Assembly (NCBI GenBank): GCA_026627305.1 | Contig: JAPNVD010000003.1 | Location: forward strand, 186,001-250,000 | Length of the DNA stretch: 64,000 bases | Direction: 5' to 3' | Origin: Sulfolobaceae archaeon | Lineage (GTDB): Archaea; Thermoproteota; Thermoprotei_A; Sulfolobales; Sulfolobaceae | Shown: positions 1-64,000 of the stretch, piece by piece | Position numbering within the stretch: position 1 is the stretch's first letter | Layout: every line of letters begins with the position of its first letter | Made by a program: the position numbers and the translations under genes | The notes under the pieces: model-generated | Told to the model about the DNA's origin: nothing | The model's input: the letters and a program-made list of their open reading frames with translations, nothing else | Databases searched by the model: none

Positions 1-2
1 CG

Positions 3-203
3 GAAGGGTATAGTGGTGCAGATATAGCAGCCATAGTTAGGGATGCTAAAATGCGTGTTTTAAAGGCGATAGTGAAAGGTCAAAGGGATAAAAAGCTGAC
101 ATATGAGGACTTATTAGAATCTGTTAAAAAAGTAGGGTCTTCAGTTAAAGATCCTTCAAAATATTATAAAGAATATCAGGAGTTGATAAATAAACTTCGC
201 TAA
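3..203 (+). CDS. AAA+ ATPase, Cdc48/VAT type, C-terminal fragment
   Basis: The frame is open from the left window edge to a TAA at 201-203 and gives the last 66 residues of a protein. It begins with EGYSGADIAAIVRDAKM, the helical subdomain (sensor-2 area) typical of AAA proteins of the Cdc48/VAT group, followed by a helical tail rich in Lys and Tyr. Such ATPases unfold proteins or remodel complexes in the cytoplasm, but the substrate cannot be told from this fragment. The last 59 bases overlap the 3' end of the convergent phosphatase gene. The call to the AAA family is firm; the subfamily (Cdc48 rather than Vps4/CdvC) is inferred from GADIAA and the tail. Confidence 0.85.
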   Translation, partial: EGYSGADIAAIVRDAKMRVLKAIVKGQRDKKLTYEDLLESVKKVGSSVKDPSKYYKEYQELINKLR

Positions 204-936
204 ATTCGCTAACCGTTGTTAGGCTATTTTCTATTGGTCTACCTTTTTCATCTAAAGGAATCATTGATAATCTTTTACAGAAAGATGATGAGGCAGCTAT
301 ATCTACATTTCTTAACTTCTTCCTAAGATCAGCAAAAAATATCGCGTCTCCTAAACATACTTTTATCATATCTAGTGAAGCACTACCCAAACTTCTTATC
401 TTTATCTTACCTAGTTTAGCGAGTATTTGTGAGATTTTGTTTATTTGCTCTCTCTCGTAATAGATTATTGCTATATTCGCAGGTTTTTTATTACTCTTCT
501 CTACTAATTGACCGTTCTTGTATGCACCGTTAAGATCGTAAGAATATATGTTATTGCCGAACACCTCAGCTACAACTCCTAGACTTGAATCGAGAAAGCT
601 TTGAGTGTTCTTATCGTATAAGGCTATGGATACTGACGACCATGGAATTCCAGCTACATAGTTGGAACTTCCATCTAATGGATCTATTATAGCTATATAA
701 TCATAGTTTTCTGAAGTTTTTACTGCTCCTGATTCCTCAGATACGAAGAGGAAATTATGGCCTGTAGTCTTTAACAGTTCAAAAATGTAATCCTCAGATC
801 TCTTATCAGCAACCCTGGTTGTATCTCCATTATGATAGCCAATTATTTGCGTAGATGAAGGGTTCTCCCTTAATTCTCTCAAATATTTAGTCGCTTCTTT
901 ACCTATCTTCTCTAACTCTTCTCTAACTAACACCAC
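145..936 (-). CDS. inositol monophosphatase / fructose-1,6-bisphosphatase family phosphatase
   Basis: 263 residues, normal for the Mg2+-dependent, Li+-sensitive IMPase fold. Visible motifs are VSEES with the acidic pair at about 67-68, DPLDGSSN at 85-92 (metal and phosphate site) and a late Asp in NVDIAAS near residue 213. Family members hydrolyse inositol-1-phosphate, and archaeal ones often also fructose-1,6-bisphosphate, so the substrate is open. The start is one of two adjacent GTG codons behind a GAGGT site. The gene overlaps the 3' end of thioredoxin reductase by 14 bases, and both lie on the minus strand with trxB upstream, which suggests co-transcription. Confidence 0.88.
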
Positions 937-1903
937 TATTACCTCTCTTCTGATTTAAGTATGTAAATGCGCTATGAGCTGCTACCGCTCCTTGGGCTGC
1001 TGCTGTAATTATTTGTCTAAATCCTAGCCATGTTCCTGTACAGTCTCCTGCGGCAAACACTCCAGGCAGATTTGTCCTTCCCCACTCATCTATCTTGATA
1101 TAACCGTTTTCATCAGTTTCAATACCGTTTACTCTTGCGAAGTCAGTAGGAGGCTCAAATCCTATCTCAATAAATATACCATTTATTGGTATTTCTCTCT
1201 TTTCGCCAGTCTTCAGATTTTCTACTACTACACCTTTAACTAGTTTATCTCCTTTTATTTCCCTAACCACGGAGTTTAGCACAAACTCTACGTTTTGCTT
1301 CTCTTTTACCAATTTGACATAGTATGGTTGAGCTCTGAACTGATCTCTTCTATGAATCAAATAAACTTTAGTAGCGTATCTTGAAAGTATTTCAGCTCCT
1401 TCTAGCGCTGAATTTCCTCCACCAACTACAGCTACTACTCTATTTTTGAACAACGGTGCATCACATACTGAACAATAAGATACTCCTCTACCAGTAAATT
1501 CGTTCTCTCCAGGCACATTCAATTTCCTCCTCTTAGTACCTATTGCAATTATTAGTGTTTCTGCTCTGAATTCCCCTTTCCTTTTAGTCTTAACAACGTA
1601 TTCATCTCCTTGCCTTGTAAATCCTACTACTGTATCCATCAGTACAGGTATACTGTATTTCTCGATATGCTTATTGAAGAGCTTTATCATTTCGGAAGCT
1701 TGAATCCCTATTAGTCCTAAATAGTCGTCAACTTCACCCGCTTCCGTTAGCTGTCCTCCTGGAGTCTCTCCTATCACTAAGGATTTTAGCATGTATCTTC
1801 CTGCATATAGAGCAGCGCTATAAGCTGCTGGACCCAAACCAATTATGATAGTATCGAACTTTTCCCCTGGTTTTATAGATGCAATTCTAGGCAGAAGGCT
1901 CAT
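923..1903 (-). CDS. trxB: thioredoxin-disulfide reductase
   Basis: 326 residues. The N-terminal FAD-binding motif is at about 21-29 (IGLGPAAYS), the redox-active CSVC at 144-147 and the NAD(P)H-binding GGGNSALEG at 161-169, followed by the C-terminal FAD motif with AAGDC. This is the standard low-molecular-weight TrxB order. It transfers electrons from NADPH through FAD to thioredoxin or protein disulfide oxidoreductase in the cytosol. A roughly 20-residue N-terminal extension precedes the FAD domain, as is common in Sulfolobales. It is divergent from the DHPS-like gene across 83 bases and is the first gene of a two-gene unit with the phosphatase. Confidence 0.95.
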
Positions 1904-1986
1904 TTCGGTTTACTATATTGCTTTAAATTCCTTTAAAGTTTTTTAAGTATGAAGATTTAACAGTCAATATTTTCATATTATTTACG

Positions 1987-3489
1987 ATGAAAATATTACT
2001 AATAACAGGACTGTTCGCCGCCCCTATGGTAAAGGAAGCTGTTAATAATATCAGTGATAAGGAGTTTAAAATTGATGTAAAGGTCTTAAACTATCCCATA
2101 GCGTCGCTAATGACCACAAAGTACATAGCTGAAAACCTAAAGGGGATATCTAAAAACGATTATGACTATATAATTATTCCAGGACTATCGATAGGTGACG
2201 CTTCTGTTATAGAATCTGTTACAGGAATACCCACTTATAAGGGAACTGAAGATGCTTATAATATACCTGTACTATTAAAAGCGTTAAAAGAGGGCATAAA
2301 GCTATCTAAAACGGAACCTGCAGATAAGCTATTGAGGATCTCAAGAGAAGAGGAGATCAACTCTATTCTCTCTAATCTGGAAAAAGAGGGGGAGTACGCT
2401 TTCGAGATAAATGGAGTGAAAATCCCGATGATACCACCTCCTTTCAGGGTTTTCTTGGAAGTAGATGTGAACAACTACAATATTGACGATGTTGAGGAGA
2501 TAAAGAAAAACGTTGATGTAGTAGTTGTAGGCTTCCCTGCGGGACATGATGATTTAGACGATTTGAGAAGACATATGAGGAAATTCATAGACCTTGGTTT
2601 ACCTGTAGGTATTGACTCTGCATCTAATAGAGAGTTGATAGAAGGCGTTAATCTTGGGGCTTCTTTCGTATTTAACCTCAACGAGTTAAATATCGATAAA
2701 TTGGAAGGAATAAGAAAGCAAGCGGCTTTTATAGTTGCACCCTTTACTACTGAGAATAAATTAGAAGTTACAACAAACCTGATAAAGAAGGCTAAAGAAA
2801 AAGGATATGAGAAGATAATAGGTGATGTTATCCTCTCACCTCCTCTGGTAGGTTTAACTCAAAGTATAATGGACTATTACATCCTTAAGAAGAACTTTCC
2901 CGAAGTACCTATGTTAATGGGTTTCCTTAATGTTACTGAGCTGATAGATGCAGATAGCGTTGGAATAAACGCTATTTTAACGTCTATTGCAGCAGAACTA
3001 GGGGTATCTTGTATATTGACTATGGAAAGGGATAAGACCAGGAACAGCACTTACGAGATAAAAAAGGCATCCCAGATGATCAGTTTAGCATTAAAAATGA
3101 GGAGGTTTCCTAAAGATCTGGGTATCGATTTATTGATTTTAAAGGATAAGAAGTATTATGATGGGGAAGTTAGACCAGAAGGAGAGGTGATAGAGGTAAA
3201 AGATCAAGTATCCATGGAGAGGGATAAAGCTGGTTATGCTGTAATATTTAAAGAGAAGGATAAGGTAGGTGTTGTATGGAGAGGTAAGAGAAAGTTAACA
3301 ATAGTTGGTAAAGATGGCTTAAGTGTAGGTAGAAGGTTAATAAAAGAAGTGTGTGAGATATCGCCTCAGCACGCACTTTATATAGGTTACGAACTATCAA
3401 AGGCTGAGATAGCTTCCGCTCTTAGGAAGACATATATCCAAGATAAACCACTGTTTAAAAGGATAGCTAATGAGGATAGCAATTCCTAG
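1987..3489 (+). CDS. dihydropteroate synthase-related protein (TIGR00284-like)
   Basis: 500 residues. The central part resembles a pterin-binding TIM barrel (for example around GFPAGHDD and IGDVILSPP), flanked by an N-terminal domain starting MKILLITGLFA and a C-terminal domain ending near residue 500. This arrangement is known from archaeal DHPS-related proteins that are longer than bacterial FolP. They are thought to act in tetrahydromethanopterin or modified-folate synthesis, but the exact reaction is not settled. The next two genes overlap it in series, and the third is MptE-like, so a pterin operon is a good inference. The ATG is preceded by an AT-rich promoter-like stretch. Confidence 0.8.
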   Translation: MKILLITGLFAAPMVKEAVNNISDKEFKIDVKVLNYPIASLMTTKYIAENLKGISKNDYDYIIIPGLSIGDASVIESVTGIPTYKGTEDAYNIPVLLKALKEGIKLSKTEPADKLLRISREEEINSILSNLEKEGEYAFEINGVKIPMIPPPFRVFLEVDVNNYNIDDVEEIKKNVDVVVVGFPAGHDDLDDLRRHMRKFIDLGLPVGIDSASNRELIEGVNLGASFVFNLNELNIDKLEGIRKQAAFIVAPFTTENKLEVTTNLIKKAKEKGYEKIIGDVILSPPLVGLTQSIMDYYILKKNFPEVPMLMGFLNVTELIDADSVGINAILTSIAAELGVSCILTMERDKTRNSTYEIKKASQMISLALKMRRFPKDLGIDLLILKDKKYYDGEVRPEGEVIEVKDQVSMERDKAGYAVIFKEKDKVGVVWRGKRKLTIVGKDGLSVGRRLIKEVCEISPQHALYIGYELSKAEIASALRKTYIQDKPLFKRIANEDSNS

Positions 3490-3913
3490 CGTTATATTAC
3501 TGAGGAAAAACGATTATACTTTAACAATAGCTGTAATTCCCCCTATAATAACTGAGAAGAACGCTGATAAAGAGTCCAAAGCATTTATAGAGAGTTTTAG
3601 GGAAACGATGCGAATTGAGGAAAGCTGTAAAAGTGTCAGTGACGAGTTCTGTTATACCATATTATTTGGTGGAGTTAACTTATTTAAGAACGGTAAGATC
3701 TTGAGAAGATTTGAAGTTAACGGCTATGTAGAGGTGTTAGAGGAAAAAGTAGACAAGGAATTTGATGTCATGTCGTTTATTCGCGCTGTTGAGAGCAATG
3801 AGCTAAATGAAAAGTGCTATAGTTTTAACGATAGAAGTATATGTTTTCATGGCAAAAAATGTAGTAACTGCAAATGGATTGACAATATAGGATTGAGGGT
3901 GCTGGTTGATTAG
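3470..3913 (+). CDS. uncharacterised Cys-rich protein in pterin operon
   Basis: 147 residues, not recognised. It starts at an ATG inside the last 20 bases of the DHPS-like gene and its stop overlaps the start of the MptE-like gene by 8 bases, so it is very likely translated in the same operon. The C-terminal part has four cysteines spaced C-x8-C-x5-C-x2-C (near residues 116-134), which could bind a metal or an Fe-S cluster. No membrane segment or signal peptide is visible. A role in pterin modification is suggested only by the neighbours. Two further cysteines occur near the middle. Confidence 0.75.
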
Positions 3914-4607
3914 CTTGGACATATTTAGATGGCTTTCGTTTTACGAGCATATAAGATCAATTTTTGGCTTCAGTGAACATGACGACTATCTTTCAGCCTC
4001 CATCCTTAATAGTATTGTTAGAGAAGTGGTAGATGATGGAGAATTGTACGAACTTATACATAATAAAAAGGTAGCTGTTGTGGGAGCAGGACCTTCAATA
4101 GTTAATATAAAGGAGATAGATGCTGATGTTATAGTGTCAGCTGACGGTGCAACTAACTATTTAGTTAAGCAACTCAACATCATACCAGATGTAATTGTTA
4201 CTGATTTAGACGGTATTACAGTATATCCTAAGGAATCCATATATGTGGTTCTAGCTCACGGCGACAATGTTACGCTCTTAAATAAGGTCTATAATATGAA
4301 AAAGGTATTGCCCACATGCCAGGTCTTTCCATTTGGTCGTCTAAAACTATACGGAGGTTTTACAGATGGTGACAGAGCGGTGGTGTTAAGTAAGTTCTTT
4401 AATGCGTTTAAGATAGTCCTTTATGCAATGGATTTTGATTCAGAATACATTGGGAGGTACTCAAAGCCTAACTTCTCAACGGATATGCCTATGAATAGGT
4501 TTAAGAAGATGAAGCTAGAAATTGGAAAGGAAATAATAAGGCAAGTAAGCGAGGGTGAAACTAATGATAAGATACTTTGGGCATTCCATGGTTTTGATAG
4601 ACGATAA
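3906..4607 (+). CDS. 6-hydroxymethyl-7,8-dihydropterin pyrophosphokinase, MptE-like (DUF115)
   Basis: 233 residues of the DUF115/MptE family. Seen are the Rossmann-like GAGPS at about 60-64, SADGA near 78-82 and DVIVTDLDG at 95-103, all typical. MptE replaces bacterial FolK in archaea and transfers pyrophosphate from ATP to 6-hydroxymethyl-dihydropterin before condensation with the arylamine. The start is TTG at 3906 overlapping the upstream stop, with a GAGGGTG-like site just before it. Placement between a DHPS-like gene and a UPF0173 hydrolase supports a pathway for the modified folate of Sulfolobales. The last 44 bases overlap the next gene. Confidence 0.85.
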
Positions 4608-5184
4608 AATAGTAATAGATCCTCATGATGGGATTAGTATAGGTTTGCCGAAGCCAGAAGTCTCCGCAGAGCTAGTGCTCATAACTCATGATCATTACGA
4701 TCATAATGCTTATCAGGTAGTTAAGGGATACAAGGACGTAAAAGTGAGATATTATGGTAGTTTTGAGTTTGAGGGATATAAGATCAAGGGTTTTAAGGCT
4801 TATCATGATAAAGAGAATGGAAAAAGGAGAGGAGAAACTGCAATATACGAAATCATAAAGCCCAACGGTGTGAAAATCGTCCATTTAGGTGATTTGGGGC
4901 ACATAGTTAACTATGAGGAGTTAAAGAATTCAGACTTCATGTTTGTTCCAGTGGGAGGTGTTATAACTATCAATGCTAGTGAGGCAGTTAGCTTGATCGA
5001 GTCGTTATCCCCTAAGATTGTTATTCCTATACACTATTGGGTAAAGGGACATTTAATGCCTTTAGATCCAGTTGATCCCTTTATAAACCTCCTAAAATGG
5101 GATGTAATAAAAATAGAAAACAACCAAATAGATGAAAATAATTATTTATCTTTTAGGCAAAAAATTATACTCTTTACAATCTAA
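4564..5184 (+). CDS. metal-dependent hydrolase, beta-lactamase fold, UPF0173 type
   Basis: 206 residues from the ATG at 4564. The start YFGHSMVLI and the metal motif HDHYDH at residues 42-47, then HLGDLGH and PIHYW, match the UPF0173 branch of the metallo-beta-lactamase fold. The substrate is unknown. I chose ATG 4564 over the in-frame GTG at 4555 because GAGGGTGA at 4551-4558 is a good ribosome-binding site for the ATG and would be part of the coding region otherwise. It overlaps the end of the MptE-like gene and is the last gene of the pterin operon. Its stop overlaps the small convergent RHH gene by 11 bases. Confidence 0.88.
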
Positions 5185-5350
5185 TCTTTTCTATCTTTGC
5201 GACAGGTACGGTTTCCTTCCCTAACTCTTCCTGTACAACTTTTTCTATAGCTTTCCTTATTGCTTCACTTCTGTTTAATCCATATTTTATTGCGTATCTA
5301 TCTAACATTTCCAGTAGATCTTCTTCCACTTTAAATGTTACCACTCTCAC
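5174..5350 (-). CDS. small ribbon-helix-helix (CopG/Arc-type) protein, 58 aa
   Basis: A 59-codon frame from GTG 5350 to TAA 5174. The protein starts [20 protein letters not shown], continues with [14 protein letters not shown] and ends in a short basic tail. A short beta strand, helix, turn with [10 protein letters not shown] and second helix is the classic RHH DNA-binding pattern (compare CopG and NikR N-termini). Such proteins bind DNA as dimers through the paired strands. It is too small for many gene callers. A second RHH gene (5497) lies divergently 146 bases away, so the pair may share a regulatory region. The target is unknown. Confidence 0.85.
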
Positions 5351-5451
5351 CGTATAATCCCAATTAATATTTTCTTAGAGGTATCGTTTAAATGTTATCT
5401 GGAGTGGTGTTACTTACTTTCTCTTTTAGTATCCCTCTCGCGATAAAAAGA

Positions 5452-5459
5452 TTAATATA
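5452..5459 (+). promoter_or_regulatory. TATA box for the RHH/coiled-coil gene
   Basis: TTAATATA centred at about 5456 predicts transcription from near 5482. The transcript would then carry GAGGAG (5485-5490) six bases before GTG 5497, which decides this start over the upstream ATG at 5392. Confidence 0.6.
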
Positions 5460-5496
5460 TAACTATCACATATATTTTTTACTTGAGGAGAATACA

Positions 5497-5820
5497 GTGC
5501 CGACTATACATTTATCTTTGCCGGAATGGCTTTATGATGAACTGAAGCAGAGAGCTGAAGAACTAGGAGTACAAGTTACTGATCTTGTCAAATTCTATAT
5601 AAAGAAAGGTTTAGAGCTTGAAGAGTCTTCTTCAGAAGAAAATACAGAGAAGGGAGAGGATTCCAGGGATAAAAAATATGAAGAAGAAATAGCACTTCTG
5701 AGCGCAAAAGTAGCTCAATTAGATGCACTTATGTTAGATGTACTTAAGAAGCTTAAAATGTTAGAAGAAGAGGAGGAAGAAGATAGAGAAGGAGTAGAAA
5801 TAGTTAAAAATGAGAAATAA
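5497..5820 (+). CDS. ribbon-helix-helix protein with C-terminal coiled coil
   Basis: 107 residues from GTG 5497. Residues 1-45 hold an RHH-like core (VPTIHLSLPEWLYDELKQRA followed by GVQVTDLVKFYIKKGL). After an acidic Ser/Glu linker there is a heptad-rich helix (about 65-95) ending in a run of seven glutamates. The pattern suggests a dimeric DNA-binding protein that may form higher oligomers. An in-frame ATG at 5392 would add 35 hydrophobic residues, but it lies upstream of the TATA box and is rejected. The gene is followed by an imperfect hairpin and a C/D sRNA in the convergent spacer. Confidence 0.8.
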   Translation: MPTIHLSLPEWLYDELKQRAEELGVQVTDLVKFYIKKGLELEESSSEENTEKGEDSRDKKYEEEIALLSAKVAQLDALMLDVLKKLKMLEEEEEEDREGVEIVKNEK

Positions 5821-5833
5821 TACTTATAATTGA

Positions 5834-5886
5834 GAGGCCTATGTGATATGCCCCTGAGTCCCAGGGGTCAATGAGCATAGGTGGGT
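5834..5886 (+). other. two-tier imperfect hairpin in convergent spacer
   Basis: Outer arms CCTATG (5839-5844) and CATAGG (5876-5881) enclose an inner perfect stem CCCCTG/CAGGGG (5851-5856 and 5862-5867) with a five-base loop, and there are unpaired 5' and 3' internal strands of 6 and 8 bases. This is a folded RNA signal in GC-rich sequence that contrasts with the AT-rich surroundings. It may be the 3' end or terminator of the RHH transcript, or a separate structured RNA. No ACA box or C/D box set was found in it. Confidence 0.4.
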
Positions 5887-5926
5887 CCCCCCGTGCCTTT
5901 CTTACTTCATTATGCTTACATTGAAG

Positions 5927-5985
5927 ATGATGTTGCAGGGACGTTCTGAACAAGGAATGAAGATAATAAAAACAAAAAATGCTGA
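5927..5985 (+). ncRNA. box C/D sRNA candidate, 16S rRNA guide
   Basis: The order is C-like box ATGATGT (5927-5933), exactly 12 bases, D' box CTGA (5946-5949), seven bases, C' box ATGAAGA (5957-5963), 18 bases, D box CTGA (5982-5985). A length near 60 and a 12-base C-to-D' spacing are typical of archaeal 2'-O-methylation guides. The D' guide GCAGGGACGT is complementary to ACGUCCCUGC, a stretch I recall as conserved in archaeal 16S rRNA just before the decoding-site primer region. By the D+5 rule the U of CGUCCC would be methylated. Both C boxes have one mismatch, and the D guide is A-rich and has no obvious target. Confidence 0.55.
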
Positions 5986-5998
5986 TTATCGCTTTTAT

Positions 5999-6235
5999 TT
6001 ATACCACAATTAATGTAACTGTGCGTAAAATACTATTATTCCTTCTTATCTGTGCTATAGTTTTATTGAGCTCATCTAACGAATTTGCCTCTATCTCTAT
6101 AATAGCATCATATTCCCCATACACCACATTTGCATCTGTAACATTGGGAATCTTTTTCATTTCATTTATTACATCATTTTCCTTTCCTAAAACTACATTA
6201 AGGAGAATGTATGCTTTCACTTTATTAGATGCCAT
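5999..6235 (-). CDS. stand-alone Lrp/AsnC ligand-binding (RAM) domain protein
   Basis: 78 residues that form one RAM/ACT-like domain: an N-terminal strand (VKAYILLNV), a helix ([12 protein letters not shown]), a strand pair around [17 protein letters not shown] and a second helix. There is no helix-turn-helix, so it cannot bind DNA by itself. Such proteins form decamers or dimers that bind amino acids or pair with full Lrp regulators. A TATA-like sequence (TATATAAT on the minus strand) lies about 25 bases upstream of the ATG, so the gene is probably leaderless and single. The ligand is unknown. Confidence 0.88.
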
Positions 6236-6268
6236 GATAACTACTAATAATTTCCTATATAATAAATT

Positions 6269-7447
6269 TCACCTTAAAAGTATCCTCTCAGAGTTAAACC
6301 ATTTTGAGGCTAATAGGATAAGTACTAGAGCCACTACGAAAGTTGCTGAGATATAGAATATGGATTCCAGATATAAGCCGAATACATATGACAGTAATGA
6401 CGAAGCCAACTGAACATAAGGAATAAACAATATTAATGATAAGGGAAACTTCAGGTCAGAAAGGTTTATGAAGAGGGCTGAGAAAGAAGCTATCATTCCA
6501 AAAGTCGTTATTATAAAATCAATTATCTGAACGTTCCTTACGGAGCCACCAAATATCAATAATAGTCCTAGACTTATAGCTGCAGTAAGTAATACAGTTA
6601 GCAGGTAAATCACTACAACCAAACCCAGAAATCCTAGACCAAATGTAATATGGGTTTGGACTACGTAGAAAGAAAACGCCGAGAATAACAGTAACCCTAT
6701 GATGTCTCCTAAGGAAGAGAGTATACCTAAAATTATTGAAACGATTAACTTCGAGAACAATAGCTGCCTTATTGTTATAGGAGATGCTATTAAAGACTCT
6801 AATGTCTTCCTCTCTTTTTCACCTATTATGCTATCGGTTATGAAGAATACAACTGGAGTAGCACTAGGGAAAAGTATTAAAGCAACCACTCTGGCTATTT
6901 GTGCCAATTGATTGGCTGAACTAGTTGTGACAACCCTAGTTGGAGTTTCATATCCCATGAGTAGAACTATTGGATCTCTTATAACTGAAGGATTAACCGT
7001 TATGTTTGCCTTTGATGCAAGTTCATGAATTCTAGAAACAGAAATGTTGTACATTAGGTTGTAAATAGCGTCGTAAGCTAAATTTATGGAATTCTGATTT
7101 GACGAAATGATTATTGTGAAACCTACGCCAGCCTGTGTTGAGATATTCGAAACATTTCTATAGAAGTCTTGAGGGAAAACAATGATTACGTCTGGTGTAA
7201 TGTTATATGTTAAGTTAACTACTTCGCCTCCGTGAGATGTGATGTACGATTTTACGTAATTTACATAGACGTCATTTAATGGGTTCTTATTGACTATAGC
7301 TATAATTGGCGGTTGAGTAGCTACTGAAGCATAAATTATAACACCAATTAGAGGTAACATTATGAGTGGTAATAGGATTGTGCCGATGAGTAGTCTTTTA
7401 TCTCTCCTAATATCTATTAATTCTTTCCTAATTAATACACTAATCAT
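6269..7447 (-). CDS. ABC-2 type transporter permease
   Basis: 392 residues. A basic N-terminus is followed by one membrane segment (about 20-40), a large outside domain with several Asn-X-Ser/Thr sites (about 40-180) and then five or six membrane segments. The cytoplasmic loop [25 protein letters not shown] is the hallmark coupling region of NatB-like exporters. It pairs with the ATPase encoded just upstream, whose stop overlaps its start by 4 bases. Such pumps export small molecules, Na+ or lipids; the substrate here is unknown. Confidence 0.9.
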
Positions 7448-8190
7448 TTTTCCTTCTCACCTATCTTAGAAGCCTTAATAAAAGCCTCTTCAAGGTTTCT
7501 AGCCTCAAACATTTCAACTATTTTTCTCGGCGTTCCACTAGCGACTATTTTTCCATCGTTTATCAACGAGATATCATCACACATATATTCTACTTCTAAC
7601 ATGTTATGAGAGGATAGCACTATTGTAGTCTCTAGTTCCCTACTCATCTTTACTATTATGTCTCTAATGTTTAATGCTGATTCTACATCTAGGGCGCTTG
7701 TTGGTTCATCAAGTATAGCCACTTTAGGTTTTACCATTAGCGTTCTTGCTATTATCAATCTTCGCTTCATCCCTCTACTATATTCCCCAGCCTTATCGTA
7801 AATTCTTTTTCCTAAGTTAGCTATCTTTATCCCTAACTCCAAGTACTCCTCTGCTAACTTCTTATCTCCTCTTGCATAGATCTCAGCATAAAGTTCTAGA
7901 TTTTCTATACCTGTAAGCCTATCGTAAGGAAAGGTATCTTCAGGCATATAAGCTATCATACCTTTTTCTCTGGCTTTCTCGGGGTTTAAGCCCTCTATCA
8001 ATACCTGGCCGCTATAGTTCTTGATTATTCCAGCTAAAATCCTGAGAGTTGTAGTTTTCCCTGCACCATTAGGTCCTATTAAACCATAAACTGAACCTCT
8101 CCTAACGCTAAACGTGATTCCCTTTAGAACTTCCTTATTTCCAAACTTCTTCTTTAAATCGGTAACACTGATTGCTGTTTCTGTGCTCAT
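7444..8190 (-). CDS. ABC transporter ATP-binding protein
   Basis: 248 residues. Walker [10 protein letters not shown] is at 39-47, the signature region YSRGMKRRL at about 137-145, Walker [13 protein letters not shown] at 157-168 and the H-loop SSHNMLEVE near 193. The signature reads SRGMK rather than LSGGQ, which is common in NatA/CcmA-like exporters. It is the first gene of a two-gene exporter operon with the ABC-2 permease. The promoter lies in the 55-base gap to the divergent gene at 8246. Confidence 0.94.
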
Positions 8191-8245
8191 TATACCATGG
8201 ATATTTTTGAATTAATGTATAATAATTCTTTCCCAAACTATTATT

Positions 8246-8908
8246 GTGATAGTTGGCAGTGTAAAGGACAGAACAACAGAGGCTCTGCTGAAATATGGAG
8301 AGAAGGCTAGGATCATATTGAGCGCCTGTTTAGAGGCTTCAGAGATCAATGAGAATAAGGAGCTTGGGGACTTCAGCTATAAACAGTTAATAGAAGTGCT
8401 TAGGGGAAAAAATATCGATTATGATCCTAAATCCCTTTTAAGGATGTTAGAGGAAGACTATGGGATAATTCAGACAACTTATAGGACTTCAGGACAACAT
8501 TGGTGGAAGTTTGTAAACAAAGAACAGGTAGTTGAGGCTTTAAGAGGTAATAGTGAAATAGAGGAGGATCCCAAGATATCAGCAATAAAGATTCAGGCTG
8601 AAAGCTTAGGTTTAAAAGAAATAGAAAAGAAACTATTATTCCTGTTAAGAAAACCAACACTAAGCGATATCGATAAGAGGATTTTGAGAAGATTTGCATT
8701 CGAGGATCTACCTCTATTACTGAAGGTTTATGATGAGGCTTCCAGTTATGAGGAGACAATAGACATTGCTGAGAAGATAAAGAAAATCATTGAATTAGCT
8801 AAGAGAGTAAGTCAAAAGATTAATGCTAATGAGCAAGAAGTCAAGAAGAGTGTAGAAATGGACGAAGAGCTATATAAACCTGTATATCAACACGAAGAGC
8901 AGAGCTAG
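8246..8908 (+). CDS. uncharacterised helical protein, probable winged-helix N-domain
   Basis: 220 residues from GTG 8246, behind a TATA-like ATGTATAATA. Residues 40-100 (FSYKQLIEVLRGKNIDYDPKSLLRMLEEDYGIIQ then a WW-containing strand) look like a winged helix. The rest is predicted to be helical and highly charged, with many Glu and Lys and no membrane part. I do not recognise the family. It could be a crenarchaeal DNA-binding or replication-associated protein. It is divergent from the ABC transporter and followed by the structured spacer at 8909-9192. Confidence 0.75.
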   Translation: MIVGSVKDRTTEALLKYGEKARIILSACLEASEINENKELGDFSYKQLIEVLRGKNIDYDPKSLLRMLEEDYGIIQTTYRTSGQHWWKFVNKEQVVEALRGNSEIEEDPKISAIKIQAESLGLKEIEKKLLFLLRKPTLSDIDKRILRRFAFEDLPLLLKVYDEASSYEETIDIAEKIKKIIELAKRVSQKINANEQEVKKSVEMDEELYKPVYQHEEQS

Positions 8909-8939
8909 TAGTATAGCTAACTCGTAATTTATATAATCT

Positions 8940-9180
8940 CATCATGTCCTGTAATACTATGTTATCATCTCACGAGGAATAAGCATAGTAATACACGCTG
9001 GGCGTGGGTTTATATCTAGAAAGGGGATGCAAGGTCATGAGACCAAAAATGCGTGGATTTCACATCTAGTGAAGTGGTTTAAAGTTATCTCCCTAAATAG
9101 GCAAAAGGATAAGAGAATGAACTCCCTGCTAGGAGCATGTGAAGCCCAAGGTTGATATCTAACTATTTGAGATTCGATGA
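8940..9180. other. structured non-coding spacer, possible ncRNA or IS remnant
   Basis: A 284-base gap between two convergent genes with no open frame of note. It holds an inverted repeat GTAATACTATG (about 8951-8961) against CATAGTAATAC (one mismatch), a small CACGC/GCGTG hairpin, GGTC-ATGA-GACC, and CTCC/GGAG in the part that reads AATGAACTCCCTGC. The last 80 bases carry several GATGAA/TTGATAT-like words but no CTGA D boxes on the plus strand. The composition is more G-rich than the flanks. A decayed IS200/IS605 end with its associated RNA is possible, but I could not prove it. Confidence 0.35.
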
Positions 9181-9192
9181 AACCCAAACCCC

Positions 9193-9687
9193 TTAAAACG
9201 CTTTCTTAAACTTCTTCTCTGAATAGTCAAAATATATTAAACCATTTCTCCTCAGGAACTGGAATAGTGGGATTAACCTCTTAGGTAGCTTTATTTCTAC
9301 TTCTGATTCCTCACTGATTTCGTCGAAATATTTTAGGAGAAGATCTATGGTATCCCTAAACGTATAAAGAGCTCTACCATCACCTAGTTCTATCACGTAA
9401 ATGTTCTGGTTTGAAATCCTCCTATTTTTGTCCTCGATAACATATCCTCTCTCCAGAATTCTTTCACATAGTTGTGAATATTGTGGTGTGTTAACTTGTT
9501 GATTATGTTGCACTAAGTTCTTTATCAAATTTTCAATCTCATCTAATTTTTTCATTATAGTTGAGGTGCTGAAGAGAGGTGTATCGGAGGAGAGTATATC
9601 AGCATCGTCCACCTCATTAAGCAAGTTCAATAATTCTTCGTCATTCTCTTCTTCGCTTTCATCTTTTCCATTTCCGTTTTTGCTCAT
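9193..9687 (-). CDS. uncharacterised acidic protein, 164 aa
   Basis: The first 40 residues are strongly acidic and low in complexity ([15 protein letters not shown]). A helix that looks like a short coiled coil follows (about 43-62). The C-terminal half has strands and a helix ([27 protein letters not shown]), ending with [12 protein letters not shown], possibly a winged-helix-like fold. No family recognised. It is divergent from the MoaD-MoaE gene across 40 bases, so their promoters overlap. Confidence 0.75.
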
Positions 9688-9727
9688 ACATATTCTTTTT
9701 TACTTTAATTCGAATACAGAGATTAAG

Positions 9728-10426
9728 ATGAAAGTAAGAGTTAGATATTTTGCCTTTCTACAGGACATCACAAAAAAGTCCGAGGAACAGGTTGAAACTA
9801 ATTGCGCTACCGTAGATTGTCTAATCTCAGAACTAGGTAAAGTATATGGGAAGAAGTTTGAGGATATTGTGAGGAATGGAATAAACGGTATTCAGATAAT
9901 AGTTTTAGTTAACGGCAGAAGCAATGTGAAAGAACTTCAGGATAATGCGGAAGTAGCTTTCTTACCTCCTGCAGCTGGAGGTAATGGTGAACTATTGAAG
10001 AAGGGTACAGTAGATTTTTATGAGGAGATCAGGAGGTTTAGACAAGAGGCTCCTCCAGATGCCGGAGCCATGGGGGTTTACATAGGTTTTGTTAAAGGGA
10101 TGGTAGACGGTCATAGGGTTTATGAGTTGAAATACCAAGCTTATGAGGAATATACACTAAAGAGGTTTCAGGAGATAGAGGAAAGCCTAAAGCAAAAATA
10201 CAAGAACTTAGCTAAAATAAAGATACTCCACATTATAGATGATATGAAACCTGGAGAGGACGTAATCCTCATTATGGCTATAGGAAAGAGCAGACACGAT
10301 GTTCTACAGAGCATCGAGGAGGCTATAGAATTGGTTAAGAACACTACAGGCATTTGGAAGCTTGAGGTTAGAGATGATGGAGAGTTTTGGGTTGTGGCTG
10401 GTGATAAGAGGGTGAAGAGGGAATGA
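9728..10426 (+). CDS. MoaD-MoaE fusion, molybdopterin synthase (MoaX type)
   Basis: 232 residues. Residues 1-85 are a MoaD ubiquitin-like domain ending in PPAAGG (80-85). Residues about 92-232 are MoaE with the [13 protein letters not shown] motif and active-site-like lysines 204 and 211 ([11 protein letters not shown]). Molybdopterin synthase inserts two sulfurs into precursor Z, which requires a free MoaD C-terminal Gly-Gly thiocarboxylate. In this fusion the Gly-Gly is internal, so proteolytic release after residue 85 is expected, as known for mycobacterial MoaX. ATG 9728 is chosen because an in-frame start at 9566 adds a low-complexity shadow of the opposite gene. It overlaps ThiD-ThiN by 4 bases. 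Confidence 0.92.
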
Positions 10427-11763
10427 AAAAGCCTGTAGCCATGACCATAGCTGGAATAGATACGGGAAATGGAGCTGGAGCAGAGGCTGATGTTAAGACT
10501 TTTGAAGTGTTTGGAATCCATGGGGTTCTAGTTGTAACAGCTATTACAGCTCAGAGCACAAAGGGAGTCTTCGGAATACTTCCGACAGATCCTGAATTCT
10601 TGAGGAAGCAAATACAAGTGCTAAAAGATGATTTTAACATTTCAGGAGTAAAGGTAGGGATGATATATACAAAGGAGCAGTTCAAGGTTTATAAGGAAGA
10701 GATTTCTGACATAAAGGTTAAGGTCGTGGATCCCGTCATTTACGCTAAGGATGGTACACAGCTGATTAAGGACGTTGACGAGTATAAGGAATTGGTGTTA
10801 AAGGACTCTACAGTTATCACTCCTAACGCGGTTGAGGCAAGCATTCTCTCAGGTGTTAAAATAAATAGCCTCGAAGACATGAAGAGCTCTGCAAGGAAAC
10901 TTAAGGAGATGTACAACGTTGATTATGTAGTCGTTAAGGGTGGGCATTTACAGGGGGACTACTCCTACGACCTACTTTATGGTGATGATCTAGAGTACTA
11001 TATTGGCTATCCTAGGTTAAAGGAGAAGAATACACATGGTACAGGTAGCGTATTTGCTTCATCACTGTTATCAGGGTTAGTTAAAGGTTATGATATAAAG
11101 TACGCTTTTAGTACTGCTAAGGCTATAGTTTATAATGCTATACGCGACTCTTTGGCTATAGGAAAAGGAATAGGTCCCATTGATCCCTTTGTTGATGTAG
11201 AGAGATCAGCTATGAAGTATAAGGTTATCCAAGATATGATAAAATTCGCTGACTTTGTAGAGAGTAAGGCAGGATTTTATAAGCTCATCCCAGAGGTTCA
11301 GTCTAATTTGGCTCATAGTATAGATCCTAGCTATGTGAGGGGGCTTCAGGATATAGCGACATATAGGGGAAGGATTATAAGGAGATGGGATACCAAGGTT
11401 ATAGTAAACCATCCCCCCGTCTTTGGAAATCCGACACATACTGCTAGGCTGCTTCTATCAATAATTAGTAAAGGTGTAAATGCTGATTCCCTTATAAATA
11501 TAAGATATGATGAAAAACATATAACATGTTTGAAGGAGTACGGTTTAGATGTAATTGAGGTCAACAGGGAGATAGAGCCCGAGGTTAGGGAGGGCACTAG
11601 TATGGAATGGATTATCAATTACGTATCTGAGAATTATGGTAAGATACCCAATGTGATATACGATAAGGGTAAGAAAGGAAAGGAGGCTATGATAAGGATA
11701 TGGTCATCAAATATTGAAGAGCTTATAGATATTCTAGACAGTTTAGTAGACTGTAATTCATAA
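10423..11763 (+). CDS. thiDN: hydroxymethylpyrimidine (phosphate) kinase fused to ThiN-type thiamine-phosphate synthase
   Basis: 446 residues. Residues 1-265 are ThiD: the N-terminal [17 protein letters not shown] and the late anion hole [13 protein letters not shown] are typical. Residues about 270-446 are ThiN, including the [17 protein letters not shown] and [12 protein letters not shown] regions. ThiN replaces ThiE in many archaea and joins HMP-PP with the thiazole phosphate to give thiamine phosphate. The ATG overlaps the MoaX stop in an ATGA, so the two are translationally coupled. The usual Asp-Pro of the ThiD N-motif reads Asp-Thr and the last Gly-Cys reads Gly-Ser; both are tolerated in the family. 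Confidence 0.93.
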
Positions 11764-11860
11764 ATTACTAATTATAATCTGGATTTATTGTACATGTTCT
11801 TTTAAAAAGTTAAAAGTTATTGGGTAAAATTTTTAAACTAATGAATTTATTAGAAATTAA

Positions 11861-12394
11861 ATGATACTGCAACTTCCTCCTGGGAACAATGTTCCATATA
11901 GAGTTAATGCCTTTATAGAGATTCCTTTAGGATCAAACATAAAATACGAGTATGATAGAAAGTTAGGTGTAATCAAGGTCGATAGAATACTTTACACTTC
12001 AATGGTTTATCCCTTTAACTATGGATTTATCCCAGGTACATTGGAGGAAGATGGCGATCCTTTAGATGTGTTAGTTGTTTCAAATCAATCACTTTATCCA
12101 GGCGTGTTGATCGAGGTTAGACCAATTGGTGTTCTAAAGACTGAGGATGAGGAGGGTACTGATAGGAAAATTATAGCAGTACCAATTGATAAAATAGATA
12201 TGACCTTTTCTAAAATTAATGAAGTAGAGGATTTGCCCGAGATCATTAAGTTGAAGATAGCTCATTTCTATGAGCATTATAAGGAGATCGAGCCAAATAA
12301 ATGGGTAAAGGTAATGGGCTGGGGTAGCTCTACTGAGGCTAGAACTATAATTCTTGAGGCTATAAACAGGTTTAATAATTCTAAGAAAGCGTAA
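11861..12394 (+). CDS. ppa: soluble inorganic pyrophosphatase, family I
   Basis: 177 residues, the size of archaeal family I enzymes. The KYEYD start region, YGFIPGT and the metal-binding [10 protein letters not shown] (about 65-74) are all present, as are KVMGW near the end. It hydrolyses pyrophosphate to phosphate in the cytosol and pulls biosynthesis forward. A TTTTTAAAC box about 30 bases before the ATG suggests a leaderless gene. It opens a block in which PPDK and a membrane PPase also handle pyrophosphate. Only the first 8 residues are unlike the best-known Sulfolobus enzyme as I remember it. Confidence 0.96.
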
Positions 12395-12423
12395 TTTATT
12401 TTCTTCTTCTCAATCTACACTTT

Positions 12424-12960
12424 ATGAATATCGAAAAAGCAATTATAGCCTCTAAAAATCTCGTTAGGACAGGTTGGATGCAAAATGGTATTCCACCTTC
12501 TATGGGAGAAACTGTAGCCTCTCACTCTTTTGAAGCTGCAGTATTAGCTTATTTAATCTCCTTAGAGCTGAAGAAGAAAGGAATAGATATAAATCCGGAG
12601 AGGGCTTCAGTAATAGCTTTATTTCATGATTTGGGCGAGAGCTTACTAGGAGATCTTCCAAAATGGGCTTCTGATAGGGTTAAAAGTAAAAACGAGATAG
12701 AAAGGGAGGCTATTAAGGAGTTAGGACTTCCGTTAGACCTCTTCGATGAGTATGAAAGCCGTAAAACTAATGAAGGTCTTGTGGCGAAGTTCTGTGACAT
12801 ACTCTCAACATATTTGCAGGCAATCAGATACAAGAAGTTAGGATTTAAGGTAGATTCAATTATAGAGACTTATGAGAGGGAAATAGAGCTCAGTATAAAT
12901 ACTTTTCCGCTTTCGACTATCAAGGAATTCATACATACTCTGATTAATGAATACAAATAA
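12424..12960 (+). CDS. HD-domain hydrolase (YfbR/HDDC2-like 5'-nucleotidase)
   Basis: 178 residues with the HD-superfamily metal ligands: H in ETVASHSFEAA (near 34), HD in ALFHDLGE (about 68-69) and a later Asp in AKFCDILSTY. The ESLLGDLPKWA stretch is typical of the YfbR/HDDC2 group, which dephosphorylate deoxynucleoside 5'-monophosphates. That activity is inferred from the family. It lies 29 bases after the pyrophosphatase in the same direction and may be co-transcribed with it. Confidence 0.88.
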   Translation: MNIEKAIIASKNLVRTGWMQNGIPPSMGETVASHSFEAAVLAYLISLELKKKGIDINPERASVIALFHDLGESLLGDLPKWASDRVKSKNEIEREAIKELGLPLDLFDEYESRKTNEGLVAKFCDILSTYLQAIRYKKLGFKVDSIIETYEREIELSINTFPLSTIKEFIHTLINEYK

Positions 12961-13041
12961 TATTTGTGTATACCTAAATTATGATGAGCAATTTGCCAAA
13001 AACTTAAATTTATTAAAAACAGATAACTCATAAGATCTGTT

Positions 13042-15717
13042 ATGCCTAAATACGTATACACATGGGAAGAGGCTGATTATAACAATGTAAAGCTCTTCGG
13101 TGGAAAGGCTTCAGGACTCGCAATGATGGCACAGTTAGGTTTACCCGTGCCTCCTGGTATCGTAATAACAACTGAGGCCTGCAAAGCATATTATCAAAAT
13201 GATAAGAAACTTCCACCTGGTTTGATGGATGAAGTAAGGGAGAAGTTGAAATATATAGAAGAGAAAAGCGGAAGAAGGTTTGGAGACCCAGAAAACCCGC
13301 TTTTAGTCTCGGTTAGGTCTGGTGCAGCCGTTTCAATGCCCGGAATGATGGATACTGTATTAAACTTGGGTATAAATGATAAAACCTTACCTGGAGTAGC
13401 AAAGCAACTAGATAGTGAAAGAGCGGCGTGGGATGTCTATCGTAGATTCCTTCAGATGTTTGGTAAAATAGTTCTTGGAATAGACGAAAAGAAATTCAAC
13501 GATATATTTGAAGAAGTGAAGAGAAAATATGGTGCAAAGACTGATGCAGAGTTAAACGTTGATGCATTAAAGGAAATAACGCAAAGGTTTAAGGAGCTAA
13601 TCTTGAAAGAGAAGGGAGACGTTTGGACTGAAGATCCTTGGAAGCAGTTGGAGATGGCAATAGCTGCAGTCTTTGACTCCTGGGAGAGCCCAAGAGCAGT
13701 ATTCTATAGAAAGGTGAATAATATAACTCCAGATATAGCTGATGGTACAGCTGTGGCTATAGTGATGATGGTATTTGGAAATGCTGGTCCCGATTCTGGA
13801 ACAGGTGTCGTGTTCTCCAGAGATCCATCAACGGGCGAAGATAAGCTATATGGAGAATTTTTATCCCTTGCCCAAGGTGAAGATGTAGTAGCTGGTATAA
13901 GAACTCCAATCTCCATTGACGAGATGGCTAAGATCTTGCCGGAAGCATATAAGCAATTGTATGAAGGGGCTAAGAAACTAGAGAAGTTTAAGAAGGCAGT
14001 GCAGGATATCGAATTTACAGTAGAGCATGGGAAGTTATACTTCTTGCAGACTAGAAATGGCAAATTGGGACCACTTGCTGCTGTAAAAGTTGCAGTTGAT
14101 ATGTATAAGGAAGGCTTAATATCAAAGGAAGAGGCTTTACTCAGAGTTAAACCAGAGCATATAGTACAGTTGCTCTATCCAAGGATAGATCCCAAAGAGA
14201 ACGCGAAACCTATAGCTAAAGGTTTAGCATCTTCTCCTGGTGCTGTTAGTGGAAGAGTAGTATTTGATGCAGATACTGCTGTAGCCTGGGCTCAGAAGGG
14301 AGAGAAAGTAATACTTGTAAGAGAGGAGACAAAGCCAGATGATGTTCATGGTATGTATGCTTCGGTAGGTATACTAACGAGTAGAGGAGGAATGACAAGT
14401 CACGCTGCGGTTGTCGCAAGGGCAATTGGTAGACCCTCAGTAGTAGGTTGTGAGGATATAGCTGTGGATTATGAGAAGAGGCAATTTGTAGTGAAAGGAA
14501 CTAATATTGTAGTAAAAGAGGGTGACTGGATAACAATCGATGGCTCTACTGGTAGCGTTTACCTAGGCAAGGTAAGGACAATAGAGGCTGAGCCTCCTCA
14601 GGAATTCTATGAGATATTGAAGTGGGCTGATGAAGAGAGGAAATTAGGTGTTTGGGCTAATGCTGATCAGCCAGACGACGCTATGATAGCTAAGAAGTTC
14701 GGAGCTGAGGGAATTGGATTACTGAGGACAGAGAGGATGTTTAGAAGACCTGATAGGTTAGAGATCTTTAGAAAGGCTATATTAACTGATGACGAAAAGG
14801 AGAGGAGGGATGCATTAAATCAACTAGTTCCAATGATGAAGAAGGACTTTGAAGAAATGTTAGTGATAATGGAAGGAAAACCTGTAATAATTAGGTTATT
14901 TGACCCACCAGTTCACGAGTTCTTACAAAATGAGGAGGAAATTATAGAAAAGTTAGCGGAGTTGAGAGCTAAGGGTGGTTCTGACAGCGAAATAAAGAGC
15001 CTTGAAGATATGCTGAAGAGGATCAGAAGGTTTAAAGAGGCTAATCCAATGATGGGTAGAAGAGGTGTTAGGCTAGGTATTACATATCCGGAGATCTATG
15101 AGGCTCAAGTAAGGGCTATATTAAGTGCTGCAGCGGAACTAACACTTCAGGGTAAGAAAGTTAACGTCGAGATAATGATACCTCAAGTTGCGATAGCTAA
15201 AGAATTAGAGTACATAAAACAGAACGTCATAGAACCAGTAGCTAAACAGGTAGAAAGCGAATACAACGTGAAGTTGAACTTCAAAGTTGGTACAATGATC
15301 GAGACAGTTAGGGCATGTCTAACTGCAGATGAAATAGCAAAAGTCGCGGACTTCTTCAGCTTTGGGACTAACGATCTAACACAAGCCACTTTCAGCTTTA
15401 GTAGAGACGATGTAGAGAACGAATTCATGCCCAAATACTTAGATCTTAAGATTCTACCTTATGATCCGTTTGAGACTTTAGATGAGGGAGGAGTTGCTAA
15501 ATTAATGGAGATAGCAGTAAAGTCTGCTAGGAGTATTAAACCAGATATAGAGTTAGGAATTTGTGGAGAACATGGTGGTGATCCCAAGAGTATTGAAATA
15601 GCTCATAGAATAGGACTGAATTACGTGAGTGCCTCACCCTATAGGATACCAGTAGCGAGGTTAGCAGCAGCTCATGCAGCTATAAAGGCTAAAGGGATTA
15701 AGGTCTACGAGTACTAA
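13042..15717 (+). CDS. ppdK: pyruvate, phosphate dikinase
   Basis: 891 residues, full length. The nucleotide-binding part starts with FGGKASGLAMMAQLGLPVPPG. The phospho-carrier histidine lies in RGGMTSHAAVVARAIG (near 450). The C-terminal PEP/pyruvate barrel holds FGTNDLTQ and GICGEHGGDPKS, whose Cys is the acid-base residue of the family. The enzyme interconverts pyruvate + ATP + Pi with PEP + AMP + PPi, and in gluconeogenic or CO2-fixing archaea it makes PEP. The PPi released fits the two neighbouring pyrophosphatases. A TTTATTAAAA box about 30 bases upstream of the ATG suggests leaderless expression. Confidence 0.97.
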   Translation: MPKYVYTWEEADYNNVKLFGGKASGLAMMAQLGLPVPPGIVITTEACKAYYQNDKKLPPGLMDEVREKLKYIEEKSGRRFGDPENPLLVSVRSGAAVSMPGMMDTVLNLGINDKTLPGVAKQLDSERAAWDVYRRFLQMFGKIVLGIDEKKFNDIFEEVKRKYGAKTDAELNVDALKEITQRFKELILKEKGDVWTEDPWKQLEMAIAAVFDSWESPRAVFYRKVNNITPDIADGTAVAIVMMVFGNAGPDSGTGVVFSRDPSTGEDKLYGEFLSLAQGEDVVAGIRTPISIDEMAKILPEAYKQLYEGAKKLEKFKKAVQDIEFTVEHGKLYFLQTRNGKLGPLAAVKVAVDMYKEGLISKEEALLRVKPEHIVQLLYPRIDPKENAKPIAKGLASSPGAVSGRVVFDADTAVAWAQKGEKVILVREETKPDDVHGMYASVGILTSRGGMTSHAAVVARAIGRPSVVGCEDIAVDYEKRQFVVKGTNIVVKEGDWITIDGSTGSVYLGKVRTIEAEPPQEFYEILKWADEERKLGVWANADQPDDAMIAKKFGAEGIGLLRTERMFRRPDRLEIFRKAILTDDEKERRDALNQLVPMMKKDFEEMLVIMEGKPVIIRLFDPPVHEFLQNEEEIIEKLAELRAKGGSDSEIKSLEDMLKRIRRFKEANPMMGRRGVRLGITYPEIYEAQVRAILSAAAELTLQGKKVNVEIMIPQVAIAKELEYIKQNVIEPVAKQVESEYNVKLNFKVGTMIETVRACLTADEIAKVADFFSFGTNDLTQATFSFSRDDVENEFMPKYLDLKILPYDPFETLDEGGVAKLMEIAVKSARSIKPDIELGICGEHGGDPKSIEIAHRIGLNYVSASPYRIPVARLAAAHAAIKAKGIKVYEY

Positions 15718-15730
15718 ACTATTTGATTTA

Positions 15731-15778
15731 TCAATTTTTTATATTTACTACTTGTCTTTCTTTCTTCTCTGTTTTTAA
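15731..15778 (+). terminator. pyrimidine-rich U-tract terminator after ppdK
   Basis: Several T-runs (six T at 15735-15740, TTTC repeats and five T near 15772) directly after the ppdK stop form the U-rich signal at which archaeal RNA polymerase stops. No stem is needed or seen. Confidence 0.5.
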
Positions 15779-15865
15779 TATTCTTTATTATAATTATAAT
15801 AAAAAATATCTGTATACAAAACTAAACTTAATATACTTCCTAGAACATATAACTATGAGAGTAAA

Positions 15866-17962
15866 ATGTCAATTGACAATATATTATTAGTAATAATCTT
15901 AATAGCAGTTTTATCTCTTTTATATGCCTTGATCCAGTCAATTACTATAATTAGAGAAGAAGAAGGTCCAGATCATATGAGGGCTATAGCTAACGCTATA
16001 AGAGAAGGCGCGAAGGCTTTTATATCTAGGGAATATAGGACTGCGGGCATAGTAGCTGTAATCCTAGCAATAATTATTGCGTTGGCCTTAAGAAGTGAGG
16101 GCGGTCCTATATTAGCAGTAGGCTTTATAGCAGGTTTTCTAGGTTCCGCTGTAGCGGGACTAATAGGAATGTTAGTATCAATACAGGCTAATGTGAGGGT
16201 TGCCAATAGAGCTAGAAAATCTAAAGACTTAATTTCTGGATTAAACTACGCTTTCTCCTTAGCTTTTAGGGGGGGCTCAGTAACAGGATTTTCGGTTGTA
16301 GGTTTTGCCTTGCTCTTGATGTCAGTATTCTATTACGTATTAAGGAATCCTGTACTGATGTCAGGGCTGATGTTTGGTGCTTCGTTAATGAGTTTGTTCG
16401 CTAGAGTTGGGGGAGGGATCTATACTAAGGGAGCAGATGTAGGTGCAGATCTAGTAGGTAAAGTAGGTCTAGGATTGCCTGAAGATGATCCTAGAAATCC
16501 TGCAGTTATAGCGGATAACGTAGGAGACAATGTAGGGGATACTGCGGGTATGGCAGCTGACCTTTATGAGACTTATGTTGTTACCGGAATATCTGCAATG
16601 TTATTAGCTTATTTCCTTCATTTACCTGAAATTTATGTGATCTTACCCCTATTAATAGGAGCATTAGCAATAATAGCAGCGTTCATTGCACTTCCCTTCG
16701 TAAGGTTAGGTAAAAGTAAATACATAATGGGAGCACTATACAAGGGTTTAGCTGCTACAGTCATAGTAGCAGGTGTTATTTTAGGGGTGTTATTTTACAT
16801 ATTGAAACTTCCATCAGGTCTGTTGGTCAGTGCAATTCTCGGCTATCTACTAATGGCTTTAATGGTTATTGTAACAGAGTATTATACCTCCTACAAGTTT
16901 GGTCCAACAAGGACTATAGCAGCATCCTCTCAATCAGGTGCTGCTATAACCATTATTAATGGTTTAGGTTATGGTTTGCAAGCAAGCTTTATTCCTGCTA
17001 TTGGTATCATTATAGCTATCCTTCTCGCGTATTATGCCTCAGCGGGTACCCTAGATTTAGCTTCTGGATTCTCGATGGGAGTTTTTGGTATTGCCATAGC
17101 CTCTGCGGCGATGTTATCATTAGCGGTCATGATACTCTCAATTGACGCTTTTGGACCAATAACCGATAACGCCGGTGGTATAGCTGAAATGGCACAGTTA
17201 CCTGAAGATATAAGAGATGAAATAACTGATCCTCTGGATGCTGTAGGCAACACAACTAAAGCTGTAACTAAGGCTTATGCTATAGCCTCTGCCGCTCTAG
17301 CTTCTCTTGTGTTGTTCACGGCTTACTTGATCGCGTTTGAAAGTTATATAGGAGATTCAACTAATTTAAGCACGTTATTGAACGAGTTCTTAATTTATAA
17401 TCCTCTAGTTATTGTGGGGCTTATTATCGGTGCAGTGTTGCCGTTCTTCTTTACCTCTTTCCTCATGAGGGCTGTTGGTAAAGCTGCGGATAGCATTGTT
17501 CAAGAGGTGAAGAGGCAAGTAGAGACAATAGTAGGGCTGTTAGAAGGAAAGGCTAAGCCAGATTATGGTAGGGCAGTCGACATAGTTACTGCAACAGCGC
17601 TGAGAGAGTTTTTAGTGCCAGGGATAATCGCTATTGTGACACCGTTGGCTGTAGGTTTTATACTAGGTCCAATAGCTTTAGCAGGGGTCTTGTTCGGCGT
17701 TATCCTCTCAGGATTCCCATTGGCTATAATGATGACTACAGGTGGTGCTGCTTGGGATAACGCTAAAAAGTATATTGAACAGGGGAATTTTGGAGGGAAG
17801 GGCTCCGAAGCACATAAGGCAGCTGTAGTTGGTGATACTGTAGGAGATGCCGTAAAAGATACCGCAGGACCTGCAATAAACCCATTAGTGAAAGTTGTCA
17901 ATACGATATCGATTCTCTTCTTACCAGCTATAATTTCTGCTAGTCTGTTAATGATCCATTGA
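15866..17962 (+). CDS. hppA: membrane-bound proton-pumping pyrophosphatase, K+-independent type
   Basis: 698 residues with about 16 membrane segments. The catalytic region includes YTKGADVGADLVGK, PEDDPRNPAVIADNVGDNVGD and, near the C-terminus, GDTVGDAVKDTAGPAINPL. GNTTKAVTKAY carries Lys where K+-dependent enzymes have Ala, so the pump should be K+-independent. It couples PPi hydrolysis to H+ export across the plasma membrane. The residue after GKV is Gly (VGKVGLG) where family members usually have Glu, which is unusual. The gene follows ppdK by 148 bases with its own AT-rich promoter. Confidence 0.95.
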   Translation: MSIDNILLVIILIAVLSLLYALIQSITIIREEEGPDHMRAIANAIREGAKAFISREYRTAGIVAVILAIIIALALRSEGGPILAVGFIAGFLGSAVAGLIGMLVSIQANVRVANRARKSKDLISGLNYAFSLAFRGGSVTGFSVVGFALLLMSVFYYVLRNPVLMSGLMFGASLMSLFARVGGGIYTKGADVGADLVGKVGLGLPEDDPRNPAVIADNVGDNVGDTAGMAADLYETYVVTGISAMLLAYFLHLPEIYVILPLLIGALAIIAAFIALPFVRLGKSKYIMGALYKGLAATVIVAGVILGVLFYILKLPSGLLVSAILGYLLMALMVIVTEYYTSYKFGPTRTIAASSQSGAAITIINGLGYGLQASFIPAIGIIIAILLAYYASAGTLDLASGFSMGVFGIAIASAAMLSLAVMILSIDAFGPITDNAGGIAEMAQLPEDIRDEITDPLDAVGNTTKAVTKAYAIASAALASLVLFTAYLIAFESYIGDSTNLSTLLNEFLIYNPLVIVGLIIGAVLPFFFTSFLMRAVGKAADSIVQEVKRQVETIVGLLEGKAKPDYGRAVDIVTATALREFLVPGIIAIVTPLAVGFILGPIALAGVLFGVILSGFPLAIMMTTGGAAWDNAKKYIEQGNFGGKGSEAHKAAVVGDTVGDAVKDTAGPAINPLVKVVNTISILFLPAIISASLLMIH

Positions 17963-18012
17963 AGGATATTAACGATAAATTCTTTTTATAATTCTCTTTT
18001 TACTTCAGTTAG

Positions 18013-19296
18013 ATGTACGGTTTTGTTTTGATAATCGCTGCTATAATCACGTTATTATGGCCTATTTTTCAGCTCTCTTATATCAAATACGGTAAAGTAA
18101 AACTCCAATTACCTAAAGCTGAGAGAAAGAATAGCGATTTTTTCAGTATAATTGTGGCTATTAAAGGAGAAGCCATATCAACTGTTAAAGAGCTTGTGGA
18201 AAACCTCTCCTCCTTAGATTACGATAATTATGAGGTCCTTATAATCTCTGATGATGATGAAAGGTACTTCACGAAACTATCAGAAAGCCTCTCGTTACCC
18301 TCTAATTTCAAATTGATCAGAAGGGAAAATAACAGGGGTAAAAAAGCAGGCGCCTTAAATTATGGTGTATCGTTAGCTAGGGGTTATTATTTAGTATTTT
18401 TAGATGCTGAAGCTAGGGTTGATAAGGACTTCTTGAAAAGGTTAAATGGGAGAATTAGGGAGGCAGTAGCGTTTAGGCTAAAGGTAAGAAACGATAACTT
18501 TCCATTAGGAAAGATTTACTCATCAGGTACTGAGTACTCCATGGATGTCTTATTTAAGGGTAGATATATTAAAGGAAGGATTATAATTCCAAATGGTTCT
18601 GCTTTTGCTATAAGAAAAGATGTTTTAATTAGGGTTGGTGGATGGAAGGAAGGTGTTATAACAGAAGATTTAGAGCTTGGAATTAGGCTTGCATTAAGGG
18701 GAGTAAAGGTGGAGTATCTAGATGATGTGATAGTCTATACCCTTTCCCCATTCAATTCAATAGATTTATACAGGCAAATAGAAAGATGGGCTTATGGCTC
18801 TGCCCAACTTCTAAGGGAAAGCTTTTCCCTTCTTAAATTAGGTGTGAATGGGTTTGAGGCTTTTTTATATAGCCAGCAATGGGGGCTTTATCCCCTTTAC
18901 CTTTTCGTCTTAATTATTATTGCAGCTTTACAACCGCTTCTAAGGATTTCTATATGGTATTTTATTTCATCGTTCTTGATCCTAGGCATTATAGGAGGCT
19001 TTATCTATGCAAAATTGGGAACTCATGGTGATGTGAGGTCTGAAATAGCTACATATTTAGCTTCACTGATAGGTTATTTTAAGGGGATAACAGGGATTAA
19101 ATATGAGTGGAGAACTACACCAAAGACTCCAGAAGAGAGCAAAAAGCGTCAAAGCGTTAAAGAGATCTCAATCCTGATGTATATACTTCTCATATTTTCT
19201 TACCTGGATGTTATGTTTAGGGCGTATTTCTCCTCTATAGTTCTCCTCGGTATTGCGCTAATGTGTATGTATTTCAACAATATCACCGTCTTCTAG
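18013..19296 (+). CDS. membrane glycosyltransferase, family 2
   Basis: 427 residues. An N-terminal membrane helix (about 2-22) is followed by a GT-A domain. The sugar-nucleotide acidic motif is DAEA (near 135), the catalytic region TEDLELGIRL (near 220) and the QIERWAYG box resembles QxxRW of processive synthases. Four C-terminal membrane segments follow. It could make an extracellular polysaccharide or glycosylate a lipid; the acceptor is unknown. TTTTTATAATTC upstream serves as promoter and probably as terminator of hppA. The 3' end overlaps the convergent TGS gene by 39 bases. Confidence 0.9.
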   Translation: MYGFVLIIAAIITLLWPIFQLSYIKYGKVKLQLPKAERKNSDFFSIIVAIKGEAISTVKELVENLSSLDYDNYEVLIISDDDERYFTKLSESLSLPSNFKLIRRENNRGKKAGALNYGVSLARGYYLVFLDAEARVDKDFLKRLNGRIREAVAFRLKVRNDNFPLGKIYSSGTEYSMDVLFKGRYIKGRIIIPNGSAFAIRKDVLIRVGGWKEGVITEDLELGIRLALRGVKVEYLDDVIVYTLSPFNSIDLYRQIERWAYGSAQLLRESFSLLKLGVNGFEAFLYSQQWGLYPLYLFVLIIIAALQPLLRISIWYFISSFLILGIIGGFIYAKLGTHGDVRSEIATYLASLIGYFKGITGIKYEWRTTPKTPEESKKRQSVKEISILMYILLIFSYLDVMFRAYFSSIVLLGIALMCMYFNNITVF

Positions 19297-20331
19297 TACA
19301 TGATCTTCTCCTACCTTTTGGCCCTGGAACTTCACTGATTTTCCCCATACACGTGCATATTTAAATTCTTCAGCTAGTGAACTATGTAATTTCCTAGCCA
19401 CTTCTATTACGGTTGTACCTCTCTTTACTATCATTGGTTCCTTTGATGCCTCTTCTTTGGGTTCTTTTGTGTATATTCTAATAACATCTAGATTCCTGAA
19501 CAAGTTCTCCTTTATCTGGGGTATCTCATCTAATGTGAAAACGTTTTGTGAGAACCTTGTCCTACTAACTAACGTATAAGGTTTATATGTTATCGATTCA
19601 AATAGTGATTTCTCTACATCATCAAGGCTAACTTCGCCTATTATCTTGATCATAGCGCTCTTTATCCCAAAGCTCTCGATATATTTCTTTACATCAGCCT
19701 CGGTAGCGTCAATTATCTTGCCCAAATTTATTATCCTTATCCCAGCAGCACCATATCTTGATCTATCTATCAAGATCTTTCCTTTAGGCTTTCCTAGGAT
19801 TATGTTATTTCTCTCCAGAAAGTCTTTAATTCTCCTGAGCTCTTCCTCGTCATTTACGGCTAACAGTACAGCATCAGCATTTCTCACCAATCCCGTAATT
19901 CTTCCTATCAATACTTTCGCATCATATATCAAAGATGGAGTGTTTATGATCTGTATTTGGACATCTTCGTAGTATGTAATTCCAGGAACTGGTAATTCCT
20001 TGGGCTCTATTGTAATTCCAGTTAATCTTCTCATCAACTCATTTTTTAGGCTGTTATCTTCCCCTAGAAGTACCACCTGTCCTGCTCCTGTTTTTTCTAT
20101 GAAGTACTGTAACCCTCCTCCTCCTTTTCCTCCTTTTCTCTTTTCCCTTTCAACTTCTTCTTTAAGTTCAGCCATCCTCCTCTTTGCCCAATAAACCAAG
20201 TTTTCAGTTCCTTTGTGTTTAGGTACGGCACTCAGAAACTCCTGTAATGCTTTTAACTTCTCCTCTGGCGTTTTAGCATCCATATACTTCAACCATTTTG
20301 CCTTAGCTTCGGCAGGGAGGTTAGTGACCAC
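19258..20331 (-). CDS. DRG/Obg-family TGS protein with degenerate G domain
   Basis: 357 residues. Its layout follows DRG GTPases: an N-terminal helical part with a basic Lys/Gly stretch (about 60-75), a G-domain-like region and a C-terminal TGS domain (about 285-357). The P-loop is lost: the position of GxPSVGKST reads LLGEDNSLKNELMRRLTG, DxPG reads NTPS, and there is no clear NKxD. It therefore probably does not bind GTP in the usual way. It lies in an operon with RNase HII, NMD3, DUF424 and aIF2-beta, which points to the ribosome. The start is GTG 20331, just after the rnhB stop. Confidence 0.85.
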   Translation of the reverse strand: MVTNLPAEAKAKWLKYMDAKTPEEKLKALQEFLSAVPKHKGTENLVYWAKRRMAELKEEVEREKRKGGKGGGGLQYFIEKTGAGQVVLLGEDNSLKNELMRRLTGITIEPKELPVPGITYYEDVQIQIINTPSLIYDAKVLIGRITGLVRNADAVLLAVNDEEELRRIKDFLERNNIILGKPKGKILIDRSRYGAAGIRIINLGKIIDATEADVKKYIESFGIKSAMIKIIGEVSLDDVEKSLFESITYKPYTLVSRTRFSQNVFTLDEIPQIKENLFRNLDVIRIYTKEPKEEASKEPMIVKRGTTVIEVARKLHSSLAEEFKYARVWGKSVKFQGQKVGEDHVLEDGDIVEIHTH

Positions 20332-20332
20332 G

Positions 20333-20965
20333 TTATATCACCTTCTCTATATAATATTTAGGTGCTATTGTTCGTAAAATTTTCCAACTTCTCCTTATTA
20401 TAGGTGGTGGTCTATCTTCATTCTCCTTGTACATTTCCATGACCCATTTTGTAGTTTTCTGATCAGAAGGATAACCACTGCCAAAATCTCCATAAATCTT
20501 CCTCAGCTCAGCAATGATGGAATCCCTAACTACCTTTGCAACGATACTAGCAGCACTAGATTCAATATATAAAACATCAGCGTTAAAGACCACATTAGGG
20601 ACCAACTGCAACCTCTTGATCTCCTCTATCACAATGTTCTCATCGCCTACTTTATCTATTGTTACAATCTGAGGAGATAAGGGAAGTGAGGCATGGATTA
20701 TCTGAAGGATCTTCTGATATGTTAACGAGTTTAAATTATTAGAGTCTATCTCGTCTGGATATGCTCTAGCTACTATAACGCCTTCAGCCACGTCTAGTAT
20801 GTTCCAAAACAACCTGTCCCTTGTTCTTGGACTTAACCTTTTGCTATCCTTTACGCCAATTTCTCTTAATAAGTTCTCCACTTTATCGTCTATGATCACA
20901 CCAGCTATAACCATTGGACCTATTAGCGAGCCTCTTCCAGCCTCATCAATTCCCAGTTTTCTCAT
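20333..20965 (-). CDS. rnhB: ribonuclease HII
   Basis: 210 residues. DEAGRG at 6-11 gives the first catalytic Asp-Glu; a further Asp lies in TIDKVGD near 100 and the block ADVLYIESSAASIVAKVVRD holds the last Asp and the AAS helix. It removes RNA from RNA/DNA hybrids and single ribonucleotides in DNA. Its start overlaps the NMD3 stop by 4 bases (ATGA) and its stop is followed after one base by the TGS gene, so all are in one operon. Confidence 0.96.
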   Translation of the reverse strand: MRKLGIDEAGRGSLIGPMVIAGVIIDDKVENLLREIGVKDSKRLSPRTRDRLFWNILDVAEGVIVARAYPDEIDSNNLNSLTYQKILQIIHASLPLSPQIVTIDKVGDENIVIEEIKRLQLVPNVVFNADVLYIESSAASIVAKVVRDSIIAELRKIYGDFGSGYPSDQKTTKWVMEMYKENEDRPPPIIRRSWKILRTIAPKYYIEKVI

Positions 20966-21657
20966 ACTCTAATCGATATGACAAGCTTTCCAGTTTTTTT
21001 ACCTTTCTTCATCCTCTCTCCTTCAATGCTTTCTTTGATTTCAGCATCAACTACGTTAGTAAATGCTGAGATAAGCCTCTTTGCTATCGTTTTATTGATG
21101 AAGTAGTAATCCTTTCCTTCAGGTCTCTCTACAACATCTGATAGGTTATTTATTACCTCATTTGAGAAGAACGATTCAAACATCTTTATCTTGTCTTTAA
21201 TGTTCGAAGGATCTTTACTCCTTAACTGTATTAAAGCCTCATAATAGTGAGATTTCCTCTTTATACACCTGTCGCAAATGGTCTGTGTTATCCTTAAATA
21301 AACCACTTTAGTTACACTGAATTTTCTATCGAATACCTTACCGTCAAATTTGATCTCAGCAAAACTCCTCCCTTCTTCGTTCCATATTCTATTTATAGAA
21401 AATCTATATTCTTTAACGTTATCATCAAGCCTAAGCCTTTTCGATATTTCGGCGTTAATTATATCTTCAATAGGATCCACTTCCGGGCTATGCCATTTAC
21501 CGTTGATCCATGTTGAACCACAAATTTTACAATACTTTCCTTCAATTACCTGAGGTATATTTACAAGATCCTTAGTTTTAATGTAGCAATCTATACATAG
21601 TGAACCTATGAGGGGCACATCCTCGCGACCACATAAAACACAGAACTTCTTTCCCAT
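20962..21657 (-). CDS. NMD3-family RNA-binding / ribosome assembly protein
   Basis: 231 residues. The N-terminus is a zinc-ribbon region with CxxC pairs (CVLC at 6-9, CIDC near 17-20, CKIC near 43-46 and CDRC near 137-140), as in the conserved N-terminal half of eukaryotic NMD3, the large-subunit export adaptor. In archaea it is thought to bind the large ribosomal subunit. There is no nuclear export tail, as expected. It is coupled to rnhB and follows DUF424 by 3 bases. Confidence 0.9.
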   Translation of the reverse strand: MGKKFCVLCGREDVPLIGSLCIDCYIKTKDLVNIPQVIEGKYCKICGSTWINGKWHSPEVDPIEDIINAEISKRLRLDDNVKEYRFSINRIWNEEGRSFAEIKFDGKVFDRKFSVTKVVYLRITQTICDRCIKRKSHYYEALIQLRSKDPSNIKDKIKMFESFFSNEVINNLSDVVERPEGKDYYFINKTIAKRLISAFTNVVDAEIKESIEGERMKKGKKTGKLVISIRV

Positions 21658-21660
21658 TCC

Positions 21661-21975
21661 TCACTCCCTTATATTATAAATCTGTGCAAACTTTACTCCC
21701 TCAACTGTAAGTACAGCATCTTCATCCACTAACGACCTTCTTATAGCTTCTTCGACTACAGTATTACCTACTAATGATACTGCTGTTGCCTCTTCTATAA
21801 ATGAAAAAGCATAATCTAAATACACCTCTTCTCCTCCATAAAACTCAGAATTTACAACCAAGTTTATACCATTTTCTCTGAAACTTTTACCTAGTAACTC
21901 CTTTTCACATATGTTAACTAACGTCTCACCATTAACTCTAATTATCTTTAGGATGACCTTGATATCACTTTTCAA
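21661..21975 (-). CDS. DUF424 family protein
   Basis: 104 residues from TTG 21975. The family is short, archaeal and almost always in translation operons; its function is not known. The chosen start overlaps the aIF2-beta stop in TTGA and has GGTGA seven bases upstream. An ATG at 22026 would add 17 residues that only repeat the tail of aIF2-beta in another frame, so I reject it. The core EKELLGKSFRENGINLVVNSEFYGGE is the conserved part. No metal or catalytic motif is evident. Confidence 0.88.
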   Translation of the reverse strand: MKSDIKVILKIIRVNGETLVNICEKELLGKSFRENGINLVVNSEFYGGEEVYLDYAFSFIEEATAVSLVGNTVVEEAIRRSLVDEDAVLTVEGVKFAQIYNIRE

Positions 21976-22391
21976 ATCGGTTTCACCGATGTCTGAGCTC
22001 CGCAGGCTAGACACGAAATATACCAAACATTTCTATCTTTCTTAACTAGAATAGTATCGACGCTTCCACACGTAGAACAGCGTACGTACACCTTTATGAA
22101 CCTATCCATTAGCGCGTTTATGACTGAGGACGAAAATCTACCCTGTATAACTAGTTGTCCATTAGCCTCTTCACTTCCAGCTACACCTAATTCTTTCAAT
22201 AGATATTTCATGCATAGTTTATCTTCTCTCCTCAATCTGTCACAGTATTCCTTAAAATTCCTTATAATTGTAGTAGCGCCAATGTTTAATATTATTAGAT
22301 TTGGCAGTGCTTGTATTCCCTGTTTTTGTACCTTTTCAGGTAGCTTGTTATACAATCTATCTAACAATTGTAAGTACTCTTTTTCTTCCAC
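21972..22391 (-). CDS. translation initiation factor aIF2 subunit beta
   Basis: 139 residues, the archaeal size. An N-terminal helix binding the gamma subunit is followed by a central alpha-beta domain (VIQGRFSSSVINALMDRFIKVYV) and the zinc ribbon CSTC...CLAC at the C-terminus (about 112-134). As part of the aIF2 trimer it delivers Met-tRNAi to the small subunit. The start is GTG 22391. It is the first gene of the DUF424-NMD3-rnhB-TGS operon and is divergent from the MiaB-like gene across 44 bases. Confidence 0.96.
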   Translation of the reverse strand: MEEKEYLQLLDRLYNKLPEKVQKQGIQALPNLIILNIGATTIIRNFKEYCDRLRREDKLCMKYLLKELGVAGSEEANGQLVIQGRFSSSVINALMDRFIKVYVRCSTCGSVDTILVKKDRNVWYISCLACGAQTSVKPI

Positions 22392-22435
22392 AACTCATAT
22401 TTATAGCTACAAAATTAAATAGTTATGGAGCAAAA

Positions 22436-23701
22436 GTGAGAATATATATTGAGACCTATGGATGTGCGTTAAATAAAGGAGATAGTGCAATAATGCAAAG
22501 CCTATTGCAGGAAAGGGGGCACATCTTCGTTAATGATCCGAAGGAGTCAGATGTGATAATCCTTAACACATGTGCAGTTAGGTTAGAGACGGAAGAGAGG
22601 ATGAAGCAGAGAATTAAAGAGTTAAGAAAGCTTAACAAGAAGTTTATTGTAGCTGGATGCCTAGCTGGTGCAGAGCCCGGAGCTGTAGTTTCTCTAGCCC
22701 CTGAGGCATCACTGATAGGACCTCAATCAGTAGAAGATGTAATAAAAGCTGTAGAATCCAACACTAGAGTTGTCTCATTAGAACCCTTAGAGCCTAAGCA
22801 ACTTCCCAAAGTCTTTGAAGGCAAAGTTTTCGTTGTACCTATAGTTGATGGCTGTGCTGGTGAGTGTAGTTTCTGTATAACCAAGTTAGCGAGAAGAAGG
22901 TTGAGGAGTTATCCTCTGAGAGCTATAGTAGAAGCGGTTAAAGAGGCTATAAGAAGGGGGGCGATAGAGGTTGAGCTCACAGGTCAGGATACCGCTGCTT
23001 ATGGCTTGGATTTAGGAAAGACGGTGAGACTTCACGATGTGGTTAATGAAGTTGCAAATATAGAGGGGGAGTTCATGATAAGGATAGGAATGATGACTCC
23101 TGAGCAGGCGATGAATGATATAGACGGACTAATTGAGGTTCTAAAGAATCCAAAAGTATACAAGTTTGTTCATCTACCCGTACAAAGCGGTAGTGACAAG
23201 GTATTGAAGCTTATGAACAGAAAATACACGATTGATGAGTATAAAAGCATAGTAAAGGAGATAAGGTCTAAAGTACCTATAGTTAACATCACCACTGATA
23301 TAATTGTCGGTCATCCAGGAGAAGATGAGGATGATTTTAACGAAACTATTTCGTTGATGAAGGAGTTAAAGTTCGAAAGAATTCATATTGCGATGTACTC
23401 TATAAGACCTAATACCGTAAGTTCTAGGATGCCTCAAGTTCCGGATTATATTAAGAAGAAGAGGGTAGAGATAGCTAATAAAGTATATGAAGATGTTGCA
23501 TTGCAAGTTCATTCTGAATATATAGGTGCCTATTCTAATGTAATAACTACAGAGCTGGGAAGAAAGGGATCTGTTATAGGTAGGACAATAAACTATATCC
23601 CCATTGTAATAAGAGGTGAAAATGTAGAGCTAGGAAGGAGGTATACGGTATTGATAAACGAGGCCTCATACTATGATTTGAGAGGTATTGCAATTCTTTA
23701 A
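22436..23701 (+). CDS. tRNA methylthiotransferase, MiaB/CDKAL1-like radical SAM protein
   Basis: 421 residues from GTG 22436. The N-terminal UPF0004 domain has three cluster cysteines (YGCALN, LNTCAVR, VAGCLAG). The radical-SAM CxxxCxxC is CAGECSFC at about 143-150, and a TRAM domain ends the protein. Archaeal members convert t6A37 of tRNA to ms2t6A. GTG 22436 is preceded by GGAG and begins with RIYIETYGC, the usual start; an ATG at 22301 would run through the opposite gene. Two Fe-S clusters are expected, so activity should be oxygen-sensitive. Confidence 0.94.
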   Translation: MRIYIETYGCALNKGDSAIMQSLLQERGHIFVNDPKESDVIILNTCAVRLETEERMKQRIKELRKLNKKFIVAGCLAGAEPGAVVSLAPEASLIGPQSVEDVIKAVESNTRVVSLEPLEPKQLPKVFEGKVFVVPIVDGCAGECSFCITKLARRRLRSYPLRAIVEAVKEAIRRGAIEVELTGQDTAAYGLDLGKTVRLHDVVNEVANIEGEFMIRIGMMTPEQAMNDIDGLIEVLKNPKVYKFVHLPVQSGSDKVLKLMNRKYTIDEYKSIVKEIRSKVPIVNITTDIIVGHPGEDEDDFNETISLMKELKFERIHIAMYSIRPNTVSSRMPQVPDYIKKKRVEIANKVYEDVALQVHSEYIGAYSNVITTELGRKGSVIGRTINYIPIVIRGENVELGRRYTVLINEASYYDLRGIAIL

Positions 23702-23738
23702 ACTAATTTTATATTTTATAAGTGTGAAGTAAGAATGT

Positions 23739-24929
23739 ATGGCGTCTGATGTTTATATTGTTTCAGCCGTTAGAACTCCTATTGGAAAGTTTGGTGGCGC
23801 GTTTAAAGATATTAGTCCAGTTGAGTTAGGTACAATAGCCATAAGGGAAGCCCTGAAGAGGGCTAATGTAGATCCAAGCAAGGTAGATATAGTTATAATG
23901 GGCAATGTTTTAAGAACAGCGCATGGACAGGATTTAGCTAGACAAGCTGCAATAAGAGCGGGAATACCAGTAAGTGTTGATGGTTATTGTGTAGATATGG
24001 TGTGTTCTTCGGGAATGGTTAGTGTGATAAACGGTGCCCAGATGATAAAGAGTGGTGATGCTGATGTTGTAGTTGTGGGAGGTATGGAAAGCATGAGTCA
24101 AGCTGCTTTTGCCGTTAAATCTGATATCAGATGGGGAGTAAAAATGCTAATGAGCAGGAGTTTAGATCTCATAGATACCATGCTTAAAGATGGTTTAACT
24201 GATCCGTTTAACTTCAAGCTCATGGGTCAAGAGGCAGATATGGTGGCTAAAGAACATAATATTTCGAGAAGTGAACTTGATGAAATAGCTTATGAAAGTC
24301 ATATGAGGGCTGCTAGAGCTACTGATAATGGCTATTTCTTAAAAGAGATTGTTCCCGTGGAGGTTAACGGTAATGTAATAAACGCTGATGAAGGTATAAG
24401 AAGAGATACCTCCCTTGAGAAGCTATCTAAGTTAAAGCCTGCTTTTAATCCTGATGGCTATCATACAGCTGGAAATTCTTCCCAAATATCAGACGGTGCC
24501 TCTGCTCTAGTTTTGATGAGCGAAAAAGCTGTTAAAGAGTTAAAAGTGGAACCCTTAGCTAAAATCCTAGGGTATTCATGGGTTGGTATAGAGAGTTGGA
24601 GGTTTCCAGAGGCTCCTATATACGCTATCAAGAAACTCCTGGATAAGATAAACATGCCAATTGATAAATTCGATTTCTTTGAAAATAATGAAGCTTTTGC
24701 CGTTAATAGTGTTCTTGTCAACAGATATTTGGGCATACCTTATGATAGGTTAAACGTTTTCGGTGGTGCTATAGCAATAGGCCATCCAATTGGTGCTAGC
24801 GGTTCTAGGATTATAACAACACTTTTAAATGTACTATCAAGAAATCATGGAAGGTATGGGATAGCGAGTATTTGCCATGGCGTTGGCGGTGCTACTGCTA
24901 CTGCTATTGAACTTCTAAAAGAACTATAG
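23739..24929 (+). CDS. acetyl-CoA C-acetyltransferase (thiolase)
   Basis: 396 residues. The nucleophilic Cys is in VDMVCSSGMVS (near 89), the NNEAFAVN loop lies near 316, GHPIGASGSR near 348 and the second Cys in ICHGVGGA near 379. These are the complete thiolase I/II set. It condenses or cleaves acetyl-CoA units, with roles in mevalonate synthesis or fatty-acid degradation. Unlike the common archaeal arrangement it has no HMG-CoA synthase or DUF35 gene next to it. It has the size and Cys of a true thiolase and not of the Cys-poor archaeal SCP2 type. Confidence 0.95.
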   Translation: MASDVYIVSAVRTPIGKFGGAFKDISPVELGTIAIREALKRANVDPSKVDIVIMGNVLRTAHGQDLARQAAIRAGIPVSVDGYCVDMVCSSGMVSVINGAQMIKSGDADVVVVGGMESMSQAAFAVKSDIRWGVKMLMSRSLDLIDTMLKDGLTDPFNFKLMGQEADMVAKEHNISRSELDEIAYESHMRAARATDNGYFLKEIVPVEVNGNVINADEGIRRDTSLEKLSKLKPAFNPDGYHTAGNSSQISDGASALVLMSEKAVKELKVEPLAKILGYSWVGIESWRFPEAPIYAIKKLLDKINMPIDKFDFFENNEAFAVNSVLVNRYLGIPYDRLNVFGGAIAIGHPIGASGSRIITTLLNVLSRNHGRYGIASICHGVGGATATAIELLKEL

Positions 24930-24976
24930 CTTTTTATTACCTAGTGAAGAATAGTAAATCAAGGTGGTAAACTAGA

Positions 24977-25309
24977 TTGCCTAAGAAAAAGGGACCAGAA
25001 CCTGCACCGTCTAGTAGGGAAGTGATTAAACCCACAGATGGTGAAGTTATCTGTGTTGTTAAAAGAATTTTAGGGGCAGAACATGTAGTGGTTTTATGTA
25101 CTGATGGTAAGGAGAGAGTTGCAAGAATACCTGGAAGATTACGTAAGAGAATATGGATAAAAGAAGGAGATGTTGTGTTAGCCGCTCCTTGGGATTTTCA
25201 ACCCAATAGGTGTGACATTGTTTATAGGTATGAATCTGATGAGTTAAAACGATTATATGAAGAAAATGTAGTGAGTAGAGATGTTATCGATCAGTTAAAG
25301 GGAGTATAG
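24977..25309 (+). CDS. translation initiation factor aIF1A
   Basis: 110 residues. The S1-like OB fold is seen in [21 protein letters not shown] through [20 protein letters not shown], the diagnostic eIF1A core. It binds the A site of the small subunit during start selection. The start is TTG 24977 with GGTGG nine bases upstream. A short Pro/Lys-rich tail precedes the OB fold. It is followed by RIO1 after one base and by Dim2, a conserved ribosome-biogenesis operon. Confidence 0.96.
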
Positions 25310-25310
25310 G

Positions 25311-26072
25311 TTGCCTAAGGTAAAGGGAGAAAAAAGGGCTAAAGATGAGGATCTTTTTAAGGTAGTAGATTCCACAATAGATGCTAGGACTAATTACAAC
25401 TTATATCTCGTTTCAAGAGAATTACATATCGAGGAGATTTTAGGGGCTATTTCATCAGGAAAGGAAGCAAAGGTTTATCCTGCTAGAGGAGAAGATGGCA
25501 AATGGTATGCTTTAAAGATTTATTATACATCTACTGCGACGAGCAAGAGGGCTTTCATGAAATATACGTTAGGGGATCCGAGGTTTAAAGATATAAAGAT
25601 CACTAATACAAGGCAGTTTATAGCAACATGGGCTAGAAAGGAATTCAAGAACCTAAAGATCCTCTTTGAAGCGGGAGTTAGGGTTCCACAACCCTATCTA
25701 GTTTACGAAAATGTTTTAGCTATGGAATTCATCGGTGAAGATGGTTTTAGGGCACCCCTTTTAAAGGAACTTCCTAATGATGAGATTACTGAAGATCTTT
25801 ATAATGAGATTTTAAGTCAAATAGTAACAATGGTAAATAAGGCAAGGATAGTTCACGGAGATTTAAGCGAGTTTAACATAATGGTTTACAATAATTTACC
25901 CTACATAATAGATGTAAGTCAAGCTATAATTATAGATAACAGTAATGATCAACAAATTCTAGATTTGCTGAAAAGAGATATTGAGAATATAAATAGCTTC
26001 TTCAGAGAAAGGGGAATTAATGTAATTTCTACGGAAGAAATATTAAAGAGATTAGAGTTGAATAGTAATTAG
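25311..26072 (+). CDS. rio1: RIO1-family serine kinase/ATPase
   Basis: 253 residues. Visible are the flexible-loop region SSGKEAKVYPAR (near 49-60), the ATP lysine in ALKIYY, HGDLSEFNIMV (catalytic Asp, near 183) and the metal loop IIDVSQA (near 199), which is typical of RIO1. Rio1 takes part in late maturation of the small ribosomal subunit. The TTG start is preceded by GGGAG. It sits between aIF1A and the KH protein Dim2, its partner in 40S maturation in eukaryotes. Confidence 0.95.
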   Translation: MPKVKGEKRAKDEDLFKVVDSTIDARTNYNLYLVSRELHIEEILGAISSGKEAKVYPARGEDGKWYALKIYYTSTATSKRAFMKYTLGDPRFKDIKITNTRQFIATWARKEFKNLKILFEAGVRVPQPYLVYENVLAMEFIGEDGFRAPLLKELPNDEITEDLYNEILSQIVTMVNKARIVHGDLSEFNIMVYNNLPYIIDVSQAIIIDNSNDQQILDLLKRDIENINSFFRERGINVISTEEILKRLELNSN

Positions 26073-26081
26073 AGGTTCTTT

Positions 26082-26636
26082 ATGAGTTACCTTTACGTTA
26101 CTGTTGAAGATGAAAAGCTTAAGATCATTAAAGATATTGCCCAAAAACTAGGAGAAATGAGTGATACCGTAATCGAGATCGATGAGAAGGTTAAGTCAAT
26201 AAGGGTTAACCCCAAATCTGGAAACATATACGAAGCGATGAAGGCTTTAAACGTCATAAAGGCTATAGGCTATGGTTTTAACGTTGATGATGCGCTTAAG
26301 TTATTAAGCGATGATTATAGACTTGAGGTCATAGACATTAAGGACTATTCAAGAAATCCTCAAGCTATTAGAAGGGTTTTAGGCAGGATAATAGGGGAAG
26401 GAGGAAAGACGAAGAAGATAATTCAAGAGTATACAGGAGTTATTATTTCAGTTCATGATCATTATGTGTCAATATTAGGAGTTTATGATCAGGTTGAAAT
26501 AGCAAAGAAGGCTATTATGATGCTAATAGAAGGAAGAGAGCATTCCACTGTGTATAAATATCTAGACAAAGCTGAGGCTGACTTAAGGTTATATAGGGCT
26601 GAACAGTTATCCAAGGAAAGGCTTAAGAATAAATAA
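26082..26636 (+). CDS. KH-domain RNA-binding protein Dim2/Pno1-like
   Basis: 184 residues with two KH-like domains. The second has the functional GRIIGEGGKTKKIIQ loop (about 105-119) followed by VHDHYVSILG. Archaeal Dim2 (Pno1) binds the 3' end of 16S rRNA and works with aIF2-alpha and Rio proteins. A 9-base gap separates it from RIO1, so co-transcription is very likely. Its last 30 bases overlap the opposite gene. Confidence 0.93.
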   Translation: MSYLYVTVEDEKLKIIKDIAQKLGEMSDTVIEIDEKVKSIRVNPKSGNIYEAMKALNVIKAIGYGFNVDDALKLLSDDYRLEVIDIKDYSRNPQAIRRVLGRIIGEGGKTKKIIQEYTGVIISVHDHYVSILGVYDQVEIAKKAIMMLIEGREHSTVYKYLDKAEADLRLYRAEQLSKERLKNK

Positions 26637-27146
26637 CGCCTTATCGGATAATTTAGGTTCAAAGTATTTGATAACCCTTACATAATTCTTTATGATTTCC
26701 TTATTCCTATCATCGCTTATCAATTTCTGTAACATTTCATAATTCTCCTCAAAGGCACTCTTGAATATTTCGAACAATACTCTTTTTGGCTCACTAAGTA
26801 TGTCCTCAGTTATTATCAACAGTGGGGAGGGCTTCATTAAAAGGGTTAAATGAGTACCCTTTAACATAGCTATCATTGCAACCTTGTAAGGACTATATTC
26901 TTTAGTTGGTGACTTTTTGCTAGCCTTGACTTCAATGAAGTAAGTCTTACCATCCTTTTCGGCTTCAAAATCATGTGTAGGAAGATCGACATATCTAATA
27001 TTATCAAAGTTCATGCTTTTCAGGAAATTTATAGCCCTATACTCCATCGCAAAGCCTACAAGTATCCCTTTAGCTCTATTAAGTGCAAATTCTATTTCTT
27101 CATCAGAGAATCCGTATTCTTCCTTAATCTCGTCTAATACGTTCAT
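26607..27146 (-). CDS. PD-(D/E)XK-type nuclease-like protein
   Basis: 179 residues. The signature is Asp in PTHDFEAEKDGKTYFIEVKAS (about 85-105), that is, D-x12-E-V-K, with a conserved YRAINFLKSM helix before it. This matches archaeal Holliday-junction-resolvase or Mrr/RecB-like nuclease folds. The C-terminal half is helical. No methyltransferase or other restriction partner is near, so a repair role is more likely than restriction, by inference only. It is convergent with Dim2. Confidence 0.75.
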   Translation of the reverse strand: MNVLDEIKEEYGFSDEEIEFALNRAKGILVGFAMEYRAINFLKSMNFDNIRYVDLPTHDFEAEKDGKTYFIEVKASKKSPTKEYSPYKVAMIAMLKGTHLTLLMKPSPLLIITEDILSEPKRVLFEIFKSAFEENYEMLQKLISDDRNKEIIKNYVRVIKYFEPKLSDKALFILKPFLG

Positions 27147-27185
27147 ATAATAAACCCTACGTATGTTTCAAATTTAAATCCATCT

Positions 27186-28199
27186 CTAACAGTTTATTTT
27201 AGGCTTTCCTACTCTAGTAATACCCTCTTTCTCAATTTTCTCTACTTCAGAAGGAGGAGCATTAATGCTATCCTCTCCAAACCTCTTGTAGACGTCTTTT
27301 TCAAACGAATATTCACTATAGATACCGTAACTCCTCAACTTCTCATCGAGATCTTCTAAATCTTTAGCCTCAGAAACTATAGGAAATAGAAATGAAGTTG
27401 ATGCCACCACTTTAGGATCCATGAAGAACATCACTGATGAAATAGGATCCACTTTAGCTCTCTTTCTTCCGTTCCTCAATTCCCTAATACCGTAATATCC
27501 TCTAAATGCCTCTACAGGAATCCTAGAGGCTTCTGTATTAGCTATTTTTAGTATTTCATCTAAAATCTTCAAAGAATCTACGTCTATACCTTTGATGTCT
27601 ATTAAACCATTTAATCTACCTATTTCTGCAATTCTCTTTAAAACGTAATCATGGTCTAGCTCTCCGTCACTTCCCGCTCCTATGACGCCTAATAAAGTTC
27701 TAATTCCCTTTTCTTGAAGTTTAGTGAGAACATATAACATTGTGAAATCCACTAACGGACTCCTTAGGGTCTCTTCACAGCCTTTAGCTAACACATCCCC
27801 ACCTGCATCAACTCCTATAACTATATCAAATCCCTCCTTTAACACTGCATCATAAAGATCATTAAAGGTACCGTGTGGACCATTTCTAATGCATATTCCA
27901 TAACCCTCCTCATTCAGGACAGATAGTACTCTAACTATTTGCGGTATTACCTTTCTTTTCCCTCTAATGGCGTATGTGTCTTTATTCACGATATAAACGC
28001 TTTCATTTAACTTCCTATAGTTATGAAGGGAATCATAACATATGGGTCCAGGTATAGGATCTTCAACATATCTCTCCCAAATCACAGCCCCTAAAGAGGT
28101 TTCATAGCCTAATCTTTTATAATAGTTGTAAGCTACAATTGCAGAGACAACGTCCCCTCCGCCACCTATACCTATGACTAGTGCTCTCAACTTTACCAA
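27186..28199 (-). CDS. DUF1152 family protein
   Basis: 337 residues. The N-terminus LRALVIGIGGGGDVVSAIVAYNYYKRLG is the diagnostic DUF1152 start, resembling a nucleotide-binding loop, and GVDAGGDVLAKGCEETLRSP is the second conserved block. The function is unknown. The start is TTG 28199 and a TATAAAA box lies about 26 bases upstream, so it appears leaderless with a non-ATG codon. It is divergent from the 28329 gene over 129 bases. Confidence 0.88.
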   Translation of the reverse strand: MVKLRALVIGIGGGGDVVSAIVAYNYYKRLGYETSLGAVIWERYVEDPIPGPICYDSLHNYRKLNESVYIVNKDTYAIRGKRKVIPQIVRVLSVLNEEGYGICIRNGPHGTFNDLYDAVLKEGFDIVIGVDAGGDVLAKGCEETLRSPLVDFTMLYVLTKLQEKGIRTLLGVIGAGSDGELDHDYVLKRIAEIGRLNGLIDIKGIDVDSLKILDEILKIANTEASRIPVEAFRGYYGIRELRNGRKRAKVDPISSVMFFMDPKVVASTSFLFPIVSEAKDLEDLDEKLRSYGIYSEYSFEKDVYKRFGEDSINAPPSEVEKIEKEGITRVGKPKINC

Positions 28200-28252
28200 G
28201 TTTTAAAACCCTTTATCCATTTTATACTTAACCCAAAATAATCCTAATCTCC

Positions 28253-28281
28253 ATGCCCAGTTACCTGGAGTTAATGGGTAT
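28253..28281. promoter_or_regulatory. inverted repeats in divergent promoter region
   Basis: ATGCCCA (28253-28259) pairs with TGGGTAT (28275-28281, one G-T), and a smaller CCAG-TTAC-CTGG palindrome (28257-28268) overlaps it. They lie midway between DUF1152 and the 28329 gene and could be an operator. No regulator is known. Confidence 0.35.
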
Positions 28282-28328
28282 TATTTGGTTCAGATCCTTT
28301 ATTTTCAGTATTGAAGATTTGAATTGAT

Positions 28329-28820
28329 ATGAGCACGGAAGTAGATAACAATAATATGTTTATAACTGATGTATTCACCCCTGAGCTAAACACAGAATTA
28401 AGTATTTCTAGGTCTTTGGCGAAAGCGCTTTCGATATATTCCTTTGTTAAGGAGTTTGAAGGAGAAGATGAGGATTTAAGGTCAGTTGTAGAGCATTATC
28501 TCAATGAATGGGTAAATATGATAGGCTCCCTTCCATACAAACCAGATCTACTGGAGCTTTTAGATGAGATAAAAGGGAAAGCAAATGATCTATTTAGATT
28601 AATTGATGAGGAGGAACTAAGCTATTTGCTAGCTGAGACCATTGAAGTGAAGAAGGAGCTTGATTCTGGCGATCCACAAATACCTCAAGCTTACTTAACT
28701 GAAATAAAGGAGATCCTTAGAGGGTTAGGGATCAATGAGTTAAGTGATGGCGATTTAGAAAGCATTAAAGAATTAGTTTCGCTTTTTATACTGAGCATTA
28801 ATAGTATTACATTTAAGTGA
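28329..28820 (+). CDS. uncharacterised helical acidic protein
   Basis: 163 residues, no family recognised. It looks entirely helical, acidic and cytosolic. Regularly spaced Leu and Glu suggest a helical bundle (for example LLELLDEIKGKANDLFRLIDEEEL). TTTATTTT about 25 bases upstream of the ATG indicates leaderless expression. It is followed after 6 bases by a C2H2-finger gene, so the two probably work together. There are no cysteines and no catalytic motif. Confidence 0.78.
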   Translation: MSTEVDNNNMFITDVFTPELNTELSISRSLAKALSIYSFVKEFEGEDEDLRSVVEHYLNEWVNMIGSLPYKPDLLELLDEIKGKANDLFRLIDEEELSYLLAETIEVKKELDSGDPQIPQAYLTEIKEILRGLGINELSDGDLESIKELVSLFILSINSITFK

Positions 28821-28826
28821 TGAATA

Positions 28827-29141
28827 ATGGGAGACGGTATAGAGATCACTGCAGAAAAGCTAGTTGAACCAACTGTTAAGAAAGCGTGTCATATGAACGT
28901 GAAGGATGATGAAGTGATAAAGCTGGTTGGAATTTCCATGAAAGAAATAAGCCTAAAAGTTATAGATAGGGTTGCCTTTTGGCTTTCCCAAGAGGAGAAC
29001 AATATCTTGTATTGTAGGTTATGTAATAAGGGTCCCTTCACAAAGAAAGGGCTTTATCTCCACTTATTAAGGCTTCATAGGGATGAAATAAAATATATGC
29101 TTAGCGAGGAGATAAAATTAGAAGTGAAAAAGGTCATCTAA
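28827..29141 (+). CDS. small C2H2 zinc-finger protein
   Basis: 104 residues. The first half has no recognised motif, while residues about 66-88 contain CRLC-x12-H-x4-H, a classical C2H2 finger close to the C-terminus. Single-finger proteins in Sulfolobales are often DNA-binding or protein-interaction modules. It is preceded by GTGATGA, a good ribosome-binding site, and probably forms an operon with the helical protein upstream. The 3' end overlaps the opposite gene by 8 bases. Confidence 0.82.
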   Translation: MGDGIEITAEKLVEPTVKKACHMNVKDDEVIKLVGISMKEISLKVIDRVAFWLSQEENNILYCRLCNKGPFTKKGLYLHLLRLHRDEIKYMLSEEIKLEVKKVI

Positions 29142-30264
29142 AGCTCATAAGCGCTTGGTCAAGGTCTTCTATTAGGTCATCCACATCTTCTATTCCAACT
29201 GATAGCCTTACTAGACTTTCGGTTATTCCAGCCTCCTTCATCTCTTCTGCAGTTAACGATCTATGGCTCATCGTCATTGGATGGCTTATAACAGAATTAA
29301 TACCACCAAATGTTTGTGAAACTGTTATCAGTTTTAGTTTAGAGAACATCCTTAATACATCATCCTTTGTCCCTCTTATTTCAAAGCTCACTATCCCCCC
29401 ATAACCTTTCAAAACTTTTGAGGCTATTGCGTTATCTATATTATCTCTTAGCCCAGGATAATATACAAATTTTACTTTAGGATGATCATCTAAGAATTCT
29501 GCTATCCTTTGTGCGTTCCTATTTATTACATCCATCCTCAACTTTAAAGTCTTCAAACCCCTTAAAACTAAATAAGCTGCATGAGGATCCAGCGCACCGC
29601 CTAATGTCCTTCTCAATTGATCGATCTGTGATATTTTATCCTTATTACCAGCCGCGTAACCAGCTATAACATCGTTATGCCCTGCAATAAATTTTGACAT
29701 GCTTTCAACGTCGATATCTGCACCCTGCTCTATCACCTTTTGGTTTATTGGAGTGGATAAAGTTGAGTCCACAATAACAACAGTTCCCAGATCTTTAGCT
29801 ACTTTACTTATTCTAGGTAAGTCCACAACCCTCAATAATGGGTTAGTAATCGACTCTAAAAACACAACGTTAAATCTCTCTGACTTCAGGGCCTCTTCAA
29901 TGTTTTCCGTATCTGGCTTTGTTGCAACAACCCTTATATTTAAACTTCTCAAGAAGTCCATGCAAAACCTATAAGTCCTTGCAAATATCCCTTTTTGGAT
30001 TAACAATGACATTCCAGGCTTCAGAAAGTTCAACAGTGTAGTTGATATTGCGGCCATTCCTGAGGAGAATACAGTGGCTGACTCACTATTAGTTATCTCT
30101 GCTATCTTTTCCTCTAGTCTTTCAACTGTGGGATTCTTTTCCCTGGTGTACCTATACTTTTCTCCCTTGGGCAGTACATAGGAAGTGGTTTGATATATTG
30201 GTGTTGTTATTGCACCTACGCTTTCATCTGGATTTTCCGTTACTATCTTAGTTTGCTCCCTCAA
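29134..30264 (-). CDS. cystathionine gamma-synthase / gamma-lyase-type PLP enzyme
   Basis: 376 residues of the Cys/Met metabolism PLP family. The PLP lysine lies in ESMSKFIAGHNDVIAGY (near 190), SSGMAAI near 65 and the Tyr/Arg pair YRYTREKNPT (near 37) bind phosphate and substrate. The family includes cystathionine gamma-synthase, lyase and methionine gamma-lyase, which cannot be separated by eye. Homoserine kinase lies immediately upstream with a 17-base overlap. O-phosphohomoserine is a substrate of some cystathionine synthases, so a role in methionine synthesis is plausible. Confidence 0.9.
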   Translation of the reverse strand: MREQTKIVTENPDESVGAITTPIYQTTSYVLPKGEKYRYTREKNPTVERLEEKIAEITNSESATVFSSGMAAISTTLLNFLKPGMSLLIQKGIFARTYRFCMDFLRSLNIRVVATKPDTENIEEALKSERFNVVFLESITNPLLRVVDLPRISKVAKDLGTVVIVDSTLSTPINQKVIEQGADIDVESMSKFIAGHNDVIAGYAAGNKDKISQIDQLRRTLGGALDPHAAYLVLRGLKTLKLRMDVINRNAQRIAEFLDDHPKVKFVYYPGLRDNIDNAIASKVLKGYGGIVSFEIRGTKDDVLRMFSKLKLITVSQTFGGINSVISHPMTMSHRSLTAEEMKEAGITESLVRLSVGIEDVDDLIEDLDQALMSFR

Positions 30265-31192
30265 TTTCTACCCCATTAGCTATTTCTGCTATTTTAGTAA
30301 TACATTTTACTTTATGTGCATCACAGATCTCTACCCCCTTAGTCATTAGCATGTTTACATTAGTGCTTTCATCTATAAATGCTAATATTGTTGGCCCTGC
30401 ACCACTCACGCAAACGCCTACAGCTCCTGCTTCTAAGCCTAGTTTCTTGAATTCAGTGTAAAAAGGAAATAGCGGTAATCTACTCTTTTCGACAATTTCA
30501 TCGTTTAGTCCTCTTTTTATTAATTCCTTATTACCAGTCTGCAATCCTAAAAGTAGGGAGGCCAAATATCTAGAATTCGTCACGTGGGATTTGATATCCA
30601 CTACTTTAGGTACCATCTCTCTAGCCTTTTTAGTTTTATTCTCTATATAGATTTGTGGGATGAAGAGCAAGAACTTTAAATTCAAGTCCTTATGGGGTAA
30701 GATATTAATCACATGAATGGGATTAACAGAAGTGACGGCAACAAAACCTCCCATAATACTGGCTGCCACATTGTCAGGATGAGGTTCACCTGCAGCCGCC
30801 CTTTCCCCTTCCATAGCGAACTTAACTAATTCTAACTTACTTAAGTTAAGTCCCAGAGCCTCATTAACTGCTGTAACAGCTGCTGCAGAAGAGGCTCCAC
30901 TACTCCCCAAACCCAAACCTATGGGGACTCCCTTCTTTACCCTTAGCTCAACTTCAACTTTCAAATCCAACTCCTTTAGCATATTATAGACAGCCCATCC
31001 CGCAGTATTCTTTTGATAATCTTGAGGTATACCATCAGCTATAACTTTAACATCAATCTTACCCTCAGAAAGTGGTATAGCTGTCACTTCGTCAAAGAAG
31101 GCATTGTGGGCTACAGCTAATATATCATAGCCAGCCCCTAAATTGGCTGAACTTGAATAAGCTCTAGCTTTTGCGGGTTTCATTTTATTCAC
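30248..31192 (-). CDS. thrB: homoserine kinase
   Basis: 314 residues of the GHMP kinase family. The ATP loop is GLGLGSSGASSAAAV (near 92-106), the N-terminal block ARAYSSSANLGAGYD is typical of ThrB, and GVCVSGAGPTILAF is the third GHMP motif. It phosphorylates homoserine for threonine, and possibly methionine, synthesis. Start is GTG 31192 or ATG 31183. It is coupled to the cystathionine-synthase-like gene. Confidence 0.93.
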   Translation of the reverse strand: MNKMKPAKARAYSSSANLGAGYDILAVAHNAFFDEVTAIPLSEGKIDVKVIADGIPQDYQKNTAGWAVYNMLKELDLKVEVELRVKKGVPIGLGLGSSGASSAAAVTAVNEALGLNLSKLELVKFAMEGERAAAGEPHPDNVAASIMGGFVAVTSVNPIHVINILPHKDLNLKFLLFIPQIYIENKTKKAREMVPKVVDIKSHVTNSRYLASLLLGLQTGNKELIKRGLNDEIVEKSRLPLFPFYTEFKKLGLEAGAVGVCVSGAGPTILAFIDESTNVNMLMTKGVEICDAHKVKCITKIAEIANGVEIEGAN

Positions 31193-31252
31193 TGCCGATC
31201 CCAGAGCTTAAAAATTTTATTTATCTCTTTATATCAAAATTTTAGTGGCAAG

Positions 31253-31260
31253 ATTAATAT
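31253..31260 (+). promoter_or_regulatory. TATA box for MBL hydrolase gene
   Basis: ATTAATAT centred at 31257 predicts transcription starting at 31283, exactly at the chosen ATG (leaderless). Confidence 0.6.
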
Positions 31261-31282
31261 ACTCTTTTAAAGAAAATTGTTA

Positions 31283-32275
31283 ATGATAGATTTGAGCTTC
31301 GAGATTAGAAGGATAAAAATGGCGTTACCCGGCATCGAGCTGGATTATGTTAATTCTTATGTCGTGAAAAGTGGAGATGAAATAGCTATAATCGATGATG
31401 GGATGTACTTTTTAGATAATTTAAGGCTGTTAATGAGGGAGCTGAAATCCATGAACTTAAGCGTAAATAAGATAGATAAGGTTATAGGCACGCACTTCCA
31501 TGTAGATCACATAACACTAACCCCTGCTATAAACGACTTAGCTTCGCCAGAATTTTATATCGGTGAGAAGGACTATAAGATAATATCTAATGACGTTGAG
31601 AAGTTCCTCTCCTCTACCTTATCATTATATGCTCAAAATGGTACACCTAAGGAGCTTGTTGAAAGAATACTAAAAGAACACCCATTGATGAGAAACAAAA
31701 GGATCTATGAAGAGATGAGAAACCTTGATTGGAGAAAACTATCTGATGGATCAGAAATAAAAGTTGGAGATATAATATTTAAGGTATTGGAAGTCCCTGG
31801 TCACACTCCAGGGCATGTAATCCTTGAGGCTAATGAAATAGCGTTTACAGGAGACCATATTCTTCCTAAAATTACTCCTAACATACCACAATATCCTGTT
31901 GAAGAGAAGTCCGCTGTAACATATTACATAAACAGTTTGGTTAAGACTATGGAAAGCAAGGTAACAAAGGGGTATCCTGGACATGGAGATCAGATAGACT
32001 CCCTGCCTTCAAGGATAAATCAGTTGTTACAGCATCATAACGAGAGGTTAAGTGAAGTACTGGGCTTGATGAAAAAAGACGAGTGCGTAACTGCTTTTGA
32101 ATTAGCTCAAAAAATAAAGTGGAACCTAAGCAAACCTTTCGCAGACATGAGCTCTACTAACAAGTTCTTCGCCATAGGTGAAACGATATCCCACTTATAC
32201 AACTTGGAGGAGAATGGAAAAGTAGAGAGAAAAGAAAGAGATAACATTACTTGTTGGAAGCTAATTTCTCCTTAA
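31283..32275 (+). CDS. metallo-beta-lactamase-fold hydrolase
   Basis: 330 residues from ATG 31283. The metal motif GTHFHVDHITLTP (HxHxDH), later GHTPGHV, TGDH and a final PGHGDQ give a complete two-metal site. The length and the C-terminal winged-helix-like part (about 260-330) match the LACTB2-like branch. Its members may be nucleases or thioesterases, so the substrate is unknown. A TTG two codons upstream is rejected because the TATA box fits the ATG. The 3' end overlaps the opposite esterase by 29 bases. Confidence 0.88.
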   Translation: MIDLSFEIRRIKMALPGIELDYVNSYVVKSGDEIAIIDDGMYFLDNLRLLMRELKSMNLSVNKIDKVIGTHFHVDHITLTPAINDLASPEFYIGEKDYKIISNDVEKFLSSTLSLYAQNGTPKELVERILKEHPLMRNKRIYEEMRNLDWRKLSDGSEIKVGDIIFKVLEVPGHTPGHVILEANEIAFTGDHILPKITPNIPQYPVEEKSAVTYYINSLVKTMESKVTKGYPGHGDQIDSLPSRINQLLQHHNERLSEVLGLMKKDECVTAFELAQKIKWNLSKPFADMSSTNKFFAIGETISHLYNLEENGKVERKERDNITCWKLISP

Positions 32276-33170
32276 GGATATAAGCAACGTACTTAAAGCC
32301 ATCCACTATTCCAGTAAAATGGGAAGCTTCTTTTTTGCCCAAGAAGACTATATATTCGTGTGGAATATCCAGTTTCATCATCTTTTCGTGTAGTTTTTCA
32401 TCAGATAGTAAAGTGGTTGTATCAAAGTAGTTAACAATTATATGGTACTCGACATCCTTCCTAGCCTTTTCGATTACATTTATGGGGAACCATAACTCCC
32501 ATCTAGAAAACAGCGATTTATCAACGGTCACTTCATTTCCTTCAACCTTTATGGTCTTAAGCAGTTGGTTGTTTGTGAAGATAAAATCAAGGGTCTCTAT
32601 CATATCTTTAAAGTATTGTAGTGTTGTCTCACTATCTACTCCTGTCATCTTTGTTAAAACGTCTAAGTTTCTCTCAACTATTAGAAAGCTCTTACCGAAA
32701 AACGCTGGACCGTCAACTGAGATAGCGCCCTGGAATAGGTCTGGATAATAGGATGAGAATAAAATAGATCCCCAACCTCCCATTGAGGCACCAGTAACAT
32801 AGATCCTGTTCTTTATCTCATATTTTTCCAGAAAGTACTTTACTATCTCTGAAAACGCTGTTAAGTAGTTTCCCGCATAGGGTGAATTTACGTACCAGCA
32901 ACCCCTTTTTAGATTTTTAAAATCATTAACTTCTGTCTTTATTTTTACTGGAATTCCTAGGCTTGCATCAGGTTCTATAATTAAAGTATTGTCTAGTTGA
33001 GACAAATAGTGTAATATCCTTGTCCCGAATGGGTTTTCAGAATGATATCCATAAGGTTCTAGCAAAAGGACTATGTTCTTTACCCTATTACCTATATTAT
33101 AAGCGCGAATCTTTACATCCTTATTTAATGATGTAGAGTAGAATGATAAAAGCGAATTAGTAATAGACAT
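32247..33170 (-). CDS. alpha/beta-hydrolase, putative esterase
   Basis: 307 residues. The nucleophile elbow is GASMGGWG (near 144-151), with the catalytic His probable in KEASHFTGIVDG close to the C-terminus. The fold resembles esterase D or PHB-depolymerase-like proteins. There is no signal peptide, so it is probably cytosolic. The substrate is unknown. It is followed on the same strand (upstream in transcription) by the PqqD and SSB genes but has a 52-base gap and its own promoter region. Confidence 0.83.
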   Translation of the reverse strand: MSITNSLLSFYSTSLNKDVKIRAYNIGNRVKNIVLLLEPYGYHSENPFGTRILHYLSQLDNTLIIEPDASLGIPVKIKTEVNDFKNLKRGCWYVNSPYAGNYLTAFSEIVKYFLEKYEIKNRIYVTGASMGGWGSILFSSYYPDLFQGAISVDGPAFFGKSFLIVERNLDVLTKMTGVDSETTLQYFKDMIETLDFIFTNNQLLKTIKVEGNEVTVDKSLFSRWELWFPINVIEKARKDVEYHIIVNYFDTTTLLSDEKLHEKMMKLDIPHEYIVFLGKKEASHFTGIVDGFKYVAYILKEKLASNK

Positions 33171-33222
33171 ACAAGATATATTATCGAAAAAGATTAATAA
33201 GAAAAACTATATCTTTTTAACT

Positions 33223-33504
33223 TTACATTTTGACGAGGTCAGCTTTCATGAGCTCGTCAAGAATTGCAACCACAGGATCTTTAACCTGATCCACCGGAAG
33301 AGAGGCCTCTTTACTTACCTCGTTAACTATATCTTCCACAGTCTTTTCTCCATCGCACATATTCCATATATAATATGCTATTGGGGCTAGCTCGTACACC
33401 TTATCTTCGCTGAGTTTGACAATATAGTTTGCTCCATCTTCTGTAGTGTCCACGAACTCTCCTAACTTGTTGGGTTTATTTGATTTTACTTCTTCATATT
33501 TCAT
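33223..33504 (-). CDS. PqqD-like peptide-binding domain protein
   Basis: 93 residues. The pattern [37 protein letters not shown] followed by [14 protein letters not shown] matches the PqqD winged-helix domain, which in RiPP systems binds leader peptides. It overlaps the SSB stop by 4 bases (ATGA), so it is translationally coupled to SSB. No radical-SAM or precursor-peptide gene is next to it. The function in this context is unknown; it could chaperone or recruit a peptide tail. Confidence 0.82.
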
Positions 33505-33962
33505 TCTTCTTCTCCTCCCTCACCGCTCTCTCTTCTACCACCAAACCTTCTTCCTCTTCCTCCTCTTCTTCCACCGCCACCTCGGAAACCTCTCTGCTGC
33601 TGAGGTGCAGAAGGCGTATTATCGGGTATTTGATCTGCTGCTGGAGCTTCACTATCAGGTGCTTCTTTTACTTCGCTCTTGCTTCCTGCATTTAATTGAA
33701 CCTTACCTTTATAAGCAGTTGTCCATGCGTTAGTTATCTCTACTACCTGTCCTTCCTTCACTGTACCTGCTAGCTTTCCCCATAGTGTTAACTTTATCTT
33801 TCCTGTTTCGTCTCCAACAACTGCTTCACTTAGAGTTCTCGGACCATTCTTTGTTTGAACAACTCTAGGTTCCGAGGCCTCTAAAACACGTACCACGAGG
33901 TTTACGTTTTCCATTCCGACACGGAGGTCGGATATTTTACTTTTTTCTTCTTTTTCACCCAT
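33501..33962 (-). CDS. ssb: single-stranded DNA-binding protein (crenarchaeal OB-fold SSB)
   Basis: 153 residues. One OB fold (about 10-115) of the crenarchaeal type begins [22 protein letters not shown] flexible tail follows, rich in Pro/Ala then Gly/Arg ([18 protein letters not shown]) and ending in Glu. Known Sulfolobus SSB has this plan: it binds single-stranded DNA and uses the tail for partners. The tail coding region contains GGA/AGA repeats. CTCAC/GTGAG arms lie between 33970 and 33990 in the promoter area. Confidence 0.96.
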
Positions 33963-34024
33963 ACGTCTCGACTCACATATATTGCTTTGTGAGATATACT
34001 ACACAGAACTAGTATATAAGTTAT

Positions 34025-34036
34025 AATGGTACCATT
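34025..34036. promoter_or_regulatory. 12-bp perfect palindrome between ssb and moxR
   Basis: AATGGTACCATT reads the same on both strands and lies in the divergent spacer 60-75 bases from either start. A dimeric regulator site is possible; the binding protein is unknown. Confidence 0.35.
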
Positions 34037-34100
34037 TTCGAAGTTGTTTTAGATTTGTATTTATAAGGTTGAAATTCATATATGAAGTTGGGAAAAAAGA

Positions 34101-35270
34101 TTGGCTGATATGAATACAAAAGATGAAAACTACCTATTTAACTCTATAAAGACGTTTTTAGATAACTTATCAGCACCATTTGTGGGTAGAAGTGAGGAAG
34201 CAAAAGTAATAACACTTGCGTTAATAGCTAGAGAGCACGTTATACTTATAGGTGAGCCAGGAACAGCTAAGAGTGCGTTAGCTAGAAGAGCGGCTGAGCT
34301 GCTAAATGCTAAATTCTTCATGTACTTACTGACAAAATATACCGAACCTGCAGAGTTATTTGGGGCTTTAGATATTAATGCCTTAAAACAAGGTGTTTAT
34401 AGGAGGATAACTAAAGATAGACTTCCAGAAAGTGAAATAGCGTTCTTAGATGAAATATTCAATGCTAACTCAGCAATACTTAACGCGTTACTATCATTAC
34501 TTAACGAGAGGGTAATATACGATGGTTATAATATAATAAAGGTACCACTTAGGTCACTTATAAGTGCAAGTAACAGAGTTCCTGATGAACCAGAGCTAGA
34601 TGCACTTTATGATAGGTTACTTCTGAGGCATTATGCGAAGCCAGTTAGTGAAGATATGTGGAAACAGCTACTAGATGCTGAGTGGGAAATAGAGTTTACA
34701 AATAAGTGGGCTGTGAAGGAGCCTGTGATGGATATCAAAACTTTAGATAAGGTTTATGAATTACTACCAAAAGTCGACCTCTCTGGGATTAAAAATAAGC
34801 TATTAAAGATTTACGCTATGATTGAAGAGAAAGGAGTACACTTAAGCGATAGAAGAAAGGGGAAAGCTTTGAAGATAATTAGCGCTCATGCTATCCTGAA
34901 CGGTAGGTTAAAGGCGACTGAAGAGGATTTAATTGTATTAAAGTACATAGCACCAAAGGAGTTAGATGATTTCGAGAAGGTTTCAGCGTTATTATCAGAG
35001 GAATTAAAGACACCTATTAAGTACATGAGGGAATTAAGCGATATCTATAATAATGTTAAAGAAGCTGACAAATTTGTGGATTCCTCAACTGAAGCTGATA
35101 TAAATAGGCTCATAGAGCTTATCAGGAGCCTTAGGGCTACCAGAGATAGGGTTATTCAATTAGGGAAGGAGAGCGGAGACGAGAAGGTTGAAGAGTTCTC
35201 TAAAGAGGTAGTCCAAGAGATAGATGAGCTATTAGATAAAGTTGCAAAGAGGTTAGGCTTTTCTAAATGA
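34101..35270 (+). CDS. MoxR-type AAA+ ATPase
   Basis: 389 residues. Walker [11 protein letters not shown] is near 54-63 and Walker B AFLDEIF near 114-120, followed by the MoxR sensor and a helical C-terminus. MoxR ATPases act with VWA-domain partners to insert metals or remodel complexes. The VWA gene follows after 9 bases, so the pair resembles RavA-ViaA. Start is TTG 34101 or ATG 34110; a TATA box (TTTATAAG near 34060) favours a short leader. Confidence 0.93.
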
Positions 35271-35279
35271 GGTGAGGAA

Positions 35280-36641
35280 ATGAGTCCGGGTCTTTTAAGA
35301 GGAATAGATTATGAGGATCCAGTTGTAAAATATAGGGGAGAAAAGCTCCTAAATACCGTGAAGAAGTTGATGAATAGAGATATTTCTTTAGATAAGGATT
35401 TCCTCTTAGACACATATTATATACATTATTTACCTTTGCCAATATTGAGGTCTAAGGCTGAGGTATCAAAGGAGAAAGAAGTTGTTCACAAATTACTGAA
35501 CATGATGCTTTCAACAGATGCAGTTATTGAGAATAGGGAATACTCTATCGCGAACTCTCCTGTTAGTATGGCTTTGTCAGTAAGTTATGTCCAAAACTTA
35601 ATTGAAGAGCTAGAGAAGATAAGGAGGACCTCTCAAAACCCAGATGAGAGGAGAGCAGCTGAGGAGCTACTCAACAGTCTAACAGGTGGCAAAGGAAATG
35701 AGAATCAGCAACAACAAAGCCAGAACCAGGCCCTAAATCAAGAGGCTATGGATAAAGTACTGAACCAGGCCCATGAAAAGGCCATGTCTAAGGCTATGGA
35801 AGATGCTAACGCTGTAAGGAACATGGAAAAGATAATGTCAGGGAATGGAGCAGGAACTGGTTCAGTGCTATCATTCGAGGGTGAAATGGGTGAGGTGTTG
35901 AGGCTAGCTAGAAACGCTGAGATTAAGAAGATATTCGAGTTCCTAAGCGGTATACCAAAACTAGGAACTTATACCAAGAAGAAGAGAGTTAGGTTTTCAA
36001 GAGGAGAGCTTTACGGTTATGAAAAAGGATCCGATCTAGAGAGGCTTGTTCCATCTGAGCTAGCGTTGCCAGAAGATTTGTTCTATGTAAACTTAGCGGA
36101 ATCAAGTTTATTATTATACCAGAAAGAAATTAATGAGACTTTAGGCCCGCTATACTTACTACTCGATAAATCTGGAAGTATGGATGGTGAGAAGATAATT
36201 TGGGCTAAAGCCGTTGCATTGGCGTTATATAATAGAGCCAAGAGAGAGAACAGGGACTTCTATATAAGGTTCTTTGACAATATTCCATACCCACTAATAA
36301 AGGTCCTCAAGAACGCTAAGAGCAAAGACGTATTAAAGATGATAGAATACATCGGAAAGATAAGGGGTGGTGGAGGTACTGATATTAGTAGATCCTTGAT
36401 TACGGCTTGCGAAGACATAAAGGAGGGTCATGTGAAGGGGGTTAGCGAGATAATATTACTCACTGATGGTGAGGATAAGATAGCGGAGACGACTGTGAGG
36501 AGAGCGTTAAAAGAATCGAATTCTACATTACTTAGTGTAATGATAAGGGGGGATAATGCGGATCTGAGGAGAATATCTGATGCTTACTTCTCAGTTCATA
36601 AATTGGACCACGAAGATCTATTAAAGATAGTAGAAGCATAA
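35280..36641 (+). CDS. VWA-domain protein, MoxR partner
   Basis: 453 residues. An N-terminal helical half contains a Gln-rich linker (about 140-160). The C-terminal VWA domain holds a complete [18 protein letters not shown] (DxSxS, near 295), the Thr in [10 protein letters not shown] and Asp in LLTDGEDK. The domain binds a metal and a partner ligand. GAGGTGAGG just upstream is a strong ribosome site, and it is in an operon with moxR. This fits a ViaA-like co-chaperone; the client is unknown. Confidence 0.92.
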
Positions 36642-36655
36642 TATGTGGTTTCTGA

Positions 36656-36708
36656 GGCCCCAACTTCATTCTTGCCATGGAACTCATGGATGTCAGTTGG
36701 GTATGGCC
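36656..36708 (+). other. two-tier hairpin in convergent spacer
   Basis: Outer stem CCCAACT (36659-36665) with AGTTGGG (36695-36701); inner stem CCATG (36675-36679) with CATGG (36685-36689) over a five-base loop; GGCC arms flank the outer stem. It lies between convergent VWA and HAD genes and has the same stem-internal loop-stem design as the element near 5834. It could be a terminator shared by both genes or an independent RNA. Confidence 0.4.
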
Positions 36709-36748
36709 GTCTGGAATAATATAGGATTCAGATCGATTTAAAATTTTG

Positions 36749-37537
36749 TTAAATAAGCTCCAGGAGATTATTTACAATAGTTTTTGGCTTGATCTGATTT
36801 TTCTCTACATCTTCCCTTTTTGAAATTCCAGTCAAGACTAATATGGTATCAGCTCCAATCGTGAGACCCATCTTTATATCAGTCTCTAACTGATCTCCGA
36901 TAACAACTACTTTACTGAGGTTACCTATCTTAGCTAACCTCATTGCCACTTGTATCATCCACGGATTAGGTTTTCCTGCGATAAAATCTGGTTCTCTTTT
37001 TAAAGCGAAAATTATGGCATTGGCAAGAGCTCCAGCCCCTAGTTTTAGCCCATTCTTTGAAGGCCATAATCTATCCATGTTTGTTACGATAAATTTAGAA
37101 CCATTTGAGATGAACCTCGCGGCTAATGATAGTTTTTCATAAGTAACAAATCTATCAAGTCCTAGCACAACAGCATCAGGGATCTCTTTTTGATCCTCCT
37201 CAGTTATTATCCTAAAACCGTGATTTCTCATTTCCTCAACTAGACCTTCCTCTCCCACTATGAAGACTGACCTTATATTCATGTTCTCTTTAAGATAAAT
37301 CGCTGTTGCTAAACCACTAGTAACTATTGAGTCCGGTTCTATTGGTAGTCCGTAACTTGAAAGCTGTCTAGACAACAGGATGCGGCTGAAGCCAGAGTTA
37401 TTACTGATTAAGATGACCTTCTTACCCTTTTCCATAACCTTTTTTATAGCCTCAATGTTCTCTCTTATTGGTACATCCTCTCTGACTAGAACACCATCAA
37501 CATCGCTGAGTATAAGATCATAATCATATAATTTCAT
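36749..37537 (-). CDS. HAD-superfamily sugar phosphatase, NagD-like
   Basis: 262 residues. The N-terminal [11 protein letters not shown] carries the two catalytic Asp (DxD), then SNNSG, and [13 protein letters not shown] gives the acidic metal residues. The cap is C2-type, as in NagD/4-nitrophenylphosphatase. It dephosphorylates small metabolites such as sugar phosphates or glycerol phosphate. The start overlaps the previous unknown gene by 14 bases. Confidence 0.92.
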
Positions 37538-37829
37538 TTTTCGATAGAACCTCGATTTTTTCCTTAATTTTGTCTATTAAAAGCTTTTCCTCTTTTACGA
37601 AACCATATAGACCAAAAGGATAATACTCAGGCGTATCACAATCCCATTTACCTGGAACTGCAGGCATTACCTTAAAGTATATTGCCTTATTAGTTCTGTA
37701 TATGAAGATCAGTATTGTGGAATTCCCTTTCTCTCCTACGTAAATTTCACACCTATCCCCTTGCATTCTTATCAGCTTATCCAGATTTAGGCTTTCCTTA
37801 CTGAGCAATTTTAAAAACACCCCTATCAT
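37524..37829 (-). CDS. uncharacterised small protein, 101 aa
   Basis: No family recognised. The middle contains [24 protein letters not shown] and a hydrophilic W-rich segment ([18 protein letters not shown]), suggesting a small alpha-beta domain. It is coupled to the HAD phosphatase by a 14-base overlap. Its ATG is only 10 bases from the divergent GTG of DUF2070, so each promoter must lie inside the other gene. Confidence 0.7.
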
Positions 37830-37839
37830 ACTATTTTTT

Positions 37840-39471
37840 GTGAATTCTGAAGATATTGCTAGGAAATATTATGCTCGAATTAATATAAAATTGCCAGACA
37901 TAAAAAAGATTGGGATATTCCTAGCCTCAATCTCATCCCTTATATTCATTAGGGGATTTCTAGATTTGGGTTTACAGTATTTTTTTATATATGCGATATA
38001 TTTAACCCTAGATGTAGGGTTAACATTTAAGACCTTGAAGTCCTCCCTATTCTTCATGTCAATTACTGCTGTCCTTTATCTTCTCATGTCATTTACCAGA
38101 ATTCCTTACATATATTCATTGGGATTTATGATGCCCCTGAACATGTACTCTTCTGTAACAAAGTATAACGAATTTAGAAGTTTTATAGCACTCATAATCC
38201 CCCCACTTGTACCCTTATTGATTTTCTTTAACTCCTTAAACCATTATTACTATTATGTTGTTTACATACTAGCAATTGCTGTGGTTTCATACCTTTACCT
38301 TAAATATATGGGCAGAAAAGGTGAGAAGATCATGGGAATGGGCTTGACATCATTAACAGTTCTACGGCCTTTCGTAAACTCATTGATGGATAGGAAGCCC
38401 AATTATGTTGAAGATTTCCTAAACGGAGTTGCTAAGAGATCATTAGTTAAGGTGAATATATTTAATATCGGAGATAAGTACTTAATATTACCCGATATCC
38501 ATTATGGTATTTTCGATAGCGTAGGCAGTTCCAGATTTGTCTATGATATGGAAAGTGAAGTAAAGGATTCAATAGTGTTACACGGTCCTGGAGATCATGA
38601 AAGAGACCTACCAACTAGGAACGAATCTAGGATTGTCGTAAGTAAAATTAGGGAGGCCATATATAGTTCTGATTGGTCCGACCAGAAGTTTTATGGAATT
38701 CACTTTTGGAATTCTGGTAGATTTCAAGCTACCACATTAAAGTTCTCAGACGTCTCGTTAACATTTTTAGAGAGACCTAATGGCGGTATAGATGATTTAC
38801 CTTTTAGCTTATGGAATTTCAGCGATATGACAGGACATTACTTTGTGGATACTCATAACTCTGTTCAAGTTGAAGAATACACCAAAGAAGAGATAGAGCG
38901 TTTAAAGAAGGATTCGTTGAAGGTAAGGTCAGACGTTGAAAAACCATTATACATGGGTTATGCTGAAGGCTCTCTAAATTCCGTTTGTAAAGGGCTATGC
39001 GATCAAAGAGTTAAGTTCATTGCCTTTAGTGATGGTGATAAAAAGGTAGGTATAGTTTACCTATATGCCAATAACGCAAGACCGGAACTAACTCAAAAGA
39101 TAAAGGAGGAGTTGAAGGACCTTTATGATAGGGTTATCCCTGTGACACCTGATGATCACTCATGTAGCGGTACCTTTTTCGGATTTTCAAAGGCATTATA
39201 CGATCCAGCATCTTTATGTGATGAACTTGTAAGGCTCGTGAAAGAATTAGGTTCAATAGCTCTTGCATCTATGAAGCCTGTTACTAACATAAGATATAAA
39301 AAGTTGAGCATAGGGGGAGTGAAAACACTTGGAAAGTTGCTTTCAGCTATGACTGTAGCATTAAACGAGGTTGGCTCGGTAGCGATGAAAACTTTCTGGA
39401 TACCTATAATAACTCCTTATGTTCTACTATTGTTTATAATACTGTTTAGATTTAGCTTATTGCATTTATGA
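37840..39471 (+). CDS. DUF2070 archaeal membrane protein
   Basis: 543 residues. Five to seven membrane helices in the first 170 residues are followed by a long soluble domain (about 190-510) with [12 protein letters not shown] and HSCSGTFFG motifs, and one C-terminal membrane helix. This is the DUF2070 plan; the function is unknown. The GTG start has an ATTTTAAAAAC box about 27 bases upstream that lies inside the divergent gene. The 3' end overlaps the opposite reductase by 20 bases. Confidence 0.88.
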
Positions 39472-40801
39472 ACTCTGCAGTTAAAGCCTCTACTCTAGCT
39501 TTCCACTTCATAATCTCTTTCGGATCTTTTGGATAGTCATAGTATAAATTCTTGAACCTCTTCATGTAGTCTGCAACTGTTTTCAATTTAAAGAGCAGTG
39601 AGGGTCTACTTAATCCAGCTAGAACTCTCATAGCCTTTTCTGCAGCGCTCATGTGCAGATCACCATATGTGCTAGCCTCAACTATATCCTCTTCTTTTAG
39701 AACTCTCTTGTTCATCCCGAAGTTTATGTCATCATCTGACAGCCTTTGTAGGAATCTCCTGAAGAGATCAAGACTAGCCTGTTTAGCACCATATTTCTCG
39801 ATATAACAAAGGTTCGCATCCCATAATGACTGAACTGAGAAGTCACCTTTCTCAAACGCTGAAAGGATGGATTTGGAAACGCAATAGGCGGAAATCATCG
39901 CTGAGCCCTTTCCTCCTCCATGAACTGGGTTTACAGTAAATGCTGAATCCCCTATTGCTGCAATTCCATTCCATACCATAGTAGTTAATGGTCTCCTTGT
40001 AGGTACTAGAGCTCCTCCCTTTACTAAGAGCTTTTGCCTATCCACTTCAGGTGCTATGTCTTTCAAGTACTTCTCGTAAAAGCTTTGAACGGGTGGATAT
40101 CCCATTCCTCCCTGGATACCTAATCCCACATTTACTTTGTTCTTACCCTTAGGGAATATCCACCAATATCCGCCTGGGGAATATTGTTGAGTTACGTAAA
40201 TCTTTAAATAATCATAGTCCTCCATGTCATCTCTGGTTAGGGTCACTTCCCTATATGCAATATCTGCATCTTTATCATCTATATCTTCAGTTATCGGCAA
40301 CTCTTTTGGCAATTTATTCCTTAGGCTAATAGAGTAACCTGTAGCATCTACAGTTACCTTAGCCTCTACAGTCATGGTTTGATTAGTCCTCCTGTTATAG
40401 ATGACTGCACCTTTTACAAATCCGTCCTCAAAAATGGGTTTCATAGCGGTCGTTAAATCCATTACCTCTACTCCCTTCTCCATAGCCTCTTTAGTTAGCC
40501 TCTGAACGTATGCGGGTGAATTGAGCTCAAAACCATCTCCTTTTACTGTCCATACTGTCCTCTTATCAGGGCTGTAGAGCTTTATGCCGTGAATAACGTT
40601 TTCTAACTGTTCTCCGGTAGGATAGGGCATACCTAAATCGTCGAAATGAGCTTTACTTACCGCATCTCCACAAGGTTTATCTCCGAACCTAGTGAAGGGT
40701 TTACTATCTATTAATAAAATGCTTAATCCCTTACCAGCTAAATGCCAGGCTAATGAAGCACCTGCGATGCCTGCCCCAACGATTAGTACGTCATATTTCA
40801 A
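39452..40801 (-). CDS. geranylgeranyl reductase (archaeal lipid saturase)
   Basis: 449 residues. The FAD motif is [17 protein letters not shown] at 8-24; KPCGDAVS gives the redox-active region and [20 protein letters not shown] is the substrate-site signature YxWxFPx7-8GxG of this family. It reduces the double bonds of digeranylgeranylglycerophospholipids to saturated isoprenoid chains. Close to the crystallised Sulfolobus acidocaldarius enzyme as remembered, including length. It is a single gene with a short leader. Confidence 0.94.
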
Positions 40802-40839
40802 GGTGATCTTTATCTTTCTAGTTTATATAATAAAAAGGT

Positions 40840-41208
40840 TTACTTACAATAATCTTTAATTAAAAGTGTCTTTCTATCTTGAGGTAATTTCTCAAGGACT
40901 TTCTCAGCATTATATCTCTCTTCTTTGCTACAGTTATTTATAATGCCCTTTATATCATAATCTTTTATTTTCTCTATCATCTTATCGATCTCGTTTCTTT
41001 TCCAAACGAATAATTCGATGCCTAGTTCAATATTGTCTAGTAATGCTTCTCTTGCGAATTTTATCACCTCATGGTAAGGTTCATCAGTTATAATGTTTAA
41101 TACAAGGTTAATACTCTTATTAGCTATGCAATCCCTGAACGCTGTTCTAATTATATTTGGTAGTTCATTAAGGTTCGAGGTTATGATATAGAAAATGACA
41201 TTTTTCAT
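40840..41208 (-). CDS. uncharacterised protein, undecaprenyl-synthase-like or small Rossmann fold
   Basis: 122 residues from ATG 41208 (a TTG at 41268 is an alternative that adds 20 residues). It starts with a beta strand (KNVIFYIITS), then a helix and more strands, and ends KTLLIKDYCK. I first thought of the N-terminal part of cis-prenyltransferases because of the alternating pattern, but no motif supports that. Unknown function. It is divergent from the SelW-like gene across 106 bases. Confidence 0.65.
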   Translation of the reverse strand: MKNVIFYIITSNLNELPNIIRTAFRDCIANKSINLVLNIITDEPYHEVIKFAREALLDNIELGIELFVWKRNEIDKMIEKIKDYDIKGIINNCSKEERYNAEKVLEKLPQDRKTLLIKDYCK

Positions 41209-41284
41209 TGATAAATTGGTGAAGAAGATGAGTATTAGTGTTTTTCTTTCATTATTTGGAATTACCAAAACTCATTGTTGATAG

Positions 41285-41293
41285 TTATATATT
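41285..41293 (+). promoter_or_regulatory. TATA box for SelW-like gene
   Basis: TTATATATT centred at 41289 places the transcription start near 41315, exactly at the chosen ATG. It could also serve the opposite gene at some distance. Confidence 0.55.
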
Positions 41294-41314
41294 CTCGAAA
41301 TGAGATATTATATT

Positions 41315-41557
41315 ATGATCGTCCAAATAATATATAGTAAGAATAAGAAAATTAACAAGAGGCTGCTGAGGATAGCTAAAGAGTTAAGGAATAAAGGATT
41401 TGAAGTACTCTTTGGTAAGGGAGAAAGAGGAGAAATAAGGGTTGATGGAATGAAAGTCTGGGATGAAACTAAGAGGAGTGACGAAATTTTAGACTCTATT
41501 TATGAAGCGTTAATAGAGGAAGAGAGCTGGAACTTCTACTTACCTTCTAGCTCTTAA
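41315..41557 (+). CDS. SelW/Rdx-like thioredoxin-fold protein lacking cysteines
   Basis: 80 residues from ATG 41315. [29 protein letters not shown], then [29 protein letters not shown], follows the beta-alpha-beta-beta-alpha pattern of SelW/SelT/Rdx proteins (I-x-Y-C-x-x-C, later G-F-E-V-x-V-D-G and a final helix). The CxxC site reads SKNK, so no redox chemistry is expected. An ATG at 41300 is rejected because the TATA box fits 41315. The family call is inference from pattern, not from a search. Confidence 0.65.
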
Positions 41558-42089
41558 TACTCTTTAAAGAATAGCTTGAGTCAGTTATGATTAAATAACC
41601 TCGAGCATCGGGCGGGAACTCCTTACTTATCCCTCCTGAATAAATTATCCTAGCTAGCTTGTCCACCTCCAACCTCTTATATTGACCTACTATTAACCAA
41701 TCCCAAGGACCTGCACCTATACTTTTCCTCAGTTGGTCAATATCTGCCTGATGTCCATGTGTTACAAAGTATTTTATTGATGATACTTCCGCTATGTATA
41801 GGTTAGTAGTTATAATCTCTTCTCTATATCTCGGCTCAGCTAAGATACACTTACTCGCATGTGGATCCATATCCCCTGGTATATAGACTATTTGAGCCCA
41901 GGGAGCTATGCTCCTAATTATGTACAATATATCTATCACTCTAGGACACTCGTAATCCCAATAACACTGTGTTGTATCTCCATTGAGGATTATGGTCTCG
42001 GGCTCCTCCTTTTTTATGATGTATGACAATACACTTTCTATGTGAGGTTCAGGGAATCTAATGTTACTCATGACCAATATCTTAACCAC
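41547..42089 (-). CDS. calcineurin-like metallophosphoesterase (divergent)
   Basis: 180 residues. Recognisable motifs are LNGDTTQ (GD), IPGDMDPH (in place of GNHD) and FVTHGHQAD (GHxx). The first D-x-H of the family is replaced by MSNIRFP, so one metal site may be incomplete. It resembles archaeal MJ0936/YfcE-like phosphodiesterases. The stop overlaps the SelW-like gene by 11 bases, and the start touches the asparaginase stop (shared base 42089). Confidence 0.78.
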
Positions 42090-42907
42090 TAGATCTCACC
42101 CTCAAACACATAGACCTTATACTCTCTGCCATCACCCCATATAATTCCTCTAGCCATCCCTATAGTGTTGTATGAAGCACCTGCGTTGCCTTTAGAGTCT
42201 ATCCCAATCATTCCAATGTTTCCTTTACCAAATATATTTGTCATCCTATTTACTACTATTCTTAATGCATCCTCGATATTAAACCCTAATCTAACTAACA
42301 TTTCAACTTCCTTAGCCGGGAGTATCCTTAAAATCAGTTCTCCAATGCCTGTTGACGAAATAGCAGCATATTGCGTTGCATAGTAACCTGCACCGGGTAT
42401 TGGTGAATCCCCTACTCTTCCAGGTAATTTACCCGCTATTCCCCCTGTACTAGTCCCTGCTACTATATTGCCTGAAGTATCCAAGGCTACAGCACCAACT
42501 GTGTCGGATGATATAACAGGATTTTTAGTTAAAACCCTTTCAGCTTCACTCCCCACCATCAGTACGTGCCTCTTCATCTTCATGACTTTTAGGGCAAGCC
42601 TTATTGGATTTTTAACCCTTACAGCGGCTACAGCTCCTACATCTAGGGTATTCCCATGCATTATACCTGCATCCATCTCTACTTCTCCTTCAGAATTTTT
42701 AACGCTACCAACTCCAGCATCGAAGATTCCAGAGTCTTCCATAGAGGCTATAGCTTCAACCACAGCCTCAACTGCTGAGCCTGATTTAAACTGTTCATAT
42801 CCTGCCTTTAATGCATCTAGAATTCCCTTTTTGCCAGCCTCTTCTCTATCTTTTGTCCAGTTCCCAGCCCCTCCGTGAACTAGAAGGACAGGTAGAGTAT
42901 ACTTCAT
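42089..42907 (-). CDS. isoaspartyl peptidase / L-asparaginase, Ntn type
   Basis: 272 residues. VHGGAGNW at the N-terminus and [10 protein letters not shown] (near 144-153), whose Thr becomes the new N-terminus after self-cleavage, are diagnostic. [24 protein letters not shown] is the substrate loop. The enzyme removes isoaspartyl residues from proteins or hydrolyses asparagine, useful at high temperature. The residue before the Thr is Asp rather than the common Gly. It forms a unit with the phosphoesterase downstream. Confidence 0.93.
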
Positions 42908-42959
42908 ACACTATGAAATAGATTTATTTTCCTTTAAATATATGTAATATGAAGTTACC

Positions 42960-43472
42960 ATGAATCAGTCCCAAATAGCGCTGCTTTCTGTGTTGCTGTT
43001 ATTCCTGCCGCTAATACCTGCAGCTATGGATGATTTTACTGCATTTGCTGTAACAGGCGCAATAGGTTTTATACTAGTCTTATACTTACTTTATCATTAT
43101 AAGCCTTGGAGATCGACTAAAGCGGCGATAAATTCAATGTACTTCAGCGGTATTTTCGCTTTAGGTGTTGCAGTTGGAGTTTTCTTAGCTTTGCCTTTTC
43201 ATCCTAGGCATATAGCGGAGTTAGGATTTGTGTACAGTTTACCGTTTATCGTTACTTTACTCATGGTAGTTGCCAGGCTAGTCCCTAAACTAGCATTAAA
43301 GGAATTGGTGACTTTAGGAAACGGGATATTCATGATGCTCGTAGTGATAATAATTGGGGCAATAATTGGAAGGTTTTTCCACAACTTCTATGAAACTTTA
43401 GTTATCTATTCAGGATTCCTGGTTTTAGGTGTTTTAACCTACCTCTATATCCATCAAGGTGTGAAACAGTGA
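42960..43472 (+). CDS. uncharacterised membrane protein (5-6 TM)
   Basis: 170 residues. Five or six hydrophobic segments are visible (about 7-22, 28-46, 60-80, 90-107, 118-137, 145-163). There are few charges between them except KPWRSTK and HPRH. No transport signature. CTTTAAATAT lies about 25 bases upstream of the ATG, so the gene appears leaderless. It overlaps the next flavoprotein gene by 4 bases (GTGA), so it is likely to work with it. Confidence 0.82.
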   Translation: MNQSQIALLSVLLLFLPLIPAAMDDFTAFAVTGAIGFILVLYLLYHYKPWRSTKAAINSMYFSGIFALGVAVGVFLALPFHPRHIAELGFVYSLPFIVTLLMVVARLVPKLALKELVTLGNGIFMMLVVIIIGAIIGRFFHNFYETLVIYSGFLVLGVLTYLYIHQGVKQ

Positions 43473-44470
43473 GGGTTGCAGTTATAGGTGCAGGTCCTGC
43501 TGGCTTATCATTAGCTTATTTCTTGAAGGGAACGAAACACGAGGTAACAGTTTATGAGACACTGGACAAGCCTGGATTGAAGCCTTGTGCGTGGGGTTTG
43601 ATTTCTGGGGTTGAGGATCTTTTACCTATAAGCAAGGAGGCTATAGTAAGTGAAATAAAGGGCTTCAGGATATTTCTGGATGGAAGGCTGGTTTTAGATA
43701 TGAGGGGTGATAGAAAGCTAGGGTATATAATCAATAAACCTGTATTCCTTCAAGACTTAGCTGAGAAGGTTAACGTTGAGTTCAACTCTCAGGTTACGAG
43801 AGGAAAGGATGGTAGTTTTTATGTTAATAATAAGCAAAAGATTGAGGCTGATAAGGTAATTTTTGCTAACGGCCACTATTCACTATCTAAAGATTATACG
43901 ATATTGGCATTTCAGTATATAACTGATTATGCCCAAGACCCTGAGCTTGTAGACTTCTACTTCTTTAATGACCTTCTAGGCTATGCATGGATATTTCCAG
44001 ACCCTTATGGGGCTAAGATCGGAATAGGTGGATGGGCTTCTCATGACTTTATGAACGAAAAGTTGAAGGGATTGCTAAAGGGGAAGGTCTTAAATTATCA
44101 GGGGGCTAGAGTAGCTGATTACGGTATTCTTGAGGATAGATTAGTGAGCGAAAACTACATAGGCGAGGCTCTGGGTACTGTATTCGCTTTGACAGGTGAG
44201 GGTATAAGACCATCTATTTTATCAGCAAAGATCATGGCTGATTCTTTGATTAATAATAAGAGCTTCTATAGAGAATTTAAAAGCTCAAAACTATATTGGG
44301 AATTGCAGGTGCATGCTACAATGATGAAACTCGCGAAAAGATCTCCTAACCCTACTGCCTCTCTTTCAAGAATGCTTCTCAACTCTGATCCCAATTTGGT
44401 GTTTAAACTCGCTATTGGTGATATCTCTAAGTTGGAGCTAGTCAAGTTAATGGGGAGGGCTATATTATGA
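43469..44470 (+). CDS. geranylgeranyl-reductase-family FAD oxidoreductase
   Basis: 333 residues. The FAD motif [15 protein letters not shown] is at 7-21, KPCAWG near 37 and [20 protein letters not shown] (near 170-190) matches the YxWxFP...GxG signature of geranylgeranyl reductases, though the protein is about 110 residues shorter than the gene at 39452. It could saturate a different isoprenoid, for example the quinone or glycosyl-carrier chain. It lies between a membrane protein and an Lrp regulator, with overlaps of 4 bases on both sides, so the three form one transcription unit. Confidence 0.88.
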
Positions 44471-44922
44471 GCCAATACTACCTAGACGACATAGATAAAA
44501 AGATACTGAACATCCTAAAAGAAGACGCTAGGACTCCCTTTTCAAAAATAGCAAAGATGTTAAACCTAAGTGAAGCTACCATTCACATGAGGATAAAGAG
44601 GCTAATAAATTATGGGATTATAAAGGGGTTCTACGTAGATATTGATCCTGAGAAATTAGGGTTAAGTGTTGTTGCCTTTGTCTTAATAAAGGCTGATCCG
44701 AAGAGGTATCGTGAAGTGGCTGAGAAGTTATCGGAGATGAGAGAGGTGTATGAGGTTCATGAAGTTACAGGAGAGTACACCGTATTGATAAAGGTTAGGG
44801 TATCTAATAGGGAGGACTTGGCTAAAGTATTAGATATGATAGGCAATATAGATGGCGTTAACGGAACCTATACGATGTTCGTCCTCAGATCTCATAAGGA
44901 GAATAAATCTCCTGAACTTTAA
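44467..44922 (+). CDS. Lrp/AsnC-family transcriptional regulator
   Basis: 151 residues. The DNA-binding HTH is at about 6-52 ([23 protein letters not shown] then [12 protein letters not shown]), followed by a RAM domain (about 65-145). Such proteins respond to amino acids or other small ligands. It is coupled to the flavoprotein gene by ATGA, so it may regulate its own operon. It differs from the RAM-only protein at 5999, with which it could pair. Confidence 0.93.
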
Positions 44923-44978
44923 CGGAAAAATTTTCTTGATCTTTATTGTATCTAATACATCTTTTTGAAAACAAAACT

Positions 44979-44986
44979 CTTATAAC
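44979..44986 (+). promoter_or_regulatory. TATA box for aRF1 gene
   Basis: CTTATAAC centred near 44982, preceded by an A-rich BRE-like AAAACT. The expected start is about 45009, so ATG 45014 would be at or very near the 5' end. This supports initiation at 45014 rather than at TTG 45051. Confidence 0.6.
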
Positions 44987-45013
44987 TGATTTCCAATACT
45001 CTTTTTGATTGGG

Positions 45014-46115
45014 ATGAGTCTTTAGTAATTACCTTTTAACAAAGGAGGAATTGAAAGCTCTAATAAAGGAATTGAAAAAATGGAAGGCTCCAGCTACAGT
45101 GTTGCTATCCCTTTATATACCTCCAGGTAGACCAGTTGCTGATGTAGTTAACCTGTTACGACAAGAGGAGTCAATAGCACAAAACATAAAGCTGAAACGA
45201 ACTAGAGATGCTGTGACTTCAGCGATAAGTGCGGCAATAGATAGGTTAACGCAGGTCAATAAAATTCCACCTAATGGGCTGGCACTTTTTTGCGGTGAGA
45301 ATTTCGAAACTGAAGAGTTCAAGTGTTTCATGTTTTCTCCGCCAGAAAAAATAGATATATTCTTCTATAGGACCGATAAAGAGTTTCACATCGAGTTCTT
45401 AGAGGATATGGTTGAAGAGGGAGATGTCTACGGGTTAATAATAGTTGAGAGGGATCAGGCTACAATTGGACTTCTTAAAGGTATAAAGATCGAGGTTCTA
45501 GAAGAGATTGAAGGTTTTGTTCCAGGAAAGCATATGATGGGAGGTCAGTCACAAAGAAGAATTGATAGGATTATAGAGGAGATGTACCACAATTTCATAA
45601 AAGACGTTGCCGAAAAGGTCAACCAGTATTTCATACCTTATATAGAGGCTAAGAAGATGAAGGGAATCGTCTTGGGAGGACCTGGCTATGCAAAGAAGGA
45701 CTTCATGGAGTTAGATGAGCTGGATTATAGGATTAAGAAGCTAATATTTCCTCAGTTGTTTGATGTTCCCTATCAAGGAGAGGCTGGATTAAGGGAGTTA
45801 GTTATGGACGCTAGTGAACTACTAAAGAAGACTAAATATATAGAGGTCGAGAACGTGCTTGATGATATAAAATATAACTTAGCTAAAGATACAGGACTTG
45901 TAGTTTATGGAATAGATTTAATTAAGAAGGCTATGGAGATGGGGGCTTTAGAGTCGTTGATAATATATGAGGATCCTTCACTAGAGCCCTTAGCGAAAGA
46001 AGCTGAGCAGTATAAGGTAAAGGTATTTATAGTAAATGACGAGCTGCCAGACGCAGAGTGGGTTAAGAAAACCTTTGGTGGTGCTATAGGTAAGTTAAGG
46101 TATAAGGTATTCTGA
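45014..46115 (+). CDS. prf1: peptide chain release factor aRF1, with +1 frameshift at codons 3-4
   Basis: 366 residues if read as 45014-45022 joined to 45024-46115. ATG AGT CTT is followed by TAG TAA; skipping one T (45023) continues AGT AAT TAC CTT TTA ACA AAG GAG into the main frame. The added peptide [12 protein letters not shown] completes helix 1 that eRF1 proteins need before [15 protein letters not shown] (NIKS-like) reads stop codons and MGGQSQRR (GGQ) triggers hydrolysis. Without frameshifting only TTG 45051 is available, with GGAGG just 2 bases before it, which is too close and cuts into helix 1. The event is either programmed or an indel. Confidence 0.8.
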
Positions 46116-46757
46116 TTAGATGTTTTTCCTCCTCTTCATCTCTTCTAATATCTTATCTAGGGATACAGGAGGTGTTGTTATCCCATAACTTTCTTTAAAC
46201 ATTTTTTCTAGCTCTTCAACGCTTGGGACTCTTTTGATCTCTTCAATTATCTTCTTGGTTAAGTTTATCATATCTTCCCAATAGTTCCAAGGATACATAA
46301 ACCAAGCCCATTCATTAACGCAGTCTCCAAAGAAGTCTGGTACATATTTACTAGTGGGTTTGATTACCTGCATAGAGGCAGTCTTTATCTCCTCTGGTCT
46401 AAAATTCTCTTCAACAAACCTTTTAGCTAAAATAAAACTGTCTCCAGTGTCAGCTATATCATCCATTATTATTACTCTCTTACCTGATAGGTTAAGTGTA
46501 TAGGGGTACTTTATCTTAGCCTCTGGTGTAGCCCCAGCTGTGGTAACCCAATGTTCGACCTTTATGCTTAAGACATCTAATACTCCTAAATAATCAGCCA
46601 AAAGCCTGGCTGGAACCATTCCTCCCCTTGCTATCGCTATGATTATATCAGCCTGATAGTTTTGTTCTTTAATCTTTTCCGCCACTTTAAGAGTCCAGTT
46701 AGTTACATCATCCCATGTTACAACTTTTACGGGAATTTTAGGCAAGGTTTTTCCCAA
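46116..46757 (-). CDS. purine phosphoribosyltransferase
   Basis: 213 residues. The PRPP loop is [14 protein letters not shown] (near 94-107), and the N-terminal [25 protein letters not shown] is the family start. Likely xanthine/guanine or hypoxanthine phosphoribosyltransferase of the archaeal GPT type; base preference is not clear. Its stop abuts that of aRF1. It is divergent from MTA phosphorylase, another purine salvage enzyme, across 72 bases, so they may be co-regulated. Confidence 0.9.
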
Positions 46758-46829
46758 AAACTTTAAAGTTTAGGATTAATCAATTTTTCGCCTCATAGAT
46801 TAATTAACCCCTATTTATTTCTTAAATAT

Positions 46830-47642
46830 GTGATTACACCTACAGAGAAAGCTCAAATCGGAATAATAGGCGGTTCAGGAGTTTATCAATTAGAGGGATT
46901 AACAGACATAAAGGAAATAAAGGTTTACACGCCTTATGGTGAACCAAGCGATTACATTACTTTAGGAACTTTGAACGGTAAAAGGATAGCCTTTTTGCCT
47001 AGACATGGAAAAGGGCATAGAATTCCCCCTCATAAGGTAAACTATAGGGCTAACATATGGGCTTTAAAGCAGTTGGATGTCAAATGGATTATATCGGTAT
47101 CGGCAGTGGGGAGCTTGAGGATGGATTATAAGCCTGGTGATTTTGTTATACCTGACCAGTTCATCGACATGACCAAGGGAAGGCAATACACATTTTTCGA
47201 TGGTCCAACTGTAGCTCATGTTTCTATGGCAGACCCGTTCTGTGATAGTCTAAGAAAGGTTATAATATCCTCAGCTAAAGATCTAGGGATACCAGTCCAC
47301 GAGACTGGAACGTATATATGTATTGAGGGACCTAGGTTTTCTACTAGGGCCGAGAGCAGGGTTTGGAGGGAGGTTTACAAGGCTGATATAATTGGTATGA
47401 CCCTAGTACCAGAGGTAAACCTAGCCTGTGAAGCCCAACTGTGTTACGCCACAATAGCTATGGTCACAGATTATGATGTCTGGGCTGAACACCCTGTGAC
47501 AGCAGAAGAAGTTGGAAGAGTGATGAATGCCAACGTTACTAACGTAAAGAAATTGCTTGGGGAAGTAATAAAAAGGTTGCCTGAGAAACCTAATGAAAGA
47601 GAGTGTTCCTGTTGCAATTCCCTGAAGACAGCTCTAGTATAA
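46830..47642 (+). CDS. mtnP: 5'-methylthioadenosine phosphorylase II
   Basis: 270 residues. [36 protein letters not shown] and TDYDVW are the MTAP signature. The C-terminal CSCC at about 259-262 provides the CxC motif of the disulfide-stabilised Sulfolobus enzyme. It splits methylthioadenosine with phosphate into adenine and methylthioribose-1-phosphate. Start is GTG. The 3' end overlaps the next gene by 40 bases. Confidence 0.95.
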
Positions 47643-48409
47643 TAAAGAGGTTAGCAGTAAAACAATTGGAAGTACCTTATTCTATAAAGAAGATAGCTTA
47701 TGGTACTGATATGGATTTACCCGCAATAACGTTACAAAGGGCTATAATTAACCTGAGAGGAATGTTAGTAGAGGCTATCCCGGTTTATGAATTTTCTCTA
47801 CTTCAAACACCATATGTCGACATAAAGGATATTGCAATATTTGTGCAGGATGAAACTGAGGCTAAAGAGACCTTAGACTCCGCATGGGCTATGAACGTTA
47901 ATGGAGTTCTCTATACCTGCAATAATAACATTAAGGGTAAGGGTAATATAAAGGATATTCATTTATCCACAGATCCACTGTGTCAAGTTAATCTAGCCTT
48001 ATCTTTGGTTTATAGTGTGGCTAAGTTCACCGTAAACCCTAGGGCAGAAAGGCTAGTTAGAGAGCTTGAAGACCTAAGCGACCTTCCTAGTTGGCTAGAG
48101 GATAAGGTTAAGGGTTTAGAAGAATTAAAGGAGTTTAATAAGATCATAATTTCACCTGTGTTTTACCCCTCTAAAAACTTTTTAAGGAAATTCCTTGATA
48201 TGCCTGTTGAGGCTTATAATGAGTTCTTACCAGACGATTCCATTGTGATATATAATAGTGCTGACTATATATATGGCAGAAAAGCACTTTTTTTATTAAA
48301 AACTAAAGGAAAGAAAGTTAAAGAATTTATATTGGATACTGATCCATTATTGTCACCTATTTATCTAGTATTATTGGCTTACTTTTTTAAATCTAAAAAA
48401 GAAATATAG
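47603..48409 (+). CDS. uncharacterised protein, possibly SIS-like fold
   Basis: 268 residues. Its alternating helix-strand pattern ([25 protein letters not shown], then [32 protein letters not shown]) recalls sugar-isomerase (SIS) domains, but the usual GxGxS motif is not seen, so enzymatic activity is doubtful. Start GTG 47603 or TTG 47612. It is coupled to MTA phosphorylase by overlap and followed after 11 bases by a prenyl synthase, suggesting one operon. Function unknown. Confidence 0.7.
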
Positions 48410-48420
48410 AGGGATATAAA

Positions 48421-49272
48421 GTGGATTTCTTAGAGTTCTGGCTCTTCAATAAAGCAAAACTCGATGAGAGGATTAACAGGTTCATTGATAGTATTAAGGA
48501 TTGGGAAGTCCTCGAGATGAGTAAATACATCTTAAAAGATGGTAAAAGGTATAGGGGAGTTTTGCTCCTATACTTCAACCAGATTTTAGGTGGAGATCCT
48601 GAACAGGCCTATGACGCTTCTGTTGCTGTCGAGATACTCCATTCGGCTTCTCTAGCTTTAGACGATATAGTTGACTACGATCTATATAGAAGGGGTGAAA
48701 AGGCTGCGTGGGCAGTATTTACTAATAGAAAAGTAATTTATGTGACGAACTTCCTAATACCCACAGCCCTTAACATGATCTCAAGATATGGTAAAAAGGC
48801 TCTAGATTTGAGTATAAACCTATGGAGGGATACAGCTATAGGAGCCCTGAAGGATACTTATGGAAGCTTTGATGAATATATTTCCACAGTTGAGATGAAG
48901 ACAGGAAGCCTATTCAAGCTATCTACAATGTTAGCAGCATTTACGTCAAACAGGGATAACCTCTATGAGGCAATGTTGGATGTGGGAAAAGATTTAGGTA
49001 TAATATATCAGCTAGTTGACGATTATGTGGATTACGTTAAATATATGCTAGGTTCGCTTCAGAACTTGAGCGGAAGTGCACTTCAGCTATATAATTTGGC
49101 AAGAGATGATGTAAGAAGCTATGTTATAAAGAATATTGAAATTTATAAGACAGAATATCTAAACATTTTGAATAAAATAGATATAACTGAGAAATATCTG
49201 CCAGACTTAAAAAGCATTCCTGACGTATTAATAGCGGGATTACTCAAGGAGTCTGGAATTGATAAAATATAA
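48421..49272 (+). CDS. short-chain polyprenyl diphosphate synthase
   Basis: 283 residues. The first Asp-rich motif is LDDIVDYD (near 81-88) and the second QLVDDYVDY (near 198-206), both DDxxD, with LKDGKRYRGVLLLYF as the substrate region. It condenses IPP onto allylic diphosphates to make GGPP or FPP, precursors of ether lipids. It is about 45 residues shorter than the well-known Sulfolobus GGPP synthase, mostly at the C-terminus, so it may be a second paralogue. GTG start. The RimK-like gene follows after 36 bases. Confidence 0.85.
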   Translation: MDFLEFWLFNKAKLDERINRFIDSIKDWEVLEMSKYILKDGKRYRGVLLLYFNQILGGDPEQAYDASVAVEILHSASLALDDIVDYDLYRRGEKAAWAVFTNRKVIYVTNFLIPTALNMISRYGKKALDLSINLWRDTAIGALKDTYGSFDEYISTVEMKTGSLFKLSTMLAAFTSNRDNLYEAMLDVGKDLGIIYQLVDDYVDYVKYMLGSLQNLSGSALQLYNLARDDVRSYVIKNIEIYKTEYLNILNKIDITEKYLPDLKSIPDVLIAGLLKESGIDKI

Positions 49273-49308
49273 AAATAGTTCAGTTAAGGATTTTTACGGT
49301 GAAAAAAC

Positions 49309-50193
49309 ATTAAACTTGCGGTTATCCATGAGAGTCAAAAGGTTACCGAGTCATCAAAGCAACTATTAATGGAGATAAAGAACAGGGGTCATACAGCCTA
49401 TTACTTGAGAATTTCTGAGCTATATGCCTTTATATCATCTAAGGACATAAGGATAAGATATGGGGAAAAGGACTTACAATTAGATGGAGGAATAGTGAGA
49501 AGTATAGGTTTTTTAGCGACTACAGAACAGATGCTGAGGAGGTTTGATGTCCTGAGAGAAATGGTATCCAGTGGAATATACTTGATGAACAATCCAGATT
49601 CGATTTTACTCGCTAGGGACAAGTATCAGAGCATTATGGAACTAAAGAAGGCAGGAATTCCAGTGCCAGAAACCGCGGTGGTTGAGGATCCATTTGAGGT
49701 AATGAAGCTGGTTAGTAATTGGGGAGAAGCGGTAATTAAGCCATTAATTGGCAGTATGGGGTTAGGCTCCGTTAAGGTTTCAGACCCTGATATAGCGTTT
49801 AGGATAGCGAAGACAATGCTTGCCACAAACCAACCAGTTTACGTTCAGAAATACGTTAAAAAACCTAACAGGGATATCAGGATATTTATAGTTGGGGATC
49901 AAGTAGTAGGTGCAATGTATAGGATCAGCAGTTCAAGCTGGAAGACAAACATAGCTCAAGGAGCGTTAGCCCAAGTGTTGATACCAAACGAAGAACTTCA
50001 AGAAATAGCAATAAAGTCGACAAAGGCACTGAAGTTAGAATATGCTGGAGTTGATATAGCAGAAGACGAAGAAGGGGGATATAAGGTGTTTGAGGTTAAC
50101 GCTTCACCTTTATGGAAAGGATTGACTGAGGCAACTGGGGTTAATCCTGCAAGGTATATAGTAGAGCATTTGATAAATCTAATTAAAAGATGA
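49309..50193 (+). CDS. RimK/LysX-like ATP-grasp ligase with probable ATT start
   Basis: 294 residues if started at ATT 49309, 274 from ATG 49369. The ATP-grasp part has [13 protein letters not shown] (near 142-154), [19 protein letters not shown] and FEVNASPLW. Before the ATG, the in-frame peptide [20 protein letters not shown] is the missing first strand and helix of the family. GGTGA (49298-49302) stands 6 bases before ATT, and no ATG, GTG or TTG fits. Family members add glutamate to peptides, lysine precursors, F420 or methanopterin-like pterins. The substrate is unknown. Confidence 0.82.
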
Positions 50194-50245
50194 AGAGTTA
50201 GGCAAACCGGCTGAGATGTGATGTGGAGCTCTCAGACGGATTTTA

Positions 50246-50293
50246 GTGATGATCATGGTCGCCACTGAAAATGATGAATAATCCCCTCTCTGA
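50246..50293 (+). ncRNA. box C/D sRNA, canonical
   Basis: C box GTGATGA (50246-50252), 12-base guide TCATGGTCGCCA, D' box CTGA (50265-50268), two bases, C' box ATGATGA (50271-50277), 12-base guide ATAATCCCCTCT, D box CTGA (50290-50293). All four boxes are perfect and both guides are exactly 12 long, so the assignment is strong. Predicted targets are complements containing UGGCGACC and AGAGGGGA, with G methylated in both by the D+5 rule; I could not name the target RNAs. It lies between the RimK-like gene and tRNA-Leu. Confidence 0.88.
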
Positions 50294-50306
50294 TTGGCGG
50301 AGAAAT

Positions 50307-50315
50307 TTTATTTTA
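50307..50315 (+). promoter_or_regulatory. TATA box for tRNA-Leu
   Basis: TTTATTTTA centred at 50311 lies about 26 bases before 50337, four bases upstream of the tRNA 5' end. Confidence 0.5.
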
Positions 50316-50340
50316 CTTTGAAGTCTTACTAGATAGTAGT

Positions 50341-50425
50341 GCGGGGGTGCCCGAGCCAGGTCAAAGGGGGCGGACTGAGGCTCCGCTGGCGTAGGCCTGC
50401 GCGGGTTCAAATCCCGCCCCCCGCA
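50341..50425 (+). tRNA. tRNA-Leu (anticodon GAG)
   Basis: 85 bases with a long variable arm, as in Leu tRNAs. Acceptor GCGGGGG (50341-50347) pairs with CCCCCGC (50418-50424). The anticodon stem GCGGA/TCCGC closes the loop CTGAGGC, giving GAG for codons CUC and CUU. The T arm is GCGGG-TTCAAAT-CCCGC. The discriminator is A and CCA is not encoded. No intron is present. Confidence 0.96.
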
Positions 50426-50536
50426 CTGTGCGGAAAGTACTTCTACTCCCTAACAGCTAATCTAGAATTAAACAATCCCGTCTAATGGATATGTGATGTC
50501 ACTTTATATCGTAATGTTAATGATTCTTTAAACATT

Positions 50537-50698
50537 ATGAAAGTGGATATAAAGAGAATTGCAGATAAGCTGGAAAAACCTCTTTCCCTTCTCGTAACTT
50601 CAAATGGTGTAACTATAGCAAAGGGGAGTAATGTCTTAGACCTCTGTGGAACCCTTTATGGCAGGGAGAAGAGGTCAGTTGAATGCTTCTCTATGTAG
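50537..50698 (+). CDS. small leaderless ORF, 53 aa
   Basis: A 53-residue frame from ATG to TAG. CTTTATAT lies about 30 bases before the ATG, so leaderless transcription is expected. The protein starts MKVDIKRIADKLEKPLSLL and contains two Cys near the end. A short amphipathic helix followed by a strand-like VTSNGVTIAKG is visible. No family recognised. It is too small for common cut-offs, and I rate it as probable from promoter placement and codon pattern. Confidence 0.55.
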   Translation: MKVDIKRIADKLEKPLSLLVTSNGVTIAKGSNVLDLCGTLYGREKRSVECFSM

Positions 50699-50871
50699 TT
50701 AGTATAATACCATCATTATTTCGAATCTTACATGTCCTAAGAGAAAGGATCCTGCAAGTAGTGCTTAGCATAGAAATCTTAGGAGTTCTTATTCGTGATT
50801 CTTGTTGATTGCTTACTCTAAAAGTAAGCTTACTATGTATATTATCTCCTACTTTGCTCAACTTCTGTAAT

Positions 50872-51342
50872 CTATTCCTCAAATTCGTCAAATTGATCCC
50901 TATTAGAAGTATAATTTGAGATATCCTCCGTGTAATCATACAAAAACTTAGCTACATAGATGGGTGCGTTAGCTCTAACTGCTAAAGCCATAGCATCGCT
51001 GGGTCTTGAATCAAATCTATAAGTCTTCCCCTTACTGTCCTTTATATAAACTGTTGCCGTAAAGACTCCCTGTACTAACGAGTCTATCTCCACTTTTTCA
51101 ATGTTAGCTCCTAAACTCTCTAAGACATCAATGAAAAGGTCATGGGTTAAGGGTCTAGGGAAATCTACAGTATTTAAACCTTTCTGTAATGACAACGTTT
51201 CAGCTCCGCCTATTACTATAGGTAATACCCTGTTCCCCCACTCATCGGTGCTGATCAACACTATACCTACAGGCTGTCCAGTCTGGTCAGTGGCATCGAT
51301 TACTGCAACGATTTTAGCCTTGAGGAAATCGTTTGAAGCCAT
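50872..51342 (-). CDS. bifunctional nuclease-family (DUF151) protein
   Basis: 156 residues. VIGGAETLSLQKGL, RPLTHDLFIDVLESLGA and SRPSDAMALAVRANAPIYV form the DUF151 core. Plant and bacterial members have been described as nucleases, but the archaeal role is not established. A compact enzyme with no membrane part. The 173 bases between its stop and the small ORF at 50698 (50699-50871) hold no gene that I can support. Confidence 0.92.
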   Translation of the reverse strand: MASNDFLKAKIVAVIDATDQTGQPVGIVLISTDEWGNRVLPIVIGGAETLSLQKGLNTVDFPRPLTHDLFIDVLESLGANIEKVEIDSLVQGVFTATVYIKDSKGKTYRFDSRPSDAMALAVRANAPIYVAKFLYDYTEDISNYTSNRDQFDEFEE

Positions 51343-51441
51343 ATATAGTAATATTGATAAGGTTAGAAATAAACTATTTCATAAATCTCTTTCTCATTTA
51401 TGGTAACTTAGATTTAAAATCGAGGTTAACCATTTTATGAT

Positions 51442-52569
51442 ATGTTCGAGATTTCTAAGGAACTTCAAGATTATCAGTATAAAATTAGGGAGTTCGCACA
51501 AAACAATAGGGATCTCGCCAATTATATGGATATGTCAAATGAGGGTGGCGAGAAGATACTGAAAGAGTTGGGCAATAAAGACCTCTTGGGAATGAAAATC
51601 CCTACAAAGTATGGAGGTCTAGGGTTAGGTGAAATAGCGTTTGCAATAGCTACAGAAGAGCTAGGTGCTGAAGGAGGGAACATAGCACATACTCTACATA
51701 CTCAACTCAATGCCTTACAGTTGTTAATAAGCATTGGTGGTGACTCAGCTAAGGATCTAATAGAAGATGGCGTTAAAGCCAGGAAGATATTTGCGGTTGG
51801 TGTCACAGAACCAGAAGCTGGATCAGATGTAGCCTCCTTGAGGACTACAGCAAAATTAGAAGGGGGTAAATACGTTATAAACGGTGAGAAAATATTCACC
51901 AGCTCAGCATCTTTTGCAGATGAGATCTTAGTACTAGCTAGGACTAGTGGTAATATAGGTGATAGGGAAGGTATAACGTTGTTCAGGGTTGATGCCAAAT
52001 CCCCTGGAGTTCAGGTACAGAAGTTGGATTTAATAGGTATGAGGGGTGCAGGTGTCTCCTATGTAAAGCTAAACAACGTTGAAGTCTCTAAGGATTCTAT
52101 AATAGGCAAGGAAGGAGACGCCTATAAGGGGGCTATAAAGGCTTTGATGATAGGTAGGAACGGTTACGCTGGTATTGGAGTAGGAATAGCTAGGGGTGCA
52201 CTAGAAGCTACTATTGACAGAGTTAATAAAAGGGTTCAGTTCAAGAAGCCCTTAATTGAAAACCAGTGGATCTCTTTTAATTTGGCTGAAGCTTACATTG
52301 AAGTGGAAGCCTCTAGACTACTGACGTGGAGGGCTGCATACTTGTTTGATAAAGGAATTGAAGCGTTAACTGAAGCTTCTATGGCTAAGTATTACGCTGC
52401 GAAAACAGCTATTAACGTTACTAGACTGGCAGTTCAATTTCATGGGGGTCAAGGGTTGATAAAGGGGAACAAAGTTGAAAGGCTGTACAGGGATGCGAAG
52501 ATAATGGAGATATCAGAAGGGACTAACGAAATGCAGTTAATTGCTGTCACTAGATATTTGAAAAGGTAA
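51442..52569 (+). CDS. acyl-CoA dehydrogenase
   Basis: 375 residues. FAVGVTEPEAGSDVASLRTTA (FAD/acyl site) is near 113, INGEKIFTSSA near 146, QFHGGQGLIKGNKVERLYRDA near 330-350 and EGTNEMQ close to the end. The set is complete. It oxidises an acyl-CoA to the enoyl-CoA, passing electrons to ETF. No ETF or other beta-oxidation gene is next to it. ATG start; a promoter region with poor TATA is shared with the divergent DUF151 gene. Confidence 0.94.
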   Translation: MFEISKELQDYQYKIREFAQNNRDLANYMDMSNEGGEKILKELGNKDLLGMKIPTKYGGLGLGEIAFAIATEELGAEGGNIAHTLHTQLNALQLLISIGGDSAKDLIEDGVKARKIFAVGVTEPEAGSDVASLRTTAKLEGGKYVINGEKIFTSSASFADEILVLARTSGNIGDREGITLFRVDAKSPGVQVQKLDLIGMRGAGVSYVKLNNVEVSKDSIIGKEGDAYKGAIKALMIGRNGYAGIGVGIARGALEATIDRVNKRVQFKKPLIENQWISFNLAEAYIEVEASRLLTWRAAYLFDKGIEALTEASMAKYYAAKTAINVTRLAVQFHGGQGLIKGNKVERLYRDAKIMEISEGTNEMQLIAVTRYLKR

Positions 52570-52697
52570 TCCCTAAACATGTACTTGTCTAAGTGCTAAA
52601 TTCGAACACTTATGTTAATAAGTTTTACAGAGTATTGCTTATACAATTATAGGAAAGTTTAAATCTGACGTACCTTGTAAAGAAATTTTCGGTCCTC

Positions 52698-54110
52698 ATG
52701 GGTCAACTAAGGAGTGGTGTACTCTCAACCTTCAGGCTAGTCTGGCAAGCTATGGGAACGTTAAGCTTAGCTGCCGACGCTGCTTATTTATTAACTGGTG
52801 TAGCTCTTTTCGCCTTAGGTGCTACACCTTTATCGATACTGTTGGGAATATTATCCTATCTAGCTATAATGAATACTGGCTATCAGTTCTCCAAATATAT
52901 AGGTTCAGCTGGAGGCTATTATACGTTTGTAGGGAAAAGCTTAGGTGGCTTTATGGCTACGTTTGTTGCATGGAACATGCTCTTCTACACTCTTTTAGGC
53001 TACTCCAGCTTCGGCTTTTTAGGGCTGGCCTCATTTATTACCCTAATAAATCCTTCACTATCCTCTAATCCAGTATACTGGGTTTTAATATCTATAGCCG
53101 CAGCAACTATAAGTTTCCTATTCACCTATTTTGGCATAAAGATATCCACTGACTACCAAATCTTAGGAGGTTTGATAGAAGTAGGAGTTTTGCTTGCTGG
53201 CTCAGTTGCCCTCATTATTGAAGCAGGGTCTAAAAACACTTTAGCTGTATTTACACCAAAGTTTGTTCCAGGAGGATTTACCCAAGTTATGTACTCTATG
53301 ATCTATTCGGTAGTGTTATTTTTCGGCACAGTTCTAAGCGTAACATCGCTAGCTGAGGAGACTAAAGATCCTAACGTTTCAATAAGAAAGGCGCTATTAA
53401 ACACTATAATAGTAGCGGGAATTACACTGATAATAGTGAGTTACGCGTTTACTGTCGCTTGGGGACCTCAGAATATGAGTAGTTTTGCTAACTCTCCAGA
53501 TCCGGGTCTAATACTCTTCGGTAAAGTCAGCATAATTCTCTTCATATTATTAGCAGCAGTAACGATAAACAGTTTCATGGGATATAATGTAGCGGTAAGT
53601 AATGGAACTAGCAGGGTCTTCTATGCGTTTGCTAGGGATGGAATACTCTTTTTACCCAAGAAACTAGCTGATGTTCATCCAAAGTATGGCTCTCCTCATT
53701 ATTCAGCTCTGTTCGTTTACATTACGTCGTTAGCACTAGCGTTAATATTTGGTGCTATTTTCGGTCCATTTACTGGAGGGCTAGTGATGCTTTACATGAA
53801 CGCTTACGCTGCCTATCTAGAGCACATAGTAGCTAGTATTGGCTTACCGTTCTATGCTAAGAAAAAAGGCGACTTCAATATATTCTCTCATTTGGTTATA
53901 CCTATAATTGCAATAGCTATATTAATAGCAGTGATAATCTCAACGTTTTATCCCTCTCCACCATCATACCCATATAATATTGCAGCCTATGTGGGAGTTG
54001 CGTGGATAGGAGCGTCAGCATTAATGGCTTATATAGAGAAAGTGTTACATCCGCAAGTCGTCGCTAATGCAGGGCAGTATAACATACTAGAAAAAACTAA
54101 AGTGAATTGA
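52698..54110 (+). CDS. APC-superfamily amino acid permease
   Basis: 470 residues with about 12 membrane helices. The N-terminal GTLSLAADAAYLLTGVALFALG and SLAEETKDPNVSIRKALLNTII are typical of APC transporters. The substrate is unknown. Upstream (52590-52620) an imperfect AAGTG/CACTT repeat and AAGTTTAAA at about 52652 form the promoter area. It precedes the sulfide cluster, but a terminator hairpin separates them. Confidence 0.9.
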   Translation: MGQLRSGVLSTFRLVWQAMGTLSLAADAAYLLTGVALFALGATPLSILLGILSYLAIMNTGYQFSKYIGSAGGYYTFVGKSLGGFMATFVAWNMLFYTLLGYSSFGFLGLASFITLINPSLSSNPVYWVLISIAAATISFLFTYFGIKISTDYQILGGLIEVGVLLAGSVALIIEAGSKNTLAVFTPKFVPGGFTQVMYSMIYSVVLFFGTVLSVTSLAEETKDPNVSIRKALLNTIIVAGITLIIVSYAFTVAWGPQNMSSFANSPDPGLILFGKVSIILFILLAAVTINSFMGYNVAVSNGTSRVFYAFARDGILFLPKKLADVHPKYGSPHYSALFVYITSLALALIFGAIFGPFTGGLVMLYMNAYAAYLEHIVASIGLPFYAKKKGDFNIFSHLVIPIIAIAILIAVIISTFYPSPPSYPYNIAAYVGVAWIGASALMAYIEKVLHPQVVANAGQYNILEKTKVN

Positions 54111-54118
54111 TTGCTCAA

Positions 54119-54133
54119 TTGATTTTTTATCAA
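54119..54133 (+). terminator. TTGAT-T5-ATCAA hairpin after permease
   Basis: A 5-bp stem with an all-T loop just after the permease stop, followed by further T-runs, is a plausible termination signal. Confidence 0.4.
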
Positions 54134-54260
54134 CTATTGCTCTAAATTTAGTCTTGTTCTTTAATTCTATAACTTATTTTTATAGACTGTGTATTAATGT
54201 ACAAAGCTATTTTAGATAAAAACTATACAAACAAAAATTTATAAATGCAGGAAAAAGTAA

Positions 54261-55508
<1,248 letters not shown>

Positions 55509-55516
55509 TCCCTTAA

Positions 55517-56287
55517 ATGGCTCAACAAGAGATCAGTTCTTTAGATTCTCTTTTATCTGAGGAGAAGTTAAATTCGTTAAATAGGTTCCTCGATGTAATT
55601 GTTGATATGGATAAAATAGGATTGACAGATGTTCTCAAGGGTATTTTGGAGGATGAAGATACCTTAGGAAAGATAGTTGGAGCCTTAACTTCCGACAATG
55701 TGTTAGCTTTAGTGGCAAACGTTGATAAGGTTATTAATTTCTTAAATAAAGTGATTTCAGATGAGGACTTACTCAACAACATAGACTATTTAATGAATTT
55801 TGTATCACAACTCAGGAAGACAGGGTTATTAGATGTAGTCCATGGTTTCTTGAACGATGAGGAGTATTTAGGTAAAGTAATAGGGGCAGTAACGAGCGAC
55901 GAAGTATTAAATCTTATTACTAACTGGAAGTCTTTAGTATCGTTCTTAAATGGCATTACCGCAGAGGAGAAGCTTTCAGCGATAAGTAGGGCTCTAGAGC
56001 TCTTAGAAAAGCTGAACAAACTAGGGATATTGGACGTCCTCAATGGTATTTTAGAGGATGAAGATACTTTAGGAAAGATAATTGGCGCGGTGACAGGAGA
56101 TTTCACATTAAATTTGGTGAGCAAGTGGAATGCTTTATCTAATGCATTAAATGAGGCCTTAAAGGAAGAGAACATAAAGCCAGTTACTGGAATATTTGAC
56201 ATATACAGACTCCTTAAAGATAAGGATGTACAGAGAGGTTTAGGTCTAGTGTTTTCGATACTGAAGCAGTTAGGAAAGGTAGTGTAA
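55517..56287 (+). CDS. DUF1641 repeat protein, SQR partner
   Basis: 256 residues. Three imperfect repeats of about 67 residues are visible (around 36-82, 103-149, 170-216), each with LDVLxGxLxDExTLGKxxGAVTSD. The C-terminal block DVQRGLGLVFSILKQLGK is the DUF1641 motif. The repeats look all-helical. GGTGATC seven bases before the ATG makes a perfect ribosome site. It is 8 bases from the SQR gene, an arrangement seen widely in Sulfolobales, so it probably binds SQR or its polysulfide product. Function unknown. Confidence 0.88.
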   Translation: MAQQEISSLDSLLSEEKLNSLNRFLDVIVDMDKIGLTDVLKGILEDEDTLGKIVGALTSDNVLALVANVDKVINFLNKVISDEDLLNNIDYLMNFVSQLRKTGLLDVVHGFLNDEEYLGKVIGAVTSDEVLNLITNWKSLVSFLNGITAEEKLSAISRALELLEKLNKLGILDVLNGILEDEDTLGKIIGAVTGDFTLNLVSKWNALSNALNEALKEENIKPVTGIFDIYRLLKDKDVQRGLGLVFSILKQLGKVV

Positions 56288-56338
56288 TGTTGACATAAAT
56301 TAGAAAAACTTTTAACTAATAAGCACTATATTTTTCAT

Positions 56339-57253
56339 ATGGAAGATTATAAGGAGATTGTAATAAAAAACTATTATGATGAGGCCTTTGATGAACAGCT
56401 CTATGTAAGTTTATCTAAGATAGAGAAGAATCCTAGAATAAGGGATACTCTAATTAAGCTAGCAGAAGTCGAAAAGAAACACAAGAACTTCTGGATGACG
56501 TTAGCAAGAGAGAAGGGTGTTATGGTTAAAGAGAGGAAGCCAAGTAAGTTAAGAATAGGGTATTACATGTTCTTGAGAAAGGCTCTTGGTGTTTACTTAA
56601 TGAGTAAGTTGCTTGAAAGAAAGGAGTGGAGCGATTGGAACAAGTACATGAGGCTGAGCAAATATATGAAGGATGAAAAGGAGAGACAACAGCTAATAGA
56701 AATAGCTAATGATGAGATGCATCATGAGGAGATGATAGCATCTTCAGAGGTTAGTGGGAAGACTGTAGGTGATTTCATATACGGCATAAGTGATGGTTTA
56801 GTAGAAGTGCTTGCTGCTGTATCTGGATTAGCAGGATTGTTTAAGTTTCCAATATATATAGCTTTAGGAGGGCTTATAGTTGGATTATCTGGAACGATGT
56901 CAATGAGTATAGGTGCTTATCTATCTACTGAATCTGAAAAGGATATAGAGGCTTCAAATACTTCTCCTGGAAAAAGCGCTCTAATTACAGGTGTTTCTTA
57001 TATAACTGGCGCTATTGTTCCCATCTTACCTTTTCTGTTTAGCATAGGCGGTCTAATGGGCTTATTGACAGCGTATTTAATAGCTGGTATCACTACATTT
57101 ATTGTAGGTTATCTCACTGGTCTAATGTCTAACGTTAATCCTTATAGGAAAGGGCTAAAGATGTTAGCCTTAGCTCTTTCAGCAGCTATTGCAACTCATT
57201 TAATTGGTATTGCAGTCTCTGCTGTAATACCTAAAGGTCTTCTCTTATCTTGA
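56339..57253 (+). CDS. rubrerythrin-VIT1-like membrane protein
   Basis: 304 residues. The N-terminal half (about 1-140) is a ferritin-like diiron bundle with E-x-x-H motifs (EKKH near 47-50, ANDEMHHEEM near 126). The C-terminal half has about five membrane segments and DGLVEVLAAVSGLAGLF, a VIT1 (Fe2+/Mn2+ transporter) signature. The fusion suggests metal uptake or detoxification coupled to peroxide sensing. TTTTAACTA lies about 26 bases upstream of the ATG (leaderless). It stands inside the sulfide cluster. Confidence 0.88.
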   Translation: MEDYKEIVIKNYYDEAFDEQLYVSLSKIEKNPRIRDTLIKLAEVEKKHKNFWMTLAREKGVMVKERKPSKLRIGYYMFLRKALGVYLMSKLLERKEWSDWNKYMRLSKYMKDEKERQQLIEIANDEMHHEEMIASSEVSGKTVGDFIYGISDGLVEVLAAVSGLAGLFKFPIYIALGGLIVGLSGTMSMSIGAYLSTESEKDIEASNTSPGKSALITGVSYITGAIVPILPFLFSIGGLMGLLTAYLIAGITTFIVGYLTGLMSNVNPYRKGLKMLALALSAAIATHLIGIAVSAVIPKGLLLS

Positions 57254-57403
57254 TGAAAATATTGTTTATCTCGATAATATTAAAATAAAATTGTATAAAT
57301 ATTATGACGTTATGTATAAATCGTGAAATTATCTTTTTTATGTATTCTACTAAATGAAAGTTTAAAAGCAAAGAGTAGTAATATAATACAGAGGTGTGTA
57401 AAT

Positions 57404-57637
57404 TTGAGCTCCATAAAAATATATAAAGAACTCGACCTAACTAGCTCTTCGTGTGCAGGTCCTATAGGAGAACTATCTTCTGTTGTGGATGAACTAAACC
57501 CGGGAGAGGCTGTTAAGGTCATATTAGGGGATGAAGCTACTGTAAAGGATATAAAGACGTGGATAAGCAGGAGAAAGTTAAAGTTAATTCAGGAGAGCAA
57601 AGAGGGTAACAAGTTTGTATTGTTGGTAGGGAAGTGA
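57404..57637 (+). CDS. TusA/SirA-like sulfur-carrier protein
   Basis: 77 residues from TTG 57404. The beta-alpha-beta core [16 protein letters not shown] has one Cys at the sulfur-carrying position (CAGP in place of CPxP). TTG is chosen because GAGGTG (57391-57396) stands 7 bases before it; an ATG at 57323 would lie upstream of the promoter (TTTAAAAG 57361-57368). TusA proteins pass persulfide sulfur between enzymes. It is followed, with overlapping stop and ribosome site, by the second SQR-like gene. Confidence 0.88.
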
Positions 57638-57642
57638 TATCC

Positions 57643-58800
57643 ATGCCAAAGAGGATCATAATAGCAGGAGGCAATATAGCAGGTACAATAGTCGCTAACA
57701 GGTTAGTTCAGAAATTAAAGGATGAAGTAGAGAAGAGCGATGTAGAGATAGTGGTGCTCAACAATACCAATAAGCACTACTACTTACCTGGACAGCTTTT
57801 AATGGCTTATGGTCTTGAATCTCCTGAAGCTCTAGTAAAAGACGAATCTGAATTATTAGACCCCAGGATCAAGTTCCTATACGGTGATAAAGGAACAATA
57901 ACGAAAATAGATGTAAATAACCACTCAGTACAGACAAAAGACGGTGTTACTCACAACTATGACTACCTAGTAATAGCTACTGGTGTTGAATACTCTTGGG
58001 AGGAGATTCCAGGCTATAAAGAAGCCTCAGTCACTCCTTATGAATTTGACTCAGCCTTAAAGATGAGGGAAGAGTTAGAGAGATTCCAAGGTGGGACGAT
58101 TGTCGTAAACACTGCAAAGTTGCCACACAGATGCCCTGTTGCACCGCTAGAAGCTACACTAATTTTAGACGACTATTTGAGGAAGAGGGGTATTAGAGAT
58201 AAGACTAAGATAATCTACACTTATCCTGTCCAAGGAGTTTTCGGAAGACCAATAACCAATAAGTTCATGCTGAGGTTATTTGAGGAGAGGGGTATCGAGG
58301 TTCACTCGCCATTTAATGTAACTCAAGTTAGTCCAGGCGATAAGATTATAGAGTCGCAAGAAGGAGAGAAGATAAAGTTTGATCTACTTATCAGCATTCC
58401 ACCTAATATGGGTGCGAAGGTTATAGGAGATAGCGGTATAGGCGATAGGAGAAGATGGGTGCCAACTGATAAGTTCACGTTGAGGATGAAAGATCATTCT
58501 GATGTGTATGTTTTAGGAGATGCAACAGACCTACCAGTGTCTAAGGCTGGATCAACTGCAGATTTCGAATCCTATGTGGTTGCCCAAAATATAGCAAATG
58601 AGATCAAGGGTAACCTGGGCATTAAATATTACGGTGGAGACGTTTTCTGCTATATCGCAACAGGGACAGATCAAGGAACTTACATAAGGTTCAGCTATAC
58701 GATGAATGAGAGTCCACCTCCTCCATCATATGTACACTGGTGGGGCAAGGTAATGTATAACAAACTATATTGGACAGTAACAGCTAAGGCAACGGTGTGA
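57643..58800 (+). CDS. second SQR-like FAD oxidoreductase
   Basis: 385 residues from ATG 57643 (GTG 57634 is an alternative but overlaps GTGAT as ribosome site). FAD motif [17 protein letters not shown]. Only two cysteines are in SQR positions, [11 protein letters not shown] (near 162) and DVFCYIATG (near 343); the third, upstream one of the 54279 protein is lacking. This is a different SQR type or a related polysulfide/sulfhydrogenase-type enzyme. It forms a TusA-SQR-DUF1641 unit that parallels the first SQR-DUF1641 pair. Confidence 0.88.
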
Positions 58801-58804
58801 TTTA

Positions 58805-59494
58805 ATGGAGACTGTAAATTTAGAGAAGCTAGTCGAAAAGTTGGATCAGAAGAAGATAGATGAGCTTTCTGAGTTTTTAGACCTTTTGCCCACGGTAAAT
58901 GATGTCCTAAAGAAGGTTAATGAGCTTAAGGAGAGCGGTGCCCTAGATGTTTTGGTAAATTCTGCTTATATTCTTAAGACATTAAAGGATATGATAAATG
59001 ACGAAGTGGTAACTGGATTAGGTGAGATGACTTCAGCATACATAGAGTTAGGTAAAGAATTGGCAGACCCCAAGATTTACAACAACCTTTTAGAGCTTTT
59101 GGAAAACGTTGAGGGGTTGGTGGAAGTGTCGAGGAAGTTATCAGTTATGAAGAATGATGGCACTTTAGATGTTTTGGTAAATTCTGCTTATATTCTTAAG
59201 ACATTAAAGGATATGATAAATGACGAGGCTTTAGAACACGTTTCAACATATATTTCGCAGTTCCTTGAGGCATACCCTAAGGCTATAGATTTTCTAAACA
59301 TGGCTTTGAGGGAAGTACCTTATAGAATGGTCAAGGCTATTACTTCTGAAGAGACTAAGAAAAGCCTAGAGAATCCACCCCAATTAAGGTTATTGGATGT
59401 GTTGAGGATGTTTAACGATCCTGATGTTCAAAGGGGATTCGGTGTACTATTTACTTTAATTAAAGCTATAGGTAAAGAGTACTCAAGTAAATAG
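58805..59494 (+). CDS. second DUF1641 repeat protein
   Basis: 229 residues. Two nearly identical internal blocks ([20 protein letters not shown], about 47-66 and 121-140) lie 74 codons apart, and the C-terminal [21 protein letters not shown] matches the first DUF1641 protein. GGTGTGA before the ATG is the ribosome site, and the SQR stop is 4 bases upstream. Predicted all-helical. Likely partner of the second SQR. Confidence 0.87.
58944..59226 (+). repeat. 61-bp exact direct repeat inside DUF1641 gene
   Basis: Bases 58944-59004 and 59166-59226 are identical over 61 positions, including third codon positions. They are in phase (222 bases apart), so the encoded segment repeats without a frame change. 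Confidence 0.95.
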
Positions 59495-59572
59495 TAGTAG
59501 TAAAGTGCTGTTCTCTTTTTTGCCATGTTCTCTCGAATAATTTTTTTAAGAAAGCCTAATGTAGATTTCTTC

Positions 59573-59944
59573 ATGCTCCACACAAAGCAGTGTAAATACT
59601 CCTTTAATGATTGCGTGGCTAAAATAATTGAAGCCATAAAGAAGGGAGGTGCTGAAGTGTTCGCTCAAATAGATCATTCTGAAAACGCTAGGAAAGTCAG
59701 TTTATCTCTACCTAACACGCTATTAATAGTGTTTGGGAATCCATCTGCAGGAACCCTTTTAATGATGAAGAATAGAGAAGTGGGATATGATTTGCCATTA
59801 AGGATACTGGTCTGGGAACAGGAGGGAAAGACGTTTATCAGTTATAAGTTACCTAGTGAGATCGCTATGGATTACGGAATTCAGGCTGATGTTTTAAGAA
59901 AGATGGATGAATTTATGAGTACCGTTATATCACAAGTTACGTAA
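59573..59944 (+). CDS. DUF302 family protein
   Basis: 123 residues from ATG 59573. The pattern CKYSFNDCVAKIIEAIKKGGAEVFAQIDHSENAR then LIVFGNPSAGTLLMMKNREVGYDLPLRILVWE is the DUF302 core. Small heme or lipid-binding roles have been proposed elsewhere; not proven. TTTTTTTAAG lies about 26 bases upstream, so this start is leaderless, and an ATG at 59525 is rejected. A short gap to the DUF1641 gene makes a separate unit likely. Confidence 0.88.
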   Translation: MLHTKQCKYSFNDCVAKIIEAIKKGGAEVFAQIDHSENARKVSLSLPNTLLIVFGNPSAGTLLMMKNREVGYDLPLRILVWEQEGKTFISYKLPSEIAMDYGIQADVLRKMDEFMSTVISQVT

Positions 59945-59977
59945 AACTTTAATGTCGAGTCCAAACATCTTACTCTC

Positions 59978-61339
59978 ATGCCTGTATTCTTACAGAAGAA
60001 GGATAGGGAGACTTATGTAGTAACCTTTATGCTTAATAAACGGTTTGTTAGGTCAGCCTATTTACTAGGAAACTTTAACGCTTTTCAGAAGTCTGTAGAA
60101 TTAGAATATTGCAGTAAGGGTTCTATCTGTACAACCATAGTGTTACCTCCAGGGAGATACAGTTATTATTACGAGATAGATGGTGAAAAATATACTGAGA
60201 GCGGTAAGGATTTCGATTCACTATACCTTAAAGGCGATCTAGTGCCTAAGTTTCCCTTTAAAGCTGTTGAAAGGCGGTTTTCCTCCATATATCAAATATT
60301 TGTAGATAGGTTTTTATGCGTCAGAAAGGAGGGGGATAGGTTAGGCGGTAATCTCTATGAAATTTCAGAAAAGTTGAGGTATATAAGATCTCTAGGTTTT
60401 GATGCTGTTTACTTAACTCCTATATTTAGGTCTGATACTTATCACAGGTACGACGTTAAGGATTACTTTAACGTTGACGACGATTTAGGTGGAAACGTTG
60501 CATTCAAGCATTTCTTAAAAGTAGCTCATGAGCTTGGCTTAAAGGTTATACTTGACATACCTCTACATCATACGAGCGATAAGTTTTGGGCTTTCGGCGA
60601 TAAAATGTTCTCAAATTGGTATTATATAAAAGGTGGAGATTATGATAAGTTTGATAACGTGAAGTCTATGCCTAAGATAAATTATAGGTATGCTCTAGAG
60701 TACTTTAAGAGGGTCTTGCTGTTCTGGCAAAACTTTGGTATAGATGGTTTTAGGATTGATGTAGCTAGCGGTATAAATCCCATGTACCTTTGGGAGATGA
60801 AGAAATTGTTGAACATACCTATGATAGGCGAGGTCTGGGGCATGCCTTACCTTTGGAGGGACTCTGTGGATGGGGTAATGAATTATGAGGTTTACGAGGA
60901 ACTAGTGAAGTTCCTAAAAGGAGAAGAGTCGAACTTGTGCCAGGTTCTGAGATCCCAATTAGCTTTATATACATTTGATTTCCTCTGGAACTCCTGGTTG
61001 TTCTTAGGGACTCACGATACTGCTAGGATATTTACACTTTTAAACGATTTAGAGAAAGTAAAGGCAGGATTAGTGTTTATCTATACTTGGGCTGGAACTC
61101 CTATGGTTTATTACGGTGACGAGATAGCCATGGAGGGAGGAAACGATCCAGATAATAGGAGGTGCATGGAATGGAGTAAAAGCTCAGAGTTACAGGAGTT
61201 TATAAGGAGACTTAGAGGAATAGGGCAAATTAGCTTTCTCAAGTGTGGTAAAAATACCATATCTTACGGTAATGAGGGTATAAAGGTAGAGATATCAAAT
61301 AAACCGGTATTTGACGGAAAATACTATAGGTTAGTATAA
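59978..61339 (+). CDS. GH13-family alpha-glucosidase / amylase-like enzyme
   Basis: 453 residues. After a short N-terminal beta domain (about 1-95), the barrel has region I DIPLHHTS, region II GFRIDVASG (nucleophile Asp), region III IGEVWG (acid Glu) and region IV FLGTHDTARI. YHRYDVKDYFNVD gives the loop before region I. This matches neopullulanase/cyclodextrinase-like intracellular enzymes that cleave malto-oligosaccharides. No signal peptide. ACTTTAATG about 27 bases upstream of the ATG indicates leaderless expression. Region I reads LHH rather than VxNH. Confidence 0.9.
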   Translation: MPVFLQKKDRETYVVTFMLNKRFVRSAYLLGNFNAFQKSVELEYCSKGSICTTIVLPPGRYSYYYEIDGEKYTESGKDFDSLYLKGDLVPKFPFKAVERRFSSIYQIFVDRFLCVRKEGDRLGGNLYEISEKLRYIRSLGFDAVYLTPIFRSDTYHRYDVKDYFNVDDDLGGNVAFKHFLKVAHELGLKVILDIPLHHTSDKFWAFGDKMFSNWYYIKGGDYDKFDNVKSMPKINYRYALEYFKRVLLFWQNFGIDGFRIDVASGINPMYLWEMKKLLNIPMIGEVWGMPYLWRDSVDGVMNYEVYEELVKFLKGEESNLCQVLRSQLALYTFDFLWNSWLFLGTHDTARIFTLLNDLEKVKAGLVFIYTWAGTPMVYYGDEIAMEGGNDPDNRRCMEWSKSSELQEFIRRLRGIGQISFLKCGKNTISYGNEGIKVEISNKPVFDGKYYRLV

Positions 61340-61377
61340 AATTAGAGGAAAGCTTAACCCTTCAGGCAGAGAGAAAG

Positions 61378-61815
61378 TCAGACCAGTTTAACCGTTATTT
61401 TACTTCCTCTACTTATTGTATCTCCTACGGGGCAATGCTTTTCAACAAACTCTAATAACTCAAGTATCCTTTCTCTTTTTTCATTTGAAACTATTGAAAC
61501 CTCGAGGACAATTTCTTGTAATCCAGGTCTTATGTTATCTTCTCCTACAAATCCTCTCAGATCTAATTTACCTTGTGCCTTTACTGAAATCGAGTCGATT
61601 TTTATCCTTCTTAATTTTGCGTGATAAACAGTAGTTATTATGAAGCATCCGATTAATGATGCTAGCAGATACTGAATAGGATTTGGCGCTTCTCCACTAC
61701 CGCCTATATCTTTTGGCTCATCAACTTTTATTGTAAAATCAGCACTTTTTATTTCAACTTGAAATCCTTTTACATGAGTTCCCACTGCTGAAAAGTTAAT
61801 GATCTGTTCTGACAT
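61378..61815 (-). CDS. OsmC/Ohr-family peroxiredoxin-like protein
   Basis: 145 residues. Two catalytic cysteines lie in LASLIGCFIITT (near 55) and EKHCPVGDTIS (near 128), as in OsmC. It reduces organic hydroperoxides or alkyl disulfides. The ATG has an AT-rich promoter just upstream on the minus strand. The gap to the GH13 gene (38 bases) is convergent. Confidence 0.92.
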   Translation of the reverse strand: MSEQIINFSAVGTHVKGFQVEIKSADFTIKVDEPKDIGGSGEAPNPIQYLLASLIGCFIITTVYHAKLRRIKIDSISVKAQGKLDLRGFVGEDNIRPGLQEIVLEVSIVSNEKRERILELLEFVEKHCPVGDTISRGSKITVKLV

Positions 61816-61966
61816 AATCGATTATAATTATTATGGCTTAAAAAATTTCCTGTATATGCAAAAATGTTTATTAACTAATATAATAGCTTTTATAAATTAT
61901 ATAATCATTTTATTTTATGAGAATAAGTACTAAATCCTAAGAGTGTTACTATAATATAGATAAGCA

Positions 61967-62250
61967 ATGACTTTAAAAAGGATAAAAATAGGAGCGTTAG
62001 GAACTGGAGAAGTAGAACAAGCGATAGTTACTAAACAAATTCAATTAGCTGACTTCCTCCTCGCATTAAAGGTCGAGGCTCTCCTCAGTTTTAGGTGATA
62101 TAGGATCATCTAACGCTGTGAAGCTATTGGTGTCCTTGTGGGAGATGGCAGGTACTAGTTTTATTTGGATTTAGAGTAGTTACAGGAGGAGAACAAACGT
62201 TATTTGTTATTGCTAATTCTTATGTCGAGAATTTAATTTCCATAAGGCTA
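61967..62250 (+). pseudogene. decayed coding region, unknown
   Basis: The 474-base gap between OsmC and the 62290 gene holds an ATG frame at 61967-62098 (43 residues, MTLKRIKIGALGTGEVEQ at its start) and, after a shift, a second open piece (about 62163-62253) with GFRVVTGGEQTLFVIANSYV. Several stops in all frames between them and an IS-end-like hairpin at 62050 suggest decay after an insertion. I do not recognise the original gene. The first part could still be a small real gene. Confidence 0.4.
62050..62092 (-). mobile_element. IS200/IS605-like (TnpB) end hairpin remnant
   Basis: TGACTTCCTCCTCGC-ATTAAAGG-TCGAGGCTCTCCT reads like the conserved end hairpin next to tnpB genes of the IS200/IS605 group (as remembered, CCTCGCCCTAAAGGGCGAGG). 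Here CCTCG (62059-62063) pairs with CGAGG (62074-62078). No transposase gene remains. Confidence 0.5.
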
Positions 62251-62289
62251 TGAAAACGCTTATTAATGTTAATTTATAAATAGAAATTC

Positions 62290-62715
62290 ATGGGTTTGTT
62301 TAAGAAAGAAAAAGTATATTCGGTAAATGTAGATATGGAAAAAGTTGTAAATGAATTCGCAAACCATCTCAAGAATGAAGGTTACAAAGTACAACAAAAG
62401 ATCGAAGGCAATAAGGCTATAATACAAGCTCAGAAAGGAGGAATACTTAGGGATATAATTGCAGCAGAAAGGGCTTTAACGTTTACGTTTGAGAAGCTTG
62501 AAAACGGATTAAAGGTTAGTGTTGGTATTGGTAAGTGGATTCAAAACTTGGCTGTTACTGCGGTAGAGGTCATTTTCTTATCGGAATTGTTCCTAGCAGT
62601 AGATGTCCCTGAAATGTTGTGGAATGAGCATGTCGAGAATAACTTACTTAAGGAGTTAGATAGTATAGTATCATCCTACTCGTCCCCATCAAGCTCTACA
62701 ACCAGTACCATGTAA
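62290..62715 (+). CDS. uncharacterised protein, 141 aa
   Basis: The protein starts MGLFKKEKVYSVNVDMEKVV and looks like a small alpha-beta domain (DMEKVVNEFANHLKNEGYKVQQKIEGNKAIIQAQKG), with a hydrophobic stretch (AVTAVEVIFLSELFLAVDVP, about 96-115) that could be a membrane or core helix, and a Ser/Thr-rich tail. Family not recognised. AATTTATAAAT lies only about 15 bases before the ATG, so the exact promoter is not clear. Confidence 0.7.
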   Translation: MGLFKKEKVYSVNVDMEKVVNEFANHLKNEGYKVQQKIEGNKAIIQAQKGGILRDIIAAERALTFTFEKLENGLKVSVGIGKWIQNLAVTAVEVIFLSELFLAVDVPEMLWNEHVENNLLKELDSIVSSYSSPSSSTTSTM

Positions 62716-62741
62716 AAAGATAGATACATAGAAAAAGCTGT

Positions 62742-62852
62742 TCACTTTCTTTTCTTTTCCTCAGCTTCTTCCTTTTCAAGAATTTCCAATAGATGAACCC
62801 AGGCTAAGAAACAAGGATCAACGTTTTTCTTGTTTTCATCTTTCTGGCTCAT
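62742..62852 (-). CDS. 36-aa ORF coupled to dienelactone hydrolase
   Basis: ATG 62850-62852 overlaps the hydrolase stop TGA (62849-62851) as ATGA, the arrangement of many real gene pairs in this window. The protein is MSQKDENKKNVDPCFLAWVHLL and then an acidic-basic helix ending KKRK. One Cys and two aromatic residues stand in the middle. It is too small to be called by usual tools. The overlap suggests translation, but the function is unknown. Confidence 0.5.
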   Translation of the reverse strand: MSQKDENKKNVDPCFLAWVHLLEILEKEEAEEKKRK

Positions 62853-63625
62853 GATAACACCCTCTTCAAGAACCTCTTAACCCTTTCCCATGCATCCTCT
62901 GCTGCTTCCTTATTATATGACCTTCCACTATCGTTGAAGAACGCATGGTAAGCTCCAGGATATATCTTCATCTCAAAATCTTTCTTATATTTAATTATAG
63001 CAGGAATTAGCTCTGGTAAACCCGCTAGTATTGGTGGATCTTCCCCTGCATATAAACCTAATATTGGTCCTTTTATCTTCTCTACAGCTTCAATGGGTTG
63101 AGGATTTCTTCCATAGAATACGATAACTCCATCTAGTGGAACCTCTGTGGCGAGCTGAAATGCCAAACCCCCTCCCATGCAGAAGCCCATAGCAGCTACT
63201 TTCCTCCAACTTAGACTAGAGGTTACGTACTCGTAGGCTTTTATTAGATCCTTTACCATCTGCTCTTCTAGCTTACCCCTATTTAACACCAATAATTCTA
63301 AGACTTTTTTACCCTTCTCGTCTAGCTGATCGTAAATCTCTTTATATGCATTAGGATCAGTTCTCTTCTGAGGAGGCAAACTCCAAACCCTTCTCATCAC
63401 GCTCTCTATATTGGAAGGTGTTAGGACATCTTCATTCCTACTGTAAAGCTGTGGAGCGAAACCTGAATATCCCTCTTCAGCTACCATTCTAGCTATCTTT
63501 TTGATGTTATCGTTGAGTCCCCATATCTCGTGTATGACTATTACACCTCCATCCTTAGATCCAGTCAAGTATGCCCTTATTTTTGACTTATCAAAAGACT
63601 CGTAGAAGATCTCTCTTTCTTCCAT
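62849..63625 (-). CDS. dienelactone hydrolase family protein
   Basis: 258 residues. The nucleophile is Cys in GFCMGGGLAF (G-x-C-x-G-G, near 147), Asp in LYAGEDPPI (near 204) and His in YPGAYHAFFNDSG (near 237). This is the DLH catalytic triad. Members hydrolyse lactones, esters or carboxymethylenebutenolide. N-terminal SKIRAYLTG starts the alpha/beta fold. The natural substrate in Sulfolobales is unknown. Confidence 0.92.
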   Translation of the reverse strand: MEEREIFYESFDKSKIRAYLTGSKDGGVIVIHEIWGLNDNIKKIARMVAEEGYSGFAPQLYSRNEDVLTPSNIESVMRRVWSLPPQKRTDPNAYKEIYDQLDEKGKKVLELLVLNRGKLEEQMVKDLIKAYEYVTSSLSWRKVAAMGFCMGGGLAFQLATEVPLDGVIVFYGRNPQPIEAVEKIKGPILGLYAGEDPPILAGLPELIPAIIKYKKDFEMKIYPGAYHAFFNDSGRSYNKEAAEDAWERVKRFLKRVLS

Positions 63626-63750
63626 ATGAGTTATAAGAATGTGTTAGATAAAAATTTTATTTTAATATCGAATCAATTTAAGTTCAATAAAAAATCACAA
63701 ATTTATGGGGCATATACTTTTTCAAGTATATCCTCAAAATCTATTAAGAT

Positions 63751-64000
63751 ATGATTACTAAGGATGATGTGTTCAATGTATTACTAGAGGAGTTCAAGAC
63801 CACTAACAAGCCAGTTCCCTTTTCGCGGTTGAAGAGGAAGTTGAAAGATGATCCTGAAACACTACTCAACTACTTGGAAGAATTAACAAGTGAAGGTAAG
63901 GTTAAGAAGTACGAGATTGGTGGAGGCAAGTCCTTTGAACCAATAACTATGGAGGATAAGAGTGTAAAAACTGACGAAATCTCTACTCAAAGTCCCATTG
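63751..64000 (+). CDS. winged-helix-like protein, N-terminal fragment
   Basis: The frame is open from ATG 63751 to the right window edge (83 full codons). MITKDDVFNVLLEEFKTTNKPVPFSRLKRKL and then PETLLNYLEELTSEGKVKKYEI look like a winged helix of the kind found in archaeal regulators. After it comes a Thr/Ser-rich charged linker. The gene continues beyond the window, so the full domain plan is unknown. Confidence 0.7.
   Translation, partial: MITKDDVFNVLLEEFKTTNKPVPFSRLKRKLKDDPETLLNYLEELTSEGKVKKYEIGGGKSFEPITMEDKSVKTDEISTQSPI

Follow-up and report, generated by a model that had tools for sequence, protein, structure and literature searches.

The window, that is, the whole 64-kb stretch of DNA analysed, contains the gene of the archaeal release factor aRF1. 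In a profile search of the window, the protein matched TIGR03676 (aRF1_eRF1) with 426.5 bits against a cut-off of 234.7, and all three eRF1 domains (Pfam eRF1_1, eRF1_2 and eRF1_3) were present. An Lrp/AsnC-like regulator ends at 44922 on the 5' side of the gene, and a convergent ORF occupies 46116-46757 on the 3' side. The features on which the analysis rests are the following.

44980..44985 (+), TATA-like box TTATAA, its centre about 31 nt ahead of the ATG
45007..45013 (+), probable short 5' leader GATTGGG (family consensus GATYAGGG), its start placed by the distance from the TATA-like box
45010..45015 (+), weak word TGGGAT, overlapping the start codon and able to pair with the 16S 3' end of relatives
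45014..45025 (+), zero-frame mini-ORF ATG AGT CTT TAG; ATG AGT CTT plus a stop in 31/31 Sulfolobaceae
45020..45026 (+), CTT TAG T, where a +1 slip is predicted; 19/31 Sulfolobaceae have CTT TGA C; prfB consensus in PMC3711429
45021..46115 (+), aRF1 reading frame, +1 relative to the ATG
45051..45053 (+), in-frame TTG, a proposed alternative start; TTG there in 10/31 Sulfolobaceae, not conserved
50341..50425 (+), tRNA-Leu with anticodon GAG (L204), the expected reader of CTT

The zero frame reads ATG (45014-45016), AGT (45017-45019), CTT (45020-45022), TAG (45023-45025) and TAA (45026-45028), exactly as described in the original prediction. Around the same site, the aRF1 frame reads TGA (45015), GTC (45018), TTT (45021) and AGT (45024), followed by AAT and TAC; it is open from 45018 to 46115 and closes with TGA at 46113-46115. 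The TGA at 45015 overlaps the ATG, which begins one base ahead of it, and no ATG, GTG or TTG was found in this frame upstream of the TTG at 45051. A ribosome that passed over one base after CTT would fuse MSL to the aRF1 frame (MSL-SNYLL... in the window). The prediction that such a skip enters the aRF1 frame was confirmed by checking the frames and by the TIGR03676 and Pfam matches. These results suggested that the aRF1 gene appears readable only through a one-base skip at a stop codon. In the window, CTT makes up 14% of the Leu codons and AGT 19% of the Ser codons.

Promoter and Leader

We compared 31 Sulfolobaceae genomes, the window's own among them. In 29, the best TATA-like box lies 33-38 nt ahead of the ATG; the distance is 31 nt in the window and 26 nt in the remaining genome. 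Leader positions -8 to -6 and -4 to -1 were 90-100% identical over the 31 genomes, with the consensus GATYAGGG, from which the window departs with GATTGGG. Archaeal transcription starts about 26 nt after the TATA box. Since the box sits 33-38 nt before the ATG, the leader should be about 7-9 nt long, which would probably place the 5' end of the mRNA close to the conserved GAT. The ATG had been described as leaderless-type, 31 bases after the TATA centre; the distance was correct, but the box position in the family suggests that the mRNA is probably not strictly leaderless.

Conservation of the Site in Sulfolobaceae

On both strands of the 64-kb window, we counted 732 mini-ORFs (ATG or GTG to a stop, 2-5 codons), of which 39 precede a +1 frame open for at least 100 codons; 13 of these 39, the aRF1 mini-ORF included, have no in-frame start upstream. 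The arrangement is thus not beyond chance when the window sequence is considered alone. Chance is excluded because the arrangement is conserved in all 31 Sulfolobaceae genomes (family f1). When the aRF1 starts were aligned, ATG AGT CTT was followed by a stop in every one of them (TGA in 29, TAG in 2), an aRF1-frame TGA overlapped the ATG, and no in-frame ATG, GTG or TTG preceded the conserved part of the protein. With the next base included, the stops were TGA C in 19 genomes, TGA T in 7, TGA G in 2, TGA A in 1, TAG T in 1 (the window) and TAG C in 1. The likeness to bacterial prfB that had been proposed for the site is therefore closer in the relatives than in the window, as CTT TGA C occurs in 19/31.

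The sequence GATGAGTCTTT was unvarying across the Sulfolobaceae aRF1 starts. In the 30 full-length genes, 136 columns have an invariant amino acid (Met and Trp excluded), and only two of them, the GTC and TTT of the site, keep one codon; none of the 134 such columns outside the site does so. Only 4 of 366 third codon positions were unvarying in these genes. We also compared the proteins with PDB 8hku chain ARF1, which we take to be the Sulfolobus acidocaldarius entry of PMC10516650. The chain was identical at 186/186 compared residues to the products of two loci (L006 and L007), both with CTT TGA C, and at no more than 148/186 residues to those of the other 29 loci. By this identity, S. acidocaldarius should carry the same site, and its aRF1 gene appears to read CTT TGA C.

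Distribution over the Order and Beyond

To count as a site, a start region needed an ATG or GTG opening a mini-ORF of no more than six codons, in which an NTT codon precedes the stop and from which a +1 shift leads into the aRF1 frame. We read 114 start regions from 65 genera, comprising all 31 Sulfolobaceae and 83 of 155 others among the matches listed of 186 genomes; the regions were taken from the best-scoring matches and hand-picked for genus spread before their sequences were seen. Fourteen further loci were read and kept out of the counts, several of them being the same contigs. The start codon, NTT and stop recurred at 75/114 loci and in 40/65 genera of the GTDB order. By family, the site was present in f1 (31/31), f10 (19/19), f3 (9/9), f4 (4/4), f2 (9/12), f5 (2/3) and f11 (1/3), and missing in f6 (0/12), f7 (0/2), f8 (0/13) and f9 (0/6). 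Staphylothermus- and Thermogladius-labelled genomes fall in f10, and Pyrodictium-labelled ones in f8. The proposed circuit would be dispensable, because families f6-f9 (0/33 loci) are without such a site.

The site and a conventional start tended to avoid each other. An in-frame start was counted as an ATG, GTG or TTG 8-24 codons before the anchor. On this count, 68 loci had only the site, 35 only the start, 7 of the 75 site-bearing loci had both, and 4 loci had neither (Fisher p 6e-18 over the 114 loci, with relatedness ignored). The stops at the 75 sites were TAG (43), TGA (30) and TAA (2), and C directly followed the stop at 53/75 loci in 29/40 genera, the window having T. The slip codon was CTT at 35 loci, ATT at 23, TTT at 15 and GTT at 2; NTT is built into the site definition, so that its frequency outside f1 is no independent evidence. 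A YTT slip codon followed by T was found in 31/31 f1 sites (CTT) and 19/19 f10 sites (CTT or TTT), whereas f2-f5 and f11 use ATT or GTT. The nine f2 sites have a GTG start and a mini-ORF one codon longer than that of f1, with ATT TAG still in phase. Many f10 sites contain a run of five Ts (ATG GGT TTT TAG C).

Beyond the order, the site occurred at 1/8 loci from other families of the class (L127) and at 1/28 loci of the phylum (L143), both of which also have an in-frame start. On a tree of 53 aRF1 proteins, the site state needs four changes, a count that cannot separate gain from loss; the tree was built quickly and has ten open forks, four of its rows carried no score, and the atypical G044 and G076 were scored as shift. 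The four changes would fit a single gain once f7 and f9 had diverged, together with loss in f6, in f8 and in part of f11.

The four loci with neither a site nor an in-frame start differ from one another. L076 has ACG where its congener L075 has ATG, and L100 has ATT TCT ATT TAG C without an ATG or GTG. L114 falls outside the definition with a shift-like start in which TAT TAG C replaces NTT TAG C. L117 has neither a slip site nor a standard in-frame start. As a separate observation, L116 and L102 have an in-frame GTG and yet retain TTTAG at the old slip position; the frameshift has possibly been lost there.

Complementarity to the 16S rRNA Upstream of the Slip Codon

The 16S 3' end was GGATCACCTC in five 16S genes (four from f1 and one from f5). 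Because the assembly breaks the 16S gene of the window's genome and lacks its 3' end, the tail was assumed from relatives. We scanned the mean pairing energy of 9-base words with GAUCACCUCA, with two f5 loci left out. In each of three family groups (73/75 loci), the strongest pairing lay at a nearly constant distance of 11-12 nt upstream of the slip codon. The mean energy there was lowest in f2 (-8.8 kcal/mol, 9 loci), followed by f3, f4, f10 and f11 together (-7.5, 33 loci) and by f1 (-5.0, 31 loci), where the trough was broad. None of 100 base shuffles reached the observed energy in any of the three groups, the -12/-11 position for this test having been picked after an earlier scan had shown it. 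The combined f3, f4, f10 and f11 group showed a further trough, 20 nt upstream of the slip codon and 14 upstream of the ATG, which is likely the ordinary initiation signal.

Typical words were GAGGGAU overlapping AUG and GGUGAUC overlapping GUG; many relatives have AGGGAT or GAGGGAT where the window has TGGGAT. The printed spacer between the word and the slip codon was 3 at 42/76 loci, which corresponds to 4 nt with the unpaired end base counted, and 2 (3 nt) at 4/76. In f1, the modal spacer was found at 19/31 loci, the best pairing lay at GAUC further upstream at 9, and the remaining 3 loci followed neither pattern. In the window itself, the word pairs weakly (-4.8 to -4.9). TGAG at 45015-45018 had been suggested as the Shine-Dalgarno-like word. 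The scan of relatives did not favour this choice, placing the word around AGGGAU and running into the start codon; the pairing predicted for the window (GGGAUGAG) does include TGAG. Collectively, the results suggested that pairing likely helps the slip in f2-f4, f10 and f11 and may do so in f1.

Proposed Mechanism and Alternative Explanations

Bacterial RF2 reads UGA and UAA. Archaeal aRF1 reads all three stops (PMC3521657), and the use of TAG, TGA and TAA at the sites fits a factor of this kind. Based on this property and the likeness to prfB, we infer autoregulation of aRF1. In the proposed mechanism, a short leader and AUG would open a three-codon frame, AUG AGU CUU, closed by a stop. When aRF1 is plentiful, the ribosome with peptidyl-tRNA-Leu on CUU would terminate. 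When aRF1 is scarce, the stop would stay unread, the ribosome would pause, and the tRNA could slip by one base from CUU to UUU and thereby enter the aRF1 frame. The predicted product would begin with MSL-SNYLL... in the window and with MSL-DKY... in many relatives. Any of the three stops at the site could sense the level of aRF1, because aRF1 reads all three. Base pairing between the 16S 3' end and the word that closely precedes the slip codon would probably aid the slip, at least outside Sulfolobaceae. It is by analogy with prfB that we infer the slip and where exactly it happens, the contribution of pairing and the feedback on the aRF1 level. On the evidence of the compared sequences, aRF1 very probably depends on an obligatory autoregulatory +1 frameshift. 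Some points count against it: in the window itself, the stop is followed by T and not C and the 16S-complementary word is weak, and the ATT slip codon of most f2-f5 sites argues against a slip there, because the tRNA reading ATT should re-pair poorly with TTT.

The main alternative is a +1 shift that is real and obligatory and proceeds at a fixed rate without sensing the aRF1 level. A C after the stop weakens termination in prfB, and its lack in the window would suit a fixed rate. So would the +1 shifts of Euplotes at stops, which according to PMC10235951 play no regulatory role. We nevertheless consider this alternative unlikely: a slip codon followed by a stop is present in 31/31 Sulfolobaceae, in the gene of the stop reader itself, whereas a fixed-rate shift needs no stop, and the use of three different stops over the 75 sites is expected if the omnipotent aRF1 is the sensor.

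Alternatively, translation might start in the aRF1 frame, either at a non-standard codon such as GTC 45018 or at a downstream TTG or GTG, leaving the ATG unused. The GTC is unvarying in the 30 full-length Sulfolobaceae genes, but other families have, for example, GTT, GCT, GTA, CTA, ATA, GGA or GCA there. The TTG at 45051 is present in the window and had been offered as a possible start; the codon occurs at this position in only 10/31 Sulfolobaceae. In 14/31, the first in-frame ATG, GTG or TTG lies past codon 20, and up to codon 45, and those late starts come after residues (e.g., L18-W21, A25, T26 and L28-Y32) that do not vary among the 28 proteins aligned from the order. In a structure model (mean pLDDT 84.5, 69 for the first ten residues; pTM 0.48), the first helix comprises residues 8-19 and the TTG corresponds to residue 11, so that a start at 45051 would, on this model, remove the first turn of the helix. 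Downstream TTG, GTG and ATG starts were ruled out, none being conserved across Sulfolobaceae, and the explanation as a whole is very unlikely.

RNA polymerase slippage or RNA editing could drop one T and place AUG AGU CUU GAC in frame. The five-T run of many f10 sites would suit slippage; in Sulfolobaceae, and at the ATT sites of f2-f5, the run is no longer than TTT, which is too short for known polymerase slippage. The stop codon and the 16S-complementary word would also be left without a role, and we judge this explanation even more improbable than a start in the aRF1 frame.

A strain-specific indel or an assembly or sequencing error, which the original prediction had kept in view, would be conceivable for a genome of 41 contigs that is 79.5% complete, with no second member of its genus among the genomes searched; it is extremely improbable, since ATGAGTCTTAGT without the extra T, the form expected of an indel, was absent, the extra base is present in all 31 Sulfolobaceae, and many of the 30 other genomes with the same arrangement are single contigs. 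The very short ORF before the gene could also be a uORF with termination and reinitiation in the aRF1 frame. This reading is of negligible probability: no in-frame start for reinitiation is conserved, and a uORF would not need a +1-phase overlap with NTT before its stop.

Comparison with Known Recoding Systems

The obligatory, autoregulatory shift proposed for aRF1 resembles that of bacterial prfB, whose consensus YTT_TRA_C was given by GeneTack (PMC3711429) in an analysis of 1106 genomes, 77 of them archaeal. Neither aRF1 nor eRF1 is mentioned in the GeneTack main text (PMC3711429). In prfB, a high RF2 level leads to termination at UGA, and a low level allows the CUU tRNA to slip to UUU (PMC5009743); the spacer of its internal Shine-Dalgarno word is 3 nt (PMC5009743, PMC12421855). 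Common to both systems are a brief ORF in the zero frame, a CTT or TTT codon directly ahead of its stop, a main frame in +1 and a product that reads its own stop (PMC3711429, PMC5009743, PMC12421855). This frame layout without an in-frame start was found in 31/31 Sulfolobaceae and at 68/114 loci of the order. The C behind the stop (53/75 aRF1 sites) is a further likeness, but the window has T; a nearby upstream word that can pair with the 16S 3' end recalls prfB as well, but is weak in Sulfolobaceae and in the window. The two systems differ in that the aRF1 mini-ORF has 3-6 codons, whereas the E. coli prfB stop is codon 26; the 16S-complementary word of aRF1 overlaps the start codon and has a modal spacer of 4 nt instead of 3; and aRF1 uses TAG, TGA or TAA and can have ATT or GTT as the slip codon. 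The aRF1/eRF1 family is unrelated to bacterial RF2 except for the GGQ motif (PMC3521657). The aRF1 site would therefore work like prfB without being a prfB.

Closer by protein is the eRF1-like gene of Mimivirus and Megavirus, an eRF1-type class-I factor with recoding at its own stops, which differs from aRF1 in being viral and in combining frameshift and readthrough at two recoded stops (PMC3521657). The same paper states that release-factor autoregulation is absent from the eukaryotic and archaeal homologues; the present sequence data would contradict this statement for one archaeal order. The fucA1 gene of Saccharolobus solfataricus is a programmed frameshift from the same archaeal family, but it shifts in the -1 direction at an A-AAA-AAT heptamer and encodes no release factor (PMC8211752). 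The haloarchaeal virus HSTV-2 has a predicted +1 shift on the archaeal ribosome, unlike aRF1 in a viral tail-protein gene, and its source calls the shift very likely (PMC5009743). In their accessible text, reviews name a single archaeal programmed frameshift, a -1 event (PMC8211752, PMC9855744), to which predicted cases in a haloarchaeal virus and magnesium chelatase have been added (PMC5009743). The accessible part of PMC12421855, which treats prfB, does not mention archaea. A literature search, with most subscription papers outside its reach, returned no report of an aRF1 frameshift site and no relevant match to the aRF1 N-terminal peptide strings.

Collectively, we consider it probable that the prfB circuit evolved independently in a non-homologous release factor, as an ancient obligatory autoregulatory +1 shift with an early gain and several losses, and that this is the first such shift in an archaeal cellular gene. 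If so, this type of feedback has evolved repeatedly, in proteins that are not related to each other, and the first +1 programmed frameshift of an archaeal cellular gene could be studied in a genetically tractable archaeon, S. acidocaldarius. Ordinary gene calling would then misplace the N-terminus of aRF1 in these genomes.

A Look-Alike Elsewhere in the Window

A similar sequence, ATG AAA CTT TAG T, lies at 43390-43402. The gene that follows, labelled FAD-dependent reductase-like from its sequence, has its GTG start 79 nt further on, at 43469. The homologous frame has 331-334 residues in 7 of 12 other genomes and 338-379 in the other 5, compared with 358 in the window. We rejected the sequence as a second shift site; judged on these frame lengths, it looks like chance, because the frame is closed just upstream of the homologous start in 7/12 genomes.
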